A DNA stretch of 64,000 bases, taken from the NCBI RefSeq assembly GCF_000522985.1, contig NZ_CP007128.1, forward strand, positions 4,510,220-4,574,219, read 5' to 3'. The notes below the pieces were generated by a model. The model saw only the letters and a list, made by a program, of their open reading frames with translations, did no database searches and was not told where the DNA came from. Below are positions 1 through 64,000 of the stretch, piece by piece. Source of the DNA: Gemmatirosa kalamazoonensis (GTDB lineage Bacteria; Gemmatimonadota; Gemmatimonadetes; Gemmatimonadales; Gemmatimonadaceae). Numbering within the stretch: position 1 is the first letter of the stretch; every line of letters starts with the position of its first letter. The position numbers and the translations under genes are program-made.

Positions 1-440
1 CCCGAGATGTGGACGGTGCCCTTGTCGAGCGGGCTCTTGTCGCACGGGTGCTGCAGCTGCACGTGCAGGTTCGCGAGCTTCTTCGCCGGCGGCGCCGGCT
101 TCGGGGGTGCCGGCTTCGGCGGCGTGGGCTTCGGGGCGGGCGGCGGCGGTGCGACGCCGCCGCCCCCGCCGCTGCCGAGCGAGACGGGCTCGATGAACAG
201 CCGCACGGTGCCGGACGCGATGAACCCGGCCATGCGGTCGACGACCTCGTGGTCGCTGACGCCGGAGAGGTCGGGGCCCATGCCGCAGCGGATCGCGATG
301 CGCCGCATCTCCGACATGGCGAGCGGGTCGCGCTGGTCGTCGCGCAGCGTCTGACGGACCCACGCATCCCCCGCCGGCGACGGCGCGCCGTCGGGCGGGG
401 GCTCGTTCCACAGCCGGTAGGTGTGGTGCGACAGGGACAT
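1..440 (-). CDS. hypothetical protein with proline-rich linker (3' end outside window)
   Basis: The frame opens at an ATG at 440 with a GGGAG about 8 nt upstream and runs off the window edge, so about 146 codons are visible. The first 80 residues form a compact region rich in Arg, Asp and Met (it includes MSEMRRIAIRCGMG). A glycine run follows, then a linker of Pro, Lys and Ala (PPKPAPPKP type, about residues 95-120). A second domain then starts with KLANLHVQLQHPCDK. I do not recognise either part. The linker suggests two domains held apart, as in secreted or cell-envelope proteins, but I see no signal peptide. Confidence 0.6.
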   Translation of the reverse strand, partial: MSLSHHTYRLWNEPPPDGAPSPAGDAWVRQTLRDDQRDPLAMSEMRRIAIRCGMGPDLSGVSDHEVVDRMAGFIASGTVRLFIEPVSLGSGGGGGVAPPPPAPKPTPPKPAPPKPAPPAKKLANLHVQLQHPCDKSPLDKGTVHIS

Positions 441-456
441 CGCGCTGCTCCCGTCG

Positions 457-491
457 GCGTGCGGTGCGCCGTGCGCGGTGCGCCGTGCGCA
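457..491. repeat. GC-rich short tandem repeat upstream of partial gene
   Basis: The 256-base gap 441-696 opens with near-tandem copies of GTGCGCCGTGCGCG just upstream of the partial gene. The rest of the gap holds the dyad and heptamer cluster listed separately. I see no good promoter; a TTGACA on the minus strand (554-559) lacks a convincing -10. Confidence 0.4.
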
Positions 492-581
492 GGACGCGGT
501 GCACGTGCGACGCGCACGTGCCACGACACGAGCGTGGCGCGCGCCGGAGATCTTGTCAACGACGATCGCACGCCCGAAGCG

Positions 582-648
582 CTCGGCGCCCCCGCCGAGG
601 TCAGCCGTCCGTTCCGGGCGGACAGTCGACCTCGGCGGGGGCGCCGAG
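582..648 (-). terminator. 21-bp perfect inverted repeat downstream of glmS
   Basis: Arms 582-602 and 628-648 are exact reverse complements over 21 bp (CTCGGCGCCCCCGCCGAGGTC type). They enclose a 25-nt loop with its own small GTCCG/CGGAC stem. The dyad lies about 50 nt after the glmS stop. There is no T-run, so it is either a Rho-assisted terminator or an RNA 3'-end stabiliser. Confidence 0.55.
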
Positions 649-649
649 T

Positions 650-678
650 GCCTAACGCGGGCCTAACGACGGCCTAAC
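650..678. repeat. three GCCTAAC heptamers in 29 bp
   Basis: GCCTAAC occurs at 650-656, 661-667 and 672-678, spaced 11 bp apart start to start (about one helical turn). It lies between the glmS stop and its downstream dyad. The same word is scattered singly through the window (see findings). This is the only cluster I saw. Confidence 0.7.
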
Positions 679-696
679 GAGCGGCCGGGACGGCGA

Positions 697-2520
<1,824 letters not shown>

Positions 2521-2563
2521 GGCCCGGTTGATTGCAGGGAAATCCGATTCGAGACTCGAGGTC

Positions 2564-2626
2564 TGCTGCGTGACTGCGTGGCTGCGTCATACCTGGTGCC
2601 CACGCCGCTGCGCAGCCACGCAGCGT
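2564..2626 (-). terminator. inverted CTGCGTGGC repeat after glmM-like gene
   Basis: Copies of CTGCGTGACTGCGTGGCTGCGT on one side face CTGCGCAGCCACGCAGCG on the other, so the transcript can fold into a GC-rich hairpin starting at the stop codon of the gene at 2627. No T-run follows. The same word builds the guaB terminator at 26904-26973. Confidence 0.5.
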
Positions 2627-4009
2627 TCACTTCGCGAACAGCGCTTCCACGGGCTTCCGCGACCGCGACACCAGATCGGTCGCCTCCGGCAGGGATGGCG
2701 CCTCCGCGATCACCCGGACGATCGGCTCGGTGCCGCTCGGCCGTACGTGCACCCATCGGTCGGTCCAGCTCAGGCGCAGCCCGTCCTGGGTGTCCGGCGA
2801 CGCCTCGGGGAACGCCCCGCGCAGCGCCTGGTACACCGAGTCCAGCGGCACGGGCGGCCGGTCGAGCTTGTCCTTCACGATCACGTAGCGCGGGTGGTCG
2901 GCGACGATCGCCGACAGCGGGCGCCCCTCCTCCACCAGCAATTGCAGCAATAGCGCCGCGCCGAGCGGGGCGTCGCGCCCGAGGTGGAGCTCCGGCAGGA
3001 TCACCCCGCCGTTCCCCTCGCCGCCGATCACCGCGCCCACGTCGCGCATCTTCACCGCGACGTTCACCTCGCCCACCGGCGCGAGCAGGCATTCCACGCC
3101 CGCCGCGGCGGCGACGTCCTCCACCACGCGGCTCGTCGAGAGGTTCGTCACGACCGGCCCGCGGCGGTGCTTGAGCACGGTGCGCGCCGCGAGCGCCAGG
3201 GTGTAGTCCTCGCCGATCGCCTCGCCGCGCTCGGAGACGAGCGCCAGCCGGTCCACGTCGGGGTCGGTCGCGAAGCCGATCGCCGCCCCGCTCTCGCGCA
3301 CCAGCGCCTCGAGGTCGCCGAGGTTCTCGGCCACCGGCTCCGGCGGCCGGGGGAAGCGCCCGTCCGGCTCCAGGTTGATCGCCCGCACCGTGCAGCCGAG
3401 CCGCTCCAGCAACATCGGCATGATGACGGCCCCGGCCCCACGCACGGCGTCGAGCGCGACGTGGAAGCGGCGATCCCGGATCCCCTCCACGTCGAGGAAC
3501 GGAAGCCCCAGGATCTGCTCGACGTGGCGCGCCGCCGCGTCGAAGTCCGAGGTCACGTGGCCGAGACGGTCCCACGTCGCGTACGACGTCCCCGCCTCCA
3601 TCGCGGCGCGCATCTCGGCCCCCTCCTCCGCCGACAGGAACGACCCGCTCGGCCCGATGAACTTGAGCGCGTTCCACTCGATCGGGTTGTGGCTGGCCGA
3701 GATCATCAGGCCGCCCGCGGCGTGGTGGTGCTCGACGGCGAGCTGGCAGGTCGGCGTCGTCGTCAGCCCGAGGTCGATGACGTCCGCGCCGACCGCCTCC
3801 AGCGCGGAGAGCACCACGCGGTGGAACAGCGGCCCCGACACCCGGCTGTCGCGCCCGAGCACCACGGCGCGCGTCTCGCCCGCTCCCCGCCGCGCCGTCG
3901 CCCACGCGCCGAACGCCGCCGCGAACCGCGCCACGACCTCCGGCGAGAGCGCCTCGCCCACGCGGCCGCGCACGCCGGACACGCTGACCATCAACCCTTC
4001 GTACGCCAT
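2627..4009 (-). CDS. glmM: phosphoglucosamine mutase (phosphohexomutase family)
   Basis: It converts glucosamine-6-phosphate to glucosamine-1-phosphate, the step after GlmS. All four phosphohexomutase signatures are present: the phosphoserine loop SASHNP (near 105), the metal-binding DPDVDR (near 250), the sugar loop GEGNGG (near 330) and the phosphate-binding RPSGTEP (near 425). The 460-residue reading uses the ATG at 4009 (MAYEGLMVSVSGVRG). An ATG at 3991 (MVSVSGVRG) has a better GAAGG ribosome site and is a real alternative. The sequence is closer to the archaeal-type PMM/GlmM branch than to E. coli GlmM. The GlmM assignment rests largely on adjacency to glmS; phosphomannomutase activity cannot be excluded. 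Confidence 0.85.
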   Translation of the reverse strand: MAYEGLMVSVSGVRGRVGEALSPEVVARFAAAFGAWATARRGAGETRAVVLGRDSRVSGPLFHRVVLSALEAVGADVIDLGLTTTPTCQLAVEHHHAAGGLMISASHNPIEWNALKFIGPSGSFLSAEEGAEMRAAMEAGTSYATWDRLGHVTSDFDAAARHVEQILGLPFLDVEGIRDRRFHVALDAVRGAGAVIMPMLLERLGCTVRAINLEPDGRFPRPPEPVAENLGDLEALVRESGAAIGFATDPDVDRLALVSERGEAIGEDYTLALAARTVLKHRRGPVVTNLSTSRVVEDVAAAAGVECLLAPVGEVNVAVKMRDVGAVIGGEGNGGVILPELHLGRDAPLGAALLLQLLVEEGRPLSAIVADHPRYVIVKDKLDRPPVPLDSVYQALRGAFPEASPDTQDGLRLSWTDRWVHVRPSGTEPIVRVIAEAPSLPEATDLVSRSRKPVEALFAK

Positions 4010-4024
4010 GGCCGCCCAGTACCG

Positions 4025-4053
4025 AAAAAAAGAAGCCGGCCGCCTGGGCGGCC
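4025..4053 (-). terminator. intrinsic terminator of the HD-GYP response regulator gene
   Basis: On the minus strand GGCCGCC-CA-GGCGGCC is followed within a few bases by a seven-T run (A-run at 4025-4031 on the plus strand). It lies 80 nt past the stop of the gene ending at 4136. It is one of the clearest Rho-independent terminators in the window and separates that gene from the glmM-like gene. Confidence 0.85.
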
Positions 4054-4135
4054 GTCGGGAACGAGGTAAGCAGGTAACGTATGCCCGCCGGGCCCGCTCG
4101 GGCAACGATTTCGGCCGGGCGCCCCGCGCCGGGGA

Positions 4136-5233
4136 TCACGCCCCGATCGAGATCTCCCCCTCCTCGACGGCCGCGTCGAACGCCGCGACGACGTCCGGGT
4201 CGTACTGGGTGCCCGCGCAGCGCCACAGCTCCTGCCGCGCCGCCGCCATCGACAGGCCCACGCGGTACGGCCGGTCGCTCGTCATCGCGTCGAACGAGTC
4301 GGCCACCGCGGCGATGCGCGCCACGAGCGGGATCGCGTCCCCGGCCAGCCCGTCGGGCATCCCGCACCCGTCCACCCGCTCGTGGTGCGACCGCACGATG
4401 TCGAGGGCGAGCGGCATGTCCGACAGCAGGGGGTTCAGCAGCTTCCACCCCACCACGGGGTGGGTCATGATGTGCCGGTACTCCTCTTCGGTGAGCGGCC
4501 CCGGCTTCTTCAGCACGGACTCGCGCACGCCGATCTTGCCGATGTCGTGAAGATGGCCGCCGAGCTCGATCTGGCGGATCACGTCGGTGCCGAGGCCGAG
4601 CGCGTGGGCGATCGAGACCGAGTACAGGCTGACGCGGATCGAGTGGCCGCGCGTGTACGGGTCCTTCACCTCGAGCGCGTCGGCGAGCGACTGCATGCTC
4701 GCCAGGAACAGGCTCTCCAGGCTCCGCGCCTGCTCCGCGACCCGTGCCTCGAGCCGGAGCTGATGCTCGCGGTTCTCCAGCAGCAGCCGCCGCTTGTCGA
4801 GCGCCTGCCGCACGCGCGCCCGCACCTCCTCGAGGTGGAACGGCTTCGTGAGGTAGTCCATGGCGCCGAGCGCGAGGCACCGCACGGCGACATCGACGTC
4901 GGACACGGCCGTGATCATGACGACGGCCGTGTTGGGCCACCGCTCGCGGATGGTGCGCAGCAGCTCCACGCCGTCGGTGCCGGGCATGCGGAGGTCGCTC
5001 ATGACGAGCGTCACCGGCGTGCGCTCGAGCTGCCGGATCGCCTCGTCGCCGTTCGCCGCGTCGGCGCACTCGAACCCGTCGCGCGTCATGAGGCGCACGA
5101 GCACCTGTCGGAGGCGCGGCTCGTCGTCGACCACCAGCGCGCGCTGCGGCACCGTGGACACCGCGAGCGTGTCGGGCACGATGATCGGCACCGAGGACGC
5201 GGGAGTCGTCAGAAGAGGTGGGCGGCTCGACAT
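4136..5233 (-). CDS. response regulator with HD-GYP-type phosphohydrolase output domain
   Basis: This is a 365-residue two-domain signalling protein. A receiver domain (about 31-145) has acidic pocket D36-D37, phospho-acceptor D80 (MSDLRMPG) and K130 (TKPF). A helical linker leads to an HD domain with HDIGK at 229-233 and HHERVDG at 283-289. HD-GYP enzymes hydrolyse cyclic di-GMP, but here the GYP triad reads G-M-P (291-293), so the name-giving tyrosine is lost. No partner histidine kinase is adjacent. It is divergent from the PLP-enzyme gene at 5299. The first 30 residues are low-complexity, so the start could lie slightly downstream. Confidence 0.9.
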   Translation of the reverse strand: MSSRPPLLTTPASSVPIIVPDTLAVSTVPQRALVVDDEPRLRQVLVRLMTRDGFECADAANGDEAIRQLERTPVTLVMSDLRMPGTDGVELLRTIRERWPNTAVVMITAVSDVDVAVRCLALGAMDYLTKPFHLEEVRARVRQALDKRRLLLENREHQLRLEARVAEQARSLESLFLASMQSLADALEVKDPYTRGHSIRVSLYSVSIAHALGLGTDVIRQIELGGHLHDIGKIGVRESVLKKPGPLTEEEYRHIMTHPVVGWKLLNPLLSDMPLALDIVRSHHERVDGCGMPDGLAGDAIPLVARIAAVADSFDAMTSDRPYRVGLSMAAARQELWRCAGTQYDPDVVAAFDAAVEEGEISIGA

Positions 5234-5298
5234 GGCGGACGATTATCTTGCCGCTCGGCAGGCCCCATCTTCCTCGACGAGCCACGACGAGAGCAGCG

Positions 5299-6468
5299 AT
5301 GACGCGGATCTACGACGACGACCTTTCGGGCGCGTTCGGCACGCGCGCGATCCACGCCGGCCAGCGCCCGGATCCGACGAGCGGCGCGATCATGACGCCG
5401 ATCTATCAGACGTCGACGTACGTCCAGGAAGGGCTCGGGCGGAACAAGGGCTACGAGTACGCGCGCGGCAAGAACCCGACGCGGGAGGCCCTCGAGCGCA
5501 ACGTAGCGGCGCTCGAGGGCGGCCGCCACGGCTTCGCGTTCTCGAGCGGGATGGGGTGCCTGGACTCCATCATGAAGCTGTTCAAGAGCGGCGATCACGT
5601 CGTGTGCGGCGAGAACGTCTACGGCGGCACCTTCCGCCTCTTCGACAAGCTGCTGCAGAACTACGGCCTGCGCTTCTCGTACGTGGACACGCGCGAGCCG
5701 CAGCGCATCGCCGATGCCATGACGCCCGAGACGCGCATGGTCATGATCGAGACGCCGACGAATCCGCTCATGCGGCTCACGGACCTCGGCGCGGCGGCCG
5801 AGATCGCCCACCGCGGCGACGCGCTGCTCGTCGTCGACAACACGTTCGCCACGCCGTACTTCCAGCGGCCGCTCGACTTCGGCGCCGACATCGTCTGGCA
5901 CTCCGCCACGAAGTACCTGAACGGCCACAGCGACATGGTCGGCGGCATGGCGGTGCTGAACGACGACGACCTCGCGACGCGCCTCCAGTTCATCCTGAAC
6001 GCCGCCGGCGCCGTCCCCGGCCCGTTCGACGCGTGGCTCGTGCTGCGCGGCACGAAGACGCTGCACCTGCGCATGCAGCGCCACGACGAGAACGGCCGCC
6101 GCGTCGCGCAGTGGCTCGTCGAGCGGCTCGGTGACGAACGCGTCATATACCCGGGCCTCCCGACGCACCCGCAGCACGAGCTCGCGTGCCGCCAGATGCG
6201 TGGCTTCGGCGGCATGATCTCGGTGGAGTTAGGCACCCGCGAGAAGGCCGCGCACGTGCTCGAGCGGGTCCGCGTCTTCTCGCTCGCCGAGTCGTTGGGC
6301 GGCGTCGAGAGCCTCATCTCGAATCCGGCGCTCATGACGCACGCGTCCGTCCCCATCGAGCGCCGCGGAGACCTCGGACTGAGCGAGGGCCTCATTCGCC
6401 TGAGCTGCGGGGTCGAGGACGTGAACGACCTGCTGTCGGATCTCGAGCAGGCGTTCGAGGGGCTCTGA
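5299..6468 (+). CDS. Cys/Met-metabolism PLP-dependent enzyme (cystathionine gamma-synthase/lyase family)
   Basis: A 389-residue type-I-fold PLP enzyme of the transsulfuration family, acting on cystathionine, O-acyl-homoserine or methionine. The PLP lysine is K205 in SATKYLNGHSD. The substrate/PLP loop YEYARGKNPTR (52-62), SSGMG and NTFATP are intact. Family members are hard to separate by eye: cystathionine gamma-lyase, gamma-synthase and methionine gamma-lyase are all possible. The ATG at 5299 is preceded by a GAG-rich site; the frame extends further upstream without homology. Its TGA overlaps the ATG of the next gene (TGATG), so the two are translationally coupled. Confidence 0.88.
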   Translation: MTRIYDDDLSGAFGTRAIHAGQRPDPTSGAIMTPIYQTSTYVQEGLGRNKGYEYARGKNPTREALERNVAALEGGRHGFAFSSGMGCLDSIMKLFKSGDHVVCGENVYGGTFRLFDKLLQNYGLRFSYVDTREPQRIADAMTPETRMVMIETPTNPLMRLTDLGAAAEIAHRGDALLVVDNTFATPYFQRPLDFGADIVWHSATKYLNGHSDMVGGMAVLNDDDLATRLQFILNAAGAVPGPFDAWLVLRGTKTLHLRMQRHDENGRRVAQWLVERLGDERVIYPGLPTHPQHELACRQMRGFGGMISVELGTREKAAHVLERVRVFSLAESLGGVESLISNPALMTHASVPIERRGDLGLSEGLIRLSCGVEDVNDLLSDLEQAFEGL

Positions 6469-7475
6469 TGGCCGCTCGCCTCGAAGGAATCAGCAGCCTC
6501 AGTTGGGAGCACCCCGCCGATCGCGCGGCGCTCAACACGCTGCGCGCGATTCCCGGCTTCGACGAGATCGTGCGCCGCGTCGCGGGGTTCTTCGGCGACC
6601 GCGGCGTACGCAATCTCTTCCTCGCGAACGCGGTGCTCGTCGGCCCGCGCCAGCGCCCGCGCCTCCACGGCTGGTACCAGGAGATGCTCGGCACGCTCGA
6701 CTGGCCGGGCACCGCCGGCGGCGAGGCGCCGCCGCTCTACGTCACGCAGACGCCGCTCGTGAACGCGGGCGCCGTCGGCTTCGAGCGGCCGGTGATCGTG
6801 CTGAACTCCAGCCTCCTCGAGCTGCTGAACGCGCGACAGCAGCAGTTCATCCTCGCGCACGAGCTCGGGCACGTCATGAGCGGCCACGTCACGTACCGCA
6901 CGATCGCGCTCATCGTGCTCATGATCGGCGTGACGAACCTGCCGTTCCTCGCCGGGCTCGCGCTGCTCCCGTTCCAGCTCGCGCTGCTCGAGTGGTACCG
7001 CAAGGCGGAGCTGTCGTGCGACCGCGCCGGGCTGCTCGGCGTGCAGGAGCCGCGCGTCGCGTACGCGACGTTCATGGAGATGGCCGGCGGCACGCGCCCC
7101 GGCGCCGCGGAGGAGGACGCCATGGACGTCGACGCGTTCATGACGCAGGCCGCGGAGTACGAGTCGCAGACCGGCGCATGGGACACGGTGATGAAGCTCG
7201 TGAACACCGCCATGCGCGATCACCCGTTCAACACCGTGCGCGCGGCGGAGCTGCAGCGCTGGGTGCAGGGCGGCGGCTACGACCGCATCGTCGCCGGCGA
7301 CTACCGCCGCCGCGGCACCGACGATCGTCCGCCGCTCTCGTCGGACTACAAGGAGGCGGCAAGCTACTACGGCGACCAGTGGCGCTCCGCGACCGAAGGG
7401 CTGCGCGACACGCTCGGCCGCGCGAAGGACGCGTTCAACGACGCCATTCGGAAAGGGACGAAGGGACAGACGTGA
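6468..7475 (+). CDS. M48-family membrane metalloprotease
   Basis: A 335-residue zinc protease related to HtpX/Ste24. HELGH (131-135) supplies two zinc ligands and the catalytic Glu, and E181 in the ELSCDRAG motif is the third ligand. One or two hydrophobic segments (about 143-175) lie between them, as expected for a membrane-anchored M48 peptidase. The N-terminal 60 residues are not typical of HtpX, so this is the soluble-to-membrane M48 subgroup of unknown substrate, presumably envelope quality control. It overlaps the preceding PLP-enzyme stop by one base, suggesting co-expression, though no functional link is known. Confidence 0.88.
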   Translation: MAARLEGISSLSWEHPADRAALNTLRAIPGFDEIVRRVAGFFGDRGVRNLFLANAVLVGPRQRPRLHGWYQEMLGTLDWPGTAGGEAPPLYVTQTPLVNAGAVGFERPVIVLNSSLLELLNARQQQFILAHELGHVMSGHVTYRTIALIVLMIGVTNLPFLAGLALLPFQLALLEWYRKAELSCDRAGLLGVQEPRVAYATFMEMAGGTRPGAAEEDAMDVDAFMTQAAEYESQTGAWDTVMKLVNTAMRDHPFNTVRAAELQRWVQGGGYDRIVAGDYRRRGTDDRPPLSSDYKEAASYYGDQWRSATEGLRDTLGRAKDAFNDAIRKGTKGQT

Positions 7476-7547
7476 GACGAGGGCACTACAGTGGGGATCT
7501 CGGGATCGTGAAGGATCCCGAGATCCCCAATGCAGTGTCCTCGTCTC
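7474..7547. repeat. 34-bp inverted repeat with 6-nt loop
   Basis: Arms 7474-7507 and 7514-7547 match in 31 of 34 positions (core GGGGATCTCGGGATC against its complement) with loop GTGAAG. The left arm starts inside the stop codon of the M48 gene. It is downstream of that gene and 35 nt before purD, both on the plus strand. There is no T-run. Confidence 0.75.
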
Positions 7548-7581
7548 ATTCCTCCACTGCGGCCCGCTTAGCTTGCACCTC

Positions 7582-8868
7582 ATGAAAGTCCTCCTCGTCG
7601 GCGGCGGCGGCCGCGAGCACGCGCTCGCCTGGAAGCTGAAGCGCGAGAATCCCGACACCGAGATCGTCGCCGCGCCCGGCAATCCCGGCATCGCCACGCT
7701 GGGCCGCTGCGTGAACGTCTCCGCCACCGACGTCGACGCGCTCGTCGCGCTCGCCGAGCAGCAGCGGCCCGCGTTCACGCTCGTCGGACCCGAGGCGCCG
7801 CTCGCCGCGGGGCTCGTCGACCGCTTCCGCGCGCGCGGCCTTCCCGCGTTCGGCCCCACGCAGGACGCGGCCGAGATCGAGACGTCGAAAGCGTTCGCGA
7901 AGCGCCTCATGCTCGATGCCGGCGTGCCGACGGCGCGCGCCACGCGCCACACCGACCCCACCGACGCGAAGCGCGCCGCGGCCGCGTTAGGCGCCCCCGT
8001 CGTCGTGAAGTACTCGGGCCTCGCCGCCGGCAAGGGCGTCGTCGTCGCGCACACCATGCGCGACGCCGAGCGCGCGATCGACGACATGCTCGTCGGCCAC
8101 GTGTACGGCGAGGCCGAGGTGCTCGTCGAGGAGTTCATGGAGGGCGAGGAGCTGTCCGTGTTCTATCTCACCGACGGACACGCCGCGCTCCCGCTCGTGC
8201 CGGCGCAGGACCACAAGCGGCTGCACGACGGCGACGAGGGCCCGAACACCGGCGGCATGGGTGCCTACGCGCCGGTGTCGCTCGACGCCGGCGACGCGCT
8301 CGAGCGCATCGTGCTCCCCACGCTCGGCGCGATGCGCGACGCGCGGCGGCCGTTCACCGGGCTGCTGTACGCGGGGCTCATGCTCACCGCGGACGGGCCG
8401 CGCGTGGTCGAGTTCAACTGCCGCTTCGGCGACCCCGAGACGCAGGCGGTGCTGCCGGTCATGGACGCGCTCGGCCTTCCGCTCGGGGAGCTGATGCTCG
8501 CCATCGCGCGCGGCGACCGGCTCCCCGACGCCGGCTGGACGGTCGCCACGCCGCCCGCCGCCGTGACGACCGTGCTCGCGGCGCACGGCTACCCGGAGAA
8601 GCCGCGCACCGGCGATCCGATCGAGCTGCCGGCGCAGGTTCCGGCGGGCGTCGAGATCTTCCACGCCGGCACGAAGCGCGACGCCGACGGCCGGCTGGTC
8701 ACCGCCGGCGGACGCGTGCTCGCCGTCACCGCCGTGGCCCCGTCGTTCGACGACGCGCGCGCGACGAGCCGCGCCGTCGCCGAGTCGATCCGCTTCGACG
8801 GGAGGCAGATGCGACGCGACATCGGGTGGCGCGAGGCGGAGCGGCTTGCCGGAACTGCCCGAGACTGA
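7582..8868 (+). CDS. purD: phosphoribosylamine--glycine ligase
   Basis: This ATP-grasp enzyme makes GAR from phosphoribosylamine, glycine and ATP in purine synthesis. At 428 residues it has the standard length. The N-terminus MKVLLVGGGGREHALAW is diagnostic; KYSGLAAGKGV and the ATP-grasp segments GGMGAYAP and VEFNCRFGDPE follow in order. The start is ATG 7582; an in-frame upstream codon at 7573 is less likely. The purD stop lies 23 nt inside the downstream fpg reading, so those two are probably one transcript. Confidence 0.96.
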   Translation: MKVLLVGGGGREHALAWKLKRENPDTEIVAAPGNPGIATLGRCVNVSATDVDALVALAEQQRPAFTLVGPEAPLAAGLVDRFRARGLPAFGPTQDAAEIETSKAFAKRLMLDAGVPTARATRHTDPTDAKRAAAALGAPVVVKYSGLAAGKGVVVAHTMRDAERAIDDMLVGHVYGEAEVLVEEFMEGEELSVFYLTDGHAALPLVPAQDHKRLHDGDEGPNTGGMGAYAPVSLDAGDALERIVLPTLGAMRDARRPFTGLLYAGLMLTADGPRVVEFNCRFGDPETQAVLPVMDALGLPLGELMLAIARGDRLPDAGWTVATPPAAVTTVLAAHGYPEKPRTGDPIELPAQVPAGVEIFHAGTKRDADGRLVTAGGRVLAVTAVAPSFDDARATSRAVAESIRFDGRQMRRDIGWREAERLAGTARD

Positions 8869-9675
8869 GACGATCGCCCGCGACCTCGACGCCGAGGTCC
8901 GGGGGGCGTCGATCACCGGCGCCACGGTCCACCGCGCCGACGTGCTGCGCGAGGTAACGCCGACCGAGCTCGCGCCGCGCGTCGCCGGGGCGCGCATCGA
9001 GCGCGTGTGGCGGCGGGCCAAGCTGGTCGTGCTCGACCTCTCGACCGGCGACCGGCTCGTCGTGCAGCCGCGGTTCACGGGGGCGCTCCTCATCGACGGC
9101 GGCGCGATCGACGAGCGCGAGCGCCGGTTCCTCCGGGTCACGTTCGATCTCGACGACGGCCGGCGCCTGCACTACCGCGACATCCGGTGCCTCGGGACGA
9201 TCGCGCTCATGGGGCCGGAGCGGTTCGAGCCGTACGTCGCCGCGCTCGGCGTGGAGCCTCTTGACCCCGCGTTCACGGCCGGCCATCTATCGGGACTTGT
9301 TCGGTCCTCGCGACAGGCGATCAAGAAGCTCCTGCAGGACCAGCGGCGCGTGGTGGGTGTGGGGAACATCTACGCCAACGAAGCGCTCTGGCGCGCGCGC
9401 GCATCGACCCCGCGCGTCCCGGTGCGTCGCTCGCCGCGGCGGAGGTCCGCCGTCTGCGGGACGCGATCGTCGCCGTGCTGCGGGAGTCGATCGCGCTGCG
9501 CGGCACGAGCTTCCGCGACTACGTCGACGCCCGCGGCGAGCGTGGCGGCTTCGTGGAGCGGCTCGCGGTGTACGGACGGGCGGACGCGCCGTGTCCCCGC
9601 TGCGGGACGACGCTCGTCGACACGCACGCGATCGACGGCCGCACGACCGTGTATTGCCCGACCTGTCAAAACTGA
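8846..9675 (+). CDS. mutM: formamidopyrimidine-DNA glycosylase, frameshifted
   Basis: A bifunctional base-excision glycosylase/AP lyase for oxidised purines. It starts at TTG 8846 with the diagnostic N-terminus PELPETE (catalytic Pro2 and Glu3), overlapping purD by 23 nt. The helix-two-turn-helix motif VGNIYANEALW follows. The frame then breaks at a run of six GC dinucleotides (9391-9402). With five copies it would continue directly into RIDPARPG and on to the C-terminal zinc finger CPRCG...CPTCQN ending at 9675. As written, the first frame instead stays open through the GAGTCCC repeat into the next gene. This may be a sequencing or assembly slip, a phase-variable tract, or a real lesion. Confidence 0.8.
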
Positions 9676-9679
9676 TCGG

Positions 9680-9721
9680 GAGTCCCGAGTCCCGAGTCCC
9701 GAGTCCCGAGTCCCGAGTCCC
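9680..9721. repeat. six exact tandem copies of GAGTCCC
   Basis: The 42 bp between the fpg zinc-finger stop and the GTG start of the UvrC-like gene are six perfect GAGTCCC units with no spacer. The array ends exactly at the start codon, so it occupies the ribosome-binding position. The complementary unit GGGACTC builds the inverted array inside the gene at 48577-49431. Confidence 0.95.
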
Positions 9722-10861
9722 GTGTTCACCCCCATCTTCGACGAGATCCACGTCGCCGGTCTGCGCGCGCTCGTGCGCGCCGGCGCGGAGGACCGGCCGG
9801 GGGTCTATCGGATGATCGGCGCCGACGGCGACGTGATCTACGTCGGCAAGTCGAAGCGCGTGCGGAGCAGGCTGCTGAGCTACTTCCGCGGCTCGTACCC
9901 GGCCGACAAGGGCGCTCGCATCGTGCGCGAGGCGTGGACGATCGAGTGGGAGTACGTGCCGAGCGAGTTTGGTGCGCTGCTCCACGAGCTGCGGCTCATC
10001 AAGAAGCTGCGTCCGCGCTTCAACGTCATGCTGAAGCGCGACGCCGAGCATTGGGTCTTCATCCGCCTCACGCGCGGCGCGGCGCCCAAGCTCCAGGTCG
10101 TGCGCGACGGCGGCCGCGACGAGCCCGGGATGTGGTACGGCCCGTACCAGGGCTTCGACCGCGTGACCGAGGCGGTGCGCGAGCTGAGCGACGTCCTCGG
10201 CCTGCGCGACTGCGCGAACGACGTGAAGATGCGCTTCGCCGACCAGCAGGAGCTCTTCCCCGACGCGCTCGCGCAGATCGCGCCGCGCACGCCGCGCTGC
10301 ATCCGGCACGAGATCCGGAAGTGCCTCGGCCCGTGCGTCGCCGCGTGCTCGCACGACGAGTACGACGAGCGCGTGGCGCTCGCCCGCGCGTTCCTCGACG
10401 GCGTGGACGACGCGCCGATCGTGACGCTGCGCTCGCGCATGGAGGAGTGCGCCGAGGCGCTCGACTTCGAGCGCGCGGCCCTGCTCCGCGACAAGGTCCG
10501 CCGGCTGGAGGGGCTGCGCGACCAGTTCGAGCGGATGCGCTACGCCACCGAGACCCTGAGCTTCCTGTACACCGTCCCCGGGCACGGCGGCGAGGACCGC
10601 ACGTATCTCATCCGCCGCGGCCGGGTGCGCGGCGAGATGGCCGCCCCACGGCGCCCGCGCGACCGGGAGCTGGCGCGGGAGCGCGTCGCGGCGGTGTTCG
10701 ACGCACCCGAGCCGCGCGGCGCGGCGGTGTCGCCGCACGAGGTCGACGAGCTGCTGCTGCTCTCGAGCTGGTTCCGCCGTTTCCCCGACGAGCTCGCGCG
10801 CACCGCGACTCCCGAGTCGTGGCTGGCGGGCGGCCCCGCGGAGGCGATCGAGGCGGCCTAG
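9722..10861 (+). CDS. short UvrC-like GIY-YIG nuclease
   Basis: A 379-residue relative of the N-terminal half of excinuclease subunit C, comparable to Cho. A GIY-YIG domain (about 18-100, GVYRMIG and VIYVGKSKRVRSR) is followed by a cysteine cluster in the CIRHEIRKCLGPCVAAC region, like the UvrC cluster reported to bind Fe-S. A UVR motif follows (EALDFERAALLRDKVRRLE, for UvrB contact). The RNase H-like 5' nuclease and HhH domains of full UvrC are absent, so it should make at most the 3' incision. GTG 9722 is the likely start, but the frame is open upstream into the shifted fpg, which would give a 671-residue fusion. Confidence 0.8.
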   Translation: MFTPIFDEIHVAGLRALVRAGAEDRPGVYRMIGADGDVIYVGKSKRVRSRLLSYFRGSYPADKGARIVREAWTIEWEYVPSEFGALLHELRLIKKLRPRFNVMLKRDAEHWVFIRLTRGAAPKLQVVRDGGRDEPGMWYGPYQGFDRVTEAVRELSDVLGLRDCANDVKMRFADQQELFPDALAQIAPRTPRCIRHEIRKCLGPCVAACSHDEYDERVALARAFLDGVDDAPIVTLRSRMEECAEALDFERAALLRDKVRRLEGLRDQFERMRYATETLSFLYTVPGHGGEDRTYLIRRGRVRGEMAAPRRPRDRELARERVAAVFDAPEPRGAAVSPHEVDELLLLSSWFRRFPDELARTATPESWLAGGPAEAIEAA

Positions 10862-10984
10862 CCGTTGGCGCCTGTCTTGCACTTCGGGAATGAACCGGCT
10901 GGCGCCGGTCCCGCGTGCGACGTTGGCGCACCGGCCGGGGCGCCGGCTTCATCCAACCGCGATGACGCCGCAGGAGTGCGCGAT

Positions 10985-11203
10985 ATGGCCACCACTTGGC
11001 AGCCGACGACCCTCGTCCAGTGCATCAGCGTGGAGCCCTGGCTCCTCATCCCGGGCGACGACGAGCCGGGCGGGTGTCACGACCTGACGTTGGGAAAGAT
11101 CTACGAGCTGGTCGGCGTCGAGGCGGATGGCGCGTTCTATCGCATCATCGACGACTCCGACGACGACTACCTCTACCCCGCGTCGCACTTCCGCGAGGTG
11201 TGA
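10985..11203 (+). CDS. small hypothetical protein (72 aa)
   Basis: A 72-residue acidic protein, MATTWQPTTLVQCISVEPW onward, ending DDYLYPASHFREV. The layout (a hydrophobic strand, a LTLGKIYELVGVE strand pair, then FYRIIDDSDDDYLYP) looks like a compact SH3-like beta fold, but I cannot name a family. The ATG at 10985 is chosen because conserved-looking sequence starts there; the open frame extends back to 10865. It is separated from the UvrC-like gene by 123 nt without clear signals, and converges on the DUF2461 gene. Confidence 0.6.
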   Translation: MATTWQPTTLVQCISVEPWLLIPGDDEPGGCHDLTLGKIYELVGVEADGAFYRIIDDSDDDYLYPASHFREV

Positions 11204-11212
11204 CGGCCCGGC

Positions 11213-11241
11213 GCGCGACGGCGCCGCTAGCGCCGTCGCGC
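11213..11241. terminator. 12-bp perfect hairpin between convergent genes
   Basis: GCGCGACGGCGC (11213-11224) and its exact complement (11230-11241) flank a 5-nt loop. It follows the 72-aa gene and overlaps the stop codon of the convergent DUF2461 gene. There is no T-run on either strand, but it is well placed to end transcription from both sides. Confidence 0.6.
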
Positions 11242-11964
11242 TGCCTGCAGGTGCAGCGCGGCGTTGAGCCAGCGCACCAGCGGCAGGAGCAGGCGGTAGT
11301 CCGCCTCCAGCGTCTCCGGCAGCGACGCGCCTAACGTCTCCGCGTCGCGCATCTTGCGCCCGGCCGTGAACGACTGGTAGCGCAGCCACTCCGCCGCCGG
11401 GTGGTCCGCGTCGTACCCACGCGGCGTGCGCGTGAGCAGCGACTCCGCGTCGAGCGCCCCGAAGCGCTCCGCGAACGCCGGCGCGCGCACGATCCGCTCG
11501 AAGCCGCGATGGTCCGCCGCGAGCGCCTCGCGGATCATGTTGAGCGCCGGACGCGGCGGCATCCACAGCCCACCCCCCACCCAGCAGTCGGCCGGCGCGA
11601 GCTGGAAGTAGAGCCCCGCGCCGCCGTGCACCGCGGCGCTGCTCTCCCCCGCGCGCTCGCCCTGCCGCGCGCGCGACACGTCGCGGTGGAAGAACCAGCA
11701 CGCCGCGTTCGTCTTGTACGGCCGCTTGTCCTTCGAGAAGCGCACGTCGCGGTGGATGCGGAACACGCTGCGCCGCCGATCGCCCACCATCTCCGGCGCG
11801 AACTCCCCGAACCGCGCGTCCATCTCGTCGACGAGCGCGATCATCGGCGCGCGCAGGTCGTTCTCGTACGAGTCGCGATGCGCCTCGAACCACGGCTTCT
11901 CGTTGTGCTTCGCGAGGCCGCGCAGGAACGTGAATGCTCTCGAGGTGAAACCGGTGAAGGTCAT
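11227..11964 (-). CDS. DUF2461 (TIGR02453) family protein
   Basis: A 245-residue protein of the DUF2461 family, function unknown. Diagnostic stretches are FLRGLAKHNEKPWFEAHRD near the N-terminus, VFRIHRDVRFSKDKRPYKTN, and GAGLYFQLAP with GGGLWMPP in the middle. The start is the ATG at 11964, 7 nt after the stop of the upstream metallophosphoesterase, so it is the last gene of the ubiE-ubiD-ubiA-ubiX operon. No catalytic motif is evident. TTA is used once, inside a GTTAGGC word at 11329-11335 read on the plus strand as GCCTAAC. Confidence 0.88.
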   Translation of the reverse strand: MTFTGFTSRAFTFLRGLAKHNEKPWFEAHRDSYENDLRAPMIALVDEMDARFGEFAPEMVGDRRRSVFRIHRDVRFSKDKRPYKTNAACWFFHRDVSRARQGERAGESSAAVHGGAGLYFQLAPADCWVGGGLWMPPRPALNMIREALAADHRGFERIVRAPAFAERFGALDAESLLTRTPRGYDADHPAAEWLRYQSFTAGRKMRDAETLGASLPETLEADYRLLLPLVRWLNAALHLQAARRR

Positions 11965-11971
11965 GAAGCGC

Positions 11972-12436
11972 TCACGTGAGGTCCACCAGCTCCACCGCGG
12001 CCGCGCCATCCGCGATCGTTAGGCGCCCGACGCTCGGCCGGAGGTTGAACCGACGCTGCCCCGCCGCGCCGGGGTTCACGACGAGACGCCCGTCGGCGCG
12101 CGTCACGAGCTGTCGATGCGTGTGGCCGTAGACGATCACGTCGGCGGCGTACGCGGCGAGCAGCTTCTGCGGCGTCGGCGCGCCGAGCTCGTGGCCGTGG
12201 CTCACGTGGATCGACAGCCCGCCGATCGTCAGCTCCAGCGACTCCTCGAGCCGCGGGTCGACGGGATCGGTGTTGCCGAACACCGCGCGCACCGGCGCGA
12301 TCGCCTCCAGCTCCTCGAGCACGCCGTCGCCGACGTCGCCCGCATGGAGGATCAGCTCCACGCCCGCGAGCGCGTCGAACACCGACGCGCGCACCAGCCC
12401 GTGCGTGTCGGAGATGAGCCCCACGACGTGCGTCAT
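11972..12436 (-). CDS. YfcE/MJ0936-type metallophosphoesterase
   Basis: A 154-residue single-domain calcineurin-like phosphodiesterase. The metal-binding motifs are all present: SDTHG (9-13), GDV, GNTD, a lone H in HVSHGHE and GHTH near residue 104. Family members hydrolyse phosphodiesters such as 2',3'-cAMP in vitro; the physiological substrate is unknown. Its ATG overlaps the ubiX stop (ATGA), placing it in the quinone operon. GCGCCTAACGATC near its C-terminus reads as CTA ACG, an unusual Leu codon here. Confidence 0.88.
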   Translation of the reverse strand: MTHVVGLISDTHGLVRASVFDALAGVELILHAGDVGDGVLEELEAIAPVRAVFGNTDPVDPRLEESLELTIGGLSIHVSHGHELGAPTPQKLLAAYAADVIVYGHTHRQLVTRADGRLVVNPGAAGQRRFNLRPSVGRLTIADGAAAVELVDLT

Positions 12437-13056
12437 TCCGTCGCCTCGTCGCCCTCGCCCCACCGCCGTCCCACCGCGTGCTCCACGCCGAGGTGGTCGA
12501 GCACGCGCGCGACCACGAAGTCCACCAGTGCGTCGATGTCGCGCGGCCGGTGGTAGAAGCCCGGCGACGCGGGGAGCACCGTCGCGCCGGCGCGCGTCAG
12601 GCGCAGCATGTTCTCGAGGTGGATCGCGCTGAGCGGCGTCTCGCGCGGCACGAGCACCAGCGGGCGGCGCTCCTTCAGCGTCACGTCGGCCGCGCGCTCC
12701 ACGAGCGACCGCGACGTGCCCGCGGCGATCGCGGCGAGCGTGCCCATGGAGCACGGGCAGATCACCATCCCGGCCGTGCGCGCGGAGCCCGACGCCGGAC
12801 GCGCGCCGCGGTCGGTGTCGTCGAACGCCGTGATCCACGGGTCCCAGTTCGACGCGCCCACCGCGTCGCGCAACGCGTCCGACGACGCGATGTCCGACTC
12901 CGTGGCGAGCAGCCGCCACCCGTGCGAGCTGACGACGAGCCACGTCGGCCGCGACGCGGCAGCGAGCGCCTGCAGCAGCCGCACCGCGTACGGCGCGCCC
13001 GACGCGCCGGTGACGGCGACGACGACCGGGAGCGGGGACGCGCGCCGCTCGCGCAT
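12433..13056 (-). CDS. ubiX: flavin prenyltransferase UbiX
   Basis: UbiX prenylates FMN to make the cofactor (prFMN) required by UbiD decarboxylases. The 207-residue protein has the N-terminal VAVTGASGAPYAVRLL Rossmann motif, the CPCSMGTLAAIA FMN-phosphate loop and the C-terminal LVLVPRETPLSAIHLENM signature, in standard order. The gene lies between ubiA and a metallophosphoesterase and overlaps the latter. Pairing with ubiD three genes upstream in transcription order is the normal functional partnership. Confidence 0.95.
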   Translation of the reverse strand: MRERRASPLPVVVAVTGASGAPYAVRLLQALAAASRPTWLVVSSHGWRLLATESDIASSDALRDAVGASNWDPWITAFDDTDRGARPASGSARTAGMVICPCSMGTLAAIAAGTSRSLVERAADVTLKERRPLVLVPRETPLSAIHLENMLRLTRAGATVLPASPGFYHRPRDIDALVDFVVARVLDHLGVEHAVGRRWGEGDEATE

Positions 13057-13962
13057 CTACGCCGTGGCCCGCGCGACGAGCGCGAACACGAGGAACACGA
13101 TGCTGATCACGCCGTTCATCGTGAAGAACGCCGCGTCGAGGCGCGACAGGTCGTTCTCGCGCACGAGCGAGTGCTCGTAGAACAGCAGCGCCGCGACGAC
13201 CGCGACGCCGGCGAGCAGCCACCCGTGTCCCGCCGGCGCGCCGAGTGCCGCCGCGCCCAGCAGCGCCACCGCCGATGCGTGCAGCACGCGCGCGATCGCG
13301 ATCGCGCGGCGCGGGCCGAGCATCGCGGGCAGCGAGTGCAGCCCCGCCTCGCGGTCGAACGCGACGTCCTGCAGCGCATAGAACACGTCGAAGCCGCCGG
13401 CCCACGCCATCACCGCGAGCGCGAGCGAGCCGGCGAGCCACCACGGCCGCGTCCACGAGCCCGTGACGGCGAGGTAGCCGCCCACCGGCGCGATGCCGAG
13501 TCCGAGGCCCATCACGAGGTGCGACCAGCGCGTGAACCGCTTCGTGTAGCTGTAGAAGAACACCCATGCCAGCGCGAGCGGCGCGAGCGCGAGACACAGG
13601 GTGTTGAGCGCGGCCGCGGCGCCGACGAACACGAGCGACGCCACCGCCACCGCCAGCTGCGCCTCGCGCAGCGACAGCGCACCGGTGGGCAGCTCGCGCC
13701 GCGCCGTGCGCGGGTTCGCCGCGTCGACGTCGCGGTCGACGATGCGGTTGAAGCCCATGGCCGCGAAGCGCGCCGCGGTGAACGCGACCACGGTCCACAC
13801 GAGTGTGCGCGCGTCGGGCATGCGCGTCCAGCTCGCGAGCACCACGCCGACGAGCGCGAACGGCAGCGCGAACACCGTATGGGGCAGCTTCACGAAGCTC
13901 GCGTAGCGGGCGAGCTTCGACGTGCCGACGAACGTCTGTGGCTCGGCGGGTCGCGTCGTCAC
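13057..13962 (-). CDS. ubiA: UbiA-family prenyltransferase (4-hydroxybenzoate or MqnP type)
   Basis: An integral membrane enzyme of 301 residues that attaches a polyprenyl chain to an aromatic acid. The first Asp-rich motif is NRIVDRDVDAANPRTA (about 80-95) and the second is DVAFDREAG. Eight or nine hydrophobic helices are visible. The start is GTG 13962, overlapping the ubiD stop (GTGA). Because Gemmatimonadota-like bacteria use menaquinone, the enzyme could be MqnP of the futalosine pathway and not a ubiquinone enzyme. Sequence alone does not settle this. Confidence 0.88.
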   Translation of the reverse strand: MTTRPAEPQTFVGTSKLARYASFVKLPHTVFALPFALVGVVLASWTRMPDARTLVWTVVAFTAARFAAMGFNRIVDRDVDAANPRTARRELPTGALSLREAQLAVAVASLVFVGAAAALNTLCLALAPLALAWVFFYSYTKRFTRWSHLVMGLGLGIAPVGGYLAVTGSWTRPWWLAGSLALAVMAWAGGFDVFYALQDVAFDREAGLHSLPAMLGPRRAIAIARVLHASAVALLGAAALGAPAGHGWLLAGVAVVAALLFYEHSLVRENDLSRLDAAFFTMNGVISIVFLVFALVARATA

Positions 13963-15431
13963 AGGCCCAGCTCCGGCCACATCGCGTCGACGGCCGCCTT
14001 CGTCGCCTGGTCCATCTCGATGAGCGGCGGCCACGCCCGCGTGAAGCCCTCCTCCGGCAGCTTGCGCGTGCCGTCGATGCCCATCTTGCTCCCGTAGGTG
14101 AACGCGCGGCTCGCGTGATCGAGCACGTCGACTGGTCCCATGGTGAAGCGCACGTCGCGCTCCGGGTCGATGTTGTTCAGCGCCGCCCACCACGCCTGCT
14201 GGGTGTCGCGCACGTTCACGTGCTTGTCGACCACGACGAGCACCTTGGCGAGCGACATCAGCCCCTGCCCCCACAGCGCGTGCATCACCTTGTACGCCTG
14301 CCCGGGATACTGCTTGTCGATCGACACGAACACGAGGTTGTGGAACACGCCCTCGGCGGGCATGTGATAGTCCACGATCTCCGGCACCGTCATCTTGAGC
14401 AGCGGCAGGAACACGCGCTCGGTGGCGTGGCCGAGGTAGTAGTCCTCCATCGGCGGGCGGCCGACGATCGTCGTCGCGTACGTGGCGTGCTGGCGCATCG
14501 TCACCGCGGTGAGGTGCACCTGGGGGTACAGGTCCGCCTCCGAGTAGAACCCCGTGTGGTCGCCGAACGGCCCCTCCACCACGAGCGCCTCGCGCGGGTC
14601 GATGTATCCCTCGAGCACGATCTCGGCGTCCCACGGCACCTCGAGATCGTTCGTCAGCGCCTTCACCAGCTTCACCGGCTCGCGCCGCAGGAACCCGGCG
14701 AAGATGAACTCGTCCACCGCCGGCGGCAGCGGCGCGCTCGCCGAGTAGATCGACGCCGGGTCCGCGCCGACGACGATGCACACCGGCATCGTCTCGCCGC
14801 GCTCCGCCATCTCGCGCCAGTGCGCGGCGCCCACCTTGTGCCGCTGCCAGTGCATGGCGACGGTGTTCTTCGACAGCTGCTGCACGCGGTACATGCCGAC
14901 GTTGCGGATGCCGCGCGTGGGATCCTTCGAGATCACCATCGTCAGCGTCACGTACGGGCCGCCGTCGTCCGGCCAGCACGTGAGGATCGGCAGCCGGTCG
15001 AGATCGATCTCGTCGCCGCGCCACACGACCTCCCGGCACGGCGGGTTCCCGCCCTTCACGCGCGGGGGAAACTTCGACACCTCGAACAGTCGCGGCAACA
15101 TCGACAGCTTGCCGAGCAGCCCTTCGGGGACCTTGAGGTCCATGAGCTCCGTGATGCGCCGCCCGTGCTCGTCGAGCGCGTCGACGCCTAACGCGAGCGC
15201 CATGCGGCGCATGGAGCCGAACAGGTTGATCGCCACCGGGTACGGCGACCGCGTGCCGTCGCGCAGCAGCACGTGCTCGAACAGCAGCGCCTTCCCGCCC
15301 CCGGGCATCTTGGAGACGCGGTCGGTGATCTCGCAGATCTCGAGGTGGGCTTTCACCGGGCGCCGGACGCGATGCAGCTCGCCTGCCTGCTCGATCGCGG
15401 AGATGAAATCCTGGAGCGTGTCCAACGTCAC
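13959..15431 (-). CDS. ubiD: UbiD-family prFMN-dependent decarboxylase
   Basis: This enzyme decarboxylates the prenylated aromatic acid using the prenyl-FMN made by UbiX. The protein is 490 residues, the usual size. IYSASAPLPP, the acidic loop EGYIDPREALVVEGPFGDHT with catalytic Glu residues, and the C-terminal SKMGIDGTRKLPEEG are recognisable. The start is GTG 15431, overlapping the ubiE stop (GTGA); a TTG two codons later is possible. In futalosine-pathway organisms UbiD homologues (MqnL/M) do the same job for menaquinone. Confidence 0.93.
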   Translation of the reverse strand: MTLDTLQDFISAIEQAGELHRVRRPVKAHLEICEITDRVSKMPGGGKALLFEHVLLRDGTRSPYPVAINLFGSMRRMALALGVDALDEHGRRITELMDLKVPEGLLGKLSMLPRLFEVSKFPPRVKGGNPPCREVVWRGDEIDLDRLPILTCWPDDGGPYVTLTMVISKDPTRGIRNVGMYRVQQLSKNTVAMHWQRHKVGAAHWREMAERGETMPVCIVVGADPASIYSASAPLPPAVDEFIFAGFLRREPVKLVKALTNDLEVPWDAEIVLEGYIDPREALVVEGPFGDHTGFYSEADLYPQVHLTAVTMRQHATYATTIVGRPPMEDYYLGHATERVFLPLLKMTVPEIVDYHMPAEGVFHNLVFVSIDKQYPGQAYKVMHALWGQGLMSLAKVLVVVDKHVNVRDTQQAWWAALNNIDPERDVRFTMGPVDVLDHASRAFTYGSKMGIDGTRKLPEEGFTRAWPPLIEMDQATKAAVDAMWPELGL

Positions 15432-16198
15432 CGTTTCTCGCCGACGTGAATGGCCGCGATGCCTAACGAAAGGCTCTCCCAGCGGACCTGCGCGAACCCC
15501 GCGCGCGTCATGCGCGCCGCGAGCTCCTCCTCGACCGGAAAGTGCGCGACGGAGCGCGGCAGGTAGCTGTACGCGGTCTCGTGCCCGCTCACGAGCCGGC
15601 CGACGAGCGGCAGCACGTGGTGGAAGTACAGGTGGTAGCCGGCGCGCACGAGCGCGGAGCGCGGCGTCGAGAACTCGAGGATCACGAACCGCGCGCCGGG
15701 GCGGAGCACCCGCAGCACCTCGCGCAGCGCCGCGTCGAGGTCCGCCACGTTGCGGATGCCGAACGCCACGATCGCCCCCGCCAGCGCGTCGTCGGCGAGC
15801 GGCAGCGACAGCGCGTCGGCGGTCACCGGCGCGAGCCGCGATCGCGGCGCCTTCCCCGCGCCCGCGCGCAGCATCGGCTCGGCGAAGTCGGCGCCCACCA
15901 CGGTGCCGGCGAAGCCGCGCTCGCGCACGAGCATCGCCCCCACGTCCAGCGTGCCCGCGCACAGGTCGAGGTACGCGCCGGCCGGGTGCGCCCGCCACGC
16001 CAGCGCCGCGACGGCGCGCCGGCGCCAGCGCCGGTCGACGTTCAGGCTCAGGACGTGGTTCAGCAGGTCGTAGCGCGGGGCGATCTCGGAGAAGATGCGC
16101 TGCACGTACGCGCGCTTCTCCGCGCCGCCCGCCGCCGCGGCACGCGCGACGGCGTCGTCCACGGGTGGCGGCGCGGGCTCGGCGGGCATGGTAGGCAT
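15428..16198 (-). CDS. ubiE: demethylmenaquinone methyltransferase (UbiE/MenG)
   Basis: A SAM-dependent C-methyltransferase that finishes menaquinone (or ubiquinone) synthesis. At 256 residues it contains the family signatures YDLLNHVLSLNVDRRWRRRAV near the N-terminus, the SAM motif LDLCAGTLDVG, DALSLPLADDA, FGIRNVADLD and HYLYFHHVLP-like HLYFHHVLPLVG. The start is taken as ATG 16198; ATG 16189 is equally possible, since neither has a clear ribosome site. It is the promoter-proximal gene of the ubiE-ubiD-ubiA-ubiX operon and diverges from the sigma-factor gene 62 bp away. Confidence 0.93.
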   Translation of the reverse strand: MPTMPAEPAPPPVDDAVARAAAAGGAEKRAYVQRIFSEIAPRYDLLNHVLSLNVDRRWRRRAVAALAWRAHPAGAYLDLCAGTLDVGAMLVRERGFAGTVVGADFAEPMLRAGAGKAPRSRLAPVTADALSLPLADDALAGAIVAFGIRNVADLDAALREVLRVLRPGARFVILEFSTPRSALVRAGYHLYFHHVLPLVGRLVSGHETAYSYLPRSVAHFPVEEELAARMTRAGFAQVRWESLSLGIAAIHVGEKR

Positions 16199-16260
16199 CG
16201 CCGTGAAGCTACAAAGGCCCGCACTTCGGTTGTAGGTTGGGGACGCCTGCCACCGTGAGC

Positions 16261-16872
16261 ATGCCCCCGCCGCCATCCCGCCTCGAGCTCGAGAATCTTC
16301 CGGACGCCGACGTCGTACGGCTCGCGCAGGACGGGCGGGAGGCGGCGTTCCGTGAGCTCGTGCGCCGCTACGAACGGCCGGTCTTCTCGCTCGTGCACCG
16401 CATGGTGCGCGACCGCGAGGTGGCCGAGGACCTCGCGCAGGACACGTTCATCAAGGTCCTCAACCACATCGATCGGTACAGCCCGGAGTTCAAGTTCTCG
16501 AGCTGGCTGTTCAAGATCGCGAACAACGTCGCCATCGACTACCTGCGTCGGAAGAAGCTCGACACGGTGAGCATGGACGGCTCGCCGCACGCGTCGAGCG
16601 CCGCGGAGATCGAGGCCACGACGTTCGAGATCGCGGCGCAGCAGGAGACGGCGCTGGAGGAGATGGAGTCGCGCGAGCTGGGCACCGCGATCGAGCGGGC
16701 CATCGCGCGGCTGCGTCCCGAGTATCGATCGTGCATCATGCTGCGTCATGTCGAGGGGCGGTCGTACGAGGAGATCGCGGCCACGCTCGACCTCCCGCTC
16801 GGCACCGTGAAGACGTACATCCACCGAGCGCGCCACGAGCTGCGACGCGCGCTCGAGCACCTGCGATCGTGA
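16261..16872 (+). CDS. ECF (group IV) RNA polymerase sigma factor
   Basis: A 203-residue extracytoplasmic-function sigma factor. Region 2 (about 18-90) includes DREVAEDLAQDTFIKVL and FSSWLFKIANNVAIDYLRR for -10 binding. Region 4 (about 140-195) has LRPEYRSCIMLRHVEGRSYEEIA and the helix-turn-helix LPLGTVKTYIHRAR. The starts GTG 16255 and ATG 16261 are both plausible. A zinc-finger anti-sigma gene follows 112 nt downstream, then two envelope proteins, so an envelope-stress regulon is the likely setting. No clear autoregulated promoter is visible. Confidence 0.93.
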   Translation: MPPPPSRLELENLPDADVVRLAQDGREAAFRELVRRYERPVFSLVHRMVRDREVAEDLAQDTFIKVLNHIDRYSPEFKFSSWLFKIANNVAIDYLRRKKLDTVSMDGSPHASSAAEIEATTFEIAAQQETALEEMESRELGTAIERAIARLRPEYRSCIMLRHVEGRSYEEIAATLDLPLGTVKTYIHRARHELRRALEHLRS

Positions 16873-16984
16873 TCTCCGTAGAACTGCGTATTGGTGATGA
16901 AGGACACGCGCCGCTCGCGCGCGCGCGTACCGACACTGAAACTCTGCTTCGGCCCGGAGCGTACGACCCGGCACAGGAGCCATT

Positions 16985-17563
16985 GTGAACCGTCATCTAC
17001 TTCCGGACGAGATCGATCTGCTGCTCGACGGCGAAGCCGGATTCGGCGTCGCGCCGCTGAAGGCGCACGTCCGGCAGTGCCCGGAGTGCGCGGCGGAGGT
17101 CGAGGCGGCCCGCTTCGTGGTCGCGGAGCTCGAGGCGCTGCCGCATCTCGCGCCGTCGCCGCTGTTCGCGGAGCGGGTCATGGCGCAGGTCCAGGTGTTC
17201 GAGCCGTGGCACGTCGCGCTGCTCGACACGCTGCGCCGCTTCGTCCCGCAGTCGCGCCCCGCGCGTGTGCTCGCTGGGGCGGGCGCGGTCTCCGTGGCGT
17301 CCGTCCTCACGGTCGCCCTGCTCTGGCTCGGCGCCCGCCTCGACGTGCTGACCATGCTCGGCGGTACCGCCCTCGAGCGCGCCCAGGGCGCCGCCCGCGG
17401 CATCCTCGGCGACGCCGTCGCGTCGGCCCTCGGCGACCCCGCCGTCGGCCTGCTCGGCAGCGGGACGGGCGTCGCCCTCATCGCCACGACCTTCATTCTC
17501 GCGGTGATCATCGCGGCGGCCGGACTCCGGCGCGTCGCGGCCGCGGGCCGCAACCGGCAGTGA
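16985..17563 (+). CDS. zinc-finger (zf-HC2) anti-sigma factor, membrane anchored
   Basis: A 192-residue protein starting at GTG 16985. The N-terminal anti-sigma domain carries H28-x3-C32-x2-C35 (LKAHVRQCPECAAEVE), the ZAS signature. Two hydrophobic segments (about 93-117 and 163-184) anchor it in the membrane. By position it should sequester the ECF sigma factor encoded just upstream and release it on envelope stress. The region between the membrane segments is short and Ala/Gly-rich, with no sensory domain that I can name. Confidence 0.88.
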   Translation: MNRHLLPDEIDLLLDGEAGFGVAPLKAHVRQCPECAAEVEAARFVVAELEALPHLAPSPLFAERVMAQVQVFEPWHVALLDTLRRFVPQSRPARVLAGAGAVSVASVLTVALLWLGARLDVLTMLGGTALERAQGAARGILGDAVASALGDPAVGLLGSGTGVALIATTFILAVIIAAAGLRRVAAAGRNRQ

Positions 17564-17573
17564 GCTGAGCCCG

Positions 17574-18698
17574 ATGGGACGCCCCATGCGACGCCGCACC
17601 CCGTCCCTCCGGCTCGCCGCCCTCGCCCTCCTCACGGCCCTCGCCGCTCCGCTCCGCGCCCAGCAGACCGCCCCGGCCCCCGCCGCCACGCCCGCTCCGG
17701 CGGCCACGCGCGGGCTCGTCGTGCCGGCCGGCGCTCGGGTCGAGGACGTCGCGGTGCTGCGGGGCCCGGTGGACGTCTACGGCACGGTCGACGGTGACGC
17801 GCTCGTGCTCGCGGGCGACCTCACGGTCCACCCGGGCGCCCACGTGAGGGGCGACGCCGTCGCCGTGTTCGGCCACGTGCAGCTGCTCGACGGCGCCCGG
17901 GTCGACGGCGAGCTGCGGTCGATGTCCGGCACGGAGGGACGCCGCGCCTCGCCGGCGGTCGTGCCGGTGCGCGCGAGCGACCTGGGAACGATGCACGCCG
18001 TCAAGCTGGTCCTCGGCTGGCTCGTCGTGCTGCTCGTGATCGGGCTCGGCGTCCTCGTCACCGCGAGCCCGTACCTCGACGGCGTGGCCGAGGCGTTCGA
18101 GGTGAGCTTCGCCCGCGCTCTTGGCGTCGGGATCGTGGGGCAGATGCTCGTCCTGCCCGCGCTGCTCGTCGTCTGCGTCGCGCTCACGCTCACCGTCGTT
18201 GGCATCCTCGCCATCCCGCTCGCCATCGTCGCCGGCATCATCGCGGCGGCGGGGCTCGTCACGCTTGGCTTCCTCGCCGTCGCGTTCGTCACTGGCCGGT
18301 CGGTCCTCGGCGGTGAGCGCGGGCCCACGCGCCGGCGCGCGACCTCCGCCCGCGGCGAGGCGCTCACCGCGCTCAGCGTCGGCATCGCCGTCTACCTGGC
18401 GGTGTGGCTCGGCTCCGCGGCGCTCACCTCGGTGCCCGCGCTCGCCGTCGTCCTGCGGACCGTCGCGCTGGCCACCACGTGGGTGGCGGCGACGGCCGGG
18501 TTCGGGGCGGCGCTGATCTCGCGCGCCGGCACCCGCTCCGAGTCGGCGCGGGCCGCCCGCCGGGCCGAGGGCGCCGGGCACGCGGCCGAGCGGTCGCCAT
18601 ACCAGTCAAACGTGCCGGGGTGGCAGACGCCGACGCCGGTCGCCGGTGTGGTCGCCGCGCGTCGCCCGACCGTGCCGCCCGCTCCGCCCACCGCGTGA
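17574..18698 (+). CDS. secreted/membrane protein with bactofilin-like repeats and multiple membrane helices
   Basis: A 374-residue protein with a signal peptide (LAALALLTALAAPLRAQ) and an Ala/Pro stretch. A run of short beta-helix-like repeats follows (VYGTVDGDALVLAGDLTVHPG, about 65-115), resembling polymer-forming or bactofilin folds. About six hydrophobic helices (145-330) and a Pro-rich tail complete it. This repeat-plus-helices layout occurs in uncharacterised bacterial proteins. It starts 11 nt after the anti-sigma stop and is probably in that operon, which points to an envelope-maintenance role. Function is not known. Confidence 0.75.
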   Translation: MGRPMRRRTPSLRLAALALLTALAAPLRAQQTAPAPAATPAPAATRGLVVPAGARVEDVAVLRGPVDVYGTVDGDALVLAGDLTVHPGAHVRGDAVAVFGHVQLLDGARVDGELRSMSGTEGRRASPAVVPVRASDLGTMHAVKLVLGWLVVLLVIGLGVLVTASPYLDGVAEAFEVSFARALGVGIVGQMLVLPALLVVCVALTLTVVGILAIPLAIVAGIIAAAGLVTLGFLAVAFVTGRSVLGGERGPTRRRATSARGEALTALSVGIAVYLAVWLGSAALTSVPALAVVLRTVALATTWVAATAGFGAALISRAGTRSESARAARRAEGAGHAAERSPYQSNVPGWQTPTPVAGVVAARRPTVPPAPPTA

Positions 18699-18735
18699 CG
18701 CCGGCCGGCGTCGGGCCGGCGATCGGAGGACGACC

Positions 18736-19569
18736 ATGTCCCGTCGCGTCATCGCCGCCGGACTCCTCTCGCTCGCCAGCCTGACGCCGGTCGCTCGCGG
18801 CCAGGAGCTGAAGACCCTGGAGTCGTCGCGCCAGCTGCACGACTCCGGCGCCACCACCGTCCGCGTGCGCTACGGCGCCGGCCGGCTGTCCATGCGGCCG
18901 ACGGACGACCCGCAGCTCTATCGCATGGAGCTGCGCTACGACCCCGACGCCGTCGAGCCGATCCACTCGTTCGACCCGGTGTCGCGCCGGCTGGAGCTCG
19001 GCGTCCGCGGCGACCACGGGCGCATCTCGCACACGCGCGACATGTCCATGCGCGTGGAGCTCGCCCGCGGCGTCCCGATGGACCTCGCGCTGGAGCTCGG
19101 GGCGACGAAGGCGGAGCTCGACCTCAGCGGCCTCACGCTCGACGCGCTGCGCCTGCAGGCGGGGGCGAGCGAGAGCGCGGTCCGCTTCGACGTGCCGAAC
19201 CCACACCCGATGCGCCTGCTCGACATCCAGGTCGGCGCGGCGCGATTCCGGGGCTACGACCTGGCGAACGCGAACGCCCCGCTCGTCTCCGTGAACTCCG
19301 GCGTTGGCGGCGTCGACCTCGACTTCGGCGGCCGGTGGACCCAGGACGTCGACCTCGACCTCCAGCTCGCGCTCGGCGGCAGCACGATTCGCGTGCCGGC
19401 CGACGTCGGCGTCAGCGTCGAGATCGACCGCGCGTTCGCGTCGCTCGACCGCGACGGGCTGCGGCGGCGCGGCAACGCCTGGGTGAGCGACAACTGGGAC
19501 GACGCGCCCCATCGGCTCCGCGTGCGCGGCTCGGCCGCGTTCGGCCGGCTCACGATCAGGCACGAGTAG
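18736..19569 (+). CDS. exported LiaF/toastrack-like adhesin-fold protein
   Basis: A 277-residue exported protein with an N-terminal signal (VIAAGLLSLASLTPVARGQ) and a good GGAGG site 8 nt before ATG 18736. The body is a long series of beta strands with alternating hydrophobics (LALELGATKAELDLSGL, LRLQAGASESAVRFDVPN, LVSVNSGVGGVDLDFGG). This is the repeating pattern of DUF2154/LiaF C-terminal (toastrack) domains linked to envelope-stress circuits. It follows the bactofilin-like gene by 37 nt in the sigma/anti-sigma cluster. Assignment is by fold pattern only. Confidence 0.7.
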   Translation: MSRRVIAAGLLSLASLTPVARGQELKTLESSRQLHDSGATTVRVRYGAGRLSMRPTDDPQLYRMELRYDPDAVEPIHSFDPVSRRLELGVRGDHGRISHTRDMSMRVELARGVPMDLALELGATKAELDLSGLTLDALRLQAGASESAVRFDVPNPHPMRLLDIQVGAARFRGYDLANANAPLVSVNSGVGGVDLDFGGRWTQDVDLDLQLALGGSTIRVPADVGVSVEIDRAFASLDRDGLRRRGNAWVSDNWDDAPHRLRVRGSAAFGRLTIRHE

Positions 19570-19647
19570 AGGCCCGGTTACCTGCGACGGGTCCGGCCCG
19601 TCCCTTGCCCCGTGAGGCGGACGGAACCTTGCCGCATGGAGCTTGGG

Positions 19648-20622
19648 ATGATCGTGAAGGGATATCGCGTGGGTCCGCTCGTGAAGAAGACGGCGAGCGA
19701 GGTGATCGAGGACAACGTCCTCGGACTCGGCGCGCAGCTCGCGTACTACTTCTTCTTCTCGCTGTTCCCGATCTTCCTCTTCCTGGCGCCGCTGCTGGCG
19801 CTCGTCGGCGACCGGAAGAAGACGTTCTATCTCGTGCTCGACCAGCTCGCGCGCGCGGTGCCGCCGGACGCGTTCACGCTCGTGAAGAACGTCGTCGAGC
19901 AGGTGGTGTTCGCGCCCGGGGCGCCGGGACTCGTGTCGGTGGGCGCGCTGCTCGCGCTGTTCTCCGGGTCGAGCATCTTCAGCAACCTGATGGGCGCGCT
20001 GAACACGGCGTACGACTGCGACAAGGACGCGCGGCCGTGGTGGAAGCGCCAGCTCATCGCGATGGCCGCCCTGATCTGCGTCGGCATCCTGTTCACGCTC
20101 GCGACGGTCGTCTTCGTCGCCGGCGGCGACATCGTCGACAAGCTCGCCGCGTGGATGCACATCGGCGAGACGGGCAAATGGTTCTGGACCGTGATCCAGT
20201 ACGCGCTCGCCGCCGCGATCCTCGTCGGCACCGCCTGGGCCGTGTACTTCTTCCTGCCGGACGTGCGGCAGAACAAGTGGCACTCGCTCGCCGGCGCGCT
20301 GCTCGCCTCGGTGCTGTGGATCGTCGTGACGATGGGTTTCCGGCTCTACGTCCAGAACTTCGGCAACTACAACAAGACGTACGGCACCATCGGCGCGGTG
20401 ATCGTGCTGCTGACGTGGATGTACCTGTCGATGGTCGTGCTGCTCACCGGCGGCGAGCTCGCGTCGGAGCTGCACCACGGCACGGGAGCGATGCGCACGC
20501 GCGTCGGGCACCTGTACAACGGCTGGATCTCCGACGGCGGCGAGGTCGCGAAGCCGTCCGTGGAGCAGGTGCACCGCGTCGAGCCACGCGTGCTGCCGCC
20601 GCGCGCGGCGACGGCATCCTGA
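19648..20622 (+). CDS. YihY/virulence factor BrkB family membrane protein
   Basis: A 324-residue inner-membrane protein of the YihY/BrkB family (often mislabelled RNase BN). Diagnostic are the N-terminal LGAQLAYYFFFSLFPIFLFLAPL, the FSGSSIFSNLMGALNTAYD loop and the C-terminal YGTIGAVIVLLTWMYLSMVVLLTGGEL helix. About six membrane helices are seen. ATG 19648 is chosen for its GGAG site 6 nt upstream; ATG 19636 is an alternative. Its function is unsettled. Only 7 nt separate its stop from the convergent SAM-hydrolase gene. Confidence 0.9.
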   Translation: MIVKGYRVGPLVKKTASEVIEDNVLGLGAQLAYYFFFSLFPIFLFLAPLLALVGDRKKTFYLVLDQLARAVPPDAFTLVKNVVEQVVFAPGAPGLVSVGALLALFSGSSIFSNLMGALNTAYDCDKDARPWWKRQLIAMAALICVGILFTLATVVFVAGGDIVDKLAAWMHIGETGKWFWTVIQYALAAAILVGTAWAVYFFLPDVRQNKWHSLAGALLASVLWIVVTMGFRLYVQNFGNYNKTYGTIGAVIVLLTWMYLSMVVLLTGGELASELHHGTGAMRTRVGHLYNGWISDGGEVAKPSVEQVHRVEPRVLPPRAATAS

Positions 20623-20629
20623 GCCGCGC

Positions 20630-21382
20630 CTAACGGAGCGCGCGGAGCAGCACCGGCGCCCCGCGCGCGAGGCCGAGCCGCTGGGCGGCGCTGCCGTCGC
20701 GCACCGCGATCTCGACGAGCCCGTTCGAGCCCGTGAGCGCCACCACCGCTCCGGGCTCGACGTCCGCGTAGGAGCGCCGTACGGCGAGCGTGTAGCCGCC
20801 CACGCTCACCTCCGCGGCGCCGCGCGTCACGAGGTTCGTGATCGCGTTGCCGAAGCGATCGATCGTGATGACCTGCCCGGCCACGGTGCCGTCGGCGAGC
20901 CGGTGCGCCTCCGCGGTGCGGCGCACGACCGGCGTGTCGTGCGGCATGCCTAACGAGTCGAGCGGCACGCCCTGCAGCAGCAGCGCGGCGGCGGGAGCGA
21001 ACACGTCGCGGCCGTGGAACGTCGGCGCGGCGTGCGGCGGCACCGGCAGCGCCACCACACGCGCCCCCTGCGCGAGCAGCGCCGGCGACAGCAGGCCGTT
21101 GTCCGGCCCGACGAGGAAGCGCCCGTCGCTCGCCACCGCGAGCGCGGCCCGCGACGACCCGACGCCGGGATCGACGACGGCGATGTGCACGGTGCCCGGC
21201 GGGAACCGGCGCCAGTAGCGCGCGACCGCCAGCCGCCCCGCCTCCACGTCCTGCGACGGCACGTCGTGCGTCACGTCCACCACCGTCGCGTCGGGCACGC
21301 TCGTCAGCAGTACGCCCTTCATCTCGGCCACGTAGCCGTCGGCCGTGCCGAAGTCGGTGAGCAGCGTGACGATGGGGCGCAT
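20630..21382 (-). CDS. SAM hydrolase (SAM hydroxide adenosyltransferase, DUF62 family)
   Basis: A 250-residue member of the family that splits S-adenosylmethionine with water to adenosine and methionine, related to fluorinase and chlorinase. Key stretches are TLLTDFGTADGYVAEMKG at the N-terminus, VVDPGVGSSR, GPDNGLL and the C-terminal ITIDRFGNAITN. The chlorinase-specific loop is not apparent. The start is ATG 21382, with no obvious ribosome site. The stop codon TAG lies inside a GTTAGGC heptamer. The gene stands alone between the BrkB-like gene and a repeat element. Confidence 0.88.
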   Translation of the reverse strand: MRPIVTLLTDFGTADGYVAEMKGVLLTSVPDATVVDVTHDVPSQDVEAGRLAVARYWRRFPPGTVHIAVVDPGVGSSRAALAVASDGRFLVGPDNGLLSPALLAQGARVVALPVPPHAAPTFHGRDVFAPAAALLLQGVPLDSLGMPHDTPVVRRTAEAHRLADGTVAGQVITIDRFGNAITNLVTRGAAEVSVGGYTLAVRRSYADVEPGAVVALTGSNGLVEIAVRDGSAAQRLGLARGAPVLLRALR

Positions 21383-21436
21383 TCGGCAAATGCTAACAGC
21401 GGGGCGGCGTCGCCGCAGCGCGGGTGGGGCCGGCAT

Positions 21437-21566
21437 GGCTCCACGTACGTGTTTCTGTAGGACTGAAGAAGGACTGAAGGGGGACTGAAGAAGGAACCCT
21501 TCAAGAGTCCTTCTTCAGTCCCTCTTCAGTCCTTCTTCAGTCCCACGAAGACTCGTACGTGGAGCC
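21437..21566. repeat. compound inverted-repeat element (copy 1)
   Basis: Outer arms GGCTCCACGTACGTG (21437-21451) and CGTACGTGGAGCC (21554-21566) enclose inner arms 21459-21495 and 21508-21545, built from GGACTGAAGAA units that pair with only two mismatches. The loop is 12 nt. It sits upstream of the SAM-hydrolase start and downstream of the MATE gene. A second copy with the same outer and inner arms lies at 56620-56758. Confidence 0.9.
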
Positions 21567-21576
21567 GTCCGGGGCC

Positions 21577-22944
21577 TTACACGCGCGTCCGTTTCCACCG
21601 CCCGGCGCCCCAGAGCGCCATCATGGCCATGCCCCGCCCCGCCGCCGTCGCGGCGATGGTCCACCACAGGCCGACGACGCCGAACCGCGCCGACCACGTC
21701 GCGAGCGGGATGCGCGCCACCGTGAGCACCGTCGACGTCACCATCGGCGCGACGGTGAAGCCCGCGCCGCCGAGGGCGCCCTCGAGCACGACCTCCGCGC
21801 TGAGGAAGAGCTGCGCGACCGCGCCGATGCGCAGGTAGCTCGCCGTCTGCGCGATGACCTCGGCGTCGCGCGTGAAGATTCCGGCCGCCCACTGCGGCGC
21901 CGTGAGCGCGAGCGTCACGACGAGCAACGCCGGCATGGTGCTGTAGGCGAGCATGAGCCACCCGGTGCGCTCCGCGCGCGCCGTCTCGCCGGCGCCGAGG
22001 TTCTGCCCGACGATCGCCGCGGCGGCGGCGCCGAAGCCGACGCCGATCATGTACAGCCAGCTCTCCACGCGGAAGCCGAGACCCAGCGCGGCGAGCGTCG
22101 CCGTGCCGAAGCGCGACGCCGTGCGCGCGACGACGACGTACACGATGCTGAACAGCACGCCCGTCGCCGCCGTCGGCAATCCCACGCGCAGCACGCGCCG
22201 CACGACGTCGAACCGCGGCGCGCCGAACACGATCATGTGCCGCCGTCGCAGCACCGCGAGTCCCACCGCGCACGCCACGCACCGCGTCGACACCGTCGCC
22301 AGCGCGGCGCCGGCGATGCCGAGCTTCGGCAGCCCCGCGAGTCCCAGGATGAGCAGCGGGTCGAGCACGAGCGACACGACGACCGACGCCGCGAGGATGA
22401 CGAGCGGCGTGCGCGTGTCGCCGGACGCGCGGAACGTCGCGTCGACGACGAAGTACGCGTACAGCACCGGCGCGGCGATCATGTACGTGCCGAGGTACGA
22501 CGCGCCGACCGCCGCCACGTCGCGCGGCGCGTCCATGAGCGCGAACATCCCGTGCAGGCCGAGCCGCCCGACGACGGCGGCGACGGTGCCTAACGCGAAC
22601 GCGACGAGCAGCGCGTCCCCCGCCGTGCGCGCCGCCTCCGCGGGTCGCCGCTCGCCATGTCGCCGAGCAGCGACCGCCGTGAGGCCGACGGAGATCATCT
22701 CGGCCACCGAGATGCCGAGCCACACCCAGAACACCGACGCCGTCGCGGCGGCGAGCGCCGTCGGCCCGAGCCGCGTCCCGATCCAGAACGAGTCGACGGC
22801 GAGGAACAACGTCATGAGCAGGTTCGACGCGACCGCGGGGAGCGCGACGCGCACGACCAGCGTGCCGAGCGGCTCGTGCACCAGCGCCGGGCCGACGAGT
22901 GCGACGGTGACGCCGCCGTCGCGCTCGTCGACCGGGAGGGTCAC
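21577..22944 (-). CDS. MATE-family efflux transporter
   Basis: A 455-residue multidrug/toxin extrusion transporter with two bundles of six helices. The conserved opening VALPAVASNLLMTLFLAVDSFWIGTRLG, the central FRASGDTRTPLVI and the second-half VGQNLGAGETARAERTG are typical of the NorM/DinF superfamily. It probably exchanges cationic compounds for Na+ or H+; substrates cannot be inferred. The start is GTG 22944, overlapping the Mrp stop (GTGA), so it is the last gene of the NrnA-Mrp-MATE run. Confidence 0.92.
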   Translation of the reverse strand: MTLPVDERDGGVTVALVGPALVHEPLGTLVVRVALPAVASNLLMTLFLAVDSFWIGTRLGPTALAAATASVFWVWLGISVAEMISVGLTAVAARRHGERRPAEAARTAGDALLVAFALGTVAAVVGRLGLHGMFALMDAPRDVAAVGASYLGTYMIAAPVLYAYFVVDATFRASGDTRTPLVILAASVVVSLVLDPLLILGLAGLPKLGIAGAALATVSTRCVACAVGLAVLRRRHMIVFGAPRFDVVRRVLRVGLPTAATGVLFSIVYVVVARTASRFGTATLAALGLGFRVESWLYMIGVGFGAAAAAIVGQNLGAGETARAERTGWLMLAYSTMPALLVVTLALTAPQWAAGIFTRDAEVIAQTASYLRIGAVAQLFLSAEVVLEGALGGAGFTVAPMVTSTVLTVARIPLATWSARFGVVGLWWTIAATAAGRGMAMMALWGAGRWKRTRV

Positions 22945-24104
22945 CGCGCGGCCCGCTCCGCGCCGTAGCGCTCCGCCACCCGCGCCGCCACGCGCTCGGC
23001 CACCGCGATGAGCGCGCGCGACGCGCTCGCGTTAGGCTCGGCGGCGACGATCGGACGGCCGGTGTCGCCGCCCTCGACGATGCGCGGGTCGATCGGCACC
23101 TGGCCGAGCAGCGGCACGCCGACTTCATCGGCGAGGCGCTGGCCGCCGCCGGATCCGAACACGGCGATCGGCTTTCCCGTCTCGGGGTTCTCGAGGTAGC
23201 TCATGTTCTCGACGATGCCGAGCACCGGCACACCGACGCGCTCGAACATCTTCACGCCGCGGAGCGCGTCGCCCACCGCGACCTGCTGCGGCGTGGTGAC
23301 GATGACGCCGCCGTGCACGTTCGTCGCCTGCACGAGCGAGAGCTGCGCGTCGCCGGTGCCGGGCGGCATGTCGACGATGAGGTAGTCGAGCTGCCCCCAG
23401 GCGACGTCGCGCAGGAACTGCGTGATGACCTTCATGACGATCGGCCCGCGCCAGATCGCCGGCTGGTCGCGCTCGATCATGAACCCGATGCTCATGATCT
23501 TCAGCCCGTGCGCCTCGAGCGGCTGGATCTTCTGGTCGCGCACCGGCGGCGGCTCGTCGACGCCGAGCATGCGCGGGAGATTCGGGCCGTAGACGTCCGC
23601 GTCCATGATGCCCACGCGCGCGCCGCGCTGCGCGAGCGCGAGCGCGAGGTTCACCGCGACGGTGGACTTGCCGACGCCGCCCTTGCCGCTCGAGACGGCG
23701 ATGATCTTCCCGAGCTCCGGGTAGTTCACCGGCTGCGGCGCCGCGGGCGTCGCGGGACGCGAGGGCGCGGCGTCCATCACGGGCAGCGCGCGCGCCGGCG
23801 CGGAGCGGCCCGCGGCGGCGAGGTTCGCGGCGCGCTTGTCGCCGCGCGCGGCGTCGTACTGCGCGGGATCCATGACGTCGACGCGCACGTTCGTCACGCC
23901 GTCGACGCCCTCGACGGCGTGGCGCACGTCGCGCACGAGCGTCGCGTCGTCCTCCGCCGCGAGCACGAGGGTGAGCCGTACCTTGCCGTCCGTCGTCGTC
24001 GCGACGTCGCGCACGACGTCGGCCCGCACGACGTCCGTGCCGAGCCGCGGGTGATGTATCTGCGAGAGCGCCGTCTCGATGCGCTGCTGGAGAGAGTCGG
24101 TCAT
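22941..24104 (-). CDS. Mrp/NBP35-type Fe-S carrier ATPase
   Basis: A 387-residue P-loop protein with an N-terminal DUF59/MIP18-like domain (1-85), a low-complexity linker and a ParA-like domain. The deviant Walker A SSGKGGVGKS and the signatures MDADVYGPN, DMPPGTGDAQL and ENMSY are intact. The C-terminal CxxC that usually bridges an Fe-S cluster is missing: after ENMSY the sequence reads LENPETGKPIAVFG. Fe-S transfer would need another ligand set. Its ATG overlaps the stop of the upstream DHH gene (ATGA). Confidence 0.93.
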   Translation of the reverse strand: MTDSLQQRIETALSQIHHPRLGTDVVRADVVRDVATTTDGKVRLTLVLAAEDDATLVRDVRHAVEGVDGVTNVRVDVMDPAQYDAARGDKRAANLAAAGRSAPARALPVMDAAPSRPATPAAPQPVNYPELGKIIAVSSGKGGVGKSTVAVNLALALAQRGARVGIMDADVYGPNLPRMLGVDEPPPVRDQKIQPLEAHGLKIMSIGFMIERDQPAIWRGPIVMKVITQFLRDVAWGQLDYLIVDMPPGTGDAQLSLVQATNVHGGVIVTTPQQVAVGDALRGVKMFERVGVPVLGIVENMSYLENPETGKPIAVFGSGGGQRLADEVGVPLLGQVPIDPRIVEGGDTGRPIVAAEPNASASRALIAVAERVAARVAERYGAERAAR

Positions 24105-25147
24105 CCGTTCGAGAGTGAGTCGAGATATGCGCGCGAGGCGTCGACGACGCGCTGCTCGACGTCGTCGAGCGAGCCCGCGATGAGCGCGCCCGACGCCTTC
24201 GCGTGGCCGCCCCCGCCGAACTCGCGCGCGAGCGCGTTCACGTCCACCTCGCCCGTGCTGCGGAACGACACCTTCACGCGGTTGTGTCCGAGGTCGCGGA
24301 AGAACAGCGCGAGCCGCGTCCCGGCGATCGACCGCGGGTGCTCGACGATGCCGTCGAGATCCTCGGCCCGCACGTTGTGCCGCTCCATCGCGCCGGCGGG
24401 AACCGAGATCCACGCGAGGCCGCGCGCCGCGTCCACGTCGAGCGTGCCGAGCGCCTCGCGCAGCAGCGCGAGCTTGCCCACCGGCACCGACGCATACACG
24501 CGCCGGTACATCTCTTCCGGGTCCACGCCGGTGGCGAGGAGCTGTCCGGCGATCGCGTGACAGCGCGGCGACGTGTTGCTGAAGCGGAAGCCGCCGGTGT
24601 CGGTGAGGATCGCCGCGTACAGCGCGGTGCCGATCTCCGGCGTCAGCTCGAGGCCGAGCACGCGCGCGAAGTCGAACACGAGCTCACCGGTCGCGCACGC
24701 GGCGGTGTCGCTCACCGCGACGCTGCCCGCCGGCTCGTCGGTCGCGATGTGATGGTCGATCACCATCTTCGGCACACGCAGCGCGCGCACCGACTCGGCG
24801 AGCACACCCAATCGCTTCACGTCGCTGATGTCGAGCACGATCAGGCCGTCGATGCGCTTCAGCGCGTCGGCGCCGCGTGGGCTCTCGTCCACGACGCCCC
24901 CGTCGAGCATGAAGCGATACATGTCCGGCCACGGCGTCGGGTTCACGACGTGCGCGTCGATGCCGAGCTGGCGGAGGAGGTGCGCCATCCCCGCTTCGGA
25001 GCCGCAGCCGTCGCCGTCGGCGTTGATGTGCGTCGACAGCGCGACACGCATTCCCGACTTCAGCTGCACCGCGAGCGCGCGCAGTGCCGCCTCCCGCGCG
25101 GGCGGGACGGCGAGAAGATCGGCGGTGCCGGAGAGAACGCTGGTCAT
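24101..25147 (-). CDS. DHH-family NrnA-type oligoribonuclease/pAp phosphatase
   Basis: A 348-residue DHH/DHHA1 phosphoesterase. Motif I is STHINADGDGCGSE (H40, D44, D46), motif II gives IVLDISD, and motif III IDHH is intact. The C-terminal DHHA1 domain ends with EFGGGGHAKASGALI. Homologues degrade nano-RNA and 3'-phosphoadenosine 5'-phosphate. It is the first gene of the NrnA-Mrp-MATE run, starting at ATG 25147, and is insulated from the upstream permease gene by an intrinsic terminator. Confidence 0.92.
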   Translation of the reverse strand: MTSVLSGTADLLAVPPAREAALRALAVQLKSGMRVALSTHINADGDGCGSEAGMAHLLRQLGIDAHVVNPTPWPDMYRFMLDGGVVDESPRGADALKRIDGLIVLDISDVKRLGVLAESVRALRVPKMVIDHHIATDEPAGSVAVSDTAACATGELVFDFARVLGLELTPEIGTALYAAILTDTGGFRFSNTSPRCHAIAGQLLATGVDPEEMYRRVYASVPVGKLALLREALGTLDVDAARGLAWISVPAGAMERHNVRAEDLDGIVEHPRSIAGTRLALFFRDLGHNRVKVSFRSTGEVDVNALAREFGGGGHAKASGALIAGSLDDVEQRVVDASRAYLDSLSNG

Positions 25148-25174
25148 CGGAAAAGCTTGGCGACCCGCATGGGC

Positions 25175-25215
25175 CAAAAGCAAGCGCCCGGCCGCGGGTA
25201 AGGCGGCCGGGCGCT
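25175..25215 (-). terminator. intrinsic terminator of the amino-acid permease gene
   Basis: On the minus strand a perfect 13-bp stem (25183-25195 with 25203-25215, AGCGCCCGGCCGC) and a 7-nt loop are followed by TTGCTTTTGG. It lies 20 nt after the permease stop and before the NrnA start, making a standard Rho-independent terminator. Confidence 0.88.
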
Positions 25216-25236
25216 CACACGTCGCGCGCGGTGTGC

Positions 25237-26709
25237 TCAGTCGCCGCTGAACGCCGGCTGACCCGGGTTGCTCACGCGCGAGTGCGTGCGGCCATACAGG
25301 AAGTAGATCACGAGCCCGATCACGAGCCAGATCACGAGCCGCTCCTGCGTCGCGCGCGGCAGTCCCCACACGAGATAGCCGCAGACCAGGATGCCGAGGA
25401 TCGGCACGACGGGCACGAGCGGGGTGCGGAACGGGCGCTTGAGCTCCGGCCGGCGGTAGCGGAGCACGAGCACGCCCGCGCTGACGACCATGAACGCGAA
25501 CAGCGTCCCGATCGACACCAGCTCGCCGAGCAGGTCGATCGGCAGCAGGCCGGCGCCGACGGCGGCGAGGCAGCCCGTGAGAATCGTCGTCACGTACGGG
25601 GTGCGGAAGCGCGGATGCACCTTGCCGAAGACCGGCGGCAGCAGCCCGTCGCGCGCCATCGAGAAGAAGATGCGGGGCTGTCCCATGAGCATCACGAGCA
25701 CGACCGACGCGAGGCCGGCGATGGCGCCGATGTCGACGAGGTAGTTCAGCCAGCCGAGCGACGGCACGCGCGCGAGCGCGACGTCCACCGGGTGCGGGAC
25801 GTTGAGGTCCTTGTACGGCGCGAGCCCGGTCATGACGAGCGACATCAGGATGTAGAGCACCGTGCAGAACGCGAGCGATCCGAGCATGCCGATCGGCATG
25901 TCGCGCTGCGGGTTGCGCGCCTCCTGCGCCGCCGTGCTCACGGCGTCGAAGCCGATGTAGGCGAAGAACACGACGCCGGCCGCGCGCACGATGCCGTCCC
26001 ACCCGTACTGCCCCGGCCCGATCTGCGGCGGAATGAACGGGTGCCAGTTCGCCGTGTCGACGAACATGAACCCGAAGCCGATGACGAGGAAGACGATCGT
26101 GACCTTCACGAACACGATCAGGTTGTTGAACCGCGCCGACTCCTTGATGCCGATGACGAGGAGCGTCGTCATGAGCAGCGTCAGCACCATGGCGGGGATG
26201 TTGATCACGCCGCCCGGCACGCGCTGGATCGTCTCGGTCTGCGTGTTCCACACGAGCGGCGCCTGCGTGAGCGCGTCCGGCAGGTGGATGCCGAGCTTCG
26301 TCATGAACGCCTTGAAGTAGCCCGCCCACCCCACCGCGACGGTGGACGCGCCGACGAGGTACTCGAGGATCAGGTCCCAGCCGATGATCCACGCGATGAT
26401 CTCGCCTAACGTCGCGTAGGCATACGTGTACGCGCTCCCGGCCACGGGAATCATCGACGCGAACTCGGCGTAGCAGAGCCCCGCGAACAGGCAGCCGAGG
26501 CCCGCGAGCACGAACGACAGCACGACCGCGGGGCCCGCGTACTGCGCGGCGGCGGAGCCGGTCAGCACGAAGATGCCGGCGCCGATGATGGCGCCGATGC
26601 CGAGCATCACGAGGTTGGTCGCGGTGAGCGTGCGCCTGAGGGTGTGCTGCCCCTCCTCACCCGCTTCCGACTGGATGCGGTCGATGTTCTTCGTCGCCAT
26701 CAACGCCAT
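25237..26709 (-). CDS. APC-superfamily cationic amino-acid permease
   Basis: A 490-residue transporter of the CAT/YfnA type with about 12 to 14 membrane helices. The consensus region [15 protein letters not shown] (helix 1), the [22 protein letters not shown] segment and [25 protein letters not shown] are characteristic. It imports amino acids by proton symport; specificity is not determinable. ATG 26709 has a GAGAGAG site; ATG 26700 is an alternative. A TTGACA lies at 26816-26821 on the minus strand, but no fitting -10 is seen. Confidence 0.92.
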
Positions 26710-26903
26710 AGCGTGTCTCTCTCGGTAGGGGCCAGCGGTGTGGAGAGCTGCTCGACGAACGGCCGAGGCCGCTCCGTCGCGCGAAGGGCGCAAACTGCCC
26801 CGTGCGCTCGGACGTTGTCAATACGTACGCCGCGCGCCGACGTTGGGGCACGCCTCGCCGCGCCTCCTGACAGAACCCTGACGGCGCGCGATACCCTACC
26901 TCG

Positions 26904-26973
26904 AAAAAAACGCTGCGTGGCTGCGTGGCTGCGTCGCCTTCGCGCAGTCACGCAGCCACGCAGCCACGCAGCG
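26904..26973 (-). terminator. intrinsic terminator of guaB built from CTGCGTGG units
   Basis: On the minus strand a perfect 24-bp stem made of three CGTGGCTG-type units (26950-26973 with 26911-26934) is followed directly by seven Ts (26904-26910). It starts 5 nt upstream of the guaB stop in plus coordinates. The same word forms the dyad behind the glmM-like gene. Confidence 0.88.
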
Positions 26974-26977
26974 GCCG

Positions 26978-28555
<1,578 letters not shown>

Positions 28556-29062
28556 TCAAGGCTCCTCCACCCGACGGCGCAGCCTCCGTTGGATTCCCAT
28601 GGGGAGGAAGAACGCGGCCGCCTGCAGCACGCGCTGCAGATTGAGGTCGCTCAGCTCGGAGCGCGGGCCGGTCCAGTGGTCGAGCAGCACGCGCCGCCCG
28701 CTGTTCGCGACCAGGCGCTGCAGCGCGGTCACGAGCAGGAAGACGTCGTCGACCTCGCCGATGAACGGCAGGTAGTCCGGGATGAGGTCGATCGGCGCGA
28801 CGATGTACGCGACCGCGGCGGCGACGAGGAGCTTGTCGAGGACGGAGACGCGGCGGTCGACGAGCAGGCCGGCGAGCAGGCGCAGGTACGCCGGGATCTG
28901 CCGGATGGTGTCGAGCACGGTGCGCTTGGCGCCCCTGCGCGGCGCGTGGCGGCGCACCTCGCGCCGGACGTCGCGGGTGACGTCGCGCACGCGGTCGCCG
29001 ACGGCGTGGCGGGCGCGTCCGGCGGCGTGGGCGATGCGGGCAGCGGGATTGCGAGGACTCAC
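28556..29062 (-). CDS. YkvA-like DUF1232 membrane protein
   Basis: A 168-residue protein with a basic N-terminal third (many Arg) and the DUF1232 core [31 protein letters not shown] (about 77-107), a short amphipathic or membrane hairpin. Function is unknown in all homologues I recall. The start is GTG 29062, overlapping the stop of the preceding hypothetical gene (GTGA). It probably belongs to one minus-strand transcript with the neighbours on both sides. Confidence 0.87.
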
Positions 29063-29562
29063 GAGCGGGGCTCTCCGGGTGCGGGACCCGCCGCCGGTCC
29101 GGCCGGGGGCGGCGCGGGCGGAGACGGGTGCGTCGACGGCGGTGCGGCATTCGGCGCCGCGCTGGGTGCGTTCGGCGCGCTGGGGTCCGCGGGTGGAGGC
29201 GTCGTCGAGGTGATGACGGTCCCCGCCTGTGCGGTCGCATCGGCGACCGCCGTACCCACGCGCTGCGCGGCGTTGGCGAGGTCCGCTGCAACGGACTTGC
29301 CAGCCGCCGCGACCCCGTTCAGCATCCCGACGGCGCGGTTCAGCAGCCCCATGGTGTCGGCGATCGTGCTGGCCGACACGCGCCCCGCCCGGAGCCGGTC
29401 CTCGACCCCCTCGGCGAACTTCGTGAACGCGTTCGGCGCGGCGCTCTGCCGCGCGGCGTACTTCGACTCCAGGAACTCGACGTAGTCGAGGATCTGGTAC
29501 AGCCGCTCCTCGGTCAGCGCGTCGAGCTTGCGGTTGATGCGCTCGCGAATGTGGTCGCTCAT
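29059..29562 (-). CDS. hypothetical protein with helical N-terminus and Ala/Pro tail
   Basis: A 167-residue protein. The first 40 residues form a helix (IRERINRKLDALTEERLYQI then LDYVEFLESKY) that resembles DUF2281-type antitoxin helices. The middle is a second amphipathic helix, and the last 45 residues are only Ala, Pro, Ser, Asn and Gly. No toxin gene adjoins. It overlaps the YkvA-like gene. I cannot assign a function. Confidence 0.7.
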   Translation of the reverse strand: MSDHIRERINRKLDALTEERLYQILDYVEFLESKYAARQSAAPNAFTKFAEGVEDRLRAGRVSASTIADTMGLLNRAVGMLNGVAAAGKSVAADLANAAQRVGTAVADATAQAGTVITSTTPPPADPSAPNAPSAAPNAAPPSTHPSPPAPPPAGPAAGPAPGEPRS

Positions 29563-29602
29563 GCCTTCATTCTACGGCCGGCGACGACGGAGTGTGAGGC
29601 GG

Positions 29603-30748
29603 TCAGCCCCACCACCGGGCGCGCTTGCCGCGCGCGTCGATGTGGACGTACGGCGTGCGGTACTTCGGGCTCACATACACCCCGAGTCCGCCGACGAGAT
29701 CGGGGTTGCGCTTCTCGACCATCTCGGCGGCGAGCGCCACGAGGCGGCTGTCGAACGCGGTGAGCCGGCCGTCGCCGTCGGCGTCGATCGCGACGTCGGC
29801 GGCGTCGCCGTACTGGTGGCGGCTGTTCAGCGCCGCGCCCTCGACGCTGCTGTTGTGCAGCGGCGTGCGGAAGCCGGAGTGCACGTCGACCTCGATGCGC
29901 AGGGGATCCGTCACGCCGCGGATGCGCGCCACCTCGTCGACCACCAGCTCCAGCTTGTCGAGCAGGCGCGGGCTCACGGCAGCGTACTTCGGCCACACCG
30001 ACTGCTCGTCGTGCGTCACGAAGTCGGCGAGCCGCAGGTGGCGCGTGAGCGGCACGTCGACGTTGCGGCGGTCGACCTCCAAGAAGCCGATCGGCCGCTC
30101 GCCCCCGAAGCGCTCGAACGGGTACGACCCGATCCGGTACCCGTTCACCTGGCCCGCCATCTTCTGCGAGAACGGCACGAGCACGGCGAGCGTGATGTCG
30201 CCGAGGACCTGCGGCGTGGCGCCCGTCGTGCGCGCCAGCACGGCGAGGTGGTAGAGCCCCGGCTGCGCCGGTGCGACCATCGCCGGGCCGCCCAGCGGGC
30301 GCGGCGCGTCGGCCTGCGACGAATCGGACGCGCGCACCCACTGGTAGGCGAGGTGCACCGGGTCGCTGCGCAGCGTGAGCGGGTACTCGATGATCTGCCC
30401 CGGCATGGCGACGCGCACGAGAACGTTGCCGCTCTTGCCGTACCCCGGCCGTGCCGACGTCGCCGTCGGACCGCCCAGCTCCACCTCGGCCCCGGCGCCG
30501 ATCTCCCGCTCGTAGCGGCGCTCCGCCGCCAGCTCCTCGACCGGACGGAGGAGCCGCAGGACCGCCGTGGCGGCGACGCAGAGCAGCGCGCCGAGGAGCA
30601 TCCACGAGGGGCGCCGCACGTCGCGCGTGGTGCTCGCGCTGCGGCGCACGGCGACGTCCACCTCGGCCGCGCGGCGGCGGGCCTCCTCCAGCCGCGCCAG
30701 CTCGAACATGGTGAGCCGACGGGATCCGTCGCTCGCCGGCTCCGTCAC
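29603..30748 (-). CDS. membrane-anchored M15-like peptidase domain protein
   Basis: A 381-residue protein with a cytoplasmic N-terminus, one membrane helix (about residues 50-70, WMLLGALLCVAATAVL), an immunoglobulin-like middle and a C-terminal peptidase domain. The zinc motif SRHQYGDAADVAIDADGDG and the terminal YVHIDARG match the DUF882/peptidase M15A layout of peptidoglycan LD- or DD-peptidases. GTG 30748 is chosen because GGAGG lies 5 nt upstream. It faces the periplasm and probably trims cell-wall peptides. Confidence 0.78.
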   Translation of the reverse strand: MTEPASDGSRRLTMFELARLEEARRRAAEVDVAVRRSASTTRDVRRPSWMLLGALLCVAATAVLRLLRPVEELAAERRYEREIGAGAEVELGGPTATSARPGYGKSGNVLVRVAMPGQIIEYPLTLRSDPVHLAYQWVRASDSSQADAPRPLGGPAMVAPAQPGLYHLAVLARTTGATPQVLGDITLAVLVPFSQKMAGQVNGYRIGSYPFERFGGERPIGFLEVDRRNVDVPLTRHLRLADFVTHDEQSVWPKYAAVSPRLLDKLELVVDEVARIRGVTDPLRIEVDVHSGFRTPLHNSSVEGAALNSRHQYGDAADVAIDADGDGRLTAFDSRLVALAAEMVEKRNPDLVGGLGVYVSPKYRTPYVHIDARGKRARWWG

Positions 30749-30902
30749 GCGTGCCTCCGAAACGGGATCATCCCGATCAATCCTGTATGCCTCCACAGCC
30801 ACCAGACCGTCGACGGGTCGGCGAGGTCACGCCGAACGCCGCAAGTTTCGAAGTCTAGCGGACTTGGGGGGTAAGTCGATGCCCCGGCGGCTCGAGGTGC
30901 GA

Positions 30903-30987
30903 GGCGAGGGCTTCTGGGGATCCGAGGGCGATGAAAGGGATCTCGGGAGCCCTCCAATCGCCTTCCGGATCCCCAGAGGTCCTCGCC
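30903..30987. repeat. 37-bp imperfect inverted repeat in a divergent intergenic region
   Basis: The 313-base gap 30749-31061 between two divergent genes holds this dyad and otherwise nothing I recognise. GGCGAGGGCTTCTGGGGATC on the left pairs with its near complement on the right (about 30 of 37 positions), loop ATCTCGGGAG. Being between divergent genes, it cannot terminate either of them. It would lie in the gpmI leader or promoter. The core resembles the dyad at 7474-7547. Confidence 0.75.
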
Positions 30988-31061
30988 GAGCGCGTGCTAC
31001 CCTTCGTCGCCCGTCGGGGTTCGCCTGGAAGCCGTCCCGGCGGCCGGGTAGATTCTGCCGG

Positions 31062-32648
31062 ATGTCCAGCATCCACACTCGCCCCGTCGCGCTGCTCGTC
31101 CTCGACGGCTGGGGCCATCGCCCGGAACGCGAGGGCAACGCGATCGCACTCGCGAACACGCCGACGTGGGACGCCCTGTGGCGCCGCCGCTCGCGCACCC
31201 TGCTGGACGCCTCCGGCCTGGCCGTGGGGCTCCCCGAGGGGCAGATGGGAAACAGCGAGGTGGGCCATCTCAACCTCGGCGCCGGCCGCGTGGTGATGCA
31301 GGACCTCGTCCGCATCTCCGAGGCGGTCCGCAGCGGGGACTTCTTCCGGAACCCCGCGTTCGTGGAGGGGTGCCGCACGGTGAAGGCGAACGGCGGCACG
31401 CTCCATCTCGTGGGCCTGCTCGGCAAGGGCGGCGTGCACGCGCTCGACAAGCACCTCTTCGCGCTCATCGACCTCGCCGCGCGCGAGGGGGTGCCGAAGG
31501 TCGCGATCCACGCCCTGCTCGACGGCCGCGACACGCTGCCGAAGAGCGCGCTCGAGTACATGCGCGAGACGGTGAAGACGGCCGACGGACGCGCGGTCAT
31601 CGCGAGCCTGGGCGGCCGGTACTACGGCATGGACCGCGACAAGCGGTGGCAGCGCACGGAGCTGTTCTATCGCGCGGCGGTGGACGGCGTGGGCCCGCAC
31701 GCGGGCGACCCGGTGGGCGCGATCCAGACGGCGTACGACGGCGGCACGACGGACGAGTTCATCATCCCGGAGGTCGTCGTCGACGCCGACGGAAAGCCGG
31801 TCGCCCCGATGCGCGACGGCGACGTCGTGATCTGCTGGAACTACCGGTCCGACCGCATGCGCCAGATCGTGCGCGCGATGACCGACCCCGCGTTCGACGG
31901 CTTCGACGTGTCGAAGCGCCCGAAAGTGACCGTCGTGACGATGACGGTGTACGACCCGACGTTCGAGCCGTTCGGCGTGCGGGCCGCGTTCGCGCCGCAG
32001 TCGATGGCGCGCATCGTGGCCGAGGTGCTGAGCGACGCGGGGCGCACGATCCTGAAGACGGCGGAGACGGAGAAGTACCCGCACGTGACCTACTTCTACA
32101 ACGGCGGGAACGAGACGCCGTACAAGGGCGAGGACCGGGTGCTCGTGCCGAGCCAGAAGGTGGCGACGTACGACCTGGCGCCGGAGATGAGCGCGATCCC
32201 GCTCACCGACGGTCTCGTGCACGCGCTGGAGACGCGCTCGCACGACTTCATCCTGTGCAACTACGCGAACGGCGACATGGTGGGCCATTCGGGCTCGCTG
32301 CCGGCGACGATCAAGGCCTGCGAGACGGTGGACCAGTGTCTCGCGCGCGTGCTCGCCGCCGCGGAAAAGGGCGGATGGCGACTGCTCGTCACCGCCGATC
32401 ACGGCAACTGCGAGATGATGATCGACCCCGAGACCGGCGGGCCGCACACGGCCCACACGACCAACCCCGTCCCGTTCGTGATCGTGGATCCCGACTCCGA
32501 CGCGCCGCTGCGCCGTGGTGGCGCGCTGTGCGACGTGGGCCCGACGATCCTCCGCATGCTCGGCATCGAGCAGCCTAACGAGATGACGGGCGTCGACCTC
32601 GGCGACCTGCAGGCGCGCGTGGCGGCGACCGCCGGGAGCGGGGCGTGA
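31062..32648 (+). CDS. gpmI: 2,3-bisphosphoglycerate-independent phosphoglycerate mutase
   Basis: This glycolytic enzyme interconverts 3- and 2-phosphoglycerate using two Mn ions and a phosphoserine. The 528-residue length is standard. LVLDGWGHRPEREGNAI gives D15; the active serine is S65 in EGQMGNSEVGHLNLGAGR. Substrate loops LLDGRDTLPKSA and WNYRSDRMRQI follow, and the C-terminal TADHGNCEMM binds metal. The start is ATG 31062. The stop overlaps the GTG of the next gene. Confidence 0.97.
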   Translation: MSSIHTRPVALLVLDGWGHRPEREGNAIALANTPTWDALWRRRSRTLLDASGLAVGLPEGQMGNSEVGHLNLGAGRVVMQDLVRISEAVRSGDFFRNPAFVEGCRTVKANGGTLHLVGLLGKGGVHALDKHLFALIDLAAREGVPKVAIHALLDGRDTLPKSALEYMRETVKTADGRAVIASLGGRYYGMDRDKRWQRTELFYRAAVDGVGPHAGDPVGAIQTAYDGGTTDEFIIPEVVVDADGKPVAPMRDGDVVICWNYRSDRMRQIVRAMTDPAFDGFDVSKRPKVTVVTMTVYDPTFEPFGVRAAFAPQSMARIVAEVLSDAGRTILKTAETEKYPHVTYFYNGGNETPYKGEDRVLVPSQKVATYDLAPEMSAIPLTDGLVHALETRSHDFILCNYANGDMVGHSGSLPATIKACETVDQCLARVLAAAEKGGWRLLVTADHGNCEMMIDPETGGPHTAHTTNPVPFVIVDPDSDAPLRRGGALCDVGPTILRMLGIEQPNEMTGVDLGDLQARVAATAGSGA

Positions 32649-33355
32649 GGTACGTGACGCATGGGACGCATCTCGCGCGAGCGCTCGCGGCGGGCGCCCT
32701 CGTGATCGGCGCGCGGGCGGGGGCGCAGGTGGGCTATCCGCCGGAGCGGAGCCCGTTCGAGGATCTGTCGTACCGCCAGTCGTTCTCCACGCTCGCCGGC
32801 TACTTCTTCGCCGCGAACGACGCGGCGGGCGTCGCGCCGCAGAGCGCGCCGTACTTCGGCGTGCAGTACGACATCTACCTCGGCGGGCCTGCGTCGTTCA
32901 CGGCGCGCGTCGGCTCGGCGATCAGCGACCGCACGGTGCTCGACCCGGCGCGGCCGGCGAGCCGTCGGGTGCTCGGCGTCGAGCGGCGGCCGATGACGTT
33001 CGCCGACGTGGGATTCACGTTCGCGCTCACGGGCGGGAAGAGCTTCCACGGCCTCGTGCCGCTGGTGCACGCCGGCGCCGGGCTGGCGAGCAACCTGAAG
33101 GGGGCGGACCCGGGCGGGCTCAATCTCGGCACCCGCTTTGCGTTCGCGTACGGCGTCGGGATGCGCTACGTGCCGAGCGGTCGCTGGGCGCTGCGCGCGG
33201 ACCTGGGCTATCACAGCTTCCAGCTGCGCTACCCGGATGCCTACATGACACCGGCGCTCGACAGCACCTCGGTGCTGCCGTCCACGCACTCGAAGAGCAA
33301 CTGGCTGAACAACAAGGCGGTCACCCTCGGCGTCACGTATCAGCTGTTCCGCTGA
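32645..33355 (+). CDS. putative outer-membrane beta-barrel protein
   Basis: A 236-residue protein starting at GTG 32645 (GTGA overlap with gpmI). It has a signal peptide (LARALAAGALVIGARAGAQ), then alternating strands with aromatic girdles (FFAANDAAGVAPQSAPYFGV, VGFTFALTGG, LRADLGYHSFQLRY). The C-terminus VTLGVTYQLFR is typical of barrel strands. It fits the OmpA/OmpW-like small-barrel pattern, but no named family is clear. The link to gpmI is only positional. Confidence 0.75.
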   Translation: MRYVTHGTHLARALAAGALVIGARAGAQVGYPPERSPFEDLSYRQSFSTLAGYFFAANDAAGVAPQSAPYFGVQYDIYLGGPASFTARVGSAISDRTVLDPARPASRRVLGVERRPMTFADVGFTFALTGGKSFHGLVPLVHAGAGLASNLKGADPGGLNLGTRFAFAYGVGMRYVPSGRWALRADLGYHSFQLRYPDAYMTPALDSTSVLPSTHSKSNWLNNKAVTLGVTYQLFR

Positions 33356-33398
33356 CGCCCCACCGCCGGCGACCGCGGTCCGACCGCAGGAGCGAGCG

Positions 33399-33920
33399 AT
33401 GGCGCGCGATTACGAGGACTTCAGCAGCATCGACGACCTGGACGACGACGAGCTCCGGCAGCTCGTGCGCGACCGGCTGGCCGAGAACCCCGACATCGAT
33501 CCGGACGACATCACCGTGGACGTGGTCGACGGCACGGTGCGTCTCGAAGGGCGCGTGGGCACCGAGGCGGAGCTGCGCATCGCGGAGCACGTGGTGACGG
33601 ATCTCGTCGGCGCCGCGGACGTCGAGAACGGCATCGTCGTCGATCCGGTGCGGCGCGCCGACACGCCGATGGACGTCGAGGACCACCTGGAGATGGAGCG
33701 CACGACGGCGAACACGCTGATCGGCGACATGCCGCCCCAGGAGTCGGACGAGGTGCACGAGGCACGCGGCGACGAGGACCTCGACGAGCGCATGTTCGGC
33801 ACGACGGACATGCAGGACGCGATCGCCCACGGCACGACGTACATCCCGCCCGAGTCGCCGACGCCCGAGGGGCTGCGCGGCACGGACGCGGGGCCGGGGG
33901 AGATGGCCGAAGACCACTAG
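33399..33920 (+). CDS. BON-domain protein
   Basis: A 173-residue acidic protein. Residues about 10-90 form a BON domain (LRQLVRDRLAENPDIDPDDI, VDVVDGTVRLEGRVGTEAELRIAE, VVTDLVGAADVENGI), a fold linked to membrane or phospholipid binding in OsmY-like proteins. The rest is low-complexity Asp/Glu/Thr/Pro. There is no signal peptide, so it may be cytoplasmic. A good GGAG ribosome site precedes ATG 33399. Confidence 0.88.
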   Translation: MARDYEDFSSIDDLDDDELRQLVRDRLAENPDIDPDDITVDVVDGTVRLEGRVGTEAELRIAEHVVTDLVGAADVENGIVVDPVRRADTPMDVEDHLEMERTTANTLIGDMPPQESDEVHEARGDEDLDERMFGTTDMQDAIAHGTTYIPPESPTPEGLRGTDAGPGEMAEDH

Positions 33921-33996
33921 GGCACGAGGGCAGGAGGGCACGAGGGCAGGAGCCATCTCCTCTCGTGCCCTCCTGCGCTCCTGCCCTCCTGCCCTT
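33919..33996. repeat. inverted array of GGGCACGAGGGCAGGAG units
   Basis: Units GGGCACGA and GGGCAGGA alternate on the left (33919-33952). Their complements face them on the right (33962-33996), separated by CCATCTCCT. Pairing is imperfect in order, since the right arm has an extra GGGCAGGA-type unit. The array fills the gap between the BON gene and the queD-like start and occupies the ribosome-binding position. Confidence 0.85.
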
Positions 33997-34000
33997 CTTC

Positions 34001-34435
34001 ATGGCTCGTTTCTCACTGACTCGCCGCGTGAGCTTCGCGGCGGCGCATCGCTACCGGCGGCCGGACTGGAGCGACGAGAAGAACGCCGCGGTGTTCGGGG
34101 CGTGCGCGCGGCCGAACTATCACGGGCACAGCTACGCGTGCGACGTGACGGTGAGCGGCCCGCTCGACGAAGCGACGGGGTTCGTGGCCGACCTCGGGCT
34201 GCTCGACCGCGTGCTGCACGAGGAGGTGCACGCGCGGTTCGACCACGCGAACATCAACCTCGACGTGCCGGAGTTCGCGGACGGGCGACAGATCCCGAGC
34301 GGCGAGAACCTCGCGCGCTACGTGTGCGAGCGAGTGCAGCGACGGCTGGACCAGGCGCTGGGGACGGGCACGCTGCGCGTGACGCGGGTCACGGTCGCGG
34401 AAGATCGCACGCTGTCGGCGACGTATGAGCCGTAG
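34001..34435 (+). CDS. 6-pyruvoyl-tetrahydropterin/6-carboxytetrahydropterin synthase (QueD family)
   Basis: A 144-residue zinc enzyme acting on dihydroneopterin triphosphate, for queuosine/deazapurine or pterin synthesis. The zinc histidines are in SFAAAHRY (near 13) and NYHGHSY (near 44-46); the catalytic Cys is in GACARPNYHGH. The C-terminal VAEDRTLSATY carries the substrate Glu. The length and the CARPNYHGH motif look closer to eukaryotic-type PTPS than to short QueD. No other queuosine gene is adjacent. The start is ATG 34001, directly after the right arm of an inverted repeat. Confidence 0.88.
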   Translation: MARFSLTRRVSFAAAHRYRRPDWSDEKNAAVFGACARPNYHGHSYACDVTVSGPLDEATGFVADLGLLDRVLHEEVHARFDHANINLDVPEFADGRQIPSGENLARYVCERVQRRLDQALGTGTLRVTRVTVAEDRTLSATYEP

Positions 34436-34441
34436 AAGCGT

Positions 34442-34580
34442 GCGGCGGCGCTGAGCAGGCGGCGCTGATGCGGCGGCGCTGATGCGGCGGCGCTGACACG
34501 GCGGCGCTGAGACCACGTGTTCCCAGCGCCGCAGTTACAGCGCCGAAGCTTCAGTGCCGCCTCATCAGCGCCGCCAGCGC
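34442..34580. repeat. inverted array of GCGGCGCTGA units (copy 1)
   Basis: Five GCGGCGCTGA-type units (34442-34510) face four complementary TCAGCGCCGC-type units (34524-34580) across GACCACGTGTTCCC. The array fills the 158-nt gap between the queD-like gene and dacB, both on the plus strand. A second array from the same unit lies at 42403-42561. Confidence 0.9.
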
Positions 34581-34593
34581 TTAGTTTGCGGTC

Positions 34594-36153
34594 ATGCGTC
34601 CACTTCCGCTGCTGCTCGTCCTCACCCTCGCCGGCGCGTGCACGCGCGCGGCCGCACCCCCGCCGGCGCCGACGCCCGCCCCCGCGCCGGTCGACCCCCG
34701 CACCGCGGCACTCGCCCGCTTCCGCGCCGACGTCGACTCGATGGTGCGCGACCCGCAGTGGTCCAACGCACACTGGGGCATCCTCGTCGTCGACCCGGGG
34801 CGCAACGAGACGCTCTACGCGCACAACGCCGGCAAGCTGTTCCTGCCCGCGTCGAACCAGAAGATCATCACCGGCTCCGTCGCGCTCACGCTGCTCGGCG
34901 CCGACTACCGCTGGCGCACGTCGTTCGCGACGCGCGGGCGGGTGACCAACGGCACGCTCGACGGGGATCTCGTCGTGATCGGCCGCGGCGATCCCACGGT
35001 GAGCGATCACATGCGCGGCGACGCGTTAGGCCCGCTGCGTGACGTCGCCGACTCGCTCGCGGCGCGCGGCATCAAGCGCATCCGCGGTCGAATCGTCGCC
35101 GAGGGCGATCTGTTCCCGGGCCCCACGCTCGGCTACGGGTGGGACTGGGACGACGCGATCTACGGCTACGGCGCGGGCGTGGACGAATTGCTGTTCAACG
35201 AGGGCTACACGCGCGTCGTCGTGCGCGGCGCCGCGGCGCCAGGCGGCGAGCCGACGGCGTGGACGGCGCCGATCTCCGCGTATCCGGCGCTGAAGATCGA
35301 GGCACGCACCGTTGCGCCGGCCGACACCGGACGCCGTCGCGCGCGCGTCGAGGCACGCCCCGACAGCGCGACCGGCGGATACGTCATCGAGGGCACGATC
35401 GCGCCGAACGACAGCGCGGCGCTCGAGCTGGCGTACCCCGATCCGACGCGCTCGTACCTCTCGGCACTGCACGAGGCGCTGGCGCTGCGCGGCGTGTCGG
35501 TCACGGAGCCGACGCGCCGCGCGACATCCTCGCGCACGCGCGTCACCAAGAGCCTGACGCCTAACGGCGCGCCGGCGGACACGCTGTTCCATCTCGTCTC
35601 GCCGACGCTGCGCGAGGTGCTGCCGGTGCTGGAGAAGCCGTCGCAGAACCAGATCGCCGAGATCCTGCTGCGGACGTTGGGCTACGCGCGCACGGGCGTC
35701 GGCTCGGCCGACAGCGGGCGGCGCGTGATCGACGCGCAGCTTCGCGCATGGGGCGTCACGCCGGAGCGCGACGCGGTGGTGCGCGACGGCAGCGGCCTGT
35801 CGCGGCACGACTACGTGACGCCGTGGACGCTCGTGAAGGTGCTCACGACCATCCGCTCCGACACCGCGTTCCGCGCGTTCTACGACGCGCTGCCGATCGC
35901 CGGCGTGGACGGCACGATCCGCAACCGCATGAAGGGGACGCCGGCCGAGGGCAACGTGCACGCGAAGACGGGCACCGTGGACAAGGCGCGCTCGCTGTCG
36001 GGCTACGTGACGACGGCCGACGGCCGGCAGCTCGTGTTCAGCTTCCTCTGCAACAACTACACGGTGCCGACGCGCGAGGTGGAGCGCGTGCAGGACGCGA
36101 TCGCGGCGCGCCTCGCCGCGATGGGCGCCCCCGCCACGGCGTCGCAGCGGTGA
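34594..36153 (+). CDS. dacB: D-alanyl-D-alanine carboxypeptidase/endopeptidase (PBP4 type)
   Basis: A periplasmic S13-family penicillin-binding protein of 519 residues that trims peptidoglycan cross-links. A lipoprotein-type signal (LVLTLAGAC) gives lipidation at C16. SxxK is SNQK with S87 and K90, SxN occurs in EKPSQNQIAEILL, and KTG in HAKTGTVDKA. The inserted domains between SxxK and SxN are of normal size. Its stop overlaps the GTG of moeA (GTGA), an odd functional neighbour. Confidence 0.94.
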   Translation: MRPLPLLLVLTLAGACTRAAAPPPAPTPAPAPVDPRTAALARFRADVDSMVRDPQWSNAHWGILVVDPGRNETLYAHNAGKLFLPASNQKIITGSVALTLLGADYRWRTSFATRGRVTNGTLDGDLVVIGRGDPTVSDHMRGDALGPLRDVADSLAARGIKRIRGRIVAEGDLFPGPTLGYGWDWDDAIYGYGAGVDELLFNEGYTRVVVRGAAAPGGEPTAWTAPISAYPALKIEARTVAPADTGRRRARVEARPDSATGGYVIEGTIAPNDSAALELAYPDPTRSYLSALHEALALRGVSVTEPTRRATSSRTRVTKSLTPNGAPADTLFHLVSPTLREVLPVLEKPSQNQIAEILLRTLGYARTGVGSADSGRRVIDAQLRAWGVTPERDAVVRDGSGLSRHDYVTPWTLVKVLTTIRSDTAFRAFYDALPIAGVDGTIRNRMKGTPAEGNVHAKTGTVDKARSLSGYVTTADGRQLVFSFLCNNYTVPTREVERVQDAIAARLAAMGAPATASQR

Positions 36154-37472
36154 CGGCCCGCGGCGGCGACGGACCTCCGACGCGTCTCTCGTTCGCCGAG
36201 GCGCTCGCCGCCGTCGTCGCCGCCGCGGAGCCGCTGCCCGCCGAGTCGGTGCCGCTCATGGACGCGCTGGGCCGCGCGCTCGCCGATGACGTCGCGTCGC
36301 CGCTCGACCTGCCGCCGTGGGACAACGCCGCGATGGACGGCTACGCGGTGCGCGTCGCGGACGTGCACGGCGCGTCGCGAGAGCGACCGGCGACGCTGCG
36401 CGTCGTCGGCGACATCGCCGCCGGAGGCGATGCGTCGGCGGTGTCGTTAGGCGCCGGCGACGCCGCGCGCATCTCCACCGGCGCGCCCGTGCCGGCGAGC
36501 GCCGACGCCGTGGTACGCGTGGAGGACACGGAGGCCGACGGAGCGCGGGTGCGCGTGCTGAGCGACCGCGACGTCGTCGGCGACAGGCCGCAGCGCCGCA
36601 ACGTGCGGCCGCGCGGCGAGGACGTGCGCGCCGGCGCCACGGTGCTGGAGCGCGGCACCACGATCGGCGCGGCGGCGATCGGCGTGCTGGCGAGCGTCGG
36701 ACGCGCGAGCGTGCCGGTCACGCGCCGGCCGCGCGTCGCGATCGTGAGCTCGGGCGACGAGCTGGCGCGCGTCGACGCGTTCGACGCCGTGCTCGCGGGT
36801 CGGCGCATCGTCTCGTCGAACTCGTACGCGCTGACCGCCCACGCATGGGCGGCCGGCGCCGACGCCACCGACTGCGGCTTCGTGCGCGACGACGCGGGTG
36901 CGCTGCGCAGCCTGCTCGCGACGGTGCTCGCGCGCGGCTTCGACGCGATCGTGACGTCGGGGGGCGTGTCGGTCGGCCTTCACGACCACACGCGCGACGC
37001 GCTGCTCGCGTTAGGCGCGGAGCTGCGCTTCTGGCGCGTGCGCATGCGCCCCGGCGGGCCGTTCGGTTTCGGCGTGGTGCACTGGGGCGACCGTCGCGTG
37101 CCGTGGCTCGGCCTTCCCGGCAACCCGGTCTCGGCGCTCGTCACGTTCGAGCTGTTCGGGCGGCCGCTGCTGCGCCGCATGGGCGGGCACCGTCGTGCGT
37201 TCCGACGGGCGGTGAGCGTGCGCGTGGGTGAGCCGGTGCGCGTGGGCGCGACGCTCACGCACTTCCTGCGCGTCACGCTCGACCACGACGACGACGGCCA
37301 TCTCGTCGCGCGGCTCACGGGGCCGCAGGGCTCCAACCTGCTCACGTCGATGGCGCGGGCCGAGGCGCTGCTCGTCGTGCCCGAGGGCGTGCAGGACGTG
37401 CCCGCCGGCGCGACGCTGCACGCGATCCTCCTCGGCGACGACGCGCTCGACGCGGAACGGCCGCCGGCGTGA
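36150..37472 (+). CDS. moeA: molybdopterin molybdenumtransferase (MoeA/gephyrin)
   Basis: It inserts molybdate into adenylylated molybdopterin. The 440-residue protein has the N-terminal signature PLDLPPWDNAAMDGYAV, the MPT-binding TSGGVSVG loop and GLPGNPVSALVTFELF. The start is GTG 36150, coupled to the dacB stop. No other moa/moe gene is visible here. Three of its Leu-Gly or similar pairs use TTA GGC inside GTTAGGC words, in a gene otherwise free of such codons to my eye. Confidence 0.94.
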   Translation: MTARGGDGPPTRLSFAEALAAVVAAAEPLPAESVPLMDALGRALADDVASPLDLPPWDNAAMDGYAVRVADVHGASRERPATLRVVGDIAAGGDASAVSLGAGDAARISTGAPVPASADAVVRVEDTEADGARVRVLSDRDVVGDRPQRRNVRPRGEDVRAGATVLERGTTIGAAAIGVLASVGRASVPVTRRPRVAIVSSGDELARVDAFDAVLAGRRIVSSNSYALTAHAWAAGADATDCGFVRDDAGALRSLLATVLARGFDAIVTSGGVSVGLHDHTRDALLALGAELRFWRVRMRPGGPFGFGVVHWGDRRVPWLGLPGNPVSALVTFELFGRPLLRRMGGHRRAFRRAVSVRVGEPVRVGATLTHFLRVTLDHDDDGHLVARLTGPQGSNLLTSMARAEALLVVPEGVQDVPAGATLHAILLGDDALDAERPPA

Positions 37473-38140
37473 GCGGACCGGCCACCGGCGTGCCGCGCGA
37501 TCTCGCGGCGCGCTTCGACGTCGTCGACGGCGTGGTACGACTCGGCGACACGACGTTCGACGTGATGCGGCCCCGCAGCGCGGAGGACCTCATCAGCGAG
37601 GACGACTTCGCGCGCGACGAGCGGCTGCCGTACTGGGCCGACGTGTGGCCGTCGTCCATCGCGTTGGGCGAGCGGCTGCTGCAGGAGCACGGCGCCGGCT
37701 GCTCGCTGCTCGAGCTGGGGTGCGGCGTGGGCGTGGTGGCGCTCGCGGCGGCGCGTGCGGGATTCGACGTCACGGTGAGCGACTACTACGACGACGCGCT
37801 CGCGTTCGCCCGCGCGAACCTCGCGCGCGCCGGCCACGACGTCGTCGCGCGTCACCTCGACTGGCGCGCGCTCCCCGACGATCTGCCCACCTACGACGTC
37901 GTCGTCGCGTCGGACGTGCTGTACGAGCGGCCGTACGCGGAGCTCGTCGCGGCGGTGCTCGACCGCGCGCTCGCGCCGCGCGGCATCGCGCTCGTCGCCG
38001 ACCCGGGGCGCCTCGCCGCGCCGGCGTTCGTCGAGGCCGCGCAGGCGAGGGGCTTCCGCGTGGACGGATCGTACGTGCGGCCGGTGCCGATCGGGGAGAT
38101 CGTGCAGCGGATACGGATCTACACGCTGCAGCGGCGATGA
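37469..38140 (+). CDS. class I SAM-dependent methyltransferase (METTL21/nicotinamide-type family)
   Basis: A 223-residue methyltransferase with a short N-terminal beta region and a Rossmann core: LLELGCGVGVVALAAARAG (80-98) binds SAM, and DVVVASDVLYERPY is motif post-II. The pattern LPYWADVWPSSIALGERLL before motif I is typical of the METTL21-like/Prmt-like protein lysine methyltransferase family, whose bacterial substrates are largely unknown. It overlaps moeA by GTGA. An intrinsic terminator follows 49 nt downstream. Confidence 0.82.
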   Translation: MSGPATGVPRDLAARFDVVDGVVRLGDTTFDVMRPRSAEDLISEDDFARDERLPYWADVWPSSIALGERLLQEHGAGCSLLELGCGVGVVALAAARAGFDVTVSDYYDDALAFARANLARAGHDVVARHLDWRALPDDLPTYDVVVASDVLYERPYAELVAAVLDRALAPRGIALVADPGRLAAPAFVEAAQARGFRVDGSYVRPVPIGEIVQRIRIYTLQRR

Positions 38141-38188
38141 GTCCAGTCGGCGCGTCGGCGCGCCGTCTCTCACTTCCTCGCTGCGGAG

Positions 38189-38270
38189 AGCTCCTCGTGA
38201 TTGGCAAGCGGATCGACTGATCCGCGGATCGGTCGATCCGCTACCGAAAAACGAGGAGCTTCTTTCTTCT
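38189..38270 (+). terminator. long hairpin with T-rich tail after the methyltransferase gene
   Basis: Outer arms AGCTCCTCGT (38189-38198) and ACGAGGAGCT (38251-38260) enclose a second 17-bp stem AGCGGATCGACTGATCC against GGATCGGTCGATCCGCT. The tail TCTTTCTTCT follows at once. It is a two-storey intrinsic terminator for the dacB-moeA-methyltransferase operon. Confidence 0.85.
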
Positions 38271-38301
38271 CCGGGAGGAGTCGTGAGGCGGCGCGCCTAA
38301 C

Positions 38302-38344
38302 GCCCCGGCTCGCGCCGCTCGCGGAGAGCGGCGCGAGCCGGGGC
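38302..38344 (-). terminator. 19-bp perfect hairpin after the EtfD-like gene
   Basis: GCCCCGGCTCGCGCCGCTC (38302-38320) pairs perfectly with 38326-38344 over a 5-nt loop. It lies 36 nt past the stop of the convergent oxidoreductase gene. In place of a T-run, a GTTAGGC heptamer (38295-38301) follows the stem directly on the minus strand. Confidence 0.7.
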
Positions 38345-38379
38345 GGGGCTCGCTTCAAGGGGCGTACCCCGAGGCGCGC

Positions 38380-40467
38380 TCAGCGCGGCGAACTCGTGGC
38401 GAGCCGCGACGCGACCACCTCCGAGACGTCGAGCACCGGCACCTCCGAGCCCTTCGCGGTGACGCCGTCGGTCACCATGGTCATGCAGAACGGGCACGCG
38501 ACCGCGATCGCCTCGGCGCCGGTCGCGAGCAGCTCCTCGGTGCGCTCGATGTTGATGCGCTTCCCCGCCGTCTCCTCCATCCACATGCGGCCGCCGCCCG
38601 CGCCGCAGCACAGCCCGCGCGACCGCGTGCGCTTCGGCTCGACGAGGTTCACGACCGGGAGCGCGCGACGCAGCGTAGCACGGGGCGCGTCGTACACGTC
38701 GTTGTAGCGGCCGAGGTAGCACGAGTCGTGGTACACCATCGTGAGCCGGCTCGCGTGCTCGTCGCTCAGCGGGATGCGCCCGTCGGTGAGCAGGCGGTCG
38801 ATGAACGTCGTGTGGTGGATGACCTCGTAGTTGCCGCCGAGCTGCGGGAACTCGTTGCCGATCTGGTGGAAACAGTGCGGGCAGAATGTGACGACCGTCT
38901 TCACCTCGTAGCGGTCGAGCGTCTCGATCGCGCCCTTCGCGAGCATCTGGTACAGGTACTCGTTGCCCATGCGGCGCGCCGGATCGCCGTTGCAGCTCTC
39001 CTCCTGACCGAGGATCGCGAAGTTCACCTTCGCCGCCTGCAGCACGCGCGCGAACGCGACCGTGATCTTTTTCGCGCGGTCGTCGAACGATCCCATGCAG
39101 CCCACCCAGAACAGGATCTCGGGCCGCTCACCGCGCTCGAACGCCTCGGCCATCGTCGGGATGTCGAGCCCCTCGGCCCACTCGGCGCGCGCGGCGGGGC
39201 TGAACGCCCACGGGCTCCCGTTCCGTTCCATCGACGTGAACGCCGGCTGCAGCTCCTCGGGGAAGCGCGACTCGGTGAGCACGAGCTCGCGCCGCAGCTC
39301 GTTGATGATGTCGAGCTGGTCGATCGAGACGGGACACTCCTGCACGCACGCGCGGCAGCTCGTGCACGCCCACAGCTCCTCCTCGGTGATGTAGTTGTCG
39401 AGGAGGCGGTTCTCGAGCGCCGCGGTCGGCGTGGCCGTGCCCGCGTCGGCGCCCTCGTGGTGCACGAGGTGCGGGTTGCGGAACTCGCCGACGTCGCCGA
39501 CGACGAGCGGCGCCTTCTCCATGAGCCGCTGCCGCGTGTTGACGACGATCTTGCGCGGCGAGAGCACCTTGCCGGTGATGTTCGCCGGGCACGCCGCGGT
39601 GCAGCGGCCGCACTCGGTGCACGCGTACCCGTCGAGCAGGTTCTTCCACGTCAGGTGCTCGACGTCGCTCGCGCCGAACTGCTCCGCGTTCTCGTCCTCG
39701 AGGTCCATCGGCCGCATGACCTTCGGCCACGGGCCGCTCGTGTTCGACAGGAACGTGTTCGGCAGCGAGACGATGACGTGCAGGTGCTTCGAGTACGGCA
39801 GGTAGTTCAGGAAGCCGAGCACCAGGATCGCGTGCGTCCACCAGCTCACCGTGTGGAGCGTGCGCGCCGAGTCCGGCGACATGAAGCCGAGCGCCGCGCC
39901 GAGGCCGCGCGAGAGGAGACGCGCGCCGTTCACCTCGTCCGGCGCGTAGATCGACTCCGTGGCGCCGTTCAGCAGCAGCGTCACCATGAGCAGCCCGATC
40001 CAGCACAGGATCGCGACCGCCTCCCACCGATGCACCTCGTCGCCCTGCAGCCGCTTCGGCTTCAGCACGAGCCGGCGGTAGATCAGCCACGACACCGCGC
40101 CCAGCACGAGCAACGCGAAGAGCTCCTGCGACAGCCCGTACACGCCGTAGATCGGCGACGGCAGGAACCGCTGGTACGTGAACCCGCTCGAGATGCCCTG
40201 GATCAGGATCTCGATCGTGCCGATGGTGATGACGCAGAAGCCCCAGAAGACCGACGCGTGCATGAACCCCGCGGCCGGATCGCGCAGGATCTTGCTCTGG
40301 CCGAAGCCGATCGAGACGAGGTTCCAGAGCCGAGCCGACACGTCGTCGCCGCGCGGCTCCGGCTTGCCGACCGCCGTCATGTAGCCGTACAGCCGCTGCG
40401 CGTTGTAGGCGAAGAACGCGGCGGCGAGGACCAGAATCGCGAGGAAGACGGCGTTGGCGATCGTCAA
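38380..40467 (-). CDS. EtfD-like membrane-bound Fe-S oxidoreductase (ETF:menaquinone)
   Basis: A 695-residue fusion of a NarI-like heme-b membrane domain (about six helices to residue 270), two 4Fe-4S ferredoxin clusters ([12 protein letters not shown] and [12 protein letters not shown]) and two CCG domains ([24 protein letters not shown]). Homologues such as mycobacterial EtfD pass electrons from ETF to menaquinone during fatty-acid or amino-acid oxidation. The gene lies directly downstream of etfB-etfA. TTG 40467 is the start, supported by GAGGT 6 nt upstream. Confidence 0.9.
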
Positions 40468-40486
40468 GACGGGACCTCGTTGTTGT

Positions 40487-40574
40487 GGACAGGATGAACA
40501 GGACGGACAGGATGGACACCAACCACAAAGGCTCTCTTGTCGGTGTTCATCCTGTCCATCCTGTTCATCCTGTC
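40487..40574. repeat. inverted array of GGACAGGATGAACAGG units
   Basis: Left arm 40487-40520 and right arm 40542-40574 match in 31 of 33 positions, each holding two GGACAGGATG(A/G)ACA units. The loop is AACCACAAAGGCTCTCTTGTC. It fills the gap between etfA and the EtfD-like gene, which look like one operon otherwise. It may uncouple or attenuate the downstream gene. Confidence 0.9.
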
Positions 40575-40584
40575 AAAGAATGGT

Positions 40585-41574
40585 TCACCCGTGCTGCTTC
40601 GCCGCCCTCACCGCTTGCGTCAGCGCCGGCACCACGTCGAACACGTCGCCGACGATGCCGTAGTCGGCGATCTTGAAGATCGGCGCATCCTTGTCCTTGT
40701 TGATCGCGACGATCGTCTTCGCGGTGCGCATGCCGGCGAGGTGCTGGATGGCGCCGGAGATGCCGACGGCGACGTAGAGCTGCGGGCTCACCACGCGCCC
40801 CGTCTGGCCGATCTGCTCGGAGTGCGGCCGCCATCCCTCGTCGGTGACGGCGCGCGTCGCACCGACGGCGGCGTTGCCGAACGCGTCGGCGAGATCCTCG
40901 ACGAGCTTGAAGTTCTCCGCCGCCTTCAGTCCGCGCCCGCCGGAGACGATCACCGGCGCCTCGCCGAGGTCGACCTTCCCCTTGCTCCCCTCGCGCAGCT
41001 CGACGACGCGCGCCTTCGACTGCGCGGGGTCGCCGACGGCCTGCACGGCCTCCACGCGGCCCGCCTTCGCGTTAGGCGCCGGCGTGATCGCGCCGAGTCG
41101 CACGCTCACCAGCGCGGGCGATGCGGCGATCGACAGCGTGCCGATCACCTTGCCCGTGTACATCGGGTGCTTCACGACGATCGCGCCCCCCTCGGCGGAA
41201 ACGCTCGTGGCGTCGGCGGCGAGCGGCGCCCCGAGGCGTGCCGCGACGCGCGGCGCGAGCTCCTTGCCCTGCGCGGTCGCGCTGAACACCGCGGCGCGAT
41301 AGCCGCCGCTCTTCACGCGCTCGGCGACGGTACGCGTGAGCGTCTCGGCGTCGTAGCGCGCGAGGGCCGGGTGCTCGACGACGAGCACGACGTCGGCGCC
41401 GACTTCGGCGAGCTTCTGCGCGACGCCACCGACGCCGGGCGCGCCGGCCACCATGGCGTGCACCTCGCCGCCGCCGGTCGCGTCGGCGAGCTGCCGCGCC
41501 GCGGTCACGGCCTCGAGCCCCGCCTTGCGCAGCTCACCGCCGCGCGTCTCCGCGAATGCGAACACGTTCGCCAT
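40585..41574 (-). CDS. etfA: electron transfer flavoprotein alpha subunit
   Basis: A 329-residue FAD-binding subunit that collects electrons from acyl-CoA dehydrogenases. The C-terminal FAD domain is intact with [27 protein letters not shown] split over the expected positions, VSGGRGLK and NKDKDAPIF. The ATG overlaps the etfB stop (TGATG). Downstream lies the EtfD-like oxidoreductase, completing the route to the quinone pool. Confidence 0.96.
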
Positions 41575-42326
41575 CAGAGCACCTTCGCCTCGGTCTGGAG
41601 AAGTCGCACGAGCTCCGGCACCGCCGCGGCGCCCTCGCCCACGATGCGGCCGGCCGCGCGCTCGGCGGGCAGCTCCATCTTGGTCACCGTGACGCCCGCG
41701 GTGCCTAACTGCGCGGGCTTCGTCTCGAGCGGCTTCTTCTTCGCCGCCATGATGCCCTTCAGCGAGGGGAGCCGCTCCTTCGCGAGCCCCTCGTCGACGG
41801 TGATCACCGCAGGGAGCGAGAACTCCACGACCTCCACGCCGCCCTCCACCGCGCGCTGCGCGGTGCCCTTCCCGTTCGCGATGTCCAGCTTCGAGACGCC
41901 GGCGACGCACGCGACGTCGAGCAGCTCGCCGACCATCGGGCCGACGGTCTGCGCGTCGGAGTCGATCGCCTTCATGCCGAAGAAGATCACGTCGTAGCCG
42001 CCGCCTCTCAGCTCCGCGGCGAGTGCCTGGGCGATCGCGAGGCCGTCGGTGGGCATCCGGTCGGTCTTCAGCAGCACGCCCTTGTCGGCGCCCATCGACA
42101 GCGCCTTGCGGATCTGCTCCTGCGCGGCGTCGGTGCCGAGCGACACGACGGTGACCTCGCCGCCGGGATTCTTCTCGTTGAGCTGCAGCGCGGCTTCCAC
42201 CGCCCACAGGTCGAAGTCGTTCACATCGAACTTCAGTCCGGTCTCGTCGACGCTCGCGCCGTCCTTGCCGACCGCGAACTTGACCTCCATCACCGGCACG
42301 CGCTTGATGCACACCGCAATCTTCAC
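41574..42326 (-). CDS. etfB: electron transfer flavoprotein beta subunit
   Basis: A 250-residue AMP-binding partner of EtfA. The N-terminus MKIAVCIKRVP and DVNDFDLWAVEAALQL are typical; DSDAQTVGPMVGELL and ITVDEGLAKERLPSLKGIMAAKKK are the recognition-loop segments. GTG 42326 is the start, with GGAGGG 6 nt upstream. It heads the etfB-etfA-EtfD-like run; the 237-nt region upstream contains a GCGGCGCTGA array. Confidence 0.96.
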   Translation of the reverse strand: MKIAVCIKRVPVMEVKFAVGKDGASVDETGLKFDVNDFDLWAVEAALQLNEKNPGGEVTVVSLGTDAAQEQIRKALSMGADKGVLLKTDRMPTDGLAIAQALAAELRGGGYDVIFFGMKAIDSDAQTVGPMVGELLDVACVAGVSKLDIANGKGTAQRAVEGGVEVVEFSLPAVITVDEGLAKERLPSLKGIMAAKKKPLETKPAQLGTAGVTVTKMELPAERAAGRIVGEGAAAVPELVRLLQTEAKVL

Positions 42327-42402
42327 TGCGGACCCTCCCTGGGAGCTGGAATCGAGAACAGCGCCTCTAAGGTCGCCGGTTACCGAACGGTGTTCAACCC
42401 TG

Positions 42403-42561
42403 ATGAGGCGGCGCTGAACCTCGGCGCTGAAAAAGCGGCGCTGGAACGGCGGCCCTGATACCGCGCGGGTCCAGAGCCGCCATTCCAGCGCCGCCTCACC
42501 AGCGCCGCGTCACCAGCGCCGCCTCACGAGCGCCGCCTCACGAGCGCGGCCTTTACCAGCG
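42403..42561. repeat. inverted array of GCGGCGCTGA units (copy 2)
   Basis: Left units GGCGGCGCTGAA, CTCGGCGCTGAA and AGCGGCGCTGGAACGGCGG (42403-42460) face complementary CCAGCGCCGCCTCA-type units (42470-42561), more numerous on the right. The innermost 26 bp pair best. The array lies between susD and etfB, both minus strand, right behind the susD stop. It shares its unit with the array at 34442-34580. Confidence 0.88.
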
Positions 42562-42563
42562 CG

Positions 42564-43877
42564 TCAGCTCCCCAGATTCGGGTTCGCGGCCCGCTCCACG
42601 TCGGGCAGCGGCCAGCACCGCTCGCTGCCGTACGTGCCCGCCTTCGCGATCGCGCCGCCCGCCGGATACGTCGCGCCCGGCGCCGGCACGAGCGGCGCGT
42701 TGAAGCGGCGCACGTCGAACCAGTGGTTGCCCTGGAGGAACAGCTCGCGGGCGCGCTCGGAGTAGAGCGTCCCCTGGAAGTCCGCGACCTCCGCGGCGGT
42801 CAGCGCGGGGAGCCCGATGCCGCTGCGCGCGCGGAGGCTGTTGAGGATCGCGACGCCCTGCGTGCCGCCGGTCGCCTCGGCGAGGATGAGCTGCGCCTCG
42901 ATGCCCGACGCGATCGGGAGCGGCGTCGCGAGCGACGTGTACTTGCTCTGCGTGAACCAGCGGTTCGCCTGGTCGCTGTTCAGCCGGTTCTGATCGCCGA
43001 CCTTCACGCGCGGGTCGGGCAGCCCGCCCACGGTGAGGTTGCGGTACGCGGGGGCGATCGTGACGCCGCCCGCGCCGCTGTTGTTCTCCGCGAACACGCG
43101 GTTGCTGAGGCGCGACACCGTCGCGTCGGCCACCGTGTTCAGCACGAAGCCCACCGGCACGAGCGCCGCATCGGCCGCGGCACCGGCCTTGTCGCCCTTG
43201 TCGATCTTCGCGCGCGCGCGGCCGACGTACGCCGCGTTCAGCGTCGTCTGGTCGTTCAGCGACTGCGCGACGGTGATGGCACGGGTGAAGCGGGCGATCG
43301 CGGAGTCCATCACCTGCGCGGTCTGCAGCTCGGGGCCGAGGTTCACCGCGGCCGAGCAGAAGCCCTCGCCGAGGAGCACGTACGAGAAGCCGGCGTAGAG
43401 CGCCGCCCGGGCGATCAGCTGCTGACGGTTAGGCACCTGCGCATCGGTCCACGTGTCCAGGTGCGAGAGCGCCTGGTCGGCGGAGAAGCGCGCGGTGCTG
43501 ATCGGCGTGTAGACGCCGAGGCCCGTGCAGCTCGACGTGGCGTACTGCGCGTCGGTCGGCAGGATGTCGCGGCGGTCGAACGACCAGCGGGACGCGGTCT
43601 GCGACGCGTCGGCCAGCTCGCCCGACGAGAGCCCCGACGCGACGACGTAGCCGTTCAGCGCGCACGAGAAGTCGGCGACCGCGCTGTTGACGATGAGCTG
43701 CGCGTTCTGCGGCACGAGGAACTGCTCGTCGGCGAGGCGGCTCGGCGTCGTCACCGAGAGCAGCTTGTCGACGGTGCCGGAGCACGCCGCGCCGGCCGTC
43801 AGCAGCAGGAGGAGTACCGCGGGCCCGACGCCCGCGCGCGGACGCCGCGGCGCGGCGTGGTGCGTGTTAGGCGTCAT
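42564..43877 (-). CDS. SusD/RagB-family outer-membrane lipoprotein
   Basis: A 437-residue surface lipoprotein (signal VLLLLLTAGAAC with lipidation Cys) that caps a SusC-type TonB transporter. TPR-like helices in the first half (FTRAITVAQSL, YVGRARAKIDKGD) and the C-terminal ERARELFLQGNHWFDVRRF signature identify the family. It follows susC by one base. No glycoside hydrolase or peptidase is next to it, so the ligand (glycan, peptide or other) is unknown. Confidence 0.93.
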   Translation of the reverse strand: MTPNTHHAAPRRPRAGVGPAVLLLLLTAGAACSGTVDKLLSVTTPSRLADEQFLVPQNAQLIVNSAVADFSCALNGYVVASGLSSGELADASQTASRWSFDRRDILPTDAQYATSSCTGLGVYTPISTARFSADQALSHLDTWTDAQVPNRQQLIARAALYAGFSYVLLGEGFCSAAVNLGPELQTAQVMDSAIARFTRAITVAQSLNDQTTLNAAYVGRARAKIDKGDKAGAAADAALVPVGFVLNTVADATVSRLSNRVFAENNSGAGGVTIAPAYRNLTVGGLPDPRVKVGDQNRLNSDQANRWFTQSKYTSLATPLPIASGIEAQLILAEATGGTQGVAILNSLRARSGIGLPALTAAEVADFQGTLYSERARELFLQGNHWFDVRRFNAPLVPAPGATYPAGGAIAKAGTYGSERCWPLPDVERAANPNLGS

Positions 43878-43878
43878 C

Positions 43879-46800
43879 TCAGAAGGAGAGGTTGAGGGTC
43901 GTCACGATCTGGCGCGTCTGCGGCAGCACGTTCTGCTCCCAGAAGCCGTACGCGCCGCCGCGGGTGCCGCTGTTGAACGACGCCTCGGGCTCGAGGCCCG
44001 TGTAGTTCGTCCACAGGTGCAGGTTGCGGCCGGCGACGGTGAGCGCCGCGGCCGAGCCGCCGATGCGGCGCGCGAAGCGCTGCGGCAGCGTGTACGTCAG
44101 GGAGAGCTCGCGGAACCGCACGAAGTCGGCGTCCTTGATGAGGTGGAACGTGTACGCCGTGCCTGCCTGCTCCGCGGCGAGCACCGCCTTGTTCGGCTGC
44201 TCGTCCGGGTAGTACAGGTCGCGGCAGAGCGCGAACGCGCCGCAGCGCACGCGGTAGTTGCCGTCGAGCTTCTTGTAGCCGCCGCGGTAGTCGACGAACG
44301 CGTTGAGGCGCAGGTTCTGGAAGAACGTGGCGCCGCCGCTGATCGACCCCTCGTGCGTCGGGATCGAGTTGCCGAGGTACACGCGCGGCGCGCTCGCGCA
44401 CGCCACGGTGCCGCCCTTGCCGTCGTCGCACAGCAGGTTGCTCGTCTTCTTCGTCGTCGGGTTGTAGTCGGCGGAGACGATGCGGCGGTCCCACCACGCA
44501 CCGGGTGCATAGTTCACCACGTGCACCACGTTCGACGACACGACCACCTGGTTGGTGCCCGGCGCGAGCGACTTGATCTTCTGGTGCGTGAAGCTGCCGG
44601 TCACCGAGAAGTCGAGCGTGACCGGGCGACTGCTGTACGGCGTCGCGCGCACGAGCCATTCGAGGCCGTTGCGGTTCACCCGGCCGGCGTTGAACAGCTG
44701 CAGCCCCGGGAACCCGTTCGACGGCGCCGCGGTCCGCGACAGGATCGCGTCCCTGGTGTAGCCGGTGTAGTACGTGACCTCGGCGCCCAGCTTGTCCGCG
44801 AACAGGCCGACGTCCGCGCCGATCTCGGTCTCGTAGCTCTTCTCCGGCCCGAGGTTCGTGTTGCCCGCGTTGCTCGGCGTGAGCAGACCGCCGACCGCGT
44901 TGTACGTGCGGATGGCGTCGAACGCGCCCGGCTGCAGGCCGCTGCCGCCGTACGCTGCGCGCACGCGCAGCGTGTTGATCGCGCTCGGCAGGTGCAGCGC
45001 CGGCTCCTCGCTGAGGACGTACGAGGCGCTCAGCTTCGGGTACGTCACGGCGGGGTAGTTCGTGCCGAACGCCGAGTTGTCGTCGCGCCGCACGGCGCCC
45101 GTCAGGTACAGCCGGTCCTTCCAGATCAGCTGCTCCTGCACGAAGCCGCCGAGCGTGTTGTTGTCGTACAGGTCGTCGCGGAAGATCTGCTGCGTGGCGC
45201 CCGAGGTGAGCGAGAGGAAGCCCGCCGCCGGGAACCCGAACGCGTCGTCGCCGCGCAGGTGCGTGCGGCGGCCGTAGAACTGGCCGCCGAGCGACGTCAC
45301 GCTCTGCATGCTCCACGGCAGCGCGACCTTCGCGTTCAGCGCGTAGTCCGCCGTGAGGTTGCGCACGCTGCGCGTGTCGATCTCGAGGTACCCGGCGTTA
45401 GGCCCGGTGAGACCGCTGAACGACGCGTACGTGTTGCCGATGATGTCGTTCCGCGGCTCCTGGTCCTGGTTGTCCTCGTCGACCTGGTCGACGCCGATGA
45501 TGAGCCGGTGGTCGAGCCACCCGGTGGGGCGGTTCGCGATCGTCATGCTCCCCGTGAACCGGTTCACCCCCTGGAACTCGGTGTACGAGGCGTAGTAGAT
45601 GTCCGGGGGCCCGCTGCGGAAGCCCAGCTGCGGGTTGTTCGGCGTCTGGGTCGCCGCGCCCGGGTTGTTGTAGAGGAACGTCGGCGACGAGAAGAACGTC
45701 GCCCACGTCGCGCCGCCGCCGCCCGACTCGAACGGCAGGTACGTGCGACCGGTCGTGTACCCGAGCGCGGTCGTGATGTCGACCTTGCGCCACGGCGACG
45801 CGGTGAGGTTCGCGCGGACGCCGGACTTGTTCAGCCGGTTCGCGCGCTCCACGCCGTCGTCCTCGTTGTGGTTCAGCGCCATGTAGTACTTGAGCTGCGC
45901 GGGACCGCCGCTCACGCTCGCCTCGACGTCGCGGTTCACGCCGGCGCGGAAGATGTCGTGGCCGAAGTGCGCGTTCAGCGAGTCGTTCAGCTGCGCGATC
46001 GTGATCGAGATCGTGTCGAGCACGCCCGCCGCGGCGCCCTGGCGCTGCACGGCGCCGTAGTTCGTGTAGCCGTAGCCGTCCTTCCACCCGGGCAGCCAGC
46101 TCGAGCCGAGGTGCGCGGTGATGTTCGCGACCGGCCGGCCAGCGGCGCCCTTCTTCGTGATGATCTGGATGACGCCGTTGCTCGCCTCGGTGCCATACAG
46201 CGTCGCCGCGGCGGGCCCCTTGATGACCTCGATGCTCTCGATGTCCTCGGGGTTGAAGTCGTTCCACCGCGACACCGGCGCGGAGCCGAACGCCTGCACC
46301 GTCGGGCCGGTCGCCTGCGCGTTGTCGACGCGCACGCCGTCGACGTAGATCAGCGGGTCGTTCGCGAGGGACAGGCTCGACGCGCCGCGCACGCGAATGC
46401 GTGAGCCCGTGCCGACCTGCCCCGAGCTCGCGATGACGGCGACGCCCGCGGCGCGGCCGGTGAGCAGATCCTGGACGTTGCGCACCGGCTGGGTGGCGAC
46501 GACGTCCGCCGCCTTGACGGTGCTCACCGCGTTGCCGACGGCACGCTTCTCCGCCACGCCGGCGGTGCCCGTGACGACGACCTGGTTCAGCTCGAGCACC
46601 CGCTCGGCCATCGCGATGGTGACGTCGGTCGCGCCGACGCGCGCGGTGACGGTCGTCGGCGCATAGCCGATGCGGCGCGCGGTGACGCGCACGGTCGTGC
46701 CGCTCGCGCCGGTGATGCGGAAGTGCCCGGCCGCGTCGGTCGTCGCGCCGAGGGTCGTCCCGTCGACGACCACCTGTGCATCGCTCAGCGCGCGCCCCGA

Positions 46801-46986
46801 CTGCGTCGTCACCACGCCGGCGACGACGCCCTGGGCCGCCGGCTGCACGGCCGCGGCGGGGGCGGGCGCCACGAGCAAGGCGAGCGGCGCGACCACCGGC
46901 GGCGCGGCGAGCACCAGCGCCAGCGCGCGCCCGACACCTCGAGTGCCGGCCGGTCGCCCGGCCGGCGGTGCGGAGTGAACGGACAT
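43879..46986 (-). CDS. SusC/RagA-family TonB-linked outer-membrane transporter
   Basis: A 1035-residue receptor. Signal peptide (1-45), a CarboxypepD_reg-like domain (about 55-130, GVVAGVVTTQSGRALSDA), TonB plug with LTGRAAGVAVIASSGQ, IYVDGVRVDN and GPAAATLYGTEASNGVI, and a 22-strand barrel ending in LNLSF. The RagA-type plug signatures are intact. ATG 46986 is backed by AGGAG. Energy comes from TonB-ExbBD encoded elsewhere. It forms a complex with the SusD-like protein encoded downstream. Confidence 0.95.
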   Translation of the reverse strand: MSVHSAPPAGRPAGTRGVGRALALVLAAPPVVAPLALLVAPAPAAAVQPAAQGVVAGVVTTQSGRALSDAQVVVDGTTLGATTDAAGHFRITGASGTTVRVTARRIGYAPTTVTARVGATDVTIAMAERVLELNQVVVTGTAGVAEKRAVGNAVSTVKAADVVATQPVRNVQDLLTGRAAGVAVIASSGQVGTGSRIRVRGASSLSLANDPLIYVDGVRVDNAQATGPTVQAFGSAPVSRWNDFNPEDIESIEVIKGPAAATLYGTEASNGVIQIITKKGAAGRPVANITAHLGSSWLPGWKDGYGYTNYGAVQRQGAAAGVLDTISITIAQLNDSLNAHFGHDIFRAGVNRDVEASVSGGPAQLKYYMALNHNEDDGVERANRLNKSGVRANLTASPWRKVDITTALGYTTGRTYLPFESGGGGATWATFFSSPTFLYNNPGAATQTPNNPQLGFRSGPPDIYYASYTEFQGVNRFTGSMTIANRPTGWLDHRLIIGVDQVDEDNQDQEPRNDIIGNTYASFSGLTGPNAGYLEIDTRSVRNLTADYALNAKVALPWSMQSVTSLGGQFYGRRTHLRGDDAFGFPAAGFLSLTSGATQQIFRDDLYDNNTLGGFVQEQLIWKDRLYLTGAVRRDDNSAFGTNYPAVTYPKLSASYVLSEEPALHLPSAINTLRVRAAYGGSGLQPGAFDAIRTYNAVGGLLTPSNAGNTNLGPEKSYETEIGADVGLFADKLGAEVTYYTGYTRDAILSRTAAPSNGFPGLQLFNAGRVNRNGLEWLVRATPYSSRPVTLDFSVTGSFTHQKIKSLAPGTNQVVVSSNVVHVVNYAPGAWWDRRIVSADYNPTTKKTSNLLCDDGKGGTVACASAPRVYLGNSIPTHEGSISGGATFFQNLRLNAFVDYRGGYKKLDGNYRVRCGAFALCRDLYYPDEQPNKAVLAAEQAGTAYTFHLIKDADFVRFRELSLTYTLPQRFARRIGGSAAALTVAGRNLHLWTNYTGLEPEASFNSGTRGGAYGFWEQNVLPQTRQIVTTLNLSF

Positions 46987-47120
46987 GACGTCTCCTGTTA
47001 GGCGGGAGAGACGCCGGGCACGACACCGCCGCCCAGCGTCGAGAGTGCCGCTCCACGGAGCGGCGGACTGCTGCTCTTCGGACCCGCTATCACCAACCGG
47101 GGTCACCCACGACCTCTTAA

Positions 47121-47306
47121 CGACGGAACGACGACGGCGGAAGCGAAGAAGCGGAATCGAACACGGCGGCGGGTACGGCGGAATCGGGTACGGCGAAGCT
47201 GCGACCTCCGCTGTATCCGACTCCGCCGTACCCGCCGCCGTTCTCGCTCCCGCCGTGCGCGATCCCGCCGTGCGCGATCCCGCCGTATCGGCGCCCGCGG
47301 TCCCCG
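47121..47306. repeat. inverted array of ACGGCGG-type units
   Basis: The 325-base gap 46987-47311 lies upstream of susC and downstream of the acyl-CoA dehydrogenase gene, both minus strand. It contains ACGGCGG(A/C)-type units on the left and their complements on the right. The best-paired stretch is ACGGCGGCGGGTACGGCGGA and its partner, about 30 of 34 matches. The right side has two extra tandem CCGCCGTGCGCGATC units. A GTTAGGC lies at 46997-47003. I see no promoter for susC. Confidence 0.85.
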
Positions 47307-47311
47307 TTACT

Positions 47312-48541
47312 TCACTTGAAGGCGTTGAATCCGGTGATCGCCTGGCCGAGCACGAGCGAGTGCACGTCGTGCGTCCCCTCGTACGTGTACACGCTCTCCA
47401 GGTTCGCCATGTGCCGCATCGACGCGTACTCGGCGAGGATGCCGTTGCCGCCGAGGAGGCGACGCGCTTCGCGCGCGATGTCCGTCGCGATGTTCACGTT
47501 GTTGCGCTTCGCGAGCGAGACCATCGTCGGCGTGAACGTGCCGAGGTCCTTGCAGCGGCCGAGGTGCAGCGAGAGGAGCTGGCCCTTCGTGATCTCGGTC
47601 AGCATCTCGGCGAGCCGCACCTGCTGGATCTGGAACGCGCCGATCGGCTTGTCGAACATCACGCGGTTCTTCGCGTAGCTCGTCGCCTCCTCGAAGCAGG
47701 CGATCGCCGCGCCGAGCGCGCCCCACGAGATGCCGTAGCGCGCCTGCGTGAGGCACATGAGCGGCGACTTGAGTCCGCCGGAGTTCGGCAGGATCGCCTC
47801 GGCGGGGAGCTTCACGTCCTGCAGCACGAGCTCCGACGTGTCGCTCGCGCGCAGCGAGAGCTTCCCCTTCTGGTCGCGCGCCGTGAACCCCGGCGTGTCC
47901 GTCGGCACCACGAAGCCGCGGATCGAGCGGCCGCTGTCGTCGTCGTCCTCGGTCTTCGCCCACACGACGGCGACGTGCGCCGTGGATCCGTTCGTGATCC
48001 ACATCTTCGCGCCGTTCAGGACCCAGCTCCCGTCCTGCTGCTTGCGGGCGCGCGTGATCATGCCGGCGGGGTTGGAGCCGTAGTCGGGCTCCGTGAGGCC
48101 GAAGCAGCCGATGACCTCGCCCTTCGCCATGCGCGGCAGCCAGTGGCGCTTCTGCTCCTCGCTGCCGAACGCGTAGATCGGGTACATCACGAGCGCGCCC
48201 TGCACCGACGCGAACGAGCGGATGCCGGAGTCGCCGCGCTCGAGCTCCTGCATGATCAGCCCGTACGAGACGTTGTTCAGCCCCGCGCAGCCGTACTCCT
48301 CGGGAAGGTTCGCGCCGAAGAAGCCGAGCTCCCCCATCTCGGGGATGAGCTCCTTCGGGAACTTGCCGTCCACGTAGTACTTGCCGATGATCGGCAGCAC
48401 GCGCTCGTCGACGAACCGGCGCACGGAGTCGCGCACCGCGCGCTCCTCCTCGGTCAGCGCGGCGTCGATGTTGAACAGGTCTCCGTCGCGCGGCGTGAGC
48501 TGCGGCGACGGGAAGTAGGACTCGGCGAGTTCGGTGGCCAT
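47312..48541 (-). CDS. acyl-CoA dehydrogenase, glutaryl-CoA-dehydrogenase-like
   Basis: A 409-residue FAD flavoenzyme. The stretch YGLIMQELERGDSGIRSFASVQG and the FGLTEPDYGSNPAGM FAD loop match glutaryl-CoA dehydrogenase closely; the catalytic Glu lies in YEGTHDVHSLVLG near the C-terminus. It would dehydrogenate glutaryl-CoA (lysine/tryptophan breakdown) or a related acyl-CoA, with ETF as acceptor; etfB-etfA lie 5 kb away on the same strand. ATG 48541 is the start. Substrate specificity is inferred only. Confidence 0.92.
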   Translation of the reverse strand: MATELAESYFPSPQLTPRDGDLFNIDAALTEEERAVRDSVRRFVDERVLPIIGKYYVDGKFPKELIPEMGELGFFGANLPEEYGCAGLNNVSYGLIMQELERGDSGIRSFASVQGALVMYPIYAFGSEEQKRHWLPRMAKGEVIGCFGLTEPDYGSNPAGMITRARKQQDGSWVLNGAKMWITNGSTAHVAVVWAKTEDDDDSGRSIRGFVVPTDTPGFTARDQKGKLSLRASDTSELVLQDVKLPAEAILPNSGGLKSPLMCLTQARYGISWGALGAAIACFEEATSYAKNRVMFDKPIGAFQIQQVRLAEMLTEITKGQLLSLHLGRCKDLGTFTPTMVSLAKRNNVNIATDIAREARRLLGGNGILAEYASMRHMANLESVYTYEGTHDVHSLVLGQAITGFNAFK

Positions 48542-48576
48542 GACGTGGGGTCCGGTGAGCGAATGCCGGAATCTAA

Positions 48577-49431
48577 CTACTCCTCGCGCGCCGCCCGGAG
48601 CCCGATCGTGTGTGCCGCCGGTGCGGGGGGCGCCGCCTGTCGCTGGCGACGCGGCGTCACGTGCCGCCGGGCCGAGGGCGTGATGCCGACCTCGCGTGCC
48701 TTCGTGCGGAACGTCGCGCCGTGGTCGATGAGGTGGCCGCTCTCGTCCTGCCACTGGTGCACCATCTCGTGCAGCAGCGTGTGGAGCGCCTCCTCCCACC
48801 CGTGACGGCGGATGTGGTCGCGTCCGATCACGATCTCCGCCGGCTCGCCCGTCGGCGACGCCGCGGTGTAGTGGCCGAGCCGCGTGCGCATGCGCGCCGA
48901 GAGCCGGATGGGCAGCGTGCGCAGGCGACCACCGAAGTACACGCGGTTGTAGTGCGCGTGGAACCGCTCGAGCTGCGCGACGAGCGGCGCGTCCTCGGGG
49001 CGCGAGCGCTCCCGCCGGCGCGACGCCGACGGCCGCGCGATCTGATAGGCGAGGATCGCCTCGCGCGCGCGCTTGCGCTCCGCCCGCGTGCGCCCGCACA
49101 CGAAGCGCACCACGGCGCGCAGGACGTCCTCGGGCGCGTCGAGGTACCCCTCGTGCACGCGCAGCTCGCCGTCGCTGAAGCTCACCATCACCGTGCGGTT
49201 GCGCGTGAGCCGCACGCGGTCGATGCCGATGAGGCCTAACGCGCGCAGCCGCCCGTGGAACGCACTCGGATCGGGACTCGGGAGTCGGGACTCGGGACTC
49301 GGGACTCGGGACTCGCATTCCGCAACCGAGTCCCGAGTCCCGAGTCCCGAGTCCCGACTCCCGAAGTCCAGCGCGAGCTGCGACGACGGCGTCTCCGCCG
49401 GGCGGCGGCTCCCCCGGAAGCGGTGCGTCAT
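48577..49431 (-). CDS. SprT-like zinc metalloprotease with repeat-encoded insertion
   Basis: A 284-residue protein whose C-terminal half is SprT-like: LHTLLHEMVHQWQDESG contains HExxH, and YNRVYFGGRL precedes it. Residues about 23-55 are encoded by an inverted GGGACTC/GAGTCCC array and read SRDSGLGTRDS then ESRVPSPESRLPSP, unlike anything in the family. The insertion joins an N-terminal stub to a basic domain, probably as a tolerated linker. ATG 49431 has a GGTGG site; GTG 49464 overlaps the phosphoesterase stop and is an alternative. Confidence 0.82.
   Translation of the reverse strand: MTHRFRGSRRPAETPSSQLALDFGSRDSGLGTRDSVAECESRVPSPESRLPSPDPSAFHGRLRALGLIGIDRVRLTRNRTVMVSFSDGELRVHEGYLDAPEDVLRAVVRFVCGRTRAERKRAREAILAYQIARPSASRRRERSRPEDAPLVAQLERFHAHYNRVYFGGRLRTLPIRLSARMRTRLGHYTAASPTGEPAEIVIGRDHIRRHGWEEALHTLLHEMVHQWQDESGHLIDHGATFRTKAREVGITPSARRHVTPRRQRQAAPPAPAAHTIGLRAAREE
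49273..49362. repeat. GGGACTC/GAGTCCC inverted array inside a coding region
   Basis: Six 7-bp units on the left (49273-49314) face five on the right (49328-49362) across 13 nt. Counting outward from the loop, units 1-4 are GAGTCCC-type in both arms and unit 5 is the variant GACTCCC in both, giving a perfect 35-bp stem. It lies wholly inside the SprT-like gene. The same unit forms the direct array at 9680-9721. Confidence 0.95.
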
Positions 49432-49448
49432 GCGGTCCACCCAGCCCT

Positions 49449-50270
49449 CTAGCGCGCGAAGCACTTGTGCGGCCCCGCCACGAAGTCCTTCGCCTCGGCC
49501 GACCAGACGTGCGTCGTGATGTCGATCTCGTCACCGCCGACGCGAATGACGTTGTACGACGACGGACGCCCGCCGCGCGAGCGGTTCGACACCGTGCCCG
49601 CGGTGGAGATCACGGTGCCCTTGCGCGTGTGCTCCACGAAGTGCACGGCCTCCTGGTGATCGTGCCCGCACAGCACGAGATCGACGCCCATCTCGGCGAA
49701 CGCGCCGAGGATCTTCGGCGTGTTCTTGAGGCCGTGCCGCTGCGAGAGCTGTCCCTTCACGGGGTTGTGGTGCATCACGATCACGCGCGCGTCGCCGCTC
49801 GGCGACTCGTCGAACGCGCGCCGCGCCCGCTCGATCTGCTGCTTCGTCAAGTGTCCGATGATGGAGATGTCCCGCACGTTCCACGTCAGCGTCGCCGGCA
49901 GCACGCCCTGCGCGGTGTTCAGCCCCACGAACGTCGCGCCGGGCACGCGCAGCACCGGCTCGAGATCCTCGTCCACGTACGCGCGATAGTTCTCGTACAG
50001 CGCGGTCTCGTCGCCGATGCCGAGCGGCGCGCGCCACCACATCACGTCGTGGTTCCCCGGCACGACGATCGTGCGGCTCGTCCGTCCCGCATCGCGGAGG
50101 AACACATGCGCGCGCTGGAACTCGCCCGCGCGCGCCCGCTGCGACAGGTCCCCCGACACCGCCACGACGTCGAACCGCTCGGCGTGGATCGCCGCCTCGA
50201 TGGCGTCGATCTGCGCCGGCACCGCGGGGCGGCCGAAGTGGAGATCGGAGACGTGCAGGATCGACGTCAC
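49449..50270 (-). CDS. calcineurin-like metallophosphoesterase
   Basis: A 273-residue phosphoesterase with the full motif set: VSDLHFGRP, SGDLSQR, VPGNHDVMWW, MHHNP and CGHDHQ. It resembles class III cyclic-nucleotide phosphodiesterases (CpdA) and related enzymes; the substrate is unknown. GTG 50270 is the start, and its GGAGG ribosome site is the last unit of the adjacent CGCTCCA repeat. A SprT-like protease gene follows 17 nt downstream. Confidence 0.88.
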   Translation of the reverse strand: MTSILHVSDLHFGRPAVPAQIDAIEAAIHAERFDVVAVSGDLSQRARAGEFQRAHVFLRDAGRTSRTIVVPGNHDVMWWRAPLGIGDETALYENYRAYVDEDLEPVLRVPGATFVGLNTAQGVLPATLTWNVRDISIIGHLTKQQIERARRAFDESPSGDARVIVMHHNPVKGQLSQRHGLKNTPKILGAFAEMGVDLVLCGHDHQEAVHFVEHTRKGTVISTAGTVSNRSRGGRPSSYNVIRVGGDEIDITTHVWSAEAKDFVAGPHKCFAR

Positions 50271-50274
50271 AGCC

Positions 50275-50360
50275 CCTCCACGCTCCACGCTCCACGCTCC
50301 ACGCTCCACATCCACGCGCGGCGGAGCGAGCGTGGAGCGTGGAGCGTGGAGCGGTCGAGG
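50275..50360. repeat. inverted array of CGCTCCA units
   Basis: Four tandem CGCTCCA units (TCCACGCTCCACGCTCC type) from 50275 face three complementary TGGAGCG units ending near 50355, with ATCCACGCGCGGCGGAGCG between. The array fills the gap between the isocitrate dehydrogenase stop and the phosphoesterase start. The unit adjacent to the phosphoesterase gene provides its ribosome-binding sequence. Confidence 0.9.
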
Positions 50361-50370
50361 GCTTTCGGCA

Positions 50371-51387
50371 TCAGAGTCGCGCGATGATCGCGTTCGTGAA
50401 CTCGTCGGTGCTCGCCGCGCCGCCGAGGTCGCGGGTGAGCGAGCGGCCGTCCTTCAGCGTGCCCTCGAGGGCGCCGCGCACGCGCGTCGCGACGTCGCTC
50501 TTGCCCATGTGATCGAGCATCATGCAGGCCGCGAGGACGAGCGCGCCCGGGTTCGCGATCCCCTTGCCCGCGATGTCGGGCGCCGTGCCGTGCACCGCCT
50601 CGAAGATCGCCGCCGTGCGCCCGATGTTGCCGCCCGGCGCGAGCCCCAGCCCGCCGACGAGCCCGGAGATGAGATCGGACAGGATGTCGCCGAACAGGTT
50701 CGTCGTGACGATGACGTCGAACCGCTCCGGCTGCAGCACGAGCTTCATCGCCATCGCGTCGACGATCTGATCCTCGAACTCCACGCGGCCGGCGTAGTCC
50801 CGCGCCACCTCGCGGCCGACGTCGAGGAACAGGCCCTGCGAGTACTTCAGGATGTTCGCCTTGTGAACCAGCGTCACCTTCTTCCGCCCGTGCGCGACCG
50901 CGTAGTCGAACGCGTAGCGCACGATGCGCTCGGAGCCGTGCCGCGTGATGAGCGCGATCGACTCCGCCGCGGCCTTCGGGTCGTTGCCGATCTGGATGTA
51001 GTGCTCGTTGCCGATGTACAGCCCCTCGGTGTTCTCGCGGATCATCACGAGGTCGATGTCCTCGTAGCGCCGCTTGTGCTCGACGAGCGTGCGCGCCGGC
51101 CTAACGTTCGCGTACAGGTCGAACGTCTTGCGCAGCGCCACGTTCACCGAGCGGAACCCCTGTCCCACCGGCGTCTCGAGCGGGCCCTTGAGCGCGAGGC
51201 ACGTGCGCTTGATGGAGTCGAGTGTCGCGTCGGGCATCGGGTCGTGCCACCGCGTGACACCGGCCTGTCCCGCGACCTGCACGTCCCACTGGATGTCGGC
51301 GCCGGCCGCGTCGAGGATGCGGACCGTCGCGTCGGAGATGCTCGGGCCGATGCCGTCGCCCGGGATCAGCGTGACTTGCGTGGGCAT
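50371..51387 (-). CDS. NAD-dependent isocitrate dehydrogenase
   Basis: A 338-residue enzyme of the isocitrate/isopropylmalate dehydrogenase family. The sequence follows the NAD-IDH (eukaryotic IDH3-like) pattern: VTLIPGDGIGPSI, SVNVALRKTFDLYANVRP, MIRENTEGLYIG, VHKANILKYSQGLF and NLFGDILSDL. The mitochondrial-type RxxxR substrate motif (ALRKTFDLYANVRP) argues against isopropylmalate dehydrogenase; homoisocitrate dehydrogenase is a remaining alternative. ATG 51387 is divergent from cstA across 137 nt. Confidence 0.9.
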   Translation of the reverse strand: MPTQVTLIPGDGIGPSISDATVRILDAAGADIQWDVQVAGQAGVTRWHDPMPDATLDSIKRTCLALKGPLETPVGQGFRSVNVALRKTFDLYANVRPARTLVEHKRRYEDIDLVMIRENTEGLYIGNEHYIQIGNDPKAAAESIALITRHGSERIVRYAFDYAVAHGRKKVTLVHKANILKYSQGLFLDVGREVARDYAGRVEFEDQIVDAMAMKLVLQPERFDVIVTTNLFGDILSDLISGLVGGLGLAPGGNIGRTAAIFEAVHGTAPDIAGKGIANPGALVLAACMMLDHMGKSDVATRVRGALEGTLKDGRSLTRDLGGAASTDEFTNAIIARL

Positions 51388-51524
51388 GTGTCTCGAGGCT
51401 GTGCGATGCGTGGAGGAGCACGCAAGGTAACGCGTCGCGCGGGGCCGGTTCCAGCCGTGTGCCAGCGCCCGACCGGGCCCGTCTGGGAAGTTGACAGGCC
51501 TTGCGCGCGCCGCAACTTCTCGCC

Positions 51525-53606
51525 ATGCCCCGCACCTTCCGCGCCCTTCTGTGGGCCGCCATCGCGCTGGCCGGCGCCGCCGCGTTCGGCGTGCTCGCGC
51601 TCTCCCGCGGCGAGACGATCAGCGCGGCCTGGCTCATCACGGCCGCCGTCTGCACGTATCTCGTCGCGTATCGCTTCTACAGCCGCTTCATCGCGGCGAA
51701 GGTCTTCGCGCTCGACGCCGCGCGGCGCACACCCGCCGAGCGTCTCGCCGACGGACGCGACTACGTGCCGACGAACCGCTGGATCGTCTTCGGCCACCAC
51801 TTCGCCGCCATCGCCGGCCCCGGCCCGCTCGTCGGGCCCACGCTCGCCGCGCAGTTCGGCTTCCTCCCCGGCGCGATCTGGATCATCATCGGCGTCGCGC
51901 TCGGCGGCGCGGTGCAGGACTTCGTCATCCTCGCCGCGAGCGTGCGACGCGACGGCAAGACGCTCGGGCAGATGGCGCGCGACGAGATCGGGCCCGTCGC
52001 CGGCGTCACCGCGCTCGTCGCGGTGCTCGGCATCATGATCGTGCTCATCGCGGTGCTCGCGCTCGTCGTCGTGAACGCGCTGCGCGAGAGCGCGTGGGGC
52101 GTCGTCACCATCGGGCTCACGATTCCGATCGCGCTCGTCATGGGCGTGTATCTGCGCTGGCTGCGACCGGGCCGCGTGCTCGAGGCTTCCGCGATCGGCA
52201 TCGTGCTGCTCGGCGTCGCGCTCGTCGCCGGCCGCGCGGTGGCGCAGAACCCCGCGCTCGCGCCGACGTTCACGCTCGGCGGGACGACGCTCGCGATCCT
52301 CATCATGGTCTACGGCTTCGCGGCGTCGGTCGTGCCGGTGTGGCTGCTGCTCGCGCCGCGCGACTACCTCTCGGCGTTCGTGAAGATCGGCGTCGTCGTC
52401 GCGCTCGCGTTGGGCATCCTCGTCGTGCTGCCGCCGCTGCAGATGCCGGCCCTCACGCGGTTCGTCGACGGCACGGGGCCCGTGTTCGCCGGCGACCTGT
52501 TCCCGTTCGTGTTCGTGACCGTCGCGTGCGGCGCCATCTCCGGCTTCCACGCGCTCATCTCGAGCGGCACGACGCCGAAGCTGCTCGAGCGCGAGCCCGA
52601 CGCGCGCCCCATCGGCTACGGCGCGATGCTCTGCGAGTCGCTCGTCGCGATCATGGCGCTCGTCGCGGCATGCGTGCTCACACCCGGCGTCTACTTCGCC
52701 ATCAACGCGCCCGCGGCGGCGCTCGGCACCACCGCGACGTCGGCCGCCGCGGCGATCGCGCAGTGGGGCTTCGTCGTCACGCCGGCGGAGATCGAGTCGC
52801 TCGCGCGGCAGGTGGGCGAGGCGTCGCTGCTCTCGCGCACCGGCGGCGCGCCGAGCCTCGCGGTGGGCATGGCGCACCTGTTCAGCTCCGCGCTCGGCGG
52901 CGGCGCGATGGCGCTGTGGTACCACTTCGCCATCATGTTCGAGGCGCTGTTCATCCTCACCACGCTCGACGCGGGCACGCGTGTCGGGCGCTTCATGCTG
53001 CAGGACCTGCTGCGCCACGCGTGGGCGCCGTTAGGCCGCGTGTCGTGGTACCCGGCGGTGCTGCTCTCCAGCGCGCTCGTCGTCGGCGCGTGGGGCTACT
53101 TCCTCTACCAGGGCGTCACCGATCCCCTCGGCGGCATCAACTCGCTGTGGCCGCTGTTCGGCATCTCGAACCAGCTGCTCGCCGCCGTCGCGCTCTGCGT
53201 CGGCACGACCGTCATCATCAAGATGGGCAAGGCGCGCTACGCGTTCGTGACGCTGCTCCCGCTCGCGTGGCTCGTCGCCGTCACCATGACCGCCGGATGG
53301 ATGAAGATCTGGTCGTCGAGCCCGAAGATCGGCTTCCTCGCGCACGCCCGCGTCCTCGCCGAAGCGGTGGCCTCGGGCACGCTGCCGCCGGGCGTGAAGT
53401 CGGTCGCCGCGGCGCAGCGGATGATGTTCAACGACCGCCTCGACGCCGCCGTCGCGGGGTTCTTCGTCCTCGCCGTCGTCGTCATCCTCGCCGACTCGCT
53501 CCGAGAGTGGTCGGCGGTGCTCACGGGTCGCAAGCCGGCGCTCAGCACCGAGGTTCCCGGCGACGCGCCCGCGTTCCGCGGCGCGCAGCCCGTGGCGGGC
53601 GACTGA
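51525..53606 (+). CDS. cstA: CstA-family carbon starvation/pyruvate or peptide transporter
   Basis: A 693-residue membrane protein with about 16 helices. [51 protein letters not shown] and [18 protein letters not shown] are the family signatures. CstA/BtsT proteins take up pyruvate (and perhaps peptides) under carbon limitation. A TTGACA lies at 51491-51496, but no convincing -10. A small ybdD-type gene starts one nucleotide past the stop, the usual partner. Confidence 0.95.
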
Positions 53607-53607
53607 C

Positions 53608-53790
53608 GTGCGCGAGATGCTGCACCGCGCCGCGCGGCTGCTGCGCGCGATCGTCGGCGCCCCCGACTACGAGCGCTACGTCGCCCACGTGCACGCGCAC
53701 CACCCGGGCTGCACCCCGATGACGCGCGACGAGTTCGCGCGCGAGCGCCTCGCGGCGCGCTACGACCGGCCGGGGGCGCGCTGCTGCTGA
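53608..53790 (+). CDS. YbdD/YjiX-family small protein
   Basis: A 60-residue protein of the short DUF466 family that regularly follows cstA/btsT. The consensus core YERYVAHVHAHHPGCTPMTRDEFARERLAARY is nearly complete. The C-terminus ends in RCC; the second Cys is a common feature of the family. GTG 53608 is the start, one nucleotide after the cstA TGA. Its role is not established, but co-occurrence implies a part in transporter assembly or activity. Confidence 0.9.
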   Translation: MREMLHRAARLLRAIVGAPDYERYVAHVHAHHPGCTPMTRDEFARERLAARYDRPGARCC

Positions 53791-53839
53791 CCGGCTCGCG
53801 CCCGGCCCAAACCTCCTCGCGGCGCACGGATCTAGAAGT

Positions 53840-53939
53840 GGACGCGGATCACGCGGACACATCCGGATAGGTTCTCGACTTGAGACTACAGGCGAGAACC
53901 TATCCGGATCTGTCCGCGTGATCCGCGTGATCCGCGTCC
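53840..53939. repeat. inverted array of GACGCGGATCACGCGGACA units
   Basis: Left arm 53840-53877 (GGACGCGGATCACGCGGACA then CATCCGGATAGGTTCTCG) pairs with right arm 53893-53939 with one mismatch, apart from an additional GTGATCCGC unit present only on the right. The loop is 15 nt (ACTTGAGACTACAGG). It lies between the convergent ybdD-like and MFS genes. Confidence 0.9.
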
Positions 53940-53999
53940 AAACCCGCGCGGAGCGACGCCCGAAAGCGGAGCTCCGCCGCGCGCACAAACGCCCGCGCG

Positions 54000-55238
54000 T
54001 CACCGCGGATCCACCCGCACGAATCCCAGCACGATCGCGGCCAGCAGCGCGAGGAACGCGCCTAACGTGAACGCCGCCGGCGGTCCCACGCGGTCCCACA
54101 CGAAGCCGAACAGCAGCGACGCCGGCAGCGCGGCGAGGCCGATCGCGAGGTTGTACCAGCCGAACGCCGTCCCGCGTCGCGCGCGCGGCACGAGGTCGGC
54201 CACGAGCGCCTTCTCCGTCCCTTCGGTCAGCCCGAAGAACAGCCCGTAGACGCCGAACAGCGCCCACGCCGCCCACGCCGTCTCCACGCGCCCGAACGCG
54301 AGGTACACCGCGGCGTACAGCAGCCACCCGGCGACGATGAGCGGCTTGCGCCCGTAGCGATCCGACAGCGCACCGCCGGGCGTGCTCGACGCCGACTTCA
54401 CGACGTGGAACGCCGACCAGAGCACCGGCACGAGCGCCACCGGTACGCCGAGCTGCCGCGCGCGCAGCAGCAGGAACGCGTCGGACGAGTTCCCGAGCGT
54501 GAACAGCGTCACGGCGCCGAGGAACGTCGGGAACGCGCGCCCGTGCGTCGCCGCGTCCGCGTGCGCGTCGGTTCGGTTAGGCGCCGGCACCGGCGCGTCG
54601 TCATGTTGCTCTCGGGGGGGGGCCCCCGGCGCCGGCGGCAGCGACGGCCCCGGCGCCTCACGCACCGCCAGCACCAGCGTGAGCACCGCGAGCGCGGCCG
54701 GCACCGCAGCGAGCCAGAACACGCTCCGCATCGAGAGATGTCCCACCTGCAGCAGCGCGAACGCGACGAGCGGCCCCACCACCGCGCCCGCGTGGTCCGC
54801 CGCGCGGTGGAACCCGAACGCGCGCCCGCGCACCGCCGGATCCACCGAGTCGGCGAGCAGCGCGTCGCGCGGCGACGTGCGGATTCCCTTGCCCACGCGG
54901 TCGACGAGCCGAACGAGCAGCACGTGCGCCGGCGTCGCCGCTACCGCGACGAGCGGACGCGCCACCGATGCGATCGTGTATCCCGCGACGACGAGCGGCT
55001 TCCGGCGTCGCACGCGGTCGGACCACCACCCGCTCGCGAGCTTCAGCAGCGCCGCGACCGACTCGGCCGCGCCCTCGATCGCGCCCACCGTGCTCGCCGT
55101 CGCGCCGAGCACCACCTGCAGGAAGATCGGCAGCAGCGGGTAGATCATCTCGCTCGACGCGTCGGTGAACAGGCTCACCGCCGAGAGCGCGACGACGTTG
55201 CGACCGAGGCGCGCGCGCGGGCGCGCCGCTGTCGGCAT
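54000..55238 (-). CDS. major facilitator superfamily transporter
   Basis: A 412-residue 12-helix transporter. The N-terminal SLFTDASSEMIYPLLPIFLQ, the loop between helices 2 and 3 WWSDRVRRRKPLVVAGY and the second copy GGALSDRYGRKPLIVAGW are the paired MFS signatures. A long, charged, His/Pro-rich cytoplasmic loop (about 195-235) separates the halves. The substrate is unknown. ATG 55238 is chosen; GTG 55274 would add 12 residues. It diverges from the M20 gene. Confidence 0.88.
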   Translation of the reverse strand: MPTAARPRARLGRNVVALSAVSLFTDASSEMIYPLLPIFLQVVLGATASTVGAIEGAAESVAALLKLASGWWSDRVRRRKPLVVAGYTIASVARPLVAVAATPAHVLLVRLVDRVGKGIRTSPRDALLADSVDPAVRGRAFGFHRAADHAGAVVGPLVAFALLQVGHLSMRSVFWLAAVPAALAVLTLVLAVREAPGPSLPPAPGAPPREQHDDAPVPAPNRTDAHADAATHGRAFPTFLGAVTLFTLGNSSDAFLLLRARQLGVPVALVPVLWSAFHVVKSASSTPGGALSDRYGRKPLIVAGWLLYAAVYLAFGRVETAWAAWALFGVYGLFFGLTEGTEKALVADLVPRARRGTAFGWYNLAIGLAALPASLLFGFVWDRVGPPAAFTLGAFLALLAAIVLGFVRVDPR

Positions 55239-55409
55239 CTCGGTGTTCGTATCGGTCGTGTTCGTCGTGGTCACGCGTCGCTCTGGCTCCGGTCGTGGGA
55301 CGTCGCCGAATCTAGGCGGGCGGTCCACCCGGGACCGGCCCTTGCGCTGCGCCGGTCGCCGGGCCATCTCCCCGACGCGTCCCCCCCCGTCGCCCCGATC
55401 GCCACCTCC

Positions 55410-56591
55410 ATGCCGCGCACGCACCAGGTTCACGAAGCGCTCGCCCCCGTGCACGCGCGTCTCGCCGCGAACGACGCGGAGATCGTGCGCACGCAGGTCG
55501 CGATCTGCGAGATCCCGGCGCCGACGGGCGACGAGGCGGAGCGCGGTGCATGGATGGCGCGCCGGTTCTCGGCGCTCGGCCTCGCCGACGTGCGCACCGA
55601 CGACGTCGGCAACGTCATCGCTCGCCGTCCCGGCGCCGCGCGCACCGCTCCCGTCGTGCTGTGCGCGCACCTCGACACCGTCTTCCCGCGCGACGTGCCG
55701 CTCCGCGTCCGGCGCGACGGACGACGGCTCGTCGGTCCTGGCATCGGCGACAACGGACGCGGGCTCGCCGTGATGCTCGCGCTGGCCGAGGCGATCGACG
55801 GCACCACCGTGCGCACGCGCCGCCCCGTGGAGTTCGTCGCCACGGTCGGCGAGGAGGGGCTCGGCGACCTCCGCGGCGCGAAGCGCTACTTCGAGGACGC
55901 GCCGCCGCCGGCCGCGGTCATCGTCATCGACGGCGCGGGCGACGAGCGCGTCGTGCACCGCGCGCTCGGCTCGCGCCGCTTCCGCGCGCGCTTCACCGGG
56001 CCTGGGGGGCACAGCTGGGCCGCGTTCGGGGTGCCTAACGCCATCCACGCCGCGGCGGTGTGCGCGGCGCGGCTCGCGACGCTGCCGCTGCCCGACGAGC
56101 CGCGGGCCACGCTCACCGTCGCGCGCATCGGCGGTGGCATGTCGGTGAACGCGATCCCGCGGGACGCGTGGATCGAGGTCGACATCCGCTCGACCGATCC
56201 GAGCACGTTGCACGCCCTGTCGCGCGCCGCGCATCGCGCCGCGCGCGACGCGTGCGCCGCGGAGAACGCGCGCCGCGCGCACGGCACGCCGCCGCTCGAG
56301 CACCACGTGGAGCTGATCGGGGACCGCCCGTGCGGCGTCGTGCCCGAGGACGATCCGCTCGTGCGCGCCGCCCTCGCCGCGACGCGCCTCGTCGGCCGCC
56401 GCCCCGAGCTCGCGACCGCGTCGACCGACGCGAACGTGCCCATCGGGCTCGGCGTGCCCGCCGTCGCGATCGGCGCCGGCGGCCGCGGCGGGGATGCGCA
56501 CACGCCGGGCGAGTGGTTCGACAACACCGACGGCTCCGTCGGCGTGGCGCGAGCGCTCACGCTCGCCGTCGCCGCGGCGGGTCTGGCCTGA
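55410..56591 (+). CDS. M20/M28-family metallopeptidase
   Basis: A 393-residue co-catalytic zinc enzyme. H87-x-D89 is in CAHLDTVF, the bridging D114 in GIGDNGRG, catalytic E148 and E149 in VGEEGLGDL; GGHSWAAFGVPNAIH belongs to the dimerisation domain. Relatives include aminoacylases, PepT-like tripeptidases and carboxypeptidases, so the substrate is open. The start is ATG 55410. The 171-nt upstream gap shared with the MFS gene shows nothing but homopolymeric C-runs. Confidence 0.88.
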   Translation: MPRTHQVHEALAPVHARLAANDAEIVRTQVAICEIPAPTGDEAERGAWMARRFSALGLADVRTDDVGNVIARRPGAARTAPVVLCAHLDTVFPRDVPLRVRRDGRRLVGPGIGDNGRGLAVMLALAEAIDGTTVRTRRPVEFVATVGEEGLGDLRGAKRYFEDAPPPAAVIVIDGAGDERVVHRALGSRRFRARFTGPGGHSWAAFGVPNAIHAAAVCAARLATLPLPDEPRATLTVARIGGGMSVNAIPRDAWIEVDIRSTDPSTLHALSRAAHRAARDACAAENARRAHGTPPLEHHVELIGDRPCGVVPEDDPLVRAALAATRLVGRRPELATASTDANVPIGLGVPAVAIGAGGRGGDAHTPGEWFDNTDGSVGVARALTLAVAAAGLA

Positions 56592-56619
56592 CGGGTCATC
56601 CGGACGTCGCACCCGTCGA

Positions 56620-56758
56620 GGCTCCACGTACGTGTGTTCGTTGGACTGAAGAAGGACTGAAGAGGGACTGAAGAAGGACCAGACACAGAAAGTGTTGTCG
56701 GTCCTTCTTCAGTCCTCCTTCAGTCCCTCTTCAGTCCTCGAGAAACACGTACGTGGAG
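56620..56758. repeat. compound inverted-repeat element (copy 2)
   Basis: Outer arms GGCTCCACGTACGTG (56620-56634) and CACGTACGTGGAG (56746-56758) enclose inner arms of GGACTGAAGAA-type units (56643-56680 and 56700-56738, 35 of 38 matching). The loop differs from copy 1 (AGACACAGAAAGTGTTGTC). It lies between the convergent M20 and nucleotidyltransferase genes. Confidence 0.9.
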
Positions 56759-56791
56759 TCCCGTCCAGGCGCGACGCCCCCCGGAGACGAA

Positions 56792-57787
56792 TCACCCGCG
56801 CGGCGCGGCGCGCACTTCCGAGTGGTCGCCGACGGTCACCGAGCCGCGCATGCCGTCGAGCGTCACGTGGTCGCCGATCACGGAGTTGCGGAGCTCGCAG
56901 TTCGTGAGGCGGCAGTTCGCGCCGATCATCGTGTCGCGCACCTCCGAGCCGTCGATCACCGTTCCCGCGGCCACCGACACGTTAGGCCCGACGGTGGAGT
57001 TCGTGATGCGCGCGCCCTCCTCCACGTAGACCGGGTCGACGAGTCGGGCGCCCGCGTCGAGCGATGCGGGACGGCGCGCGCGGCCCTTCTCCAGCATCAC
57101 GCGGTTCGTGTCGATCAGCGTCTCGATCTGCCCCGCGTCGTACCAGCCCTGCACGTCGATGACGCGGATCTTCGCGCCCTTGTCGATCATGTACTGGAAC
57201 GCGTCCGTGAGGTAGAACTCCCCTTTGTTGGGCGGCTGCGCGAGCACGTGGTCGATCCCCTCGTACAGCAGCTTCCAGTTCCGCACGTAGTACAGACCGA
57301 TGTTCGCGCGCTTGGAGATCGGATCCTTCGGCTTCTCGACGATGCGCGTCATGTTGCCGTCGGCATCGGTGACCACCACGCCGAAGCGCTGGTAGTCCTC
57401 GACCTCCTTCGTCCAGATGATTCCGTCGGCGTCGGTGTCGTGCACGATCGACAGATCCGCGTCGAAGATCGTGTCGACGAAGATGATGAGCACCGGCTGG
57501 TCGACGTACGGCCGCGCGAGGTTCACCGCGCCCGCCGTGCCGTCCTGCACTTGCTGCTCGACGAACACCGCCGGCAGCCCGATGTCGTCGCGCGCGTGCG
57601 CCTCGACCTTCTCTTTCAGATGGCCGGTGATGTAGATGACCTGCTCCACGTCGCCGAGCCGCTTCACGTCGTCCATGACGTAGTCCATCACCGGTTTTCC
57701 GGCGATGCGCAGCATCGGCTTCGGCGTGATGTGCGTGTGCGGACGGAGCCGGGTGCCCTTGCCGGCGAGCGGGATGATGACCTTCAT
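56792..57787 (-). CDS. sugar-1-phosphate nucleotidyltransferase with left-handed beta-helix tail
   Basis: A 331-residue enzyme that activates a sugar phosphate with a nucleotide. The N-terminal domain (1-235) starts VIIPLAGKGTRLRPHT and KPML, the nucleotide-binding signature, with VDTIF and EKPKDP downstream. The C-terminal hexapeptide repeats (ITNSTVGPNVSVAAG, VIGDHVTLDG) resemble GlmU and archaeal bifunctional enzymes. Glucose-1-P thymidylyl-, uridylyl- or mannose-1-P guanylyltransferase activity is possible. A cupin gene similar to phosphomannose isomerase lies just upstream. Confidence 0.88.
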   Translation of the reverse strand: MKVIIPLAGKGTRLRPHTHITPKPMLRIAGKPVMDYVMDDVKRLGDVEQVIYITGHLKEKVEAHARDDIGLPAVFVEQQVQDGTAGAVNLARPYVDQPVLIIFVDTIFDADLSIVHDTDADGIIWTKEVEDYQRFGVVVTDADGNMTRIVEKPKDPISKRANIGLYYVRNWKLLYEGIDHVLAQPPNKGEFYLTDAFQYMIDKGAKIRVIDVQGWYDAGQIETLIDTNRVMLEKGRARRPASLDAGARLVDPVYVEEGARITNSTVGPNVSVAAGTVIDGSEVRDTMIGANCRLTNCELRNSVIGDHVTLDGMRGSVTVGDHSEVRAAPRG

Positions 57788-57810
57788 GTCGATGTCGTGG
57801 TGGACGGTGA

Positions 57811-57842
57811 GAGGCGCGCCGGAATCTAGCACGGCGCGCCTC
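57811..57842 (-). terminator. 11-bp perfect hairpin between cupin and nucleotidyltransferase genes
   Basis: GAGGCGCGCCG (57811-57821) and its complement (57832-57842) flank a 10-nt loop. It lies 12 nt past the cupin stop in the 66-nt gap. There is no T-run. Confidence 0.55.
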
Positions 57843-57853
57843 GTCACCAGCAC

Positions 57854-58282
57854 TCACGGCGCGGTGGTCCCCTCGCGGCCGTAGCGGTCCTTGATGCGCA
57901 CGACGTCGTCGAGCTCCGGCGTGCTCGCCTCCAGCACGTCGCAGTCGGTCACGGCCTCCATGTAGTGCACCGTGCCCGGCGTGATGCGGAACGCGTCGCC
58001 GGGCTTCAGCCGCTGATCGGTGAGCGCGTCGGCCCGCTCGCCCACCCAGTAGCGCATCTCGCCCGAGAGCAGGTACACCGTCTCGTCCTTGCGCTCGTGA
58101 TACTGCACCGACAGCGAATGGCCCGCCGTGATGTGCAGGATCTTGCCGCAGTATCGCTCGGTGTGCGCCCAGATGATCTCGTGCCCCCACGGCTTCGGCA
58201 CCACGCGCACGGCGGCGCGGCCGCTGGTGGGCCGCTGGTCGGAGGCGGACGGGCGAGGCGGGAGGGTCGTGGCCACGGGCAA
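57854..58282 (-). CDS. cupin-domain protein, phosphomannose-isomerase-like
   Basis: A 142-residue single cupin. VVPKPWGHEIIWAHTERYCG opens the domain, followed by cupin motif 1 (ITAGHSLSVQYHERKDETVYLLSGEM) and motif 2 (RLKPGDAFRITPGTVHYME), with the metal ligands in place. It matches the C-terminal cupin of type II phosphomannose isomerases, so a mannose-phosphate role is likely but unproven. TTG 58282 or GTG 58276 could be the start; neither has a ribosome site. Confidence 0.78.
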   Translation of the reverse strand: MPVATTLPPRPSASDQRPTSGRAAVRVVPKPWGHEIIWAHTERYCGKILHITAGHSLSVQYHERKDETVYLLSGEMRYWVGERADALTDQRLKPGDAFRITPGTVHYMEAVTDCDVLEASTPELDDVVRIKDRYGREGTTAP

Positions 58283-58382
58283 TCGGGTTCGGGGAGGATG
58301 GGATCGTGACGGCGGCGTCAGACGCGACCCGCCGCACCCACTCTACAATCGTCCGTCCGACCGCGCACTACCTCCACGACGA

Positions 58383-58429
58383 CGCGAGCGCGGCGGACGC
58401 TCCCGAAGGAATCGCCCGCCGCGCTCGCG
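58383..58429 (-). terminator. 14-bp perfect hairpin after atpH
   Basis: CGCGAGCGCGGCGG (58383-58396) pairs exactly with 58416-58429 over 19 nt. It is 25 nt past the atpH stop and closes the ATP-synthase operon. No T-run is visible. The rest of the 171-nt gap to the cupin gene shows nothing. Confidence 0.6.
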
Positions 58430-58453
58430 CATGCCCTACCCCGACCGACGTCC

Positions 58454-58999
58454 TTACGCGTTGCCGTGCACGAGCCGCTCGCGGAGGATCCGGAGACGTC
58501 GGCGCACCGATCCGTCCATCACCTGGTCGCCGACCCGCACCACCACGCCGCCGACGATCGCCGGATCCACCGTCACGTGCGGCACCACCTGCTTGCCGAG
58601 CGTGCGCGAGAGCCCCTGCGTCACCGCCGCGCGCTCTCCCTCCGACGGGCTACGCGCGAACGTGACCTGCGCGTGCACGCGCCCCTCCGCCTCGTCGAGC
58701 AGAGTGTGGTACTCGGTCGCGATCTCGGGGAACAGCATCTGCCGGCCCTTCCGCAACAGCGTCTGCAGGAAGCGCACGAACAGCGGCGGCAGTCGGTCCT
58801 GGAAGGCCCGCGCGAGGATCTCGCCCTTCCGCTCCGCGGACACGCGCGGCGACTCGAGGAAGTGGCGCAGCGTCACGTCGGCGCCGATCGCGTCGGCGAC
58901 CTCGCGCACCGTGCGCCCCCACCCATCGGTGTCGTCCGCCTTGTTCGCGAGCGCGAGGAGGACCTCGGCGTAGTTGCGGGCGATGGTCGTGTCGCGCAT
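58454..58999 (-). CDS. atpH: ATP synthase subunit delta
   Basis: A 181-residue OSCP/delta subunit that joins the F1 head to the peripheral stalk. N-terminal RNYAEVLLALANKADDT, the central LPPLFVRFLQTLLRKGR and C-terminal VDPAIVGGVVVRVGDQVMDGSVRRRL are typical. The ATG overlaps the atpF stop by one base (TGATG). It is the last gene of this operon; the atpAGDC genes that usually follow are not here. Confidence 0.94.
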   Translation of the reverse strand: MRDTTIARNYAEVLLALANKADDTDGWGRTVREVADAIGADVTLRHFLESPRVSAERKGEILARAFQDRLPPLFVRFLQTLLRKGRQMLFPEIATEYHTLLDEAEGRVHAQVTFARSPSEGERAAVTQGLSRTLGKQVVPHVTVDPAIVGGVVVRVGDQVMDGSVRRRLRILRERLVHGNA

Positions 59000-59589
59000 C
59001 AGCGACGCGCCCCGCCGGCCGGCTGGAGGCTGCCGAGGAAGTTCTCGACGAGCTGACGGTTCGACGTGTCGTCGAGGTTGCGCTCGATGACCTTCGACGC
59101 GCCGGCGATCGCGAGATCCACCGCCTCGCGGCGCAGATCGGCGATGGCGCGGTCGCGCTCCGCGTCGATGTCGCGGCGCGCGCGCTCGAGCAGCTCTTGC
59201 TGCTGCTGGCGTGTCTGCTCGAGCAGCTCCGCGCGCATCTTCTCGGCCGCGGCGCGGCCGTCGGCGATGAGCTTCTGCGCCTCGCCCCGCGACGCGTCGA
59301 GCTGCGCGCGCTGCTCGGCGAGCAGGCGGGCGGCCTCGTCGCGGTCGCGCTTCGCGCCCTGGATCGCGTCCTCGAGCGTGCGCTCGCGCGCCTCGACGGC
59401 GGCGACGAGCGGCTTGAACGCGAAGCGCGACAGGACGACGAGCAGGACGACGAAGATGACGAGCGTCCAGAACATCAGCCCCGCGTGCGGCTCGAGCAGG
59501 TTCACCGGCCCCTGCGCCTCGTGCTCCTGCGCGAGGAGCGGCGAGGCGGCGAGCGTCAGAAGGGGCAGCGAGCGATAGACGGTACGCAT
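58999..59589 (-). CDS. atpF: ATP synthase subunit b with N-terminal signal-like extension
   Basis: A 196-residue peripheral-stalk subunit. A signal-peptide-like segment (SLPLLTLAASPLLAQ) precedes the membrane anchor (MFWTLVIFVVLLVVLSRFAF, about 39-58). A long charged coiled coil follows (about 65-175, rich in E, R, A and Q). Pairs with atpB, which also has an N-terminal signal. It is separated from atpE by 80 nt containing a perfect 26-bp palindrome. Confidence 0.92.
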   Translation of the reverse strand: MRTVYRSLPLLTLAASPLLAQEHEAQGPVNLLEPHAGLMFWTLVIFVVLLVVLSRFAFKPLVAAVEARERTLEDAIQGAKRDRDEAARLLAEQRAQLDASRGEAQKLIADGRAAAEKMRAELLEQTRQQQQELLERARRDIDAERDRAIADLRREAVDLAIAGASKVIERNLDDTSNRQLVENFLGSLQPAGGARR

Positions 59590-59628
59590 CGAAGAGATCA
59601 GGAAGTCACCAAGAAGAGTGAGCCTGGC

Positions 59629-59654
59629 CGCCCGCCGACTCGAGTCGGCGGGCG
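59629..59654 (-). promoter_or_regulatory. 26-bp perfect palindrome between atpE and atpF
   Basis: CGCCCGCCGACTC followed by its exact complement lies in the atpE-atpF gap, without loop bases. In the transcript it forms a stable hairpin right after atpE. That could protect the atpE message or reduce read-through, consistent with the need for many c subunits per complex. This role is inferred. Confidence 0.6.
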
Positions 59655-59669
59655 CCGGGACTCGCGGGC

Positions 59670-60104
<435 letters not shown>

Positions 60105-61073
60105 TCAATGATGGGCTTCGCGAATCTGGCCGATGAACACCGCCGCCAGCAGGCAGAACACGAACGCCTGCAGGAACGCGACGAAGATCTCGAGTAGCAT
60201 GATGCCGACCGCCATGAGCAGCGGCGCGAGGCCCACCAGGTAGCCGAACGCGAAGATCAGCCCGATGAACGCGAGCACCACGATGTGGCCCGCGGTCATG
60301 TTCGCGAACAGACGGATCGCCAGCGCGAACGGCTTCGACAGCTTGCCCACCATCTCCACCGGCGTCATCACGATGAACATGATCACCCGCATGAACGGGT
60401 TCAGATCCTTGTTCCAGTAGAAGATCGTGTTGAGGTAGCCGAGCCCCTGCGCGCGCATTCCGGCGACCTCGATGACGATCATCGTGATGACCGCGAGCGT
60501 CGCCGTGACGGAGATGTTGCCCGTCGCCGTCGACCCGTACGGGATGAGGCCGAGCAGGTTCGCGAACAGGATGAAGAAGAAGAGCGTGAGCACGAACGGC
60601 ACGAACCGCTCGCCGTGCGGCCCGAGGTTCGGGATGGCGACCTCGTTGCGGAGGTAGAGCACCATCGCCTCGATCCCGGCCGCGAACCCCTTCGGCCGCC
60701 CCACCTCGTGCGTGTGCCGCTCGTGCGCGCGCGCCGCGAGGATCAGCACCGCGGCCGAGAGCAGCGCCGCGAGCAGGAGCATCACGACGTGCTTCGTCGG
60801 CCGCACGTCGATGTGCGTGCCGGGGAGATACCAGTGCGCGCCGAGGACCTCGGCCAGGTCCACCTCGCAGACGAGTCCGCGCTTGAAGCACGGCAGGTCG
60901 AGGCGATCGCTGTCGGTGATGTGCGGCGTGATGAAGTCGACCGGCCGGGTGGCCTCGCCCGCGGCGGTCGCCGGCGCGGCATGTGTCGTCGACTCCTGCG
61001 CGCGGGCCGTTGGCGCCGCGAGCGGCGCGCCGAGCGCGAGGAGCAGGGCCAGCGCGGTGCCGAGCAGTCTCAT
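60105..61073 (-). CDS. atpB: ATP synthase subunit a with N-terminal signal peptide and extension
   Basis: A 322-residue proton-channel subunit. The essential Arg is in FALAIRLFANMTAGH (near 255), and LFFFILFANLLGLIPYG and LEIFVAFLQAFVFCLLAAVFIG are family helices. Unlike E. coli, it begins with a cleavable signal (LLGTALALLLALGAPLAAPTARAQ) and a 60-residue exported segment before the first helix, as in Bacteroidota-type a subunits. ATG 61073 overlaps the upstream stop (ATGA). Confidence 0.94.
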   Translation of the reverse strand: MRLLGTALALLLALGAPLAAPTARAQESTTHAAPATAAGEATRPVDFITPHITDSDRLDLPCFKRGLVCEVDLAEVLGAHWYLPGTHIDVRPTKHVVMLLLAALLSAAVLILAARAHERHTHEVGRPKGFAAGIEAMVLYLRNEVAIPNLGPHGERFVPFVLTLFFFILFANLLGLIPYGSTATGNISVTATLAVITMIVIEVAGMRAQGLGYLNTIFYWNKDLNPFMRVIMFIVMTPVEMVGKLSKPFALAIRLFANMTAGHIVVLAFIGLIFAFGYLVGLAPLLMAVGIMLLEIFVAFLQAFVFCLLAAVFIGQIREAHH

Positions 61074-61417
61074 ACGTTCAGCAACAGAGGTTCGACGAGC
61101 GTGGAGAGGAAGAAGAACAGCGCCAGACTGGCGAGCGCGGGTCCACCGACGAGCGCGAGCGACTTCACGAACACGAACGCGTAGAGCACGAAGACGGCGA
61201 AGCGGAGCAGCATGCCGAGCCCCCACGCGGCGACCGGGTTCGAGCGGCGGGCCACCCGCATGATCCCGAACGCGAACAGCTGCACGACGAACGCCACGAT
61301 CGCGCTCACGCGAATGGCGCGCGCCGCCTCCGGCGACGGCCAGACCAGCGTGAGCACGAGCCCGGCGACCGCCACGATGGCGAGCGCGGCGCCGGCGAAC
61401 AGCGCGAGCGCCTTCAC
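61070..61417 (-). CDS. AtpI-like ATP synthase accessory membrane protein
   Basis: A 115-residue protein with three or four hydrophobic helices, MKALALFAGAALAIVAVAGL onward, ending LFFFLSTLVEPLLLNV. Its position between atpZ-like and atpB, with GTGA and ATGA overlaps on both sides, identifies it as an AtpI-like factor. AtpI-type proteins help c-ring assembly or Mg uptake. Sequence similarity alone is weak. The start is GTG 61417. Confidence 0.7.
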   Translation of the reverse strand: MKALALFAGAALAIVAVAGLVLTLVWPSPEAARAIRVSAIVAFVVQLFAFGIMRVARRSNPVAAWGLGMLLRFAVFVLYAFVFVKSLALVGGPALASLALFFFLSTLVEPLLLNV

Positions 61418-61653
61418 GCGCCGCCTCGCGTCCCGCCTAACGATTCGGCCGCGCGGCGCGCCTGCTCCGCGCGGCGCGCCTCGTCTTCTCGCCGCTGCGC
61501 GGCCATGATCGTCCGGTACATCGCGTAGAACGAGCCGCCCACTCCGACGAAGACACACCCCAACAAAAAGACCGGCGCCGTGCCCAGGCGTCGGTCGAGC
61601 CACTGCCCGAGAAAGAGAAACACCAGCAGGGAGATCGCGAACTGCAGCCCCAT
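61414..61653 (-). CDS. AtpZ-like ATP synthase accessory protein
   Basis: A 79-residue protein with two hydrophobic helices; GLQFAISLLVFLFLGQWLD then GTAPVFLLGCVFVGVGGSFY fits the AtpZ pattern (LGxxPxF in the second helix). ATG 61653 is the first start in this frame. The frame stays open further upstream (PPSVGAVAAG before the Met), while a Met-initiated reading starts about 110 nt earlier in another frame (MEPGAQGSDQQAPREP). The true N-terminus or a frameshift is therefore uncertain. Confidence 0.65.
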   Translation of the reverse strand: MGLQFAISLLVFLFLGQWLDRRLGTAPVFLLGCVFVGVGGSFYAMYRTIMAAQRREDEARRAEQARRAAESLGGTRGGA

Positions 61654-61788
61654 CCCTGCCGCGACGGCACCGACGCTCGGAGGCCGCCGACCGGCCGACC
61701 CCCCGGCGCGTCCCGCGTCGACCCGACATCCGGCTCGCGCGGCGCCTGCTGGTCCGAACCCTGCGCGCCTGGCTCCATCGCGGGCGGG

Positions 61789-61817
61789 AATCTATCGCTT
61801 GTGAAATTTTTCGCAAG
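61789..61817 (-). promoter_or_regulatory. candidate sigma-70 promoter of the atp operon
   Basis: On the minus strand TTGCGA (61812-61817) and TAGATT (61789-61794) are separated by exactly 17 nt and lie in the most AT-rich stretch of the neighbourhood. The spacer overlaps a small dyad, CGCTTG...CAAGCG. It is about 135 nt upstream of the atpZ-like start. Confidence 0.55.
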
Positions 61818-61867
61818 CGAACCACCCACCCGGGCCGAACAGATGGCGAAACCAGATGAGTGTGGGA

Positions 61868-61892
61868 TAAGTCACGTCGCGCCCGTGACTTA
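61868..61892. promoter_or_regulatory. TAAGTCACG/CGTGACTTA dyad in the divergent promoter region
   Basis: Perfect 9-bp arms at 61868-61876 and 61884-61892 with a 7-nt spacer lie between the atp promoter and the BsuPI lipoprotein gene. The size and spacing suit a dimeric regulator site, but a hairpin is also possible. Confidence 0.4.
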
Positions 61893-61907
61893 CTGTTACC
61901 TATCGGG

Positions 61908-61936
61908 TTGACGCGTCGTCCCCCTGCCAGTAGGTT
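61908..61936 (+). promoter_or_regulatory. weak candidate promoter for the BsuPI lipoprotein gene
   Basis: TTGACG (61908-61913) and TAGGTT (61931-61936) are separated by 17 nt, about 90 nt before the ATG at 62026. The -10 matches the consensus in only three or four positions, so this is tentative. Confidence 0.3.
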
Positions 61937-62025
61937 GCCGCGCGCTGGTGAGGCCCCCCTTCGAGCCTCCTCCCTCGCCCGTCGACCGCGCCGCGCCCCC
62001 CGCCGCTGCCGCGTCGTCCCATCGT

Positions 62026-62598
62026 ATGTATAGTCGTCTCGTCGTCCCCCTCGTCTGCGCCGCCGCGATCGTGTTCGCGTGCGGACCGCGCCCCCATGGC
62101 ACCACGGCCGCGACGCCGACCTCCATGATCGGCCGGCTGCGCCTCTCGGGGACCGACGCCGCCCACCCCGCCGCGCCGAGCCACCACGCGCACCGCGCCG
62201 GCGACACCACCCGCATCGACGCCGCGCTCGCCGTCGCGCCGACCCCCGACGGAATCCGGCTCGCGCTCGAGGTCGTGAACCTCGACAAGAAGCAGGTCGA
62301 GATCGACTTCCCGAACGGCCAGACGCGCGACTTCGTGGTGCTCGACGCCGCGGGACACGAGGTGTGGCGCTGGAGCCGGGGGCGGCTCTTCACCCAGACG
62401 GTGCAGAACAAGTTCCTGTCCGGTGGCGATACCGCGGTGTACGCGGAGCACTGGGAGCCGACGCAGCCGGGCGAGTACACCGCCGTCGCCATCCTGCGCA
62501 GCGGCAACTTCCCGATCGAGCGCCGCGCCACGTTCGAGGTCCGCCCGTCGAACCTCGTCGCCACCAGCGGCCCGGTCACCGCGAGCCTCGTCCACTAG
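62026..62598 (+). CDS. BsuPI-domain lipoprotein
   Basis: A 190-residue lipoprotein: signal [19 protein letters not shown] with lipobox Cys19. After a His-rich spacer, residues about 65-180 form a BsuPI (intracellular proteinase inhibitor) domain: [53 protein letters not shown] and GEYTAVAIL. The fold is immunoglobulin-like. In lipoproteins it may inhibit periplasmic proteases or serve as a scaffold. No cognate protease lies nearby. Confidence 0.85.
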
Positions 62599-62711
62599 CT
62601 CGCGCTCCGCTCAAATACCGCTCGACACGGCGCCGGCGCTCCCCGCCCCGGCGCCCTTCTTTTCTCCCGTGCACGCGGGTTGATTTCGGCCTTCCTCTCA
62701 CCAGGACGGCC

Positions 62712-63743
62712 GTGACGACGAACGCCCAGCCCACCTCCCGCGACGGCGGGGGCCGCGACGCCGCTGGCGCGCGGGACGTGGAGCTCCTCCGCGAGCTCGC
62801 CGCGGCCCGCTCCGCGCTCACCGCGCAGATCGCCCGTCGCGTCGTCGGGCAGCACGAGATCGTCGACAACCTCGTCGCCGCGCTCCTCGCCGGCGGCCAC
62901 GTCGTCCTCGTCGGCGTCCCCGGGCTGGCGAAGACGCTGCTCGTGCAGACGGTGGCGCAGGCGCTCGACCTCGCGTTCTCGCGCGTGCAGTTCACCCCCG
63001 ACCTCATGCCGAGCGACATCACCGGCACCGAGCTGCTCGAGGAGGACCATGCCACGGGGCACCGGGCGTTCCGGTTCGTGAAGGGGCCGATCTTCGGCAA
63101 CATCGTGCTCGCCGACGAGATCAATCGCGCCCCGCCGAAGACCCAGGCGGCGCTCCTCCAGGCGATGCAGGAGCACGCCGTCACGGCCGCCGGGACGACG
63201 CACCACCTGCCGGAGCCGTTCTTCGTGCTCGCGACGCAGAACCCGATCGAGCAGGAGGGGACGTATCCCCTGCCCGAGGCGCAGCTCGACCGGTTCATGT
63301 TCGAGCTGCGGGTGGGCTACCCGTCGCGCGACGAGGAGGAGCAGATCGTCGCCATGACGACGAGCGACCGCCACGCCGAGCCGGCGCCGGTGCTCGGCGC
63401 CGCGCGGCTGAGCGAGCTGCAGCGGCTCGTCCGGCGCCTGCCGGCCCCGCCGACGGTCGTGAAATACGCCGTCCGGCTCGCCCGCTCCACCCGGCCCGAC
63501 GACGCCGACGCGACCCCGCTGGTGAAGAAGTACGTCAGCTGGGGCGGCGGCCCGCGCGCGTCGCAGTACCTGATCCTCGGTGCGAAGGCGCGCGCGGCGC
63601 TCGACGGTCGTCCGGTGCCAGACCTGGACGATGTGCGCGCCGTGGCGCTCCCGGTGCTGCGGCATCGGCTGGTCCTGAACTTCCAGGCCGAGGCGGACGG
63701 CGTGGGCGTGGAGCAGCTCATCGACCTGCGGGAGCGAGCTTAG
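62712..63743 (+). CDS. MoxR-family AAA+ ATPase
   Basis: A 343-residue AAA_3 chaperone-like ATPase. Walker A is GVPGLAKT (68-75), Walker [22 protein letters not shown] (about 131-151), sensor 1 is [21 protein letters not shown], and the lid domain follows. MoxR ATPases usually work with VWA-domain proteins (DUF58) to mature enzymes or maintain the envelope. None is encoded before the window ends. GTG 62712 has AGGA 5 nt upstream. Confidence 0.93.
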
Positions 63744-63785
63744 CCTTTACCCGGTAAGGGGCGCGTCTTTCTGACGCATCGCCAA

Positions 63786-63811
63786 CGTCACAGATTGACG
63801 CTGTGGTGACG
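63786..63811. promoter_or_regulatory. imperfect dyads upstream of the BTAD-like gene
   Basis: The 156-nt gap after moxR holds CCTTTACCCGGTAAGG (63744-63759) and CGTCACAG...CTGTGGTGACG (63786-63811), both imperfect inverted repeats. They could be operators for the downstream regulator or a weak terminator of the MoxR gene. Confidence 0.3.
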
Positions 63812-63899
63812 GACATGCGGACTCTTCGTTGCGTGATCGCCGGGCCGACGGGGGCCCGGCGGCGCGCACGATGAGCCGAAGTCCCGGCGAGGACGCCCC

Positions 63900-64000
63900 A
63901 TGATCCGGCTGCGTACGCTCGGCGAGTGCATCATCGAGGTCGACGGCGAGCACTACACGCCCGACTCGGACCAGCTGTTCGCCGCCCTGGTCTATCTCAC
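63900..64000 (+). CDS. putative BTAD/SARP-like transcriptional regulator (3' end outside window)
   Basis: The last 33 codons of the window read MIRLRTLGECIIEVDGE, then HYTPDSDQLFAALVYL. The pattern L-R-T-L-G-x-C-x-I-E-V followed by LFAALVYL is the opening of the DNA-binding domain of bacterial transcriptional activator (BTAD/SARP-like) proteins. GAGGA lies 6 nt before ATG 63900. The assignment rests on 33 residues. Confidence 0.55.
   Translation, partial: MIRLRTLGECIIEVDGEHYTPDSDQLFAALVYL

Follow-up and report, generated by a model that had tools for sequence, protein, structure and literature searches.

The window analysed here, a 64,000-nucleotide stretch of the chromosome of Gemmatirosa kalamazoonensis, contains an inverted heptamer array that is most probably one copy of a dispersed palindromic element, inserted in-frame into the variable linker of an SprT-like gene and carrying a mirrored variant unit that is mainly an inherited end unit. 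The chromosome (contig C2, 5,311,527 bp) is part of a 7.48-Mb genome of 4 contigs, and the published G. kalamazoonensis KBS708 genome is a PacBio assembly at ~100x or more (PMC3974934).

The window array and its host gene

Sequence and repeat scans resolved window positions 49273-49369 as (GGGACTC)n-loop-(GAGTCCC)n (Table 1), with complementarity at 38/38 positions between 49278-49315 and 49327-49364. The two arms are unequal, the left one holding a sixth normal unit that has no counterpart in the right. As an earlier note on this DNA had reported, a variant fifth unit lies at the same distance from the loop in both arms, reading GGGAGTC on the left and GACTCCC on the right. The sense-strand RNA of the array has a predicted fold of -98.2 kcal/mol, against -50.4 +/- 3.8 for shuffled sequence, and the corresponding z of -12.7 indicates that the hairpin is not a product of chance. 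No Rfam family matched window 48000-51000.

Table 1. Features of the window array, its host gene and other inverted arrays, in window positions
Feature	Position	Strand	Basis
SprT-like protein, host gene, 295 aa	48577..49464	-	open ORF; Pfam SprT-like at residues 165-262
Metallophosphoesterase-like ORF, upstream, overlaps SprT-like gene start	49449..50315	-	recognised by eye from sequence
Left arm: GGGACTC, GGGAGTC (variant), GGGACTC x4	49273..49314	+	sequence/repeat scans
Left-arm first unit GGGACTC	49273-49279		
Variant unit GGGAGTC, fifth from loop, left arm	49280..49286	+	
GGGACTC x4, left arm next to loop	49287-49314		
Loop CATTCCGCAAC	49316..49326	none	
Right arm: GAGTCCC x4, GACTCCC (variant), degenerate GAAGTCC	49328..49369	-	
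GAGTCCC x4, right arm	49328-49355		
Variant unit GACTCCC, fifth from loop, right arm	49356..49362	-	
Degenerate unit GAAGTCC, right-arm end	49363-49369		
Perfect inverted repeat, 38-nt arms + 11-nt loop	49278..49364	none	
Other inverted array	21459-21543		
Other inverted array	26912-26972		
Other inverted array	33915-33995		
Other inverted array	34442-34560		
Other inverted array	40486-40574		
Other inverted array	42422-42562		
Other inverted array	47163-47286		
Other inverted array	50276-50353		
Other inverted array	56643-56739		

Within the SprT-like protein, the array encodes the linker that joins the conserved part to an N-terminal QLALDF motif. The frame stays open throughout, as the note had it, and the span is residues 35-65 of 295, i.e., ~31 residues rather than the 33 first proposed. 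SprT-like genes were present in 32/40 genomes; in these relatives the conserved domain is retained, as is, in many cases, a QLAL-type N-terminal motif, with a variable linker between the two. The peptide encoded by the heptamers was found in none of the aligned SprT-like orthologues, so that the orthologue alignment suggested as a check places the insert in this gene and not in its relatives. The divergence of the linker prevents the insertion ends here from being located exactly, and the window copy, with its short N-terminal flank, falls below the strict two-flank coding threshold used below.

A family of dispersed hairpins

A 21-nt version of the array gave 318 forward and 281 reverse matches across the genome, where the reversed-pattern control gave 0, and a hairpin pattern that matched 170 times in this genome had 0 matches in 294 further genomes of its class. 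The fetched sequence totalled 1.26 Mb, made up of stretches partly picked for holding the array and covering most of the estimated copies; in it we identified 55 paired copies, all with identical polarity. Genome-wide, copy number was estimated at ~63 for copies with short loops, or at 15 per Mb (roughly 110). The element consists of heptamer-array arms of ~4 units each, often capped by GGGAGTC, around a loop usually 10-20 nt long. Four exact units make the commonest arm (53/110 arms), and the number of units in one arm does not correlate with that in the other across the 55 copies (r = -0.04), with an extreme of 25 vs 4. One 17-nt loop, GGGAACTGCTCCCCCAC, is identical in 7 copies; 2 others differ from it by one change and 1 has a longer variant. 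These copies occur in both orientations at unlinked sites and do not share flanks, which shows that arms and loop were copied together.

These shared loops also bear on whether the window array could have arisen where it stands, with slippage growing the heptamer in the SprT linker, a template switch making the second arm, and the mirrored variant as the signature of that single copying event. The perfect 38-nt arms, the excess of mirrored variants across families (see below), and one-armed arrays that could represent precursors (window 9680-9722, L104, L113) are all consistent with such an in situ origin. However, the GGGACTC unit, the polarity, and the variant end unit are common to dozens of unlinked copies, some of which share loops, and it is hardly credible that one and the same heptamer grew independently in so many places. 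We therefore consider an in situ origin, which the shared loops largely refute, to be unlikely.

Several arrays have a more complex context. Three copies (L069:9264, L128:9221, L129:9201) hold another shared hairpin repeat, GCTCGCTxCGCTCGCTTTC...GAGCGGAGCGAGTGCC, within their loop, and copy L139:9243 lies within a GAACCGCAGAGG hairpin. The one-armed (GAGTCCC)6 at window 9680-9722 is flanked by a formamidopyrimidine-DNA glycosylase-like region, whose frame appears to be lost after ~residue 185, and by a GIY-YIG/UVR-motif gene. Besides this family, the window contains nine or more inverted tandem arrays built from other units, 7-15 nt long (Table 1), and eight further unit families, most of them intergenic, were counted in the fetched sequence. 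The closest relative (G015; loci L084-L100) has its own, different hairpin arrays, e.g., with the 15-mer GGCGGAGGACGGAAC; unit sequences thus turn over between genera.

Copies inside genes

Using a simple home-made codon-usage gene finder, 24/55 paired copies (~44%) were located within predicted genes, and 17/55 passed a strict in-frame test that asked for coding sequence on both sides, in the same strand and frame, and open through the element. To judge from these frames, the in-frame copies would be read as an extra protein linker. Their hosts, named from Pfam, NCBIfam or PDB matches or by sequence reading, include DnaA, MutS, IleRS, acetolactate synthase, LipB, and a homocysteine methyltransferase-MTHFR (BHMT-MTHFR), along with an NRPS, gamma-glutamyltranspeptidase, an ABC transporter, and kinases. 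For instance, LipB carries a 26-residue insert (YTGVWVGS[26 aa]RKIASIG) where 10/12 relatives have 0-2 residues and the other 2/12 have unrelated inserts at the identical spot; in an alignment with the solved LipB structure 2qhs, the gap opposite the insert lies precisely between chain residues 154 and 156. The DnaA and IleRS inserts are likewise missing from relatives, and several inserts are located between Pfam domains or in loops.

Some of these hosts have particular arrangements. The DnaA gene (L113:9260-10786) has two elements: a full one, located in the linker that connects the N-terminal domain to the ATPase domain, and a truncated one ahead of the DNA-binding domain. IleRS (L127:9026-12484) has one GGGACTC element and a second insert, of the CTCCACG/GAGCGTG family, at ~residues 630-660; relatives are without either. 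In a histidine kinase, the array-coded RDSGLG (L115:13439-13512) lies inside the HATPase domain at the expected position of a DxGxG-type motif, which it may replace.

None of the six frames of the heptamer contains a stop codon, so that an insertion into a flexible linker would be tolerated whenever its overall length is divisible by three. Families C, F, and G are stop-free too, yet rarely intragenic; we thus rejected the lack of stops as the only explanation for the position inside genes and regard it as easing survival.

Origin and spread of the element

Whole elements, arms and loop together, were copied around the genome, and many copies lie in-frame inside genes at sites that in relatives hold a short loop or linker. 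After insertion, the arms may lengthen or shorten independently via replication slippage, and occasional hairpin template switching may transfer changes from one arm to the other. The mirrored variant of the window would mainly have been inherited as a normal end unit, with template switching possibly helping to preserve it.

Two standard routes of mobilisation were considered and rejected. RAYT/REPIN mobilisation is at odds with the lack of any match to the RAYT/Y1 transposase family PF01797 in the genome, in a search that was positive in 5 control genomes. Classification as a MITE would call for target-site duplications, and none were found (mean flank direct repeat 1.64 vs 1.41 +/- 0.23 in the null), in a test weakened by the fuzzy ends of the element. 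Flank palindromy did not extend beyond the family A arms (mean run 3.40 vs 3.14 in the null) and was strong in 3/55 copies only. A search for SbcD, the possible loss of which might be a reason for palindrome tolerance, returned one partial, sub-cut-off SbcD-like match.

Elsewhere in the genome contig collection, the GGGACTC hairpin was found only in Lysobacter sp. ISL-50, a gammaproteobacterium, and in a Panacagrimonas MAG. Both Lysobacter copies (L201, L203) are placed in-frame within genes that match hrpA and dnaE. A broader proposal is that a still-active mobile palindrome enters coding sequence in any of the six stop-free frames and repeatedly seeds interdomain linkers in core proteins, with elements of the same sequence in two phyla; we regard this as a tentative possibility that is rather doubtful at present.

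Relation to known palindromic and heptamer repeats

Rickettsia palindromic elements are ~150-bp palindromes with many copies, found in-frame in unrelated protein genes, where the encoded peptide is fused to the host protein (Ogata 2000/2002; review PMC10969869). A palindrome in-frame in several unrelated genes is what we found here, in 17/55 copies and with relatives' LipB, DnaA, and IleRS free of the insert. The likeness, as judged from published description, concerns how the element works, and the present element differs in its phylum, in its heptamer-array arms, and in an estimated ~65-110 copies.

The GGGNATC/GGGAATC heptamers of Xanthomonas and Nostoc are dispersed and show a four-unit preference (Rehm 2015, PMC4692102), and in Xanthomonas they form 70-75 convergent inverted pairs per genome and are 89-93% intergenic and 7-11% intragenic (PMC4692102). 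The heptamer described here is one base different, and dispersal and the preference for four units (53/110 arms) are common to both (PMC4692102). In contrast to the Xanthomonas repeats, almost all copies here are inverted pairs and 24/55 are in predicted genes, and the window array, composed only of GGGACTC and GGGAGTC in its repeated units, falls outside the published definition of (GGGANTN)n with at least one GGGAATC. These heptamers raise the alternative that the family consists of G-quadruplex repeats, with the four-unit preference arising from G4 or i-motif structures and the inverted partner secondary. The G3N4 units and the frequency of arms with four exact units, matching the published preference (PMC4692102), are in line with this idea. 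Nearly all copies are nonetheless convergent inverted pairs, in which a hairpin competes with G4, and many are intragenic, against the intergenic majority in Xanthomonas; a G-quadruplex origin is accordingly improbable.

Other parallels exist as well. The coding palindromes of Nematomorpha mitochondria (PMC6649704) are, as here, perfect inverted repeats in translated genes, but their arms encode conserved host protein sequence, whereas the present element is an added linker. REP/REPIN sequences with their RAYT transposase (PMC3116915) are also short dispersed hairpins, but the arms here are made of tandem units and the genome is without a Y1/RAYT gene.

Inheritance, copying or pairing of the mirrored variant

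The earlier note had reasoned that independent drift would not place the variant unit symmetrically, and hence that one arm had been copied from the other or that pairing was under selection. The distribution of variants across the family undercuts the premise. With the boundary unit taken to be the one immediately outside the exact core, GGGAGTC accounts for 7/22 single-change boundary units, where ~1 would be expected under uniform changes, and for 2/18 in the interior; it is thus a recurrent terminal unit. A G at position 5 of the outer units was present in both arms in 4/55 copies, in the left only in 4, and in the right only in 6 (Fisher p = 0.029). With 10/55 right arms carrying this G, the chance of finding it in one arm given the other is not tiny. 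The variant also occurs in copies with window-like loops, namely the LipB copy (L124), whose loop GTTGCGGAGGA resembles the reverse complement of the window loop (GTTGCGGAATG), and L133, which makes inheritance along with the element its most likely origin. Two Lysobacter copies built from the sister unit GGGAATC (L205, L209) likewise have mirrored third units, which again fits inheritance. The simplest reading is therefore that the symmetry in the window is mostly inherited architecture, GGGAGTC being the end unit of the element on both arms.

Copying between arms retains a part in this account. Template switching is a published process by which arms are homogenised (PMC8794818), and template-switch (quasipalindrome) mutations (PMC8794818, PMC7202029) would likewise make arms mirror each other; as a mutational process rather than an element, they explain at most part of the symmetry here. 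In a mirror test run in the best register, with equal freedom granted to the null, 63/187 changes across eight families were mirrored vs 43.9 +/- 4.0 in partner-shuffled arms. For family A, the count was 9/36 vs 3.2, leaving 27/36 variant positions unmirrored, and families B, D, and H displayed no excess over partner-shuffled arms. End-unit architecture accounts for part of the overall excess. Given an overall excess, yet none in three families, occasional template-switch copying between arms is plausible but secondary: the mirrored changes speak for the note's suggestion that one arm was copied from the other, and the probable inheritance of the window variant against it.

The second suggestion was that arm pairing is under selection, either in RNA (e.g., for pausing or transcript stability) or in DNA, with compensatory changes maintaining the mirroring. 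The predicted hairpin is very stable and some mirrored changes exceed partner shuffles, as this would lead one to expect. The uncorrelated unit numbers of the arms, up to 25 vs 4 in one copy, indicate however that pairing is not strictly maintained, and most variant positions in family A are unmirrored. The strong form of this proposal is thus disfavoured, and selection on pairing appears quite improbable overall. Finally, an ancient conserved linker, with the peptide itself as the selected feature, is very improbable: the array-coded peptide does recur across unrelated proteins, but this follows from DNA identity since a 7-nt unit cycles through all frames, orthologues are without it (which refutes the idea for SprT, LipB, DnaA, and IleRS), and the mirrored base change substitutes Ser for Thr in one arm and Leu for Val in the other, so that protein-level constraint, old or recent, cannot explain the symmetry.

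Implications

The best-known palindromic elements that lie in-frame in protein genes are those of Rickettsia, which is an obligate intracellular bacterium. For the family described here, the nearest known kinds are the Rickettsia palindromic elements and the GGGNATC heptamers of Xanthomonas and Nostoc, and its copies in dnaA, mutS, ileS, and lipB of a free-living soil bacterium show that coding palindromes can be common beyond the Rickettsia setting. The family would also provide a tractable system in which to follow how protein linkers arise from mobile hairpins, in what way a frame-neutral unit lets a gene survive insertion, and what keeps the arms mirrored.
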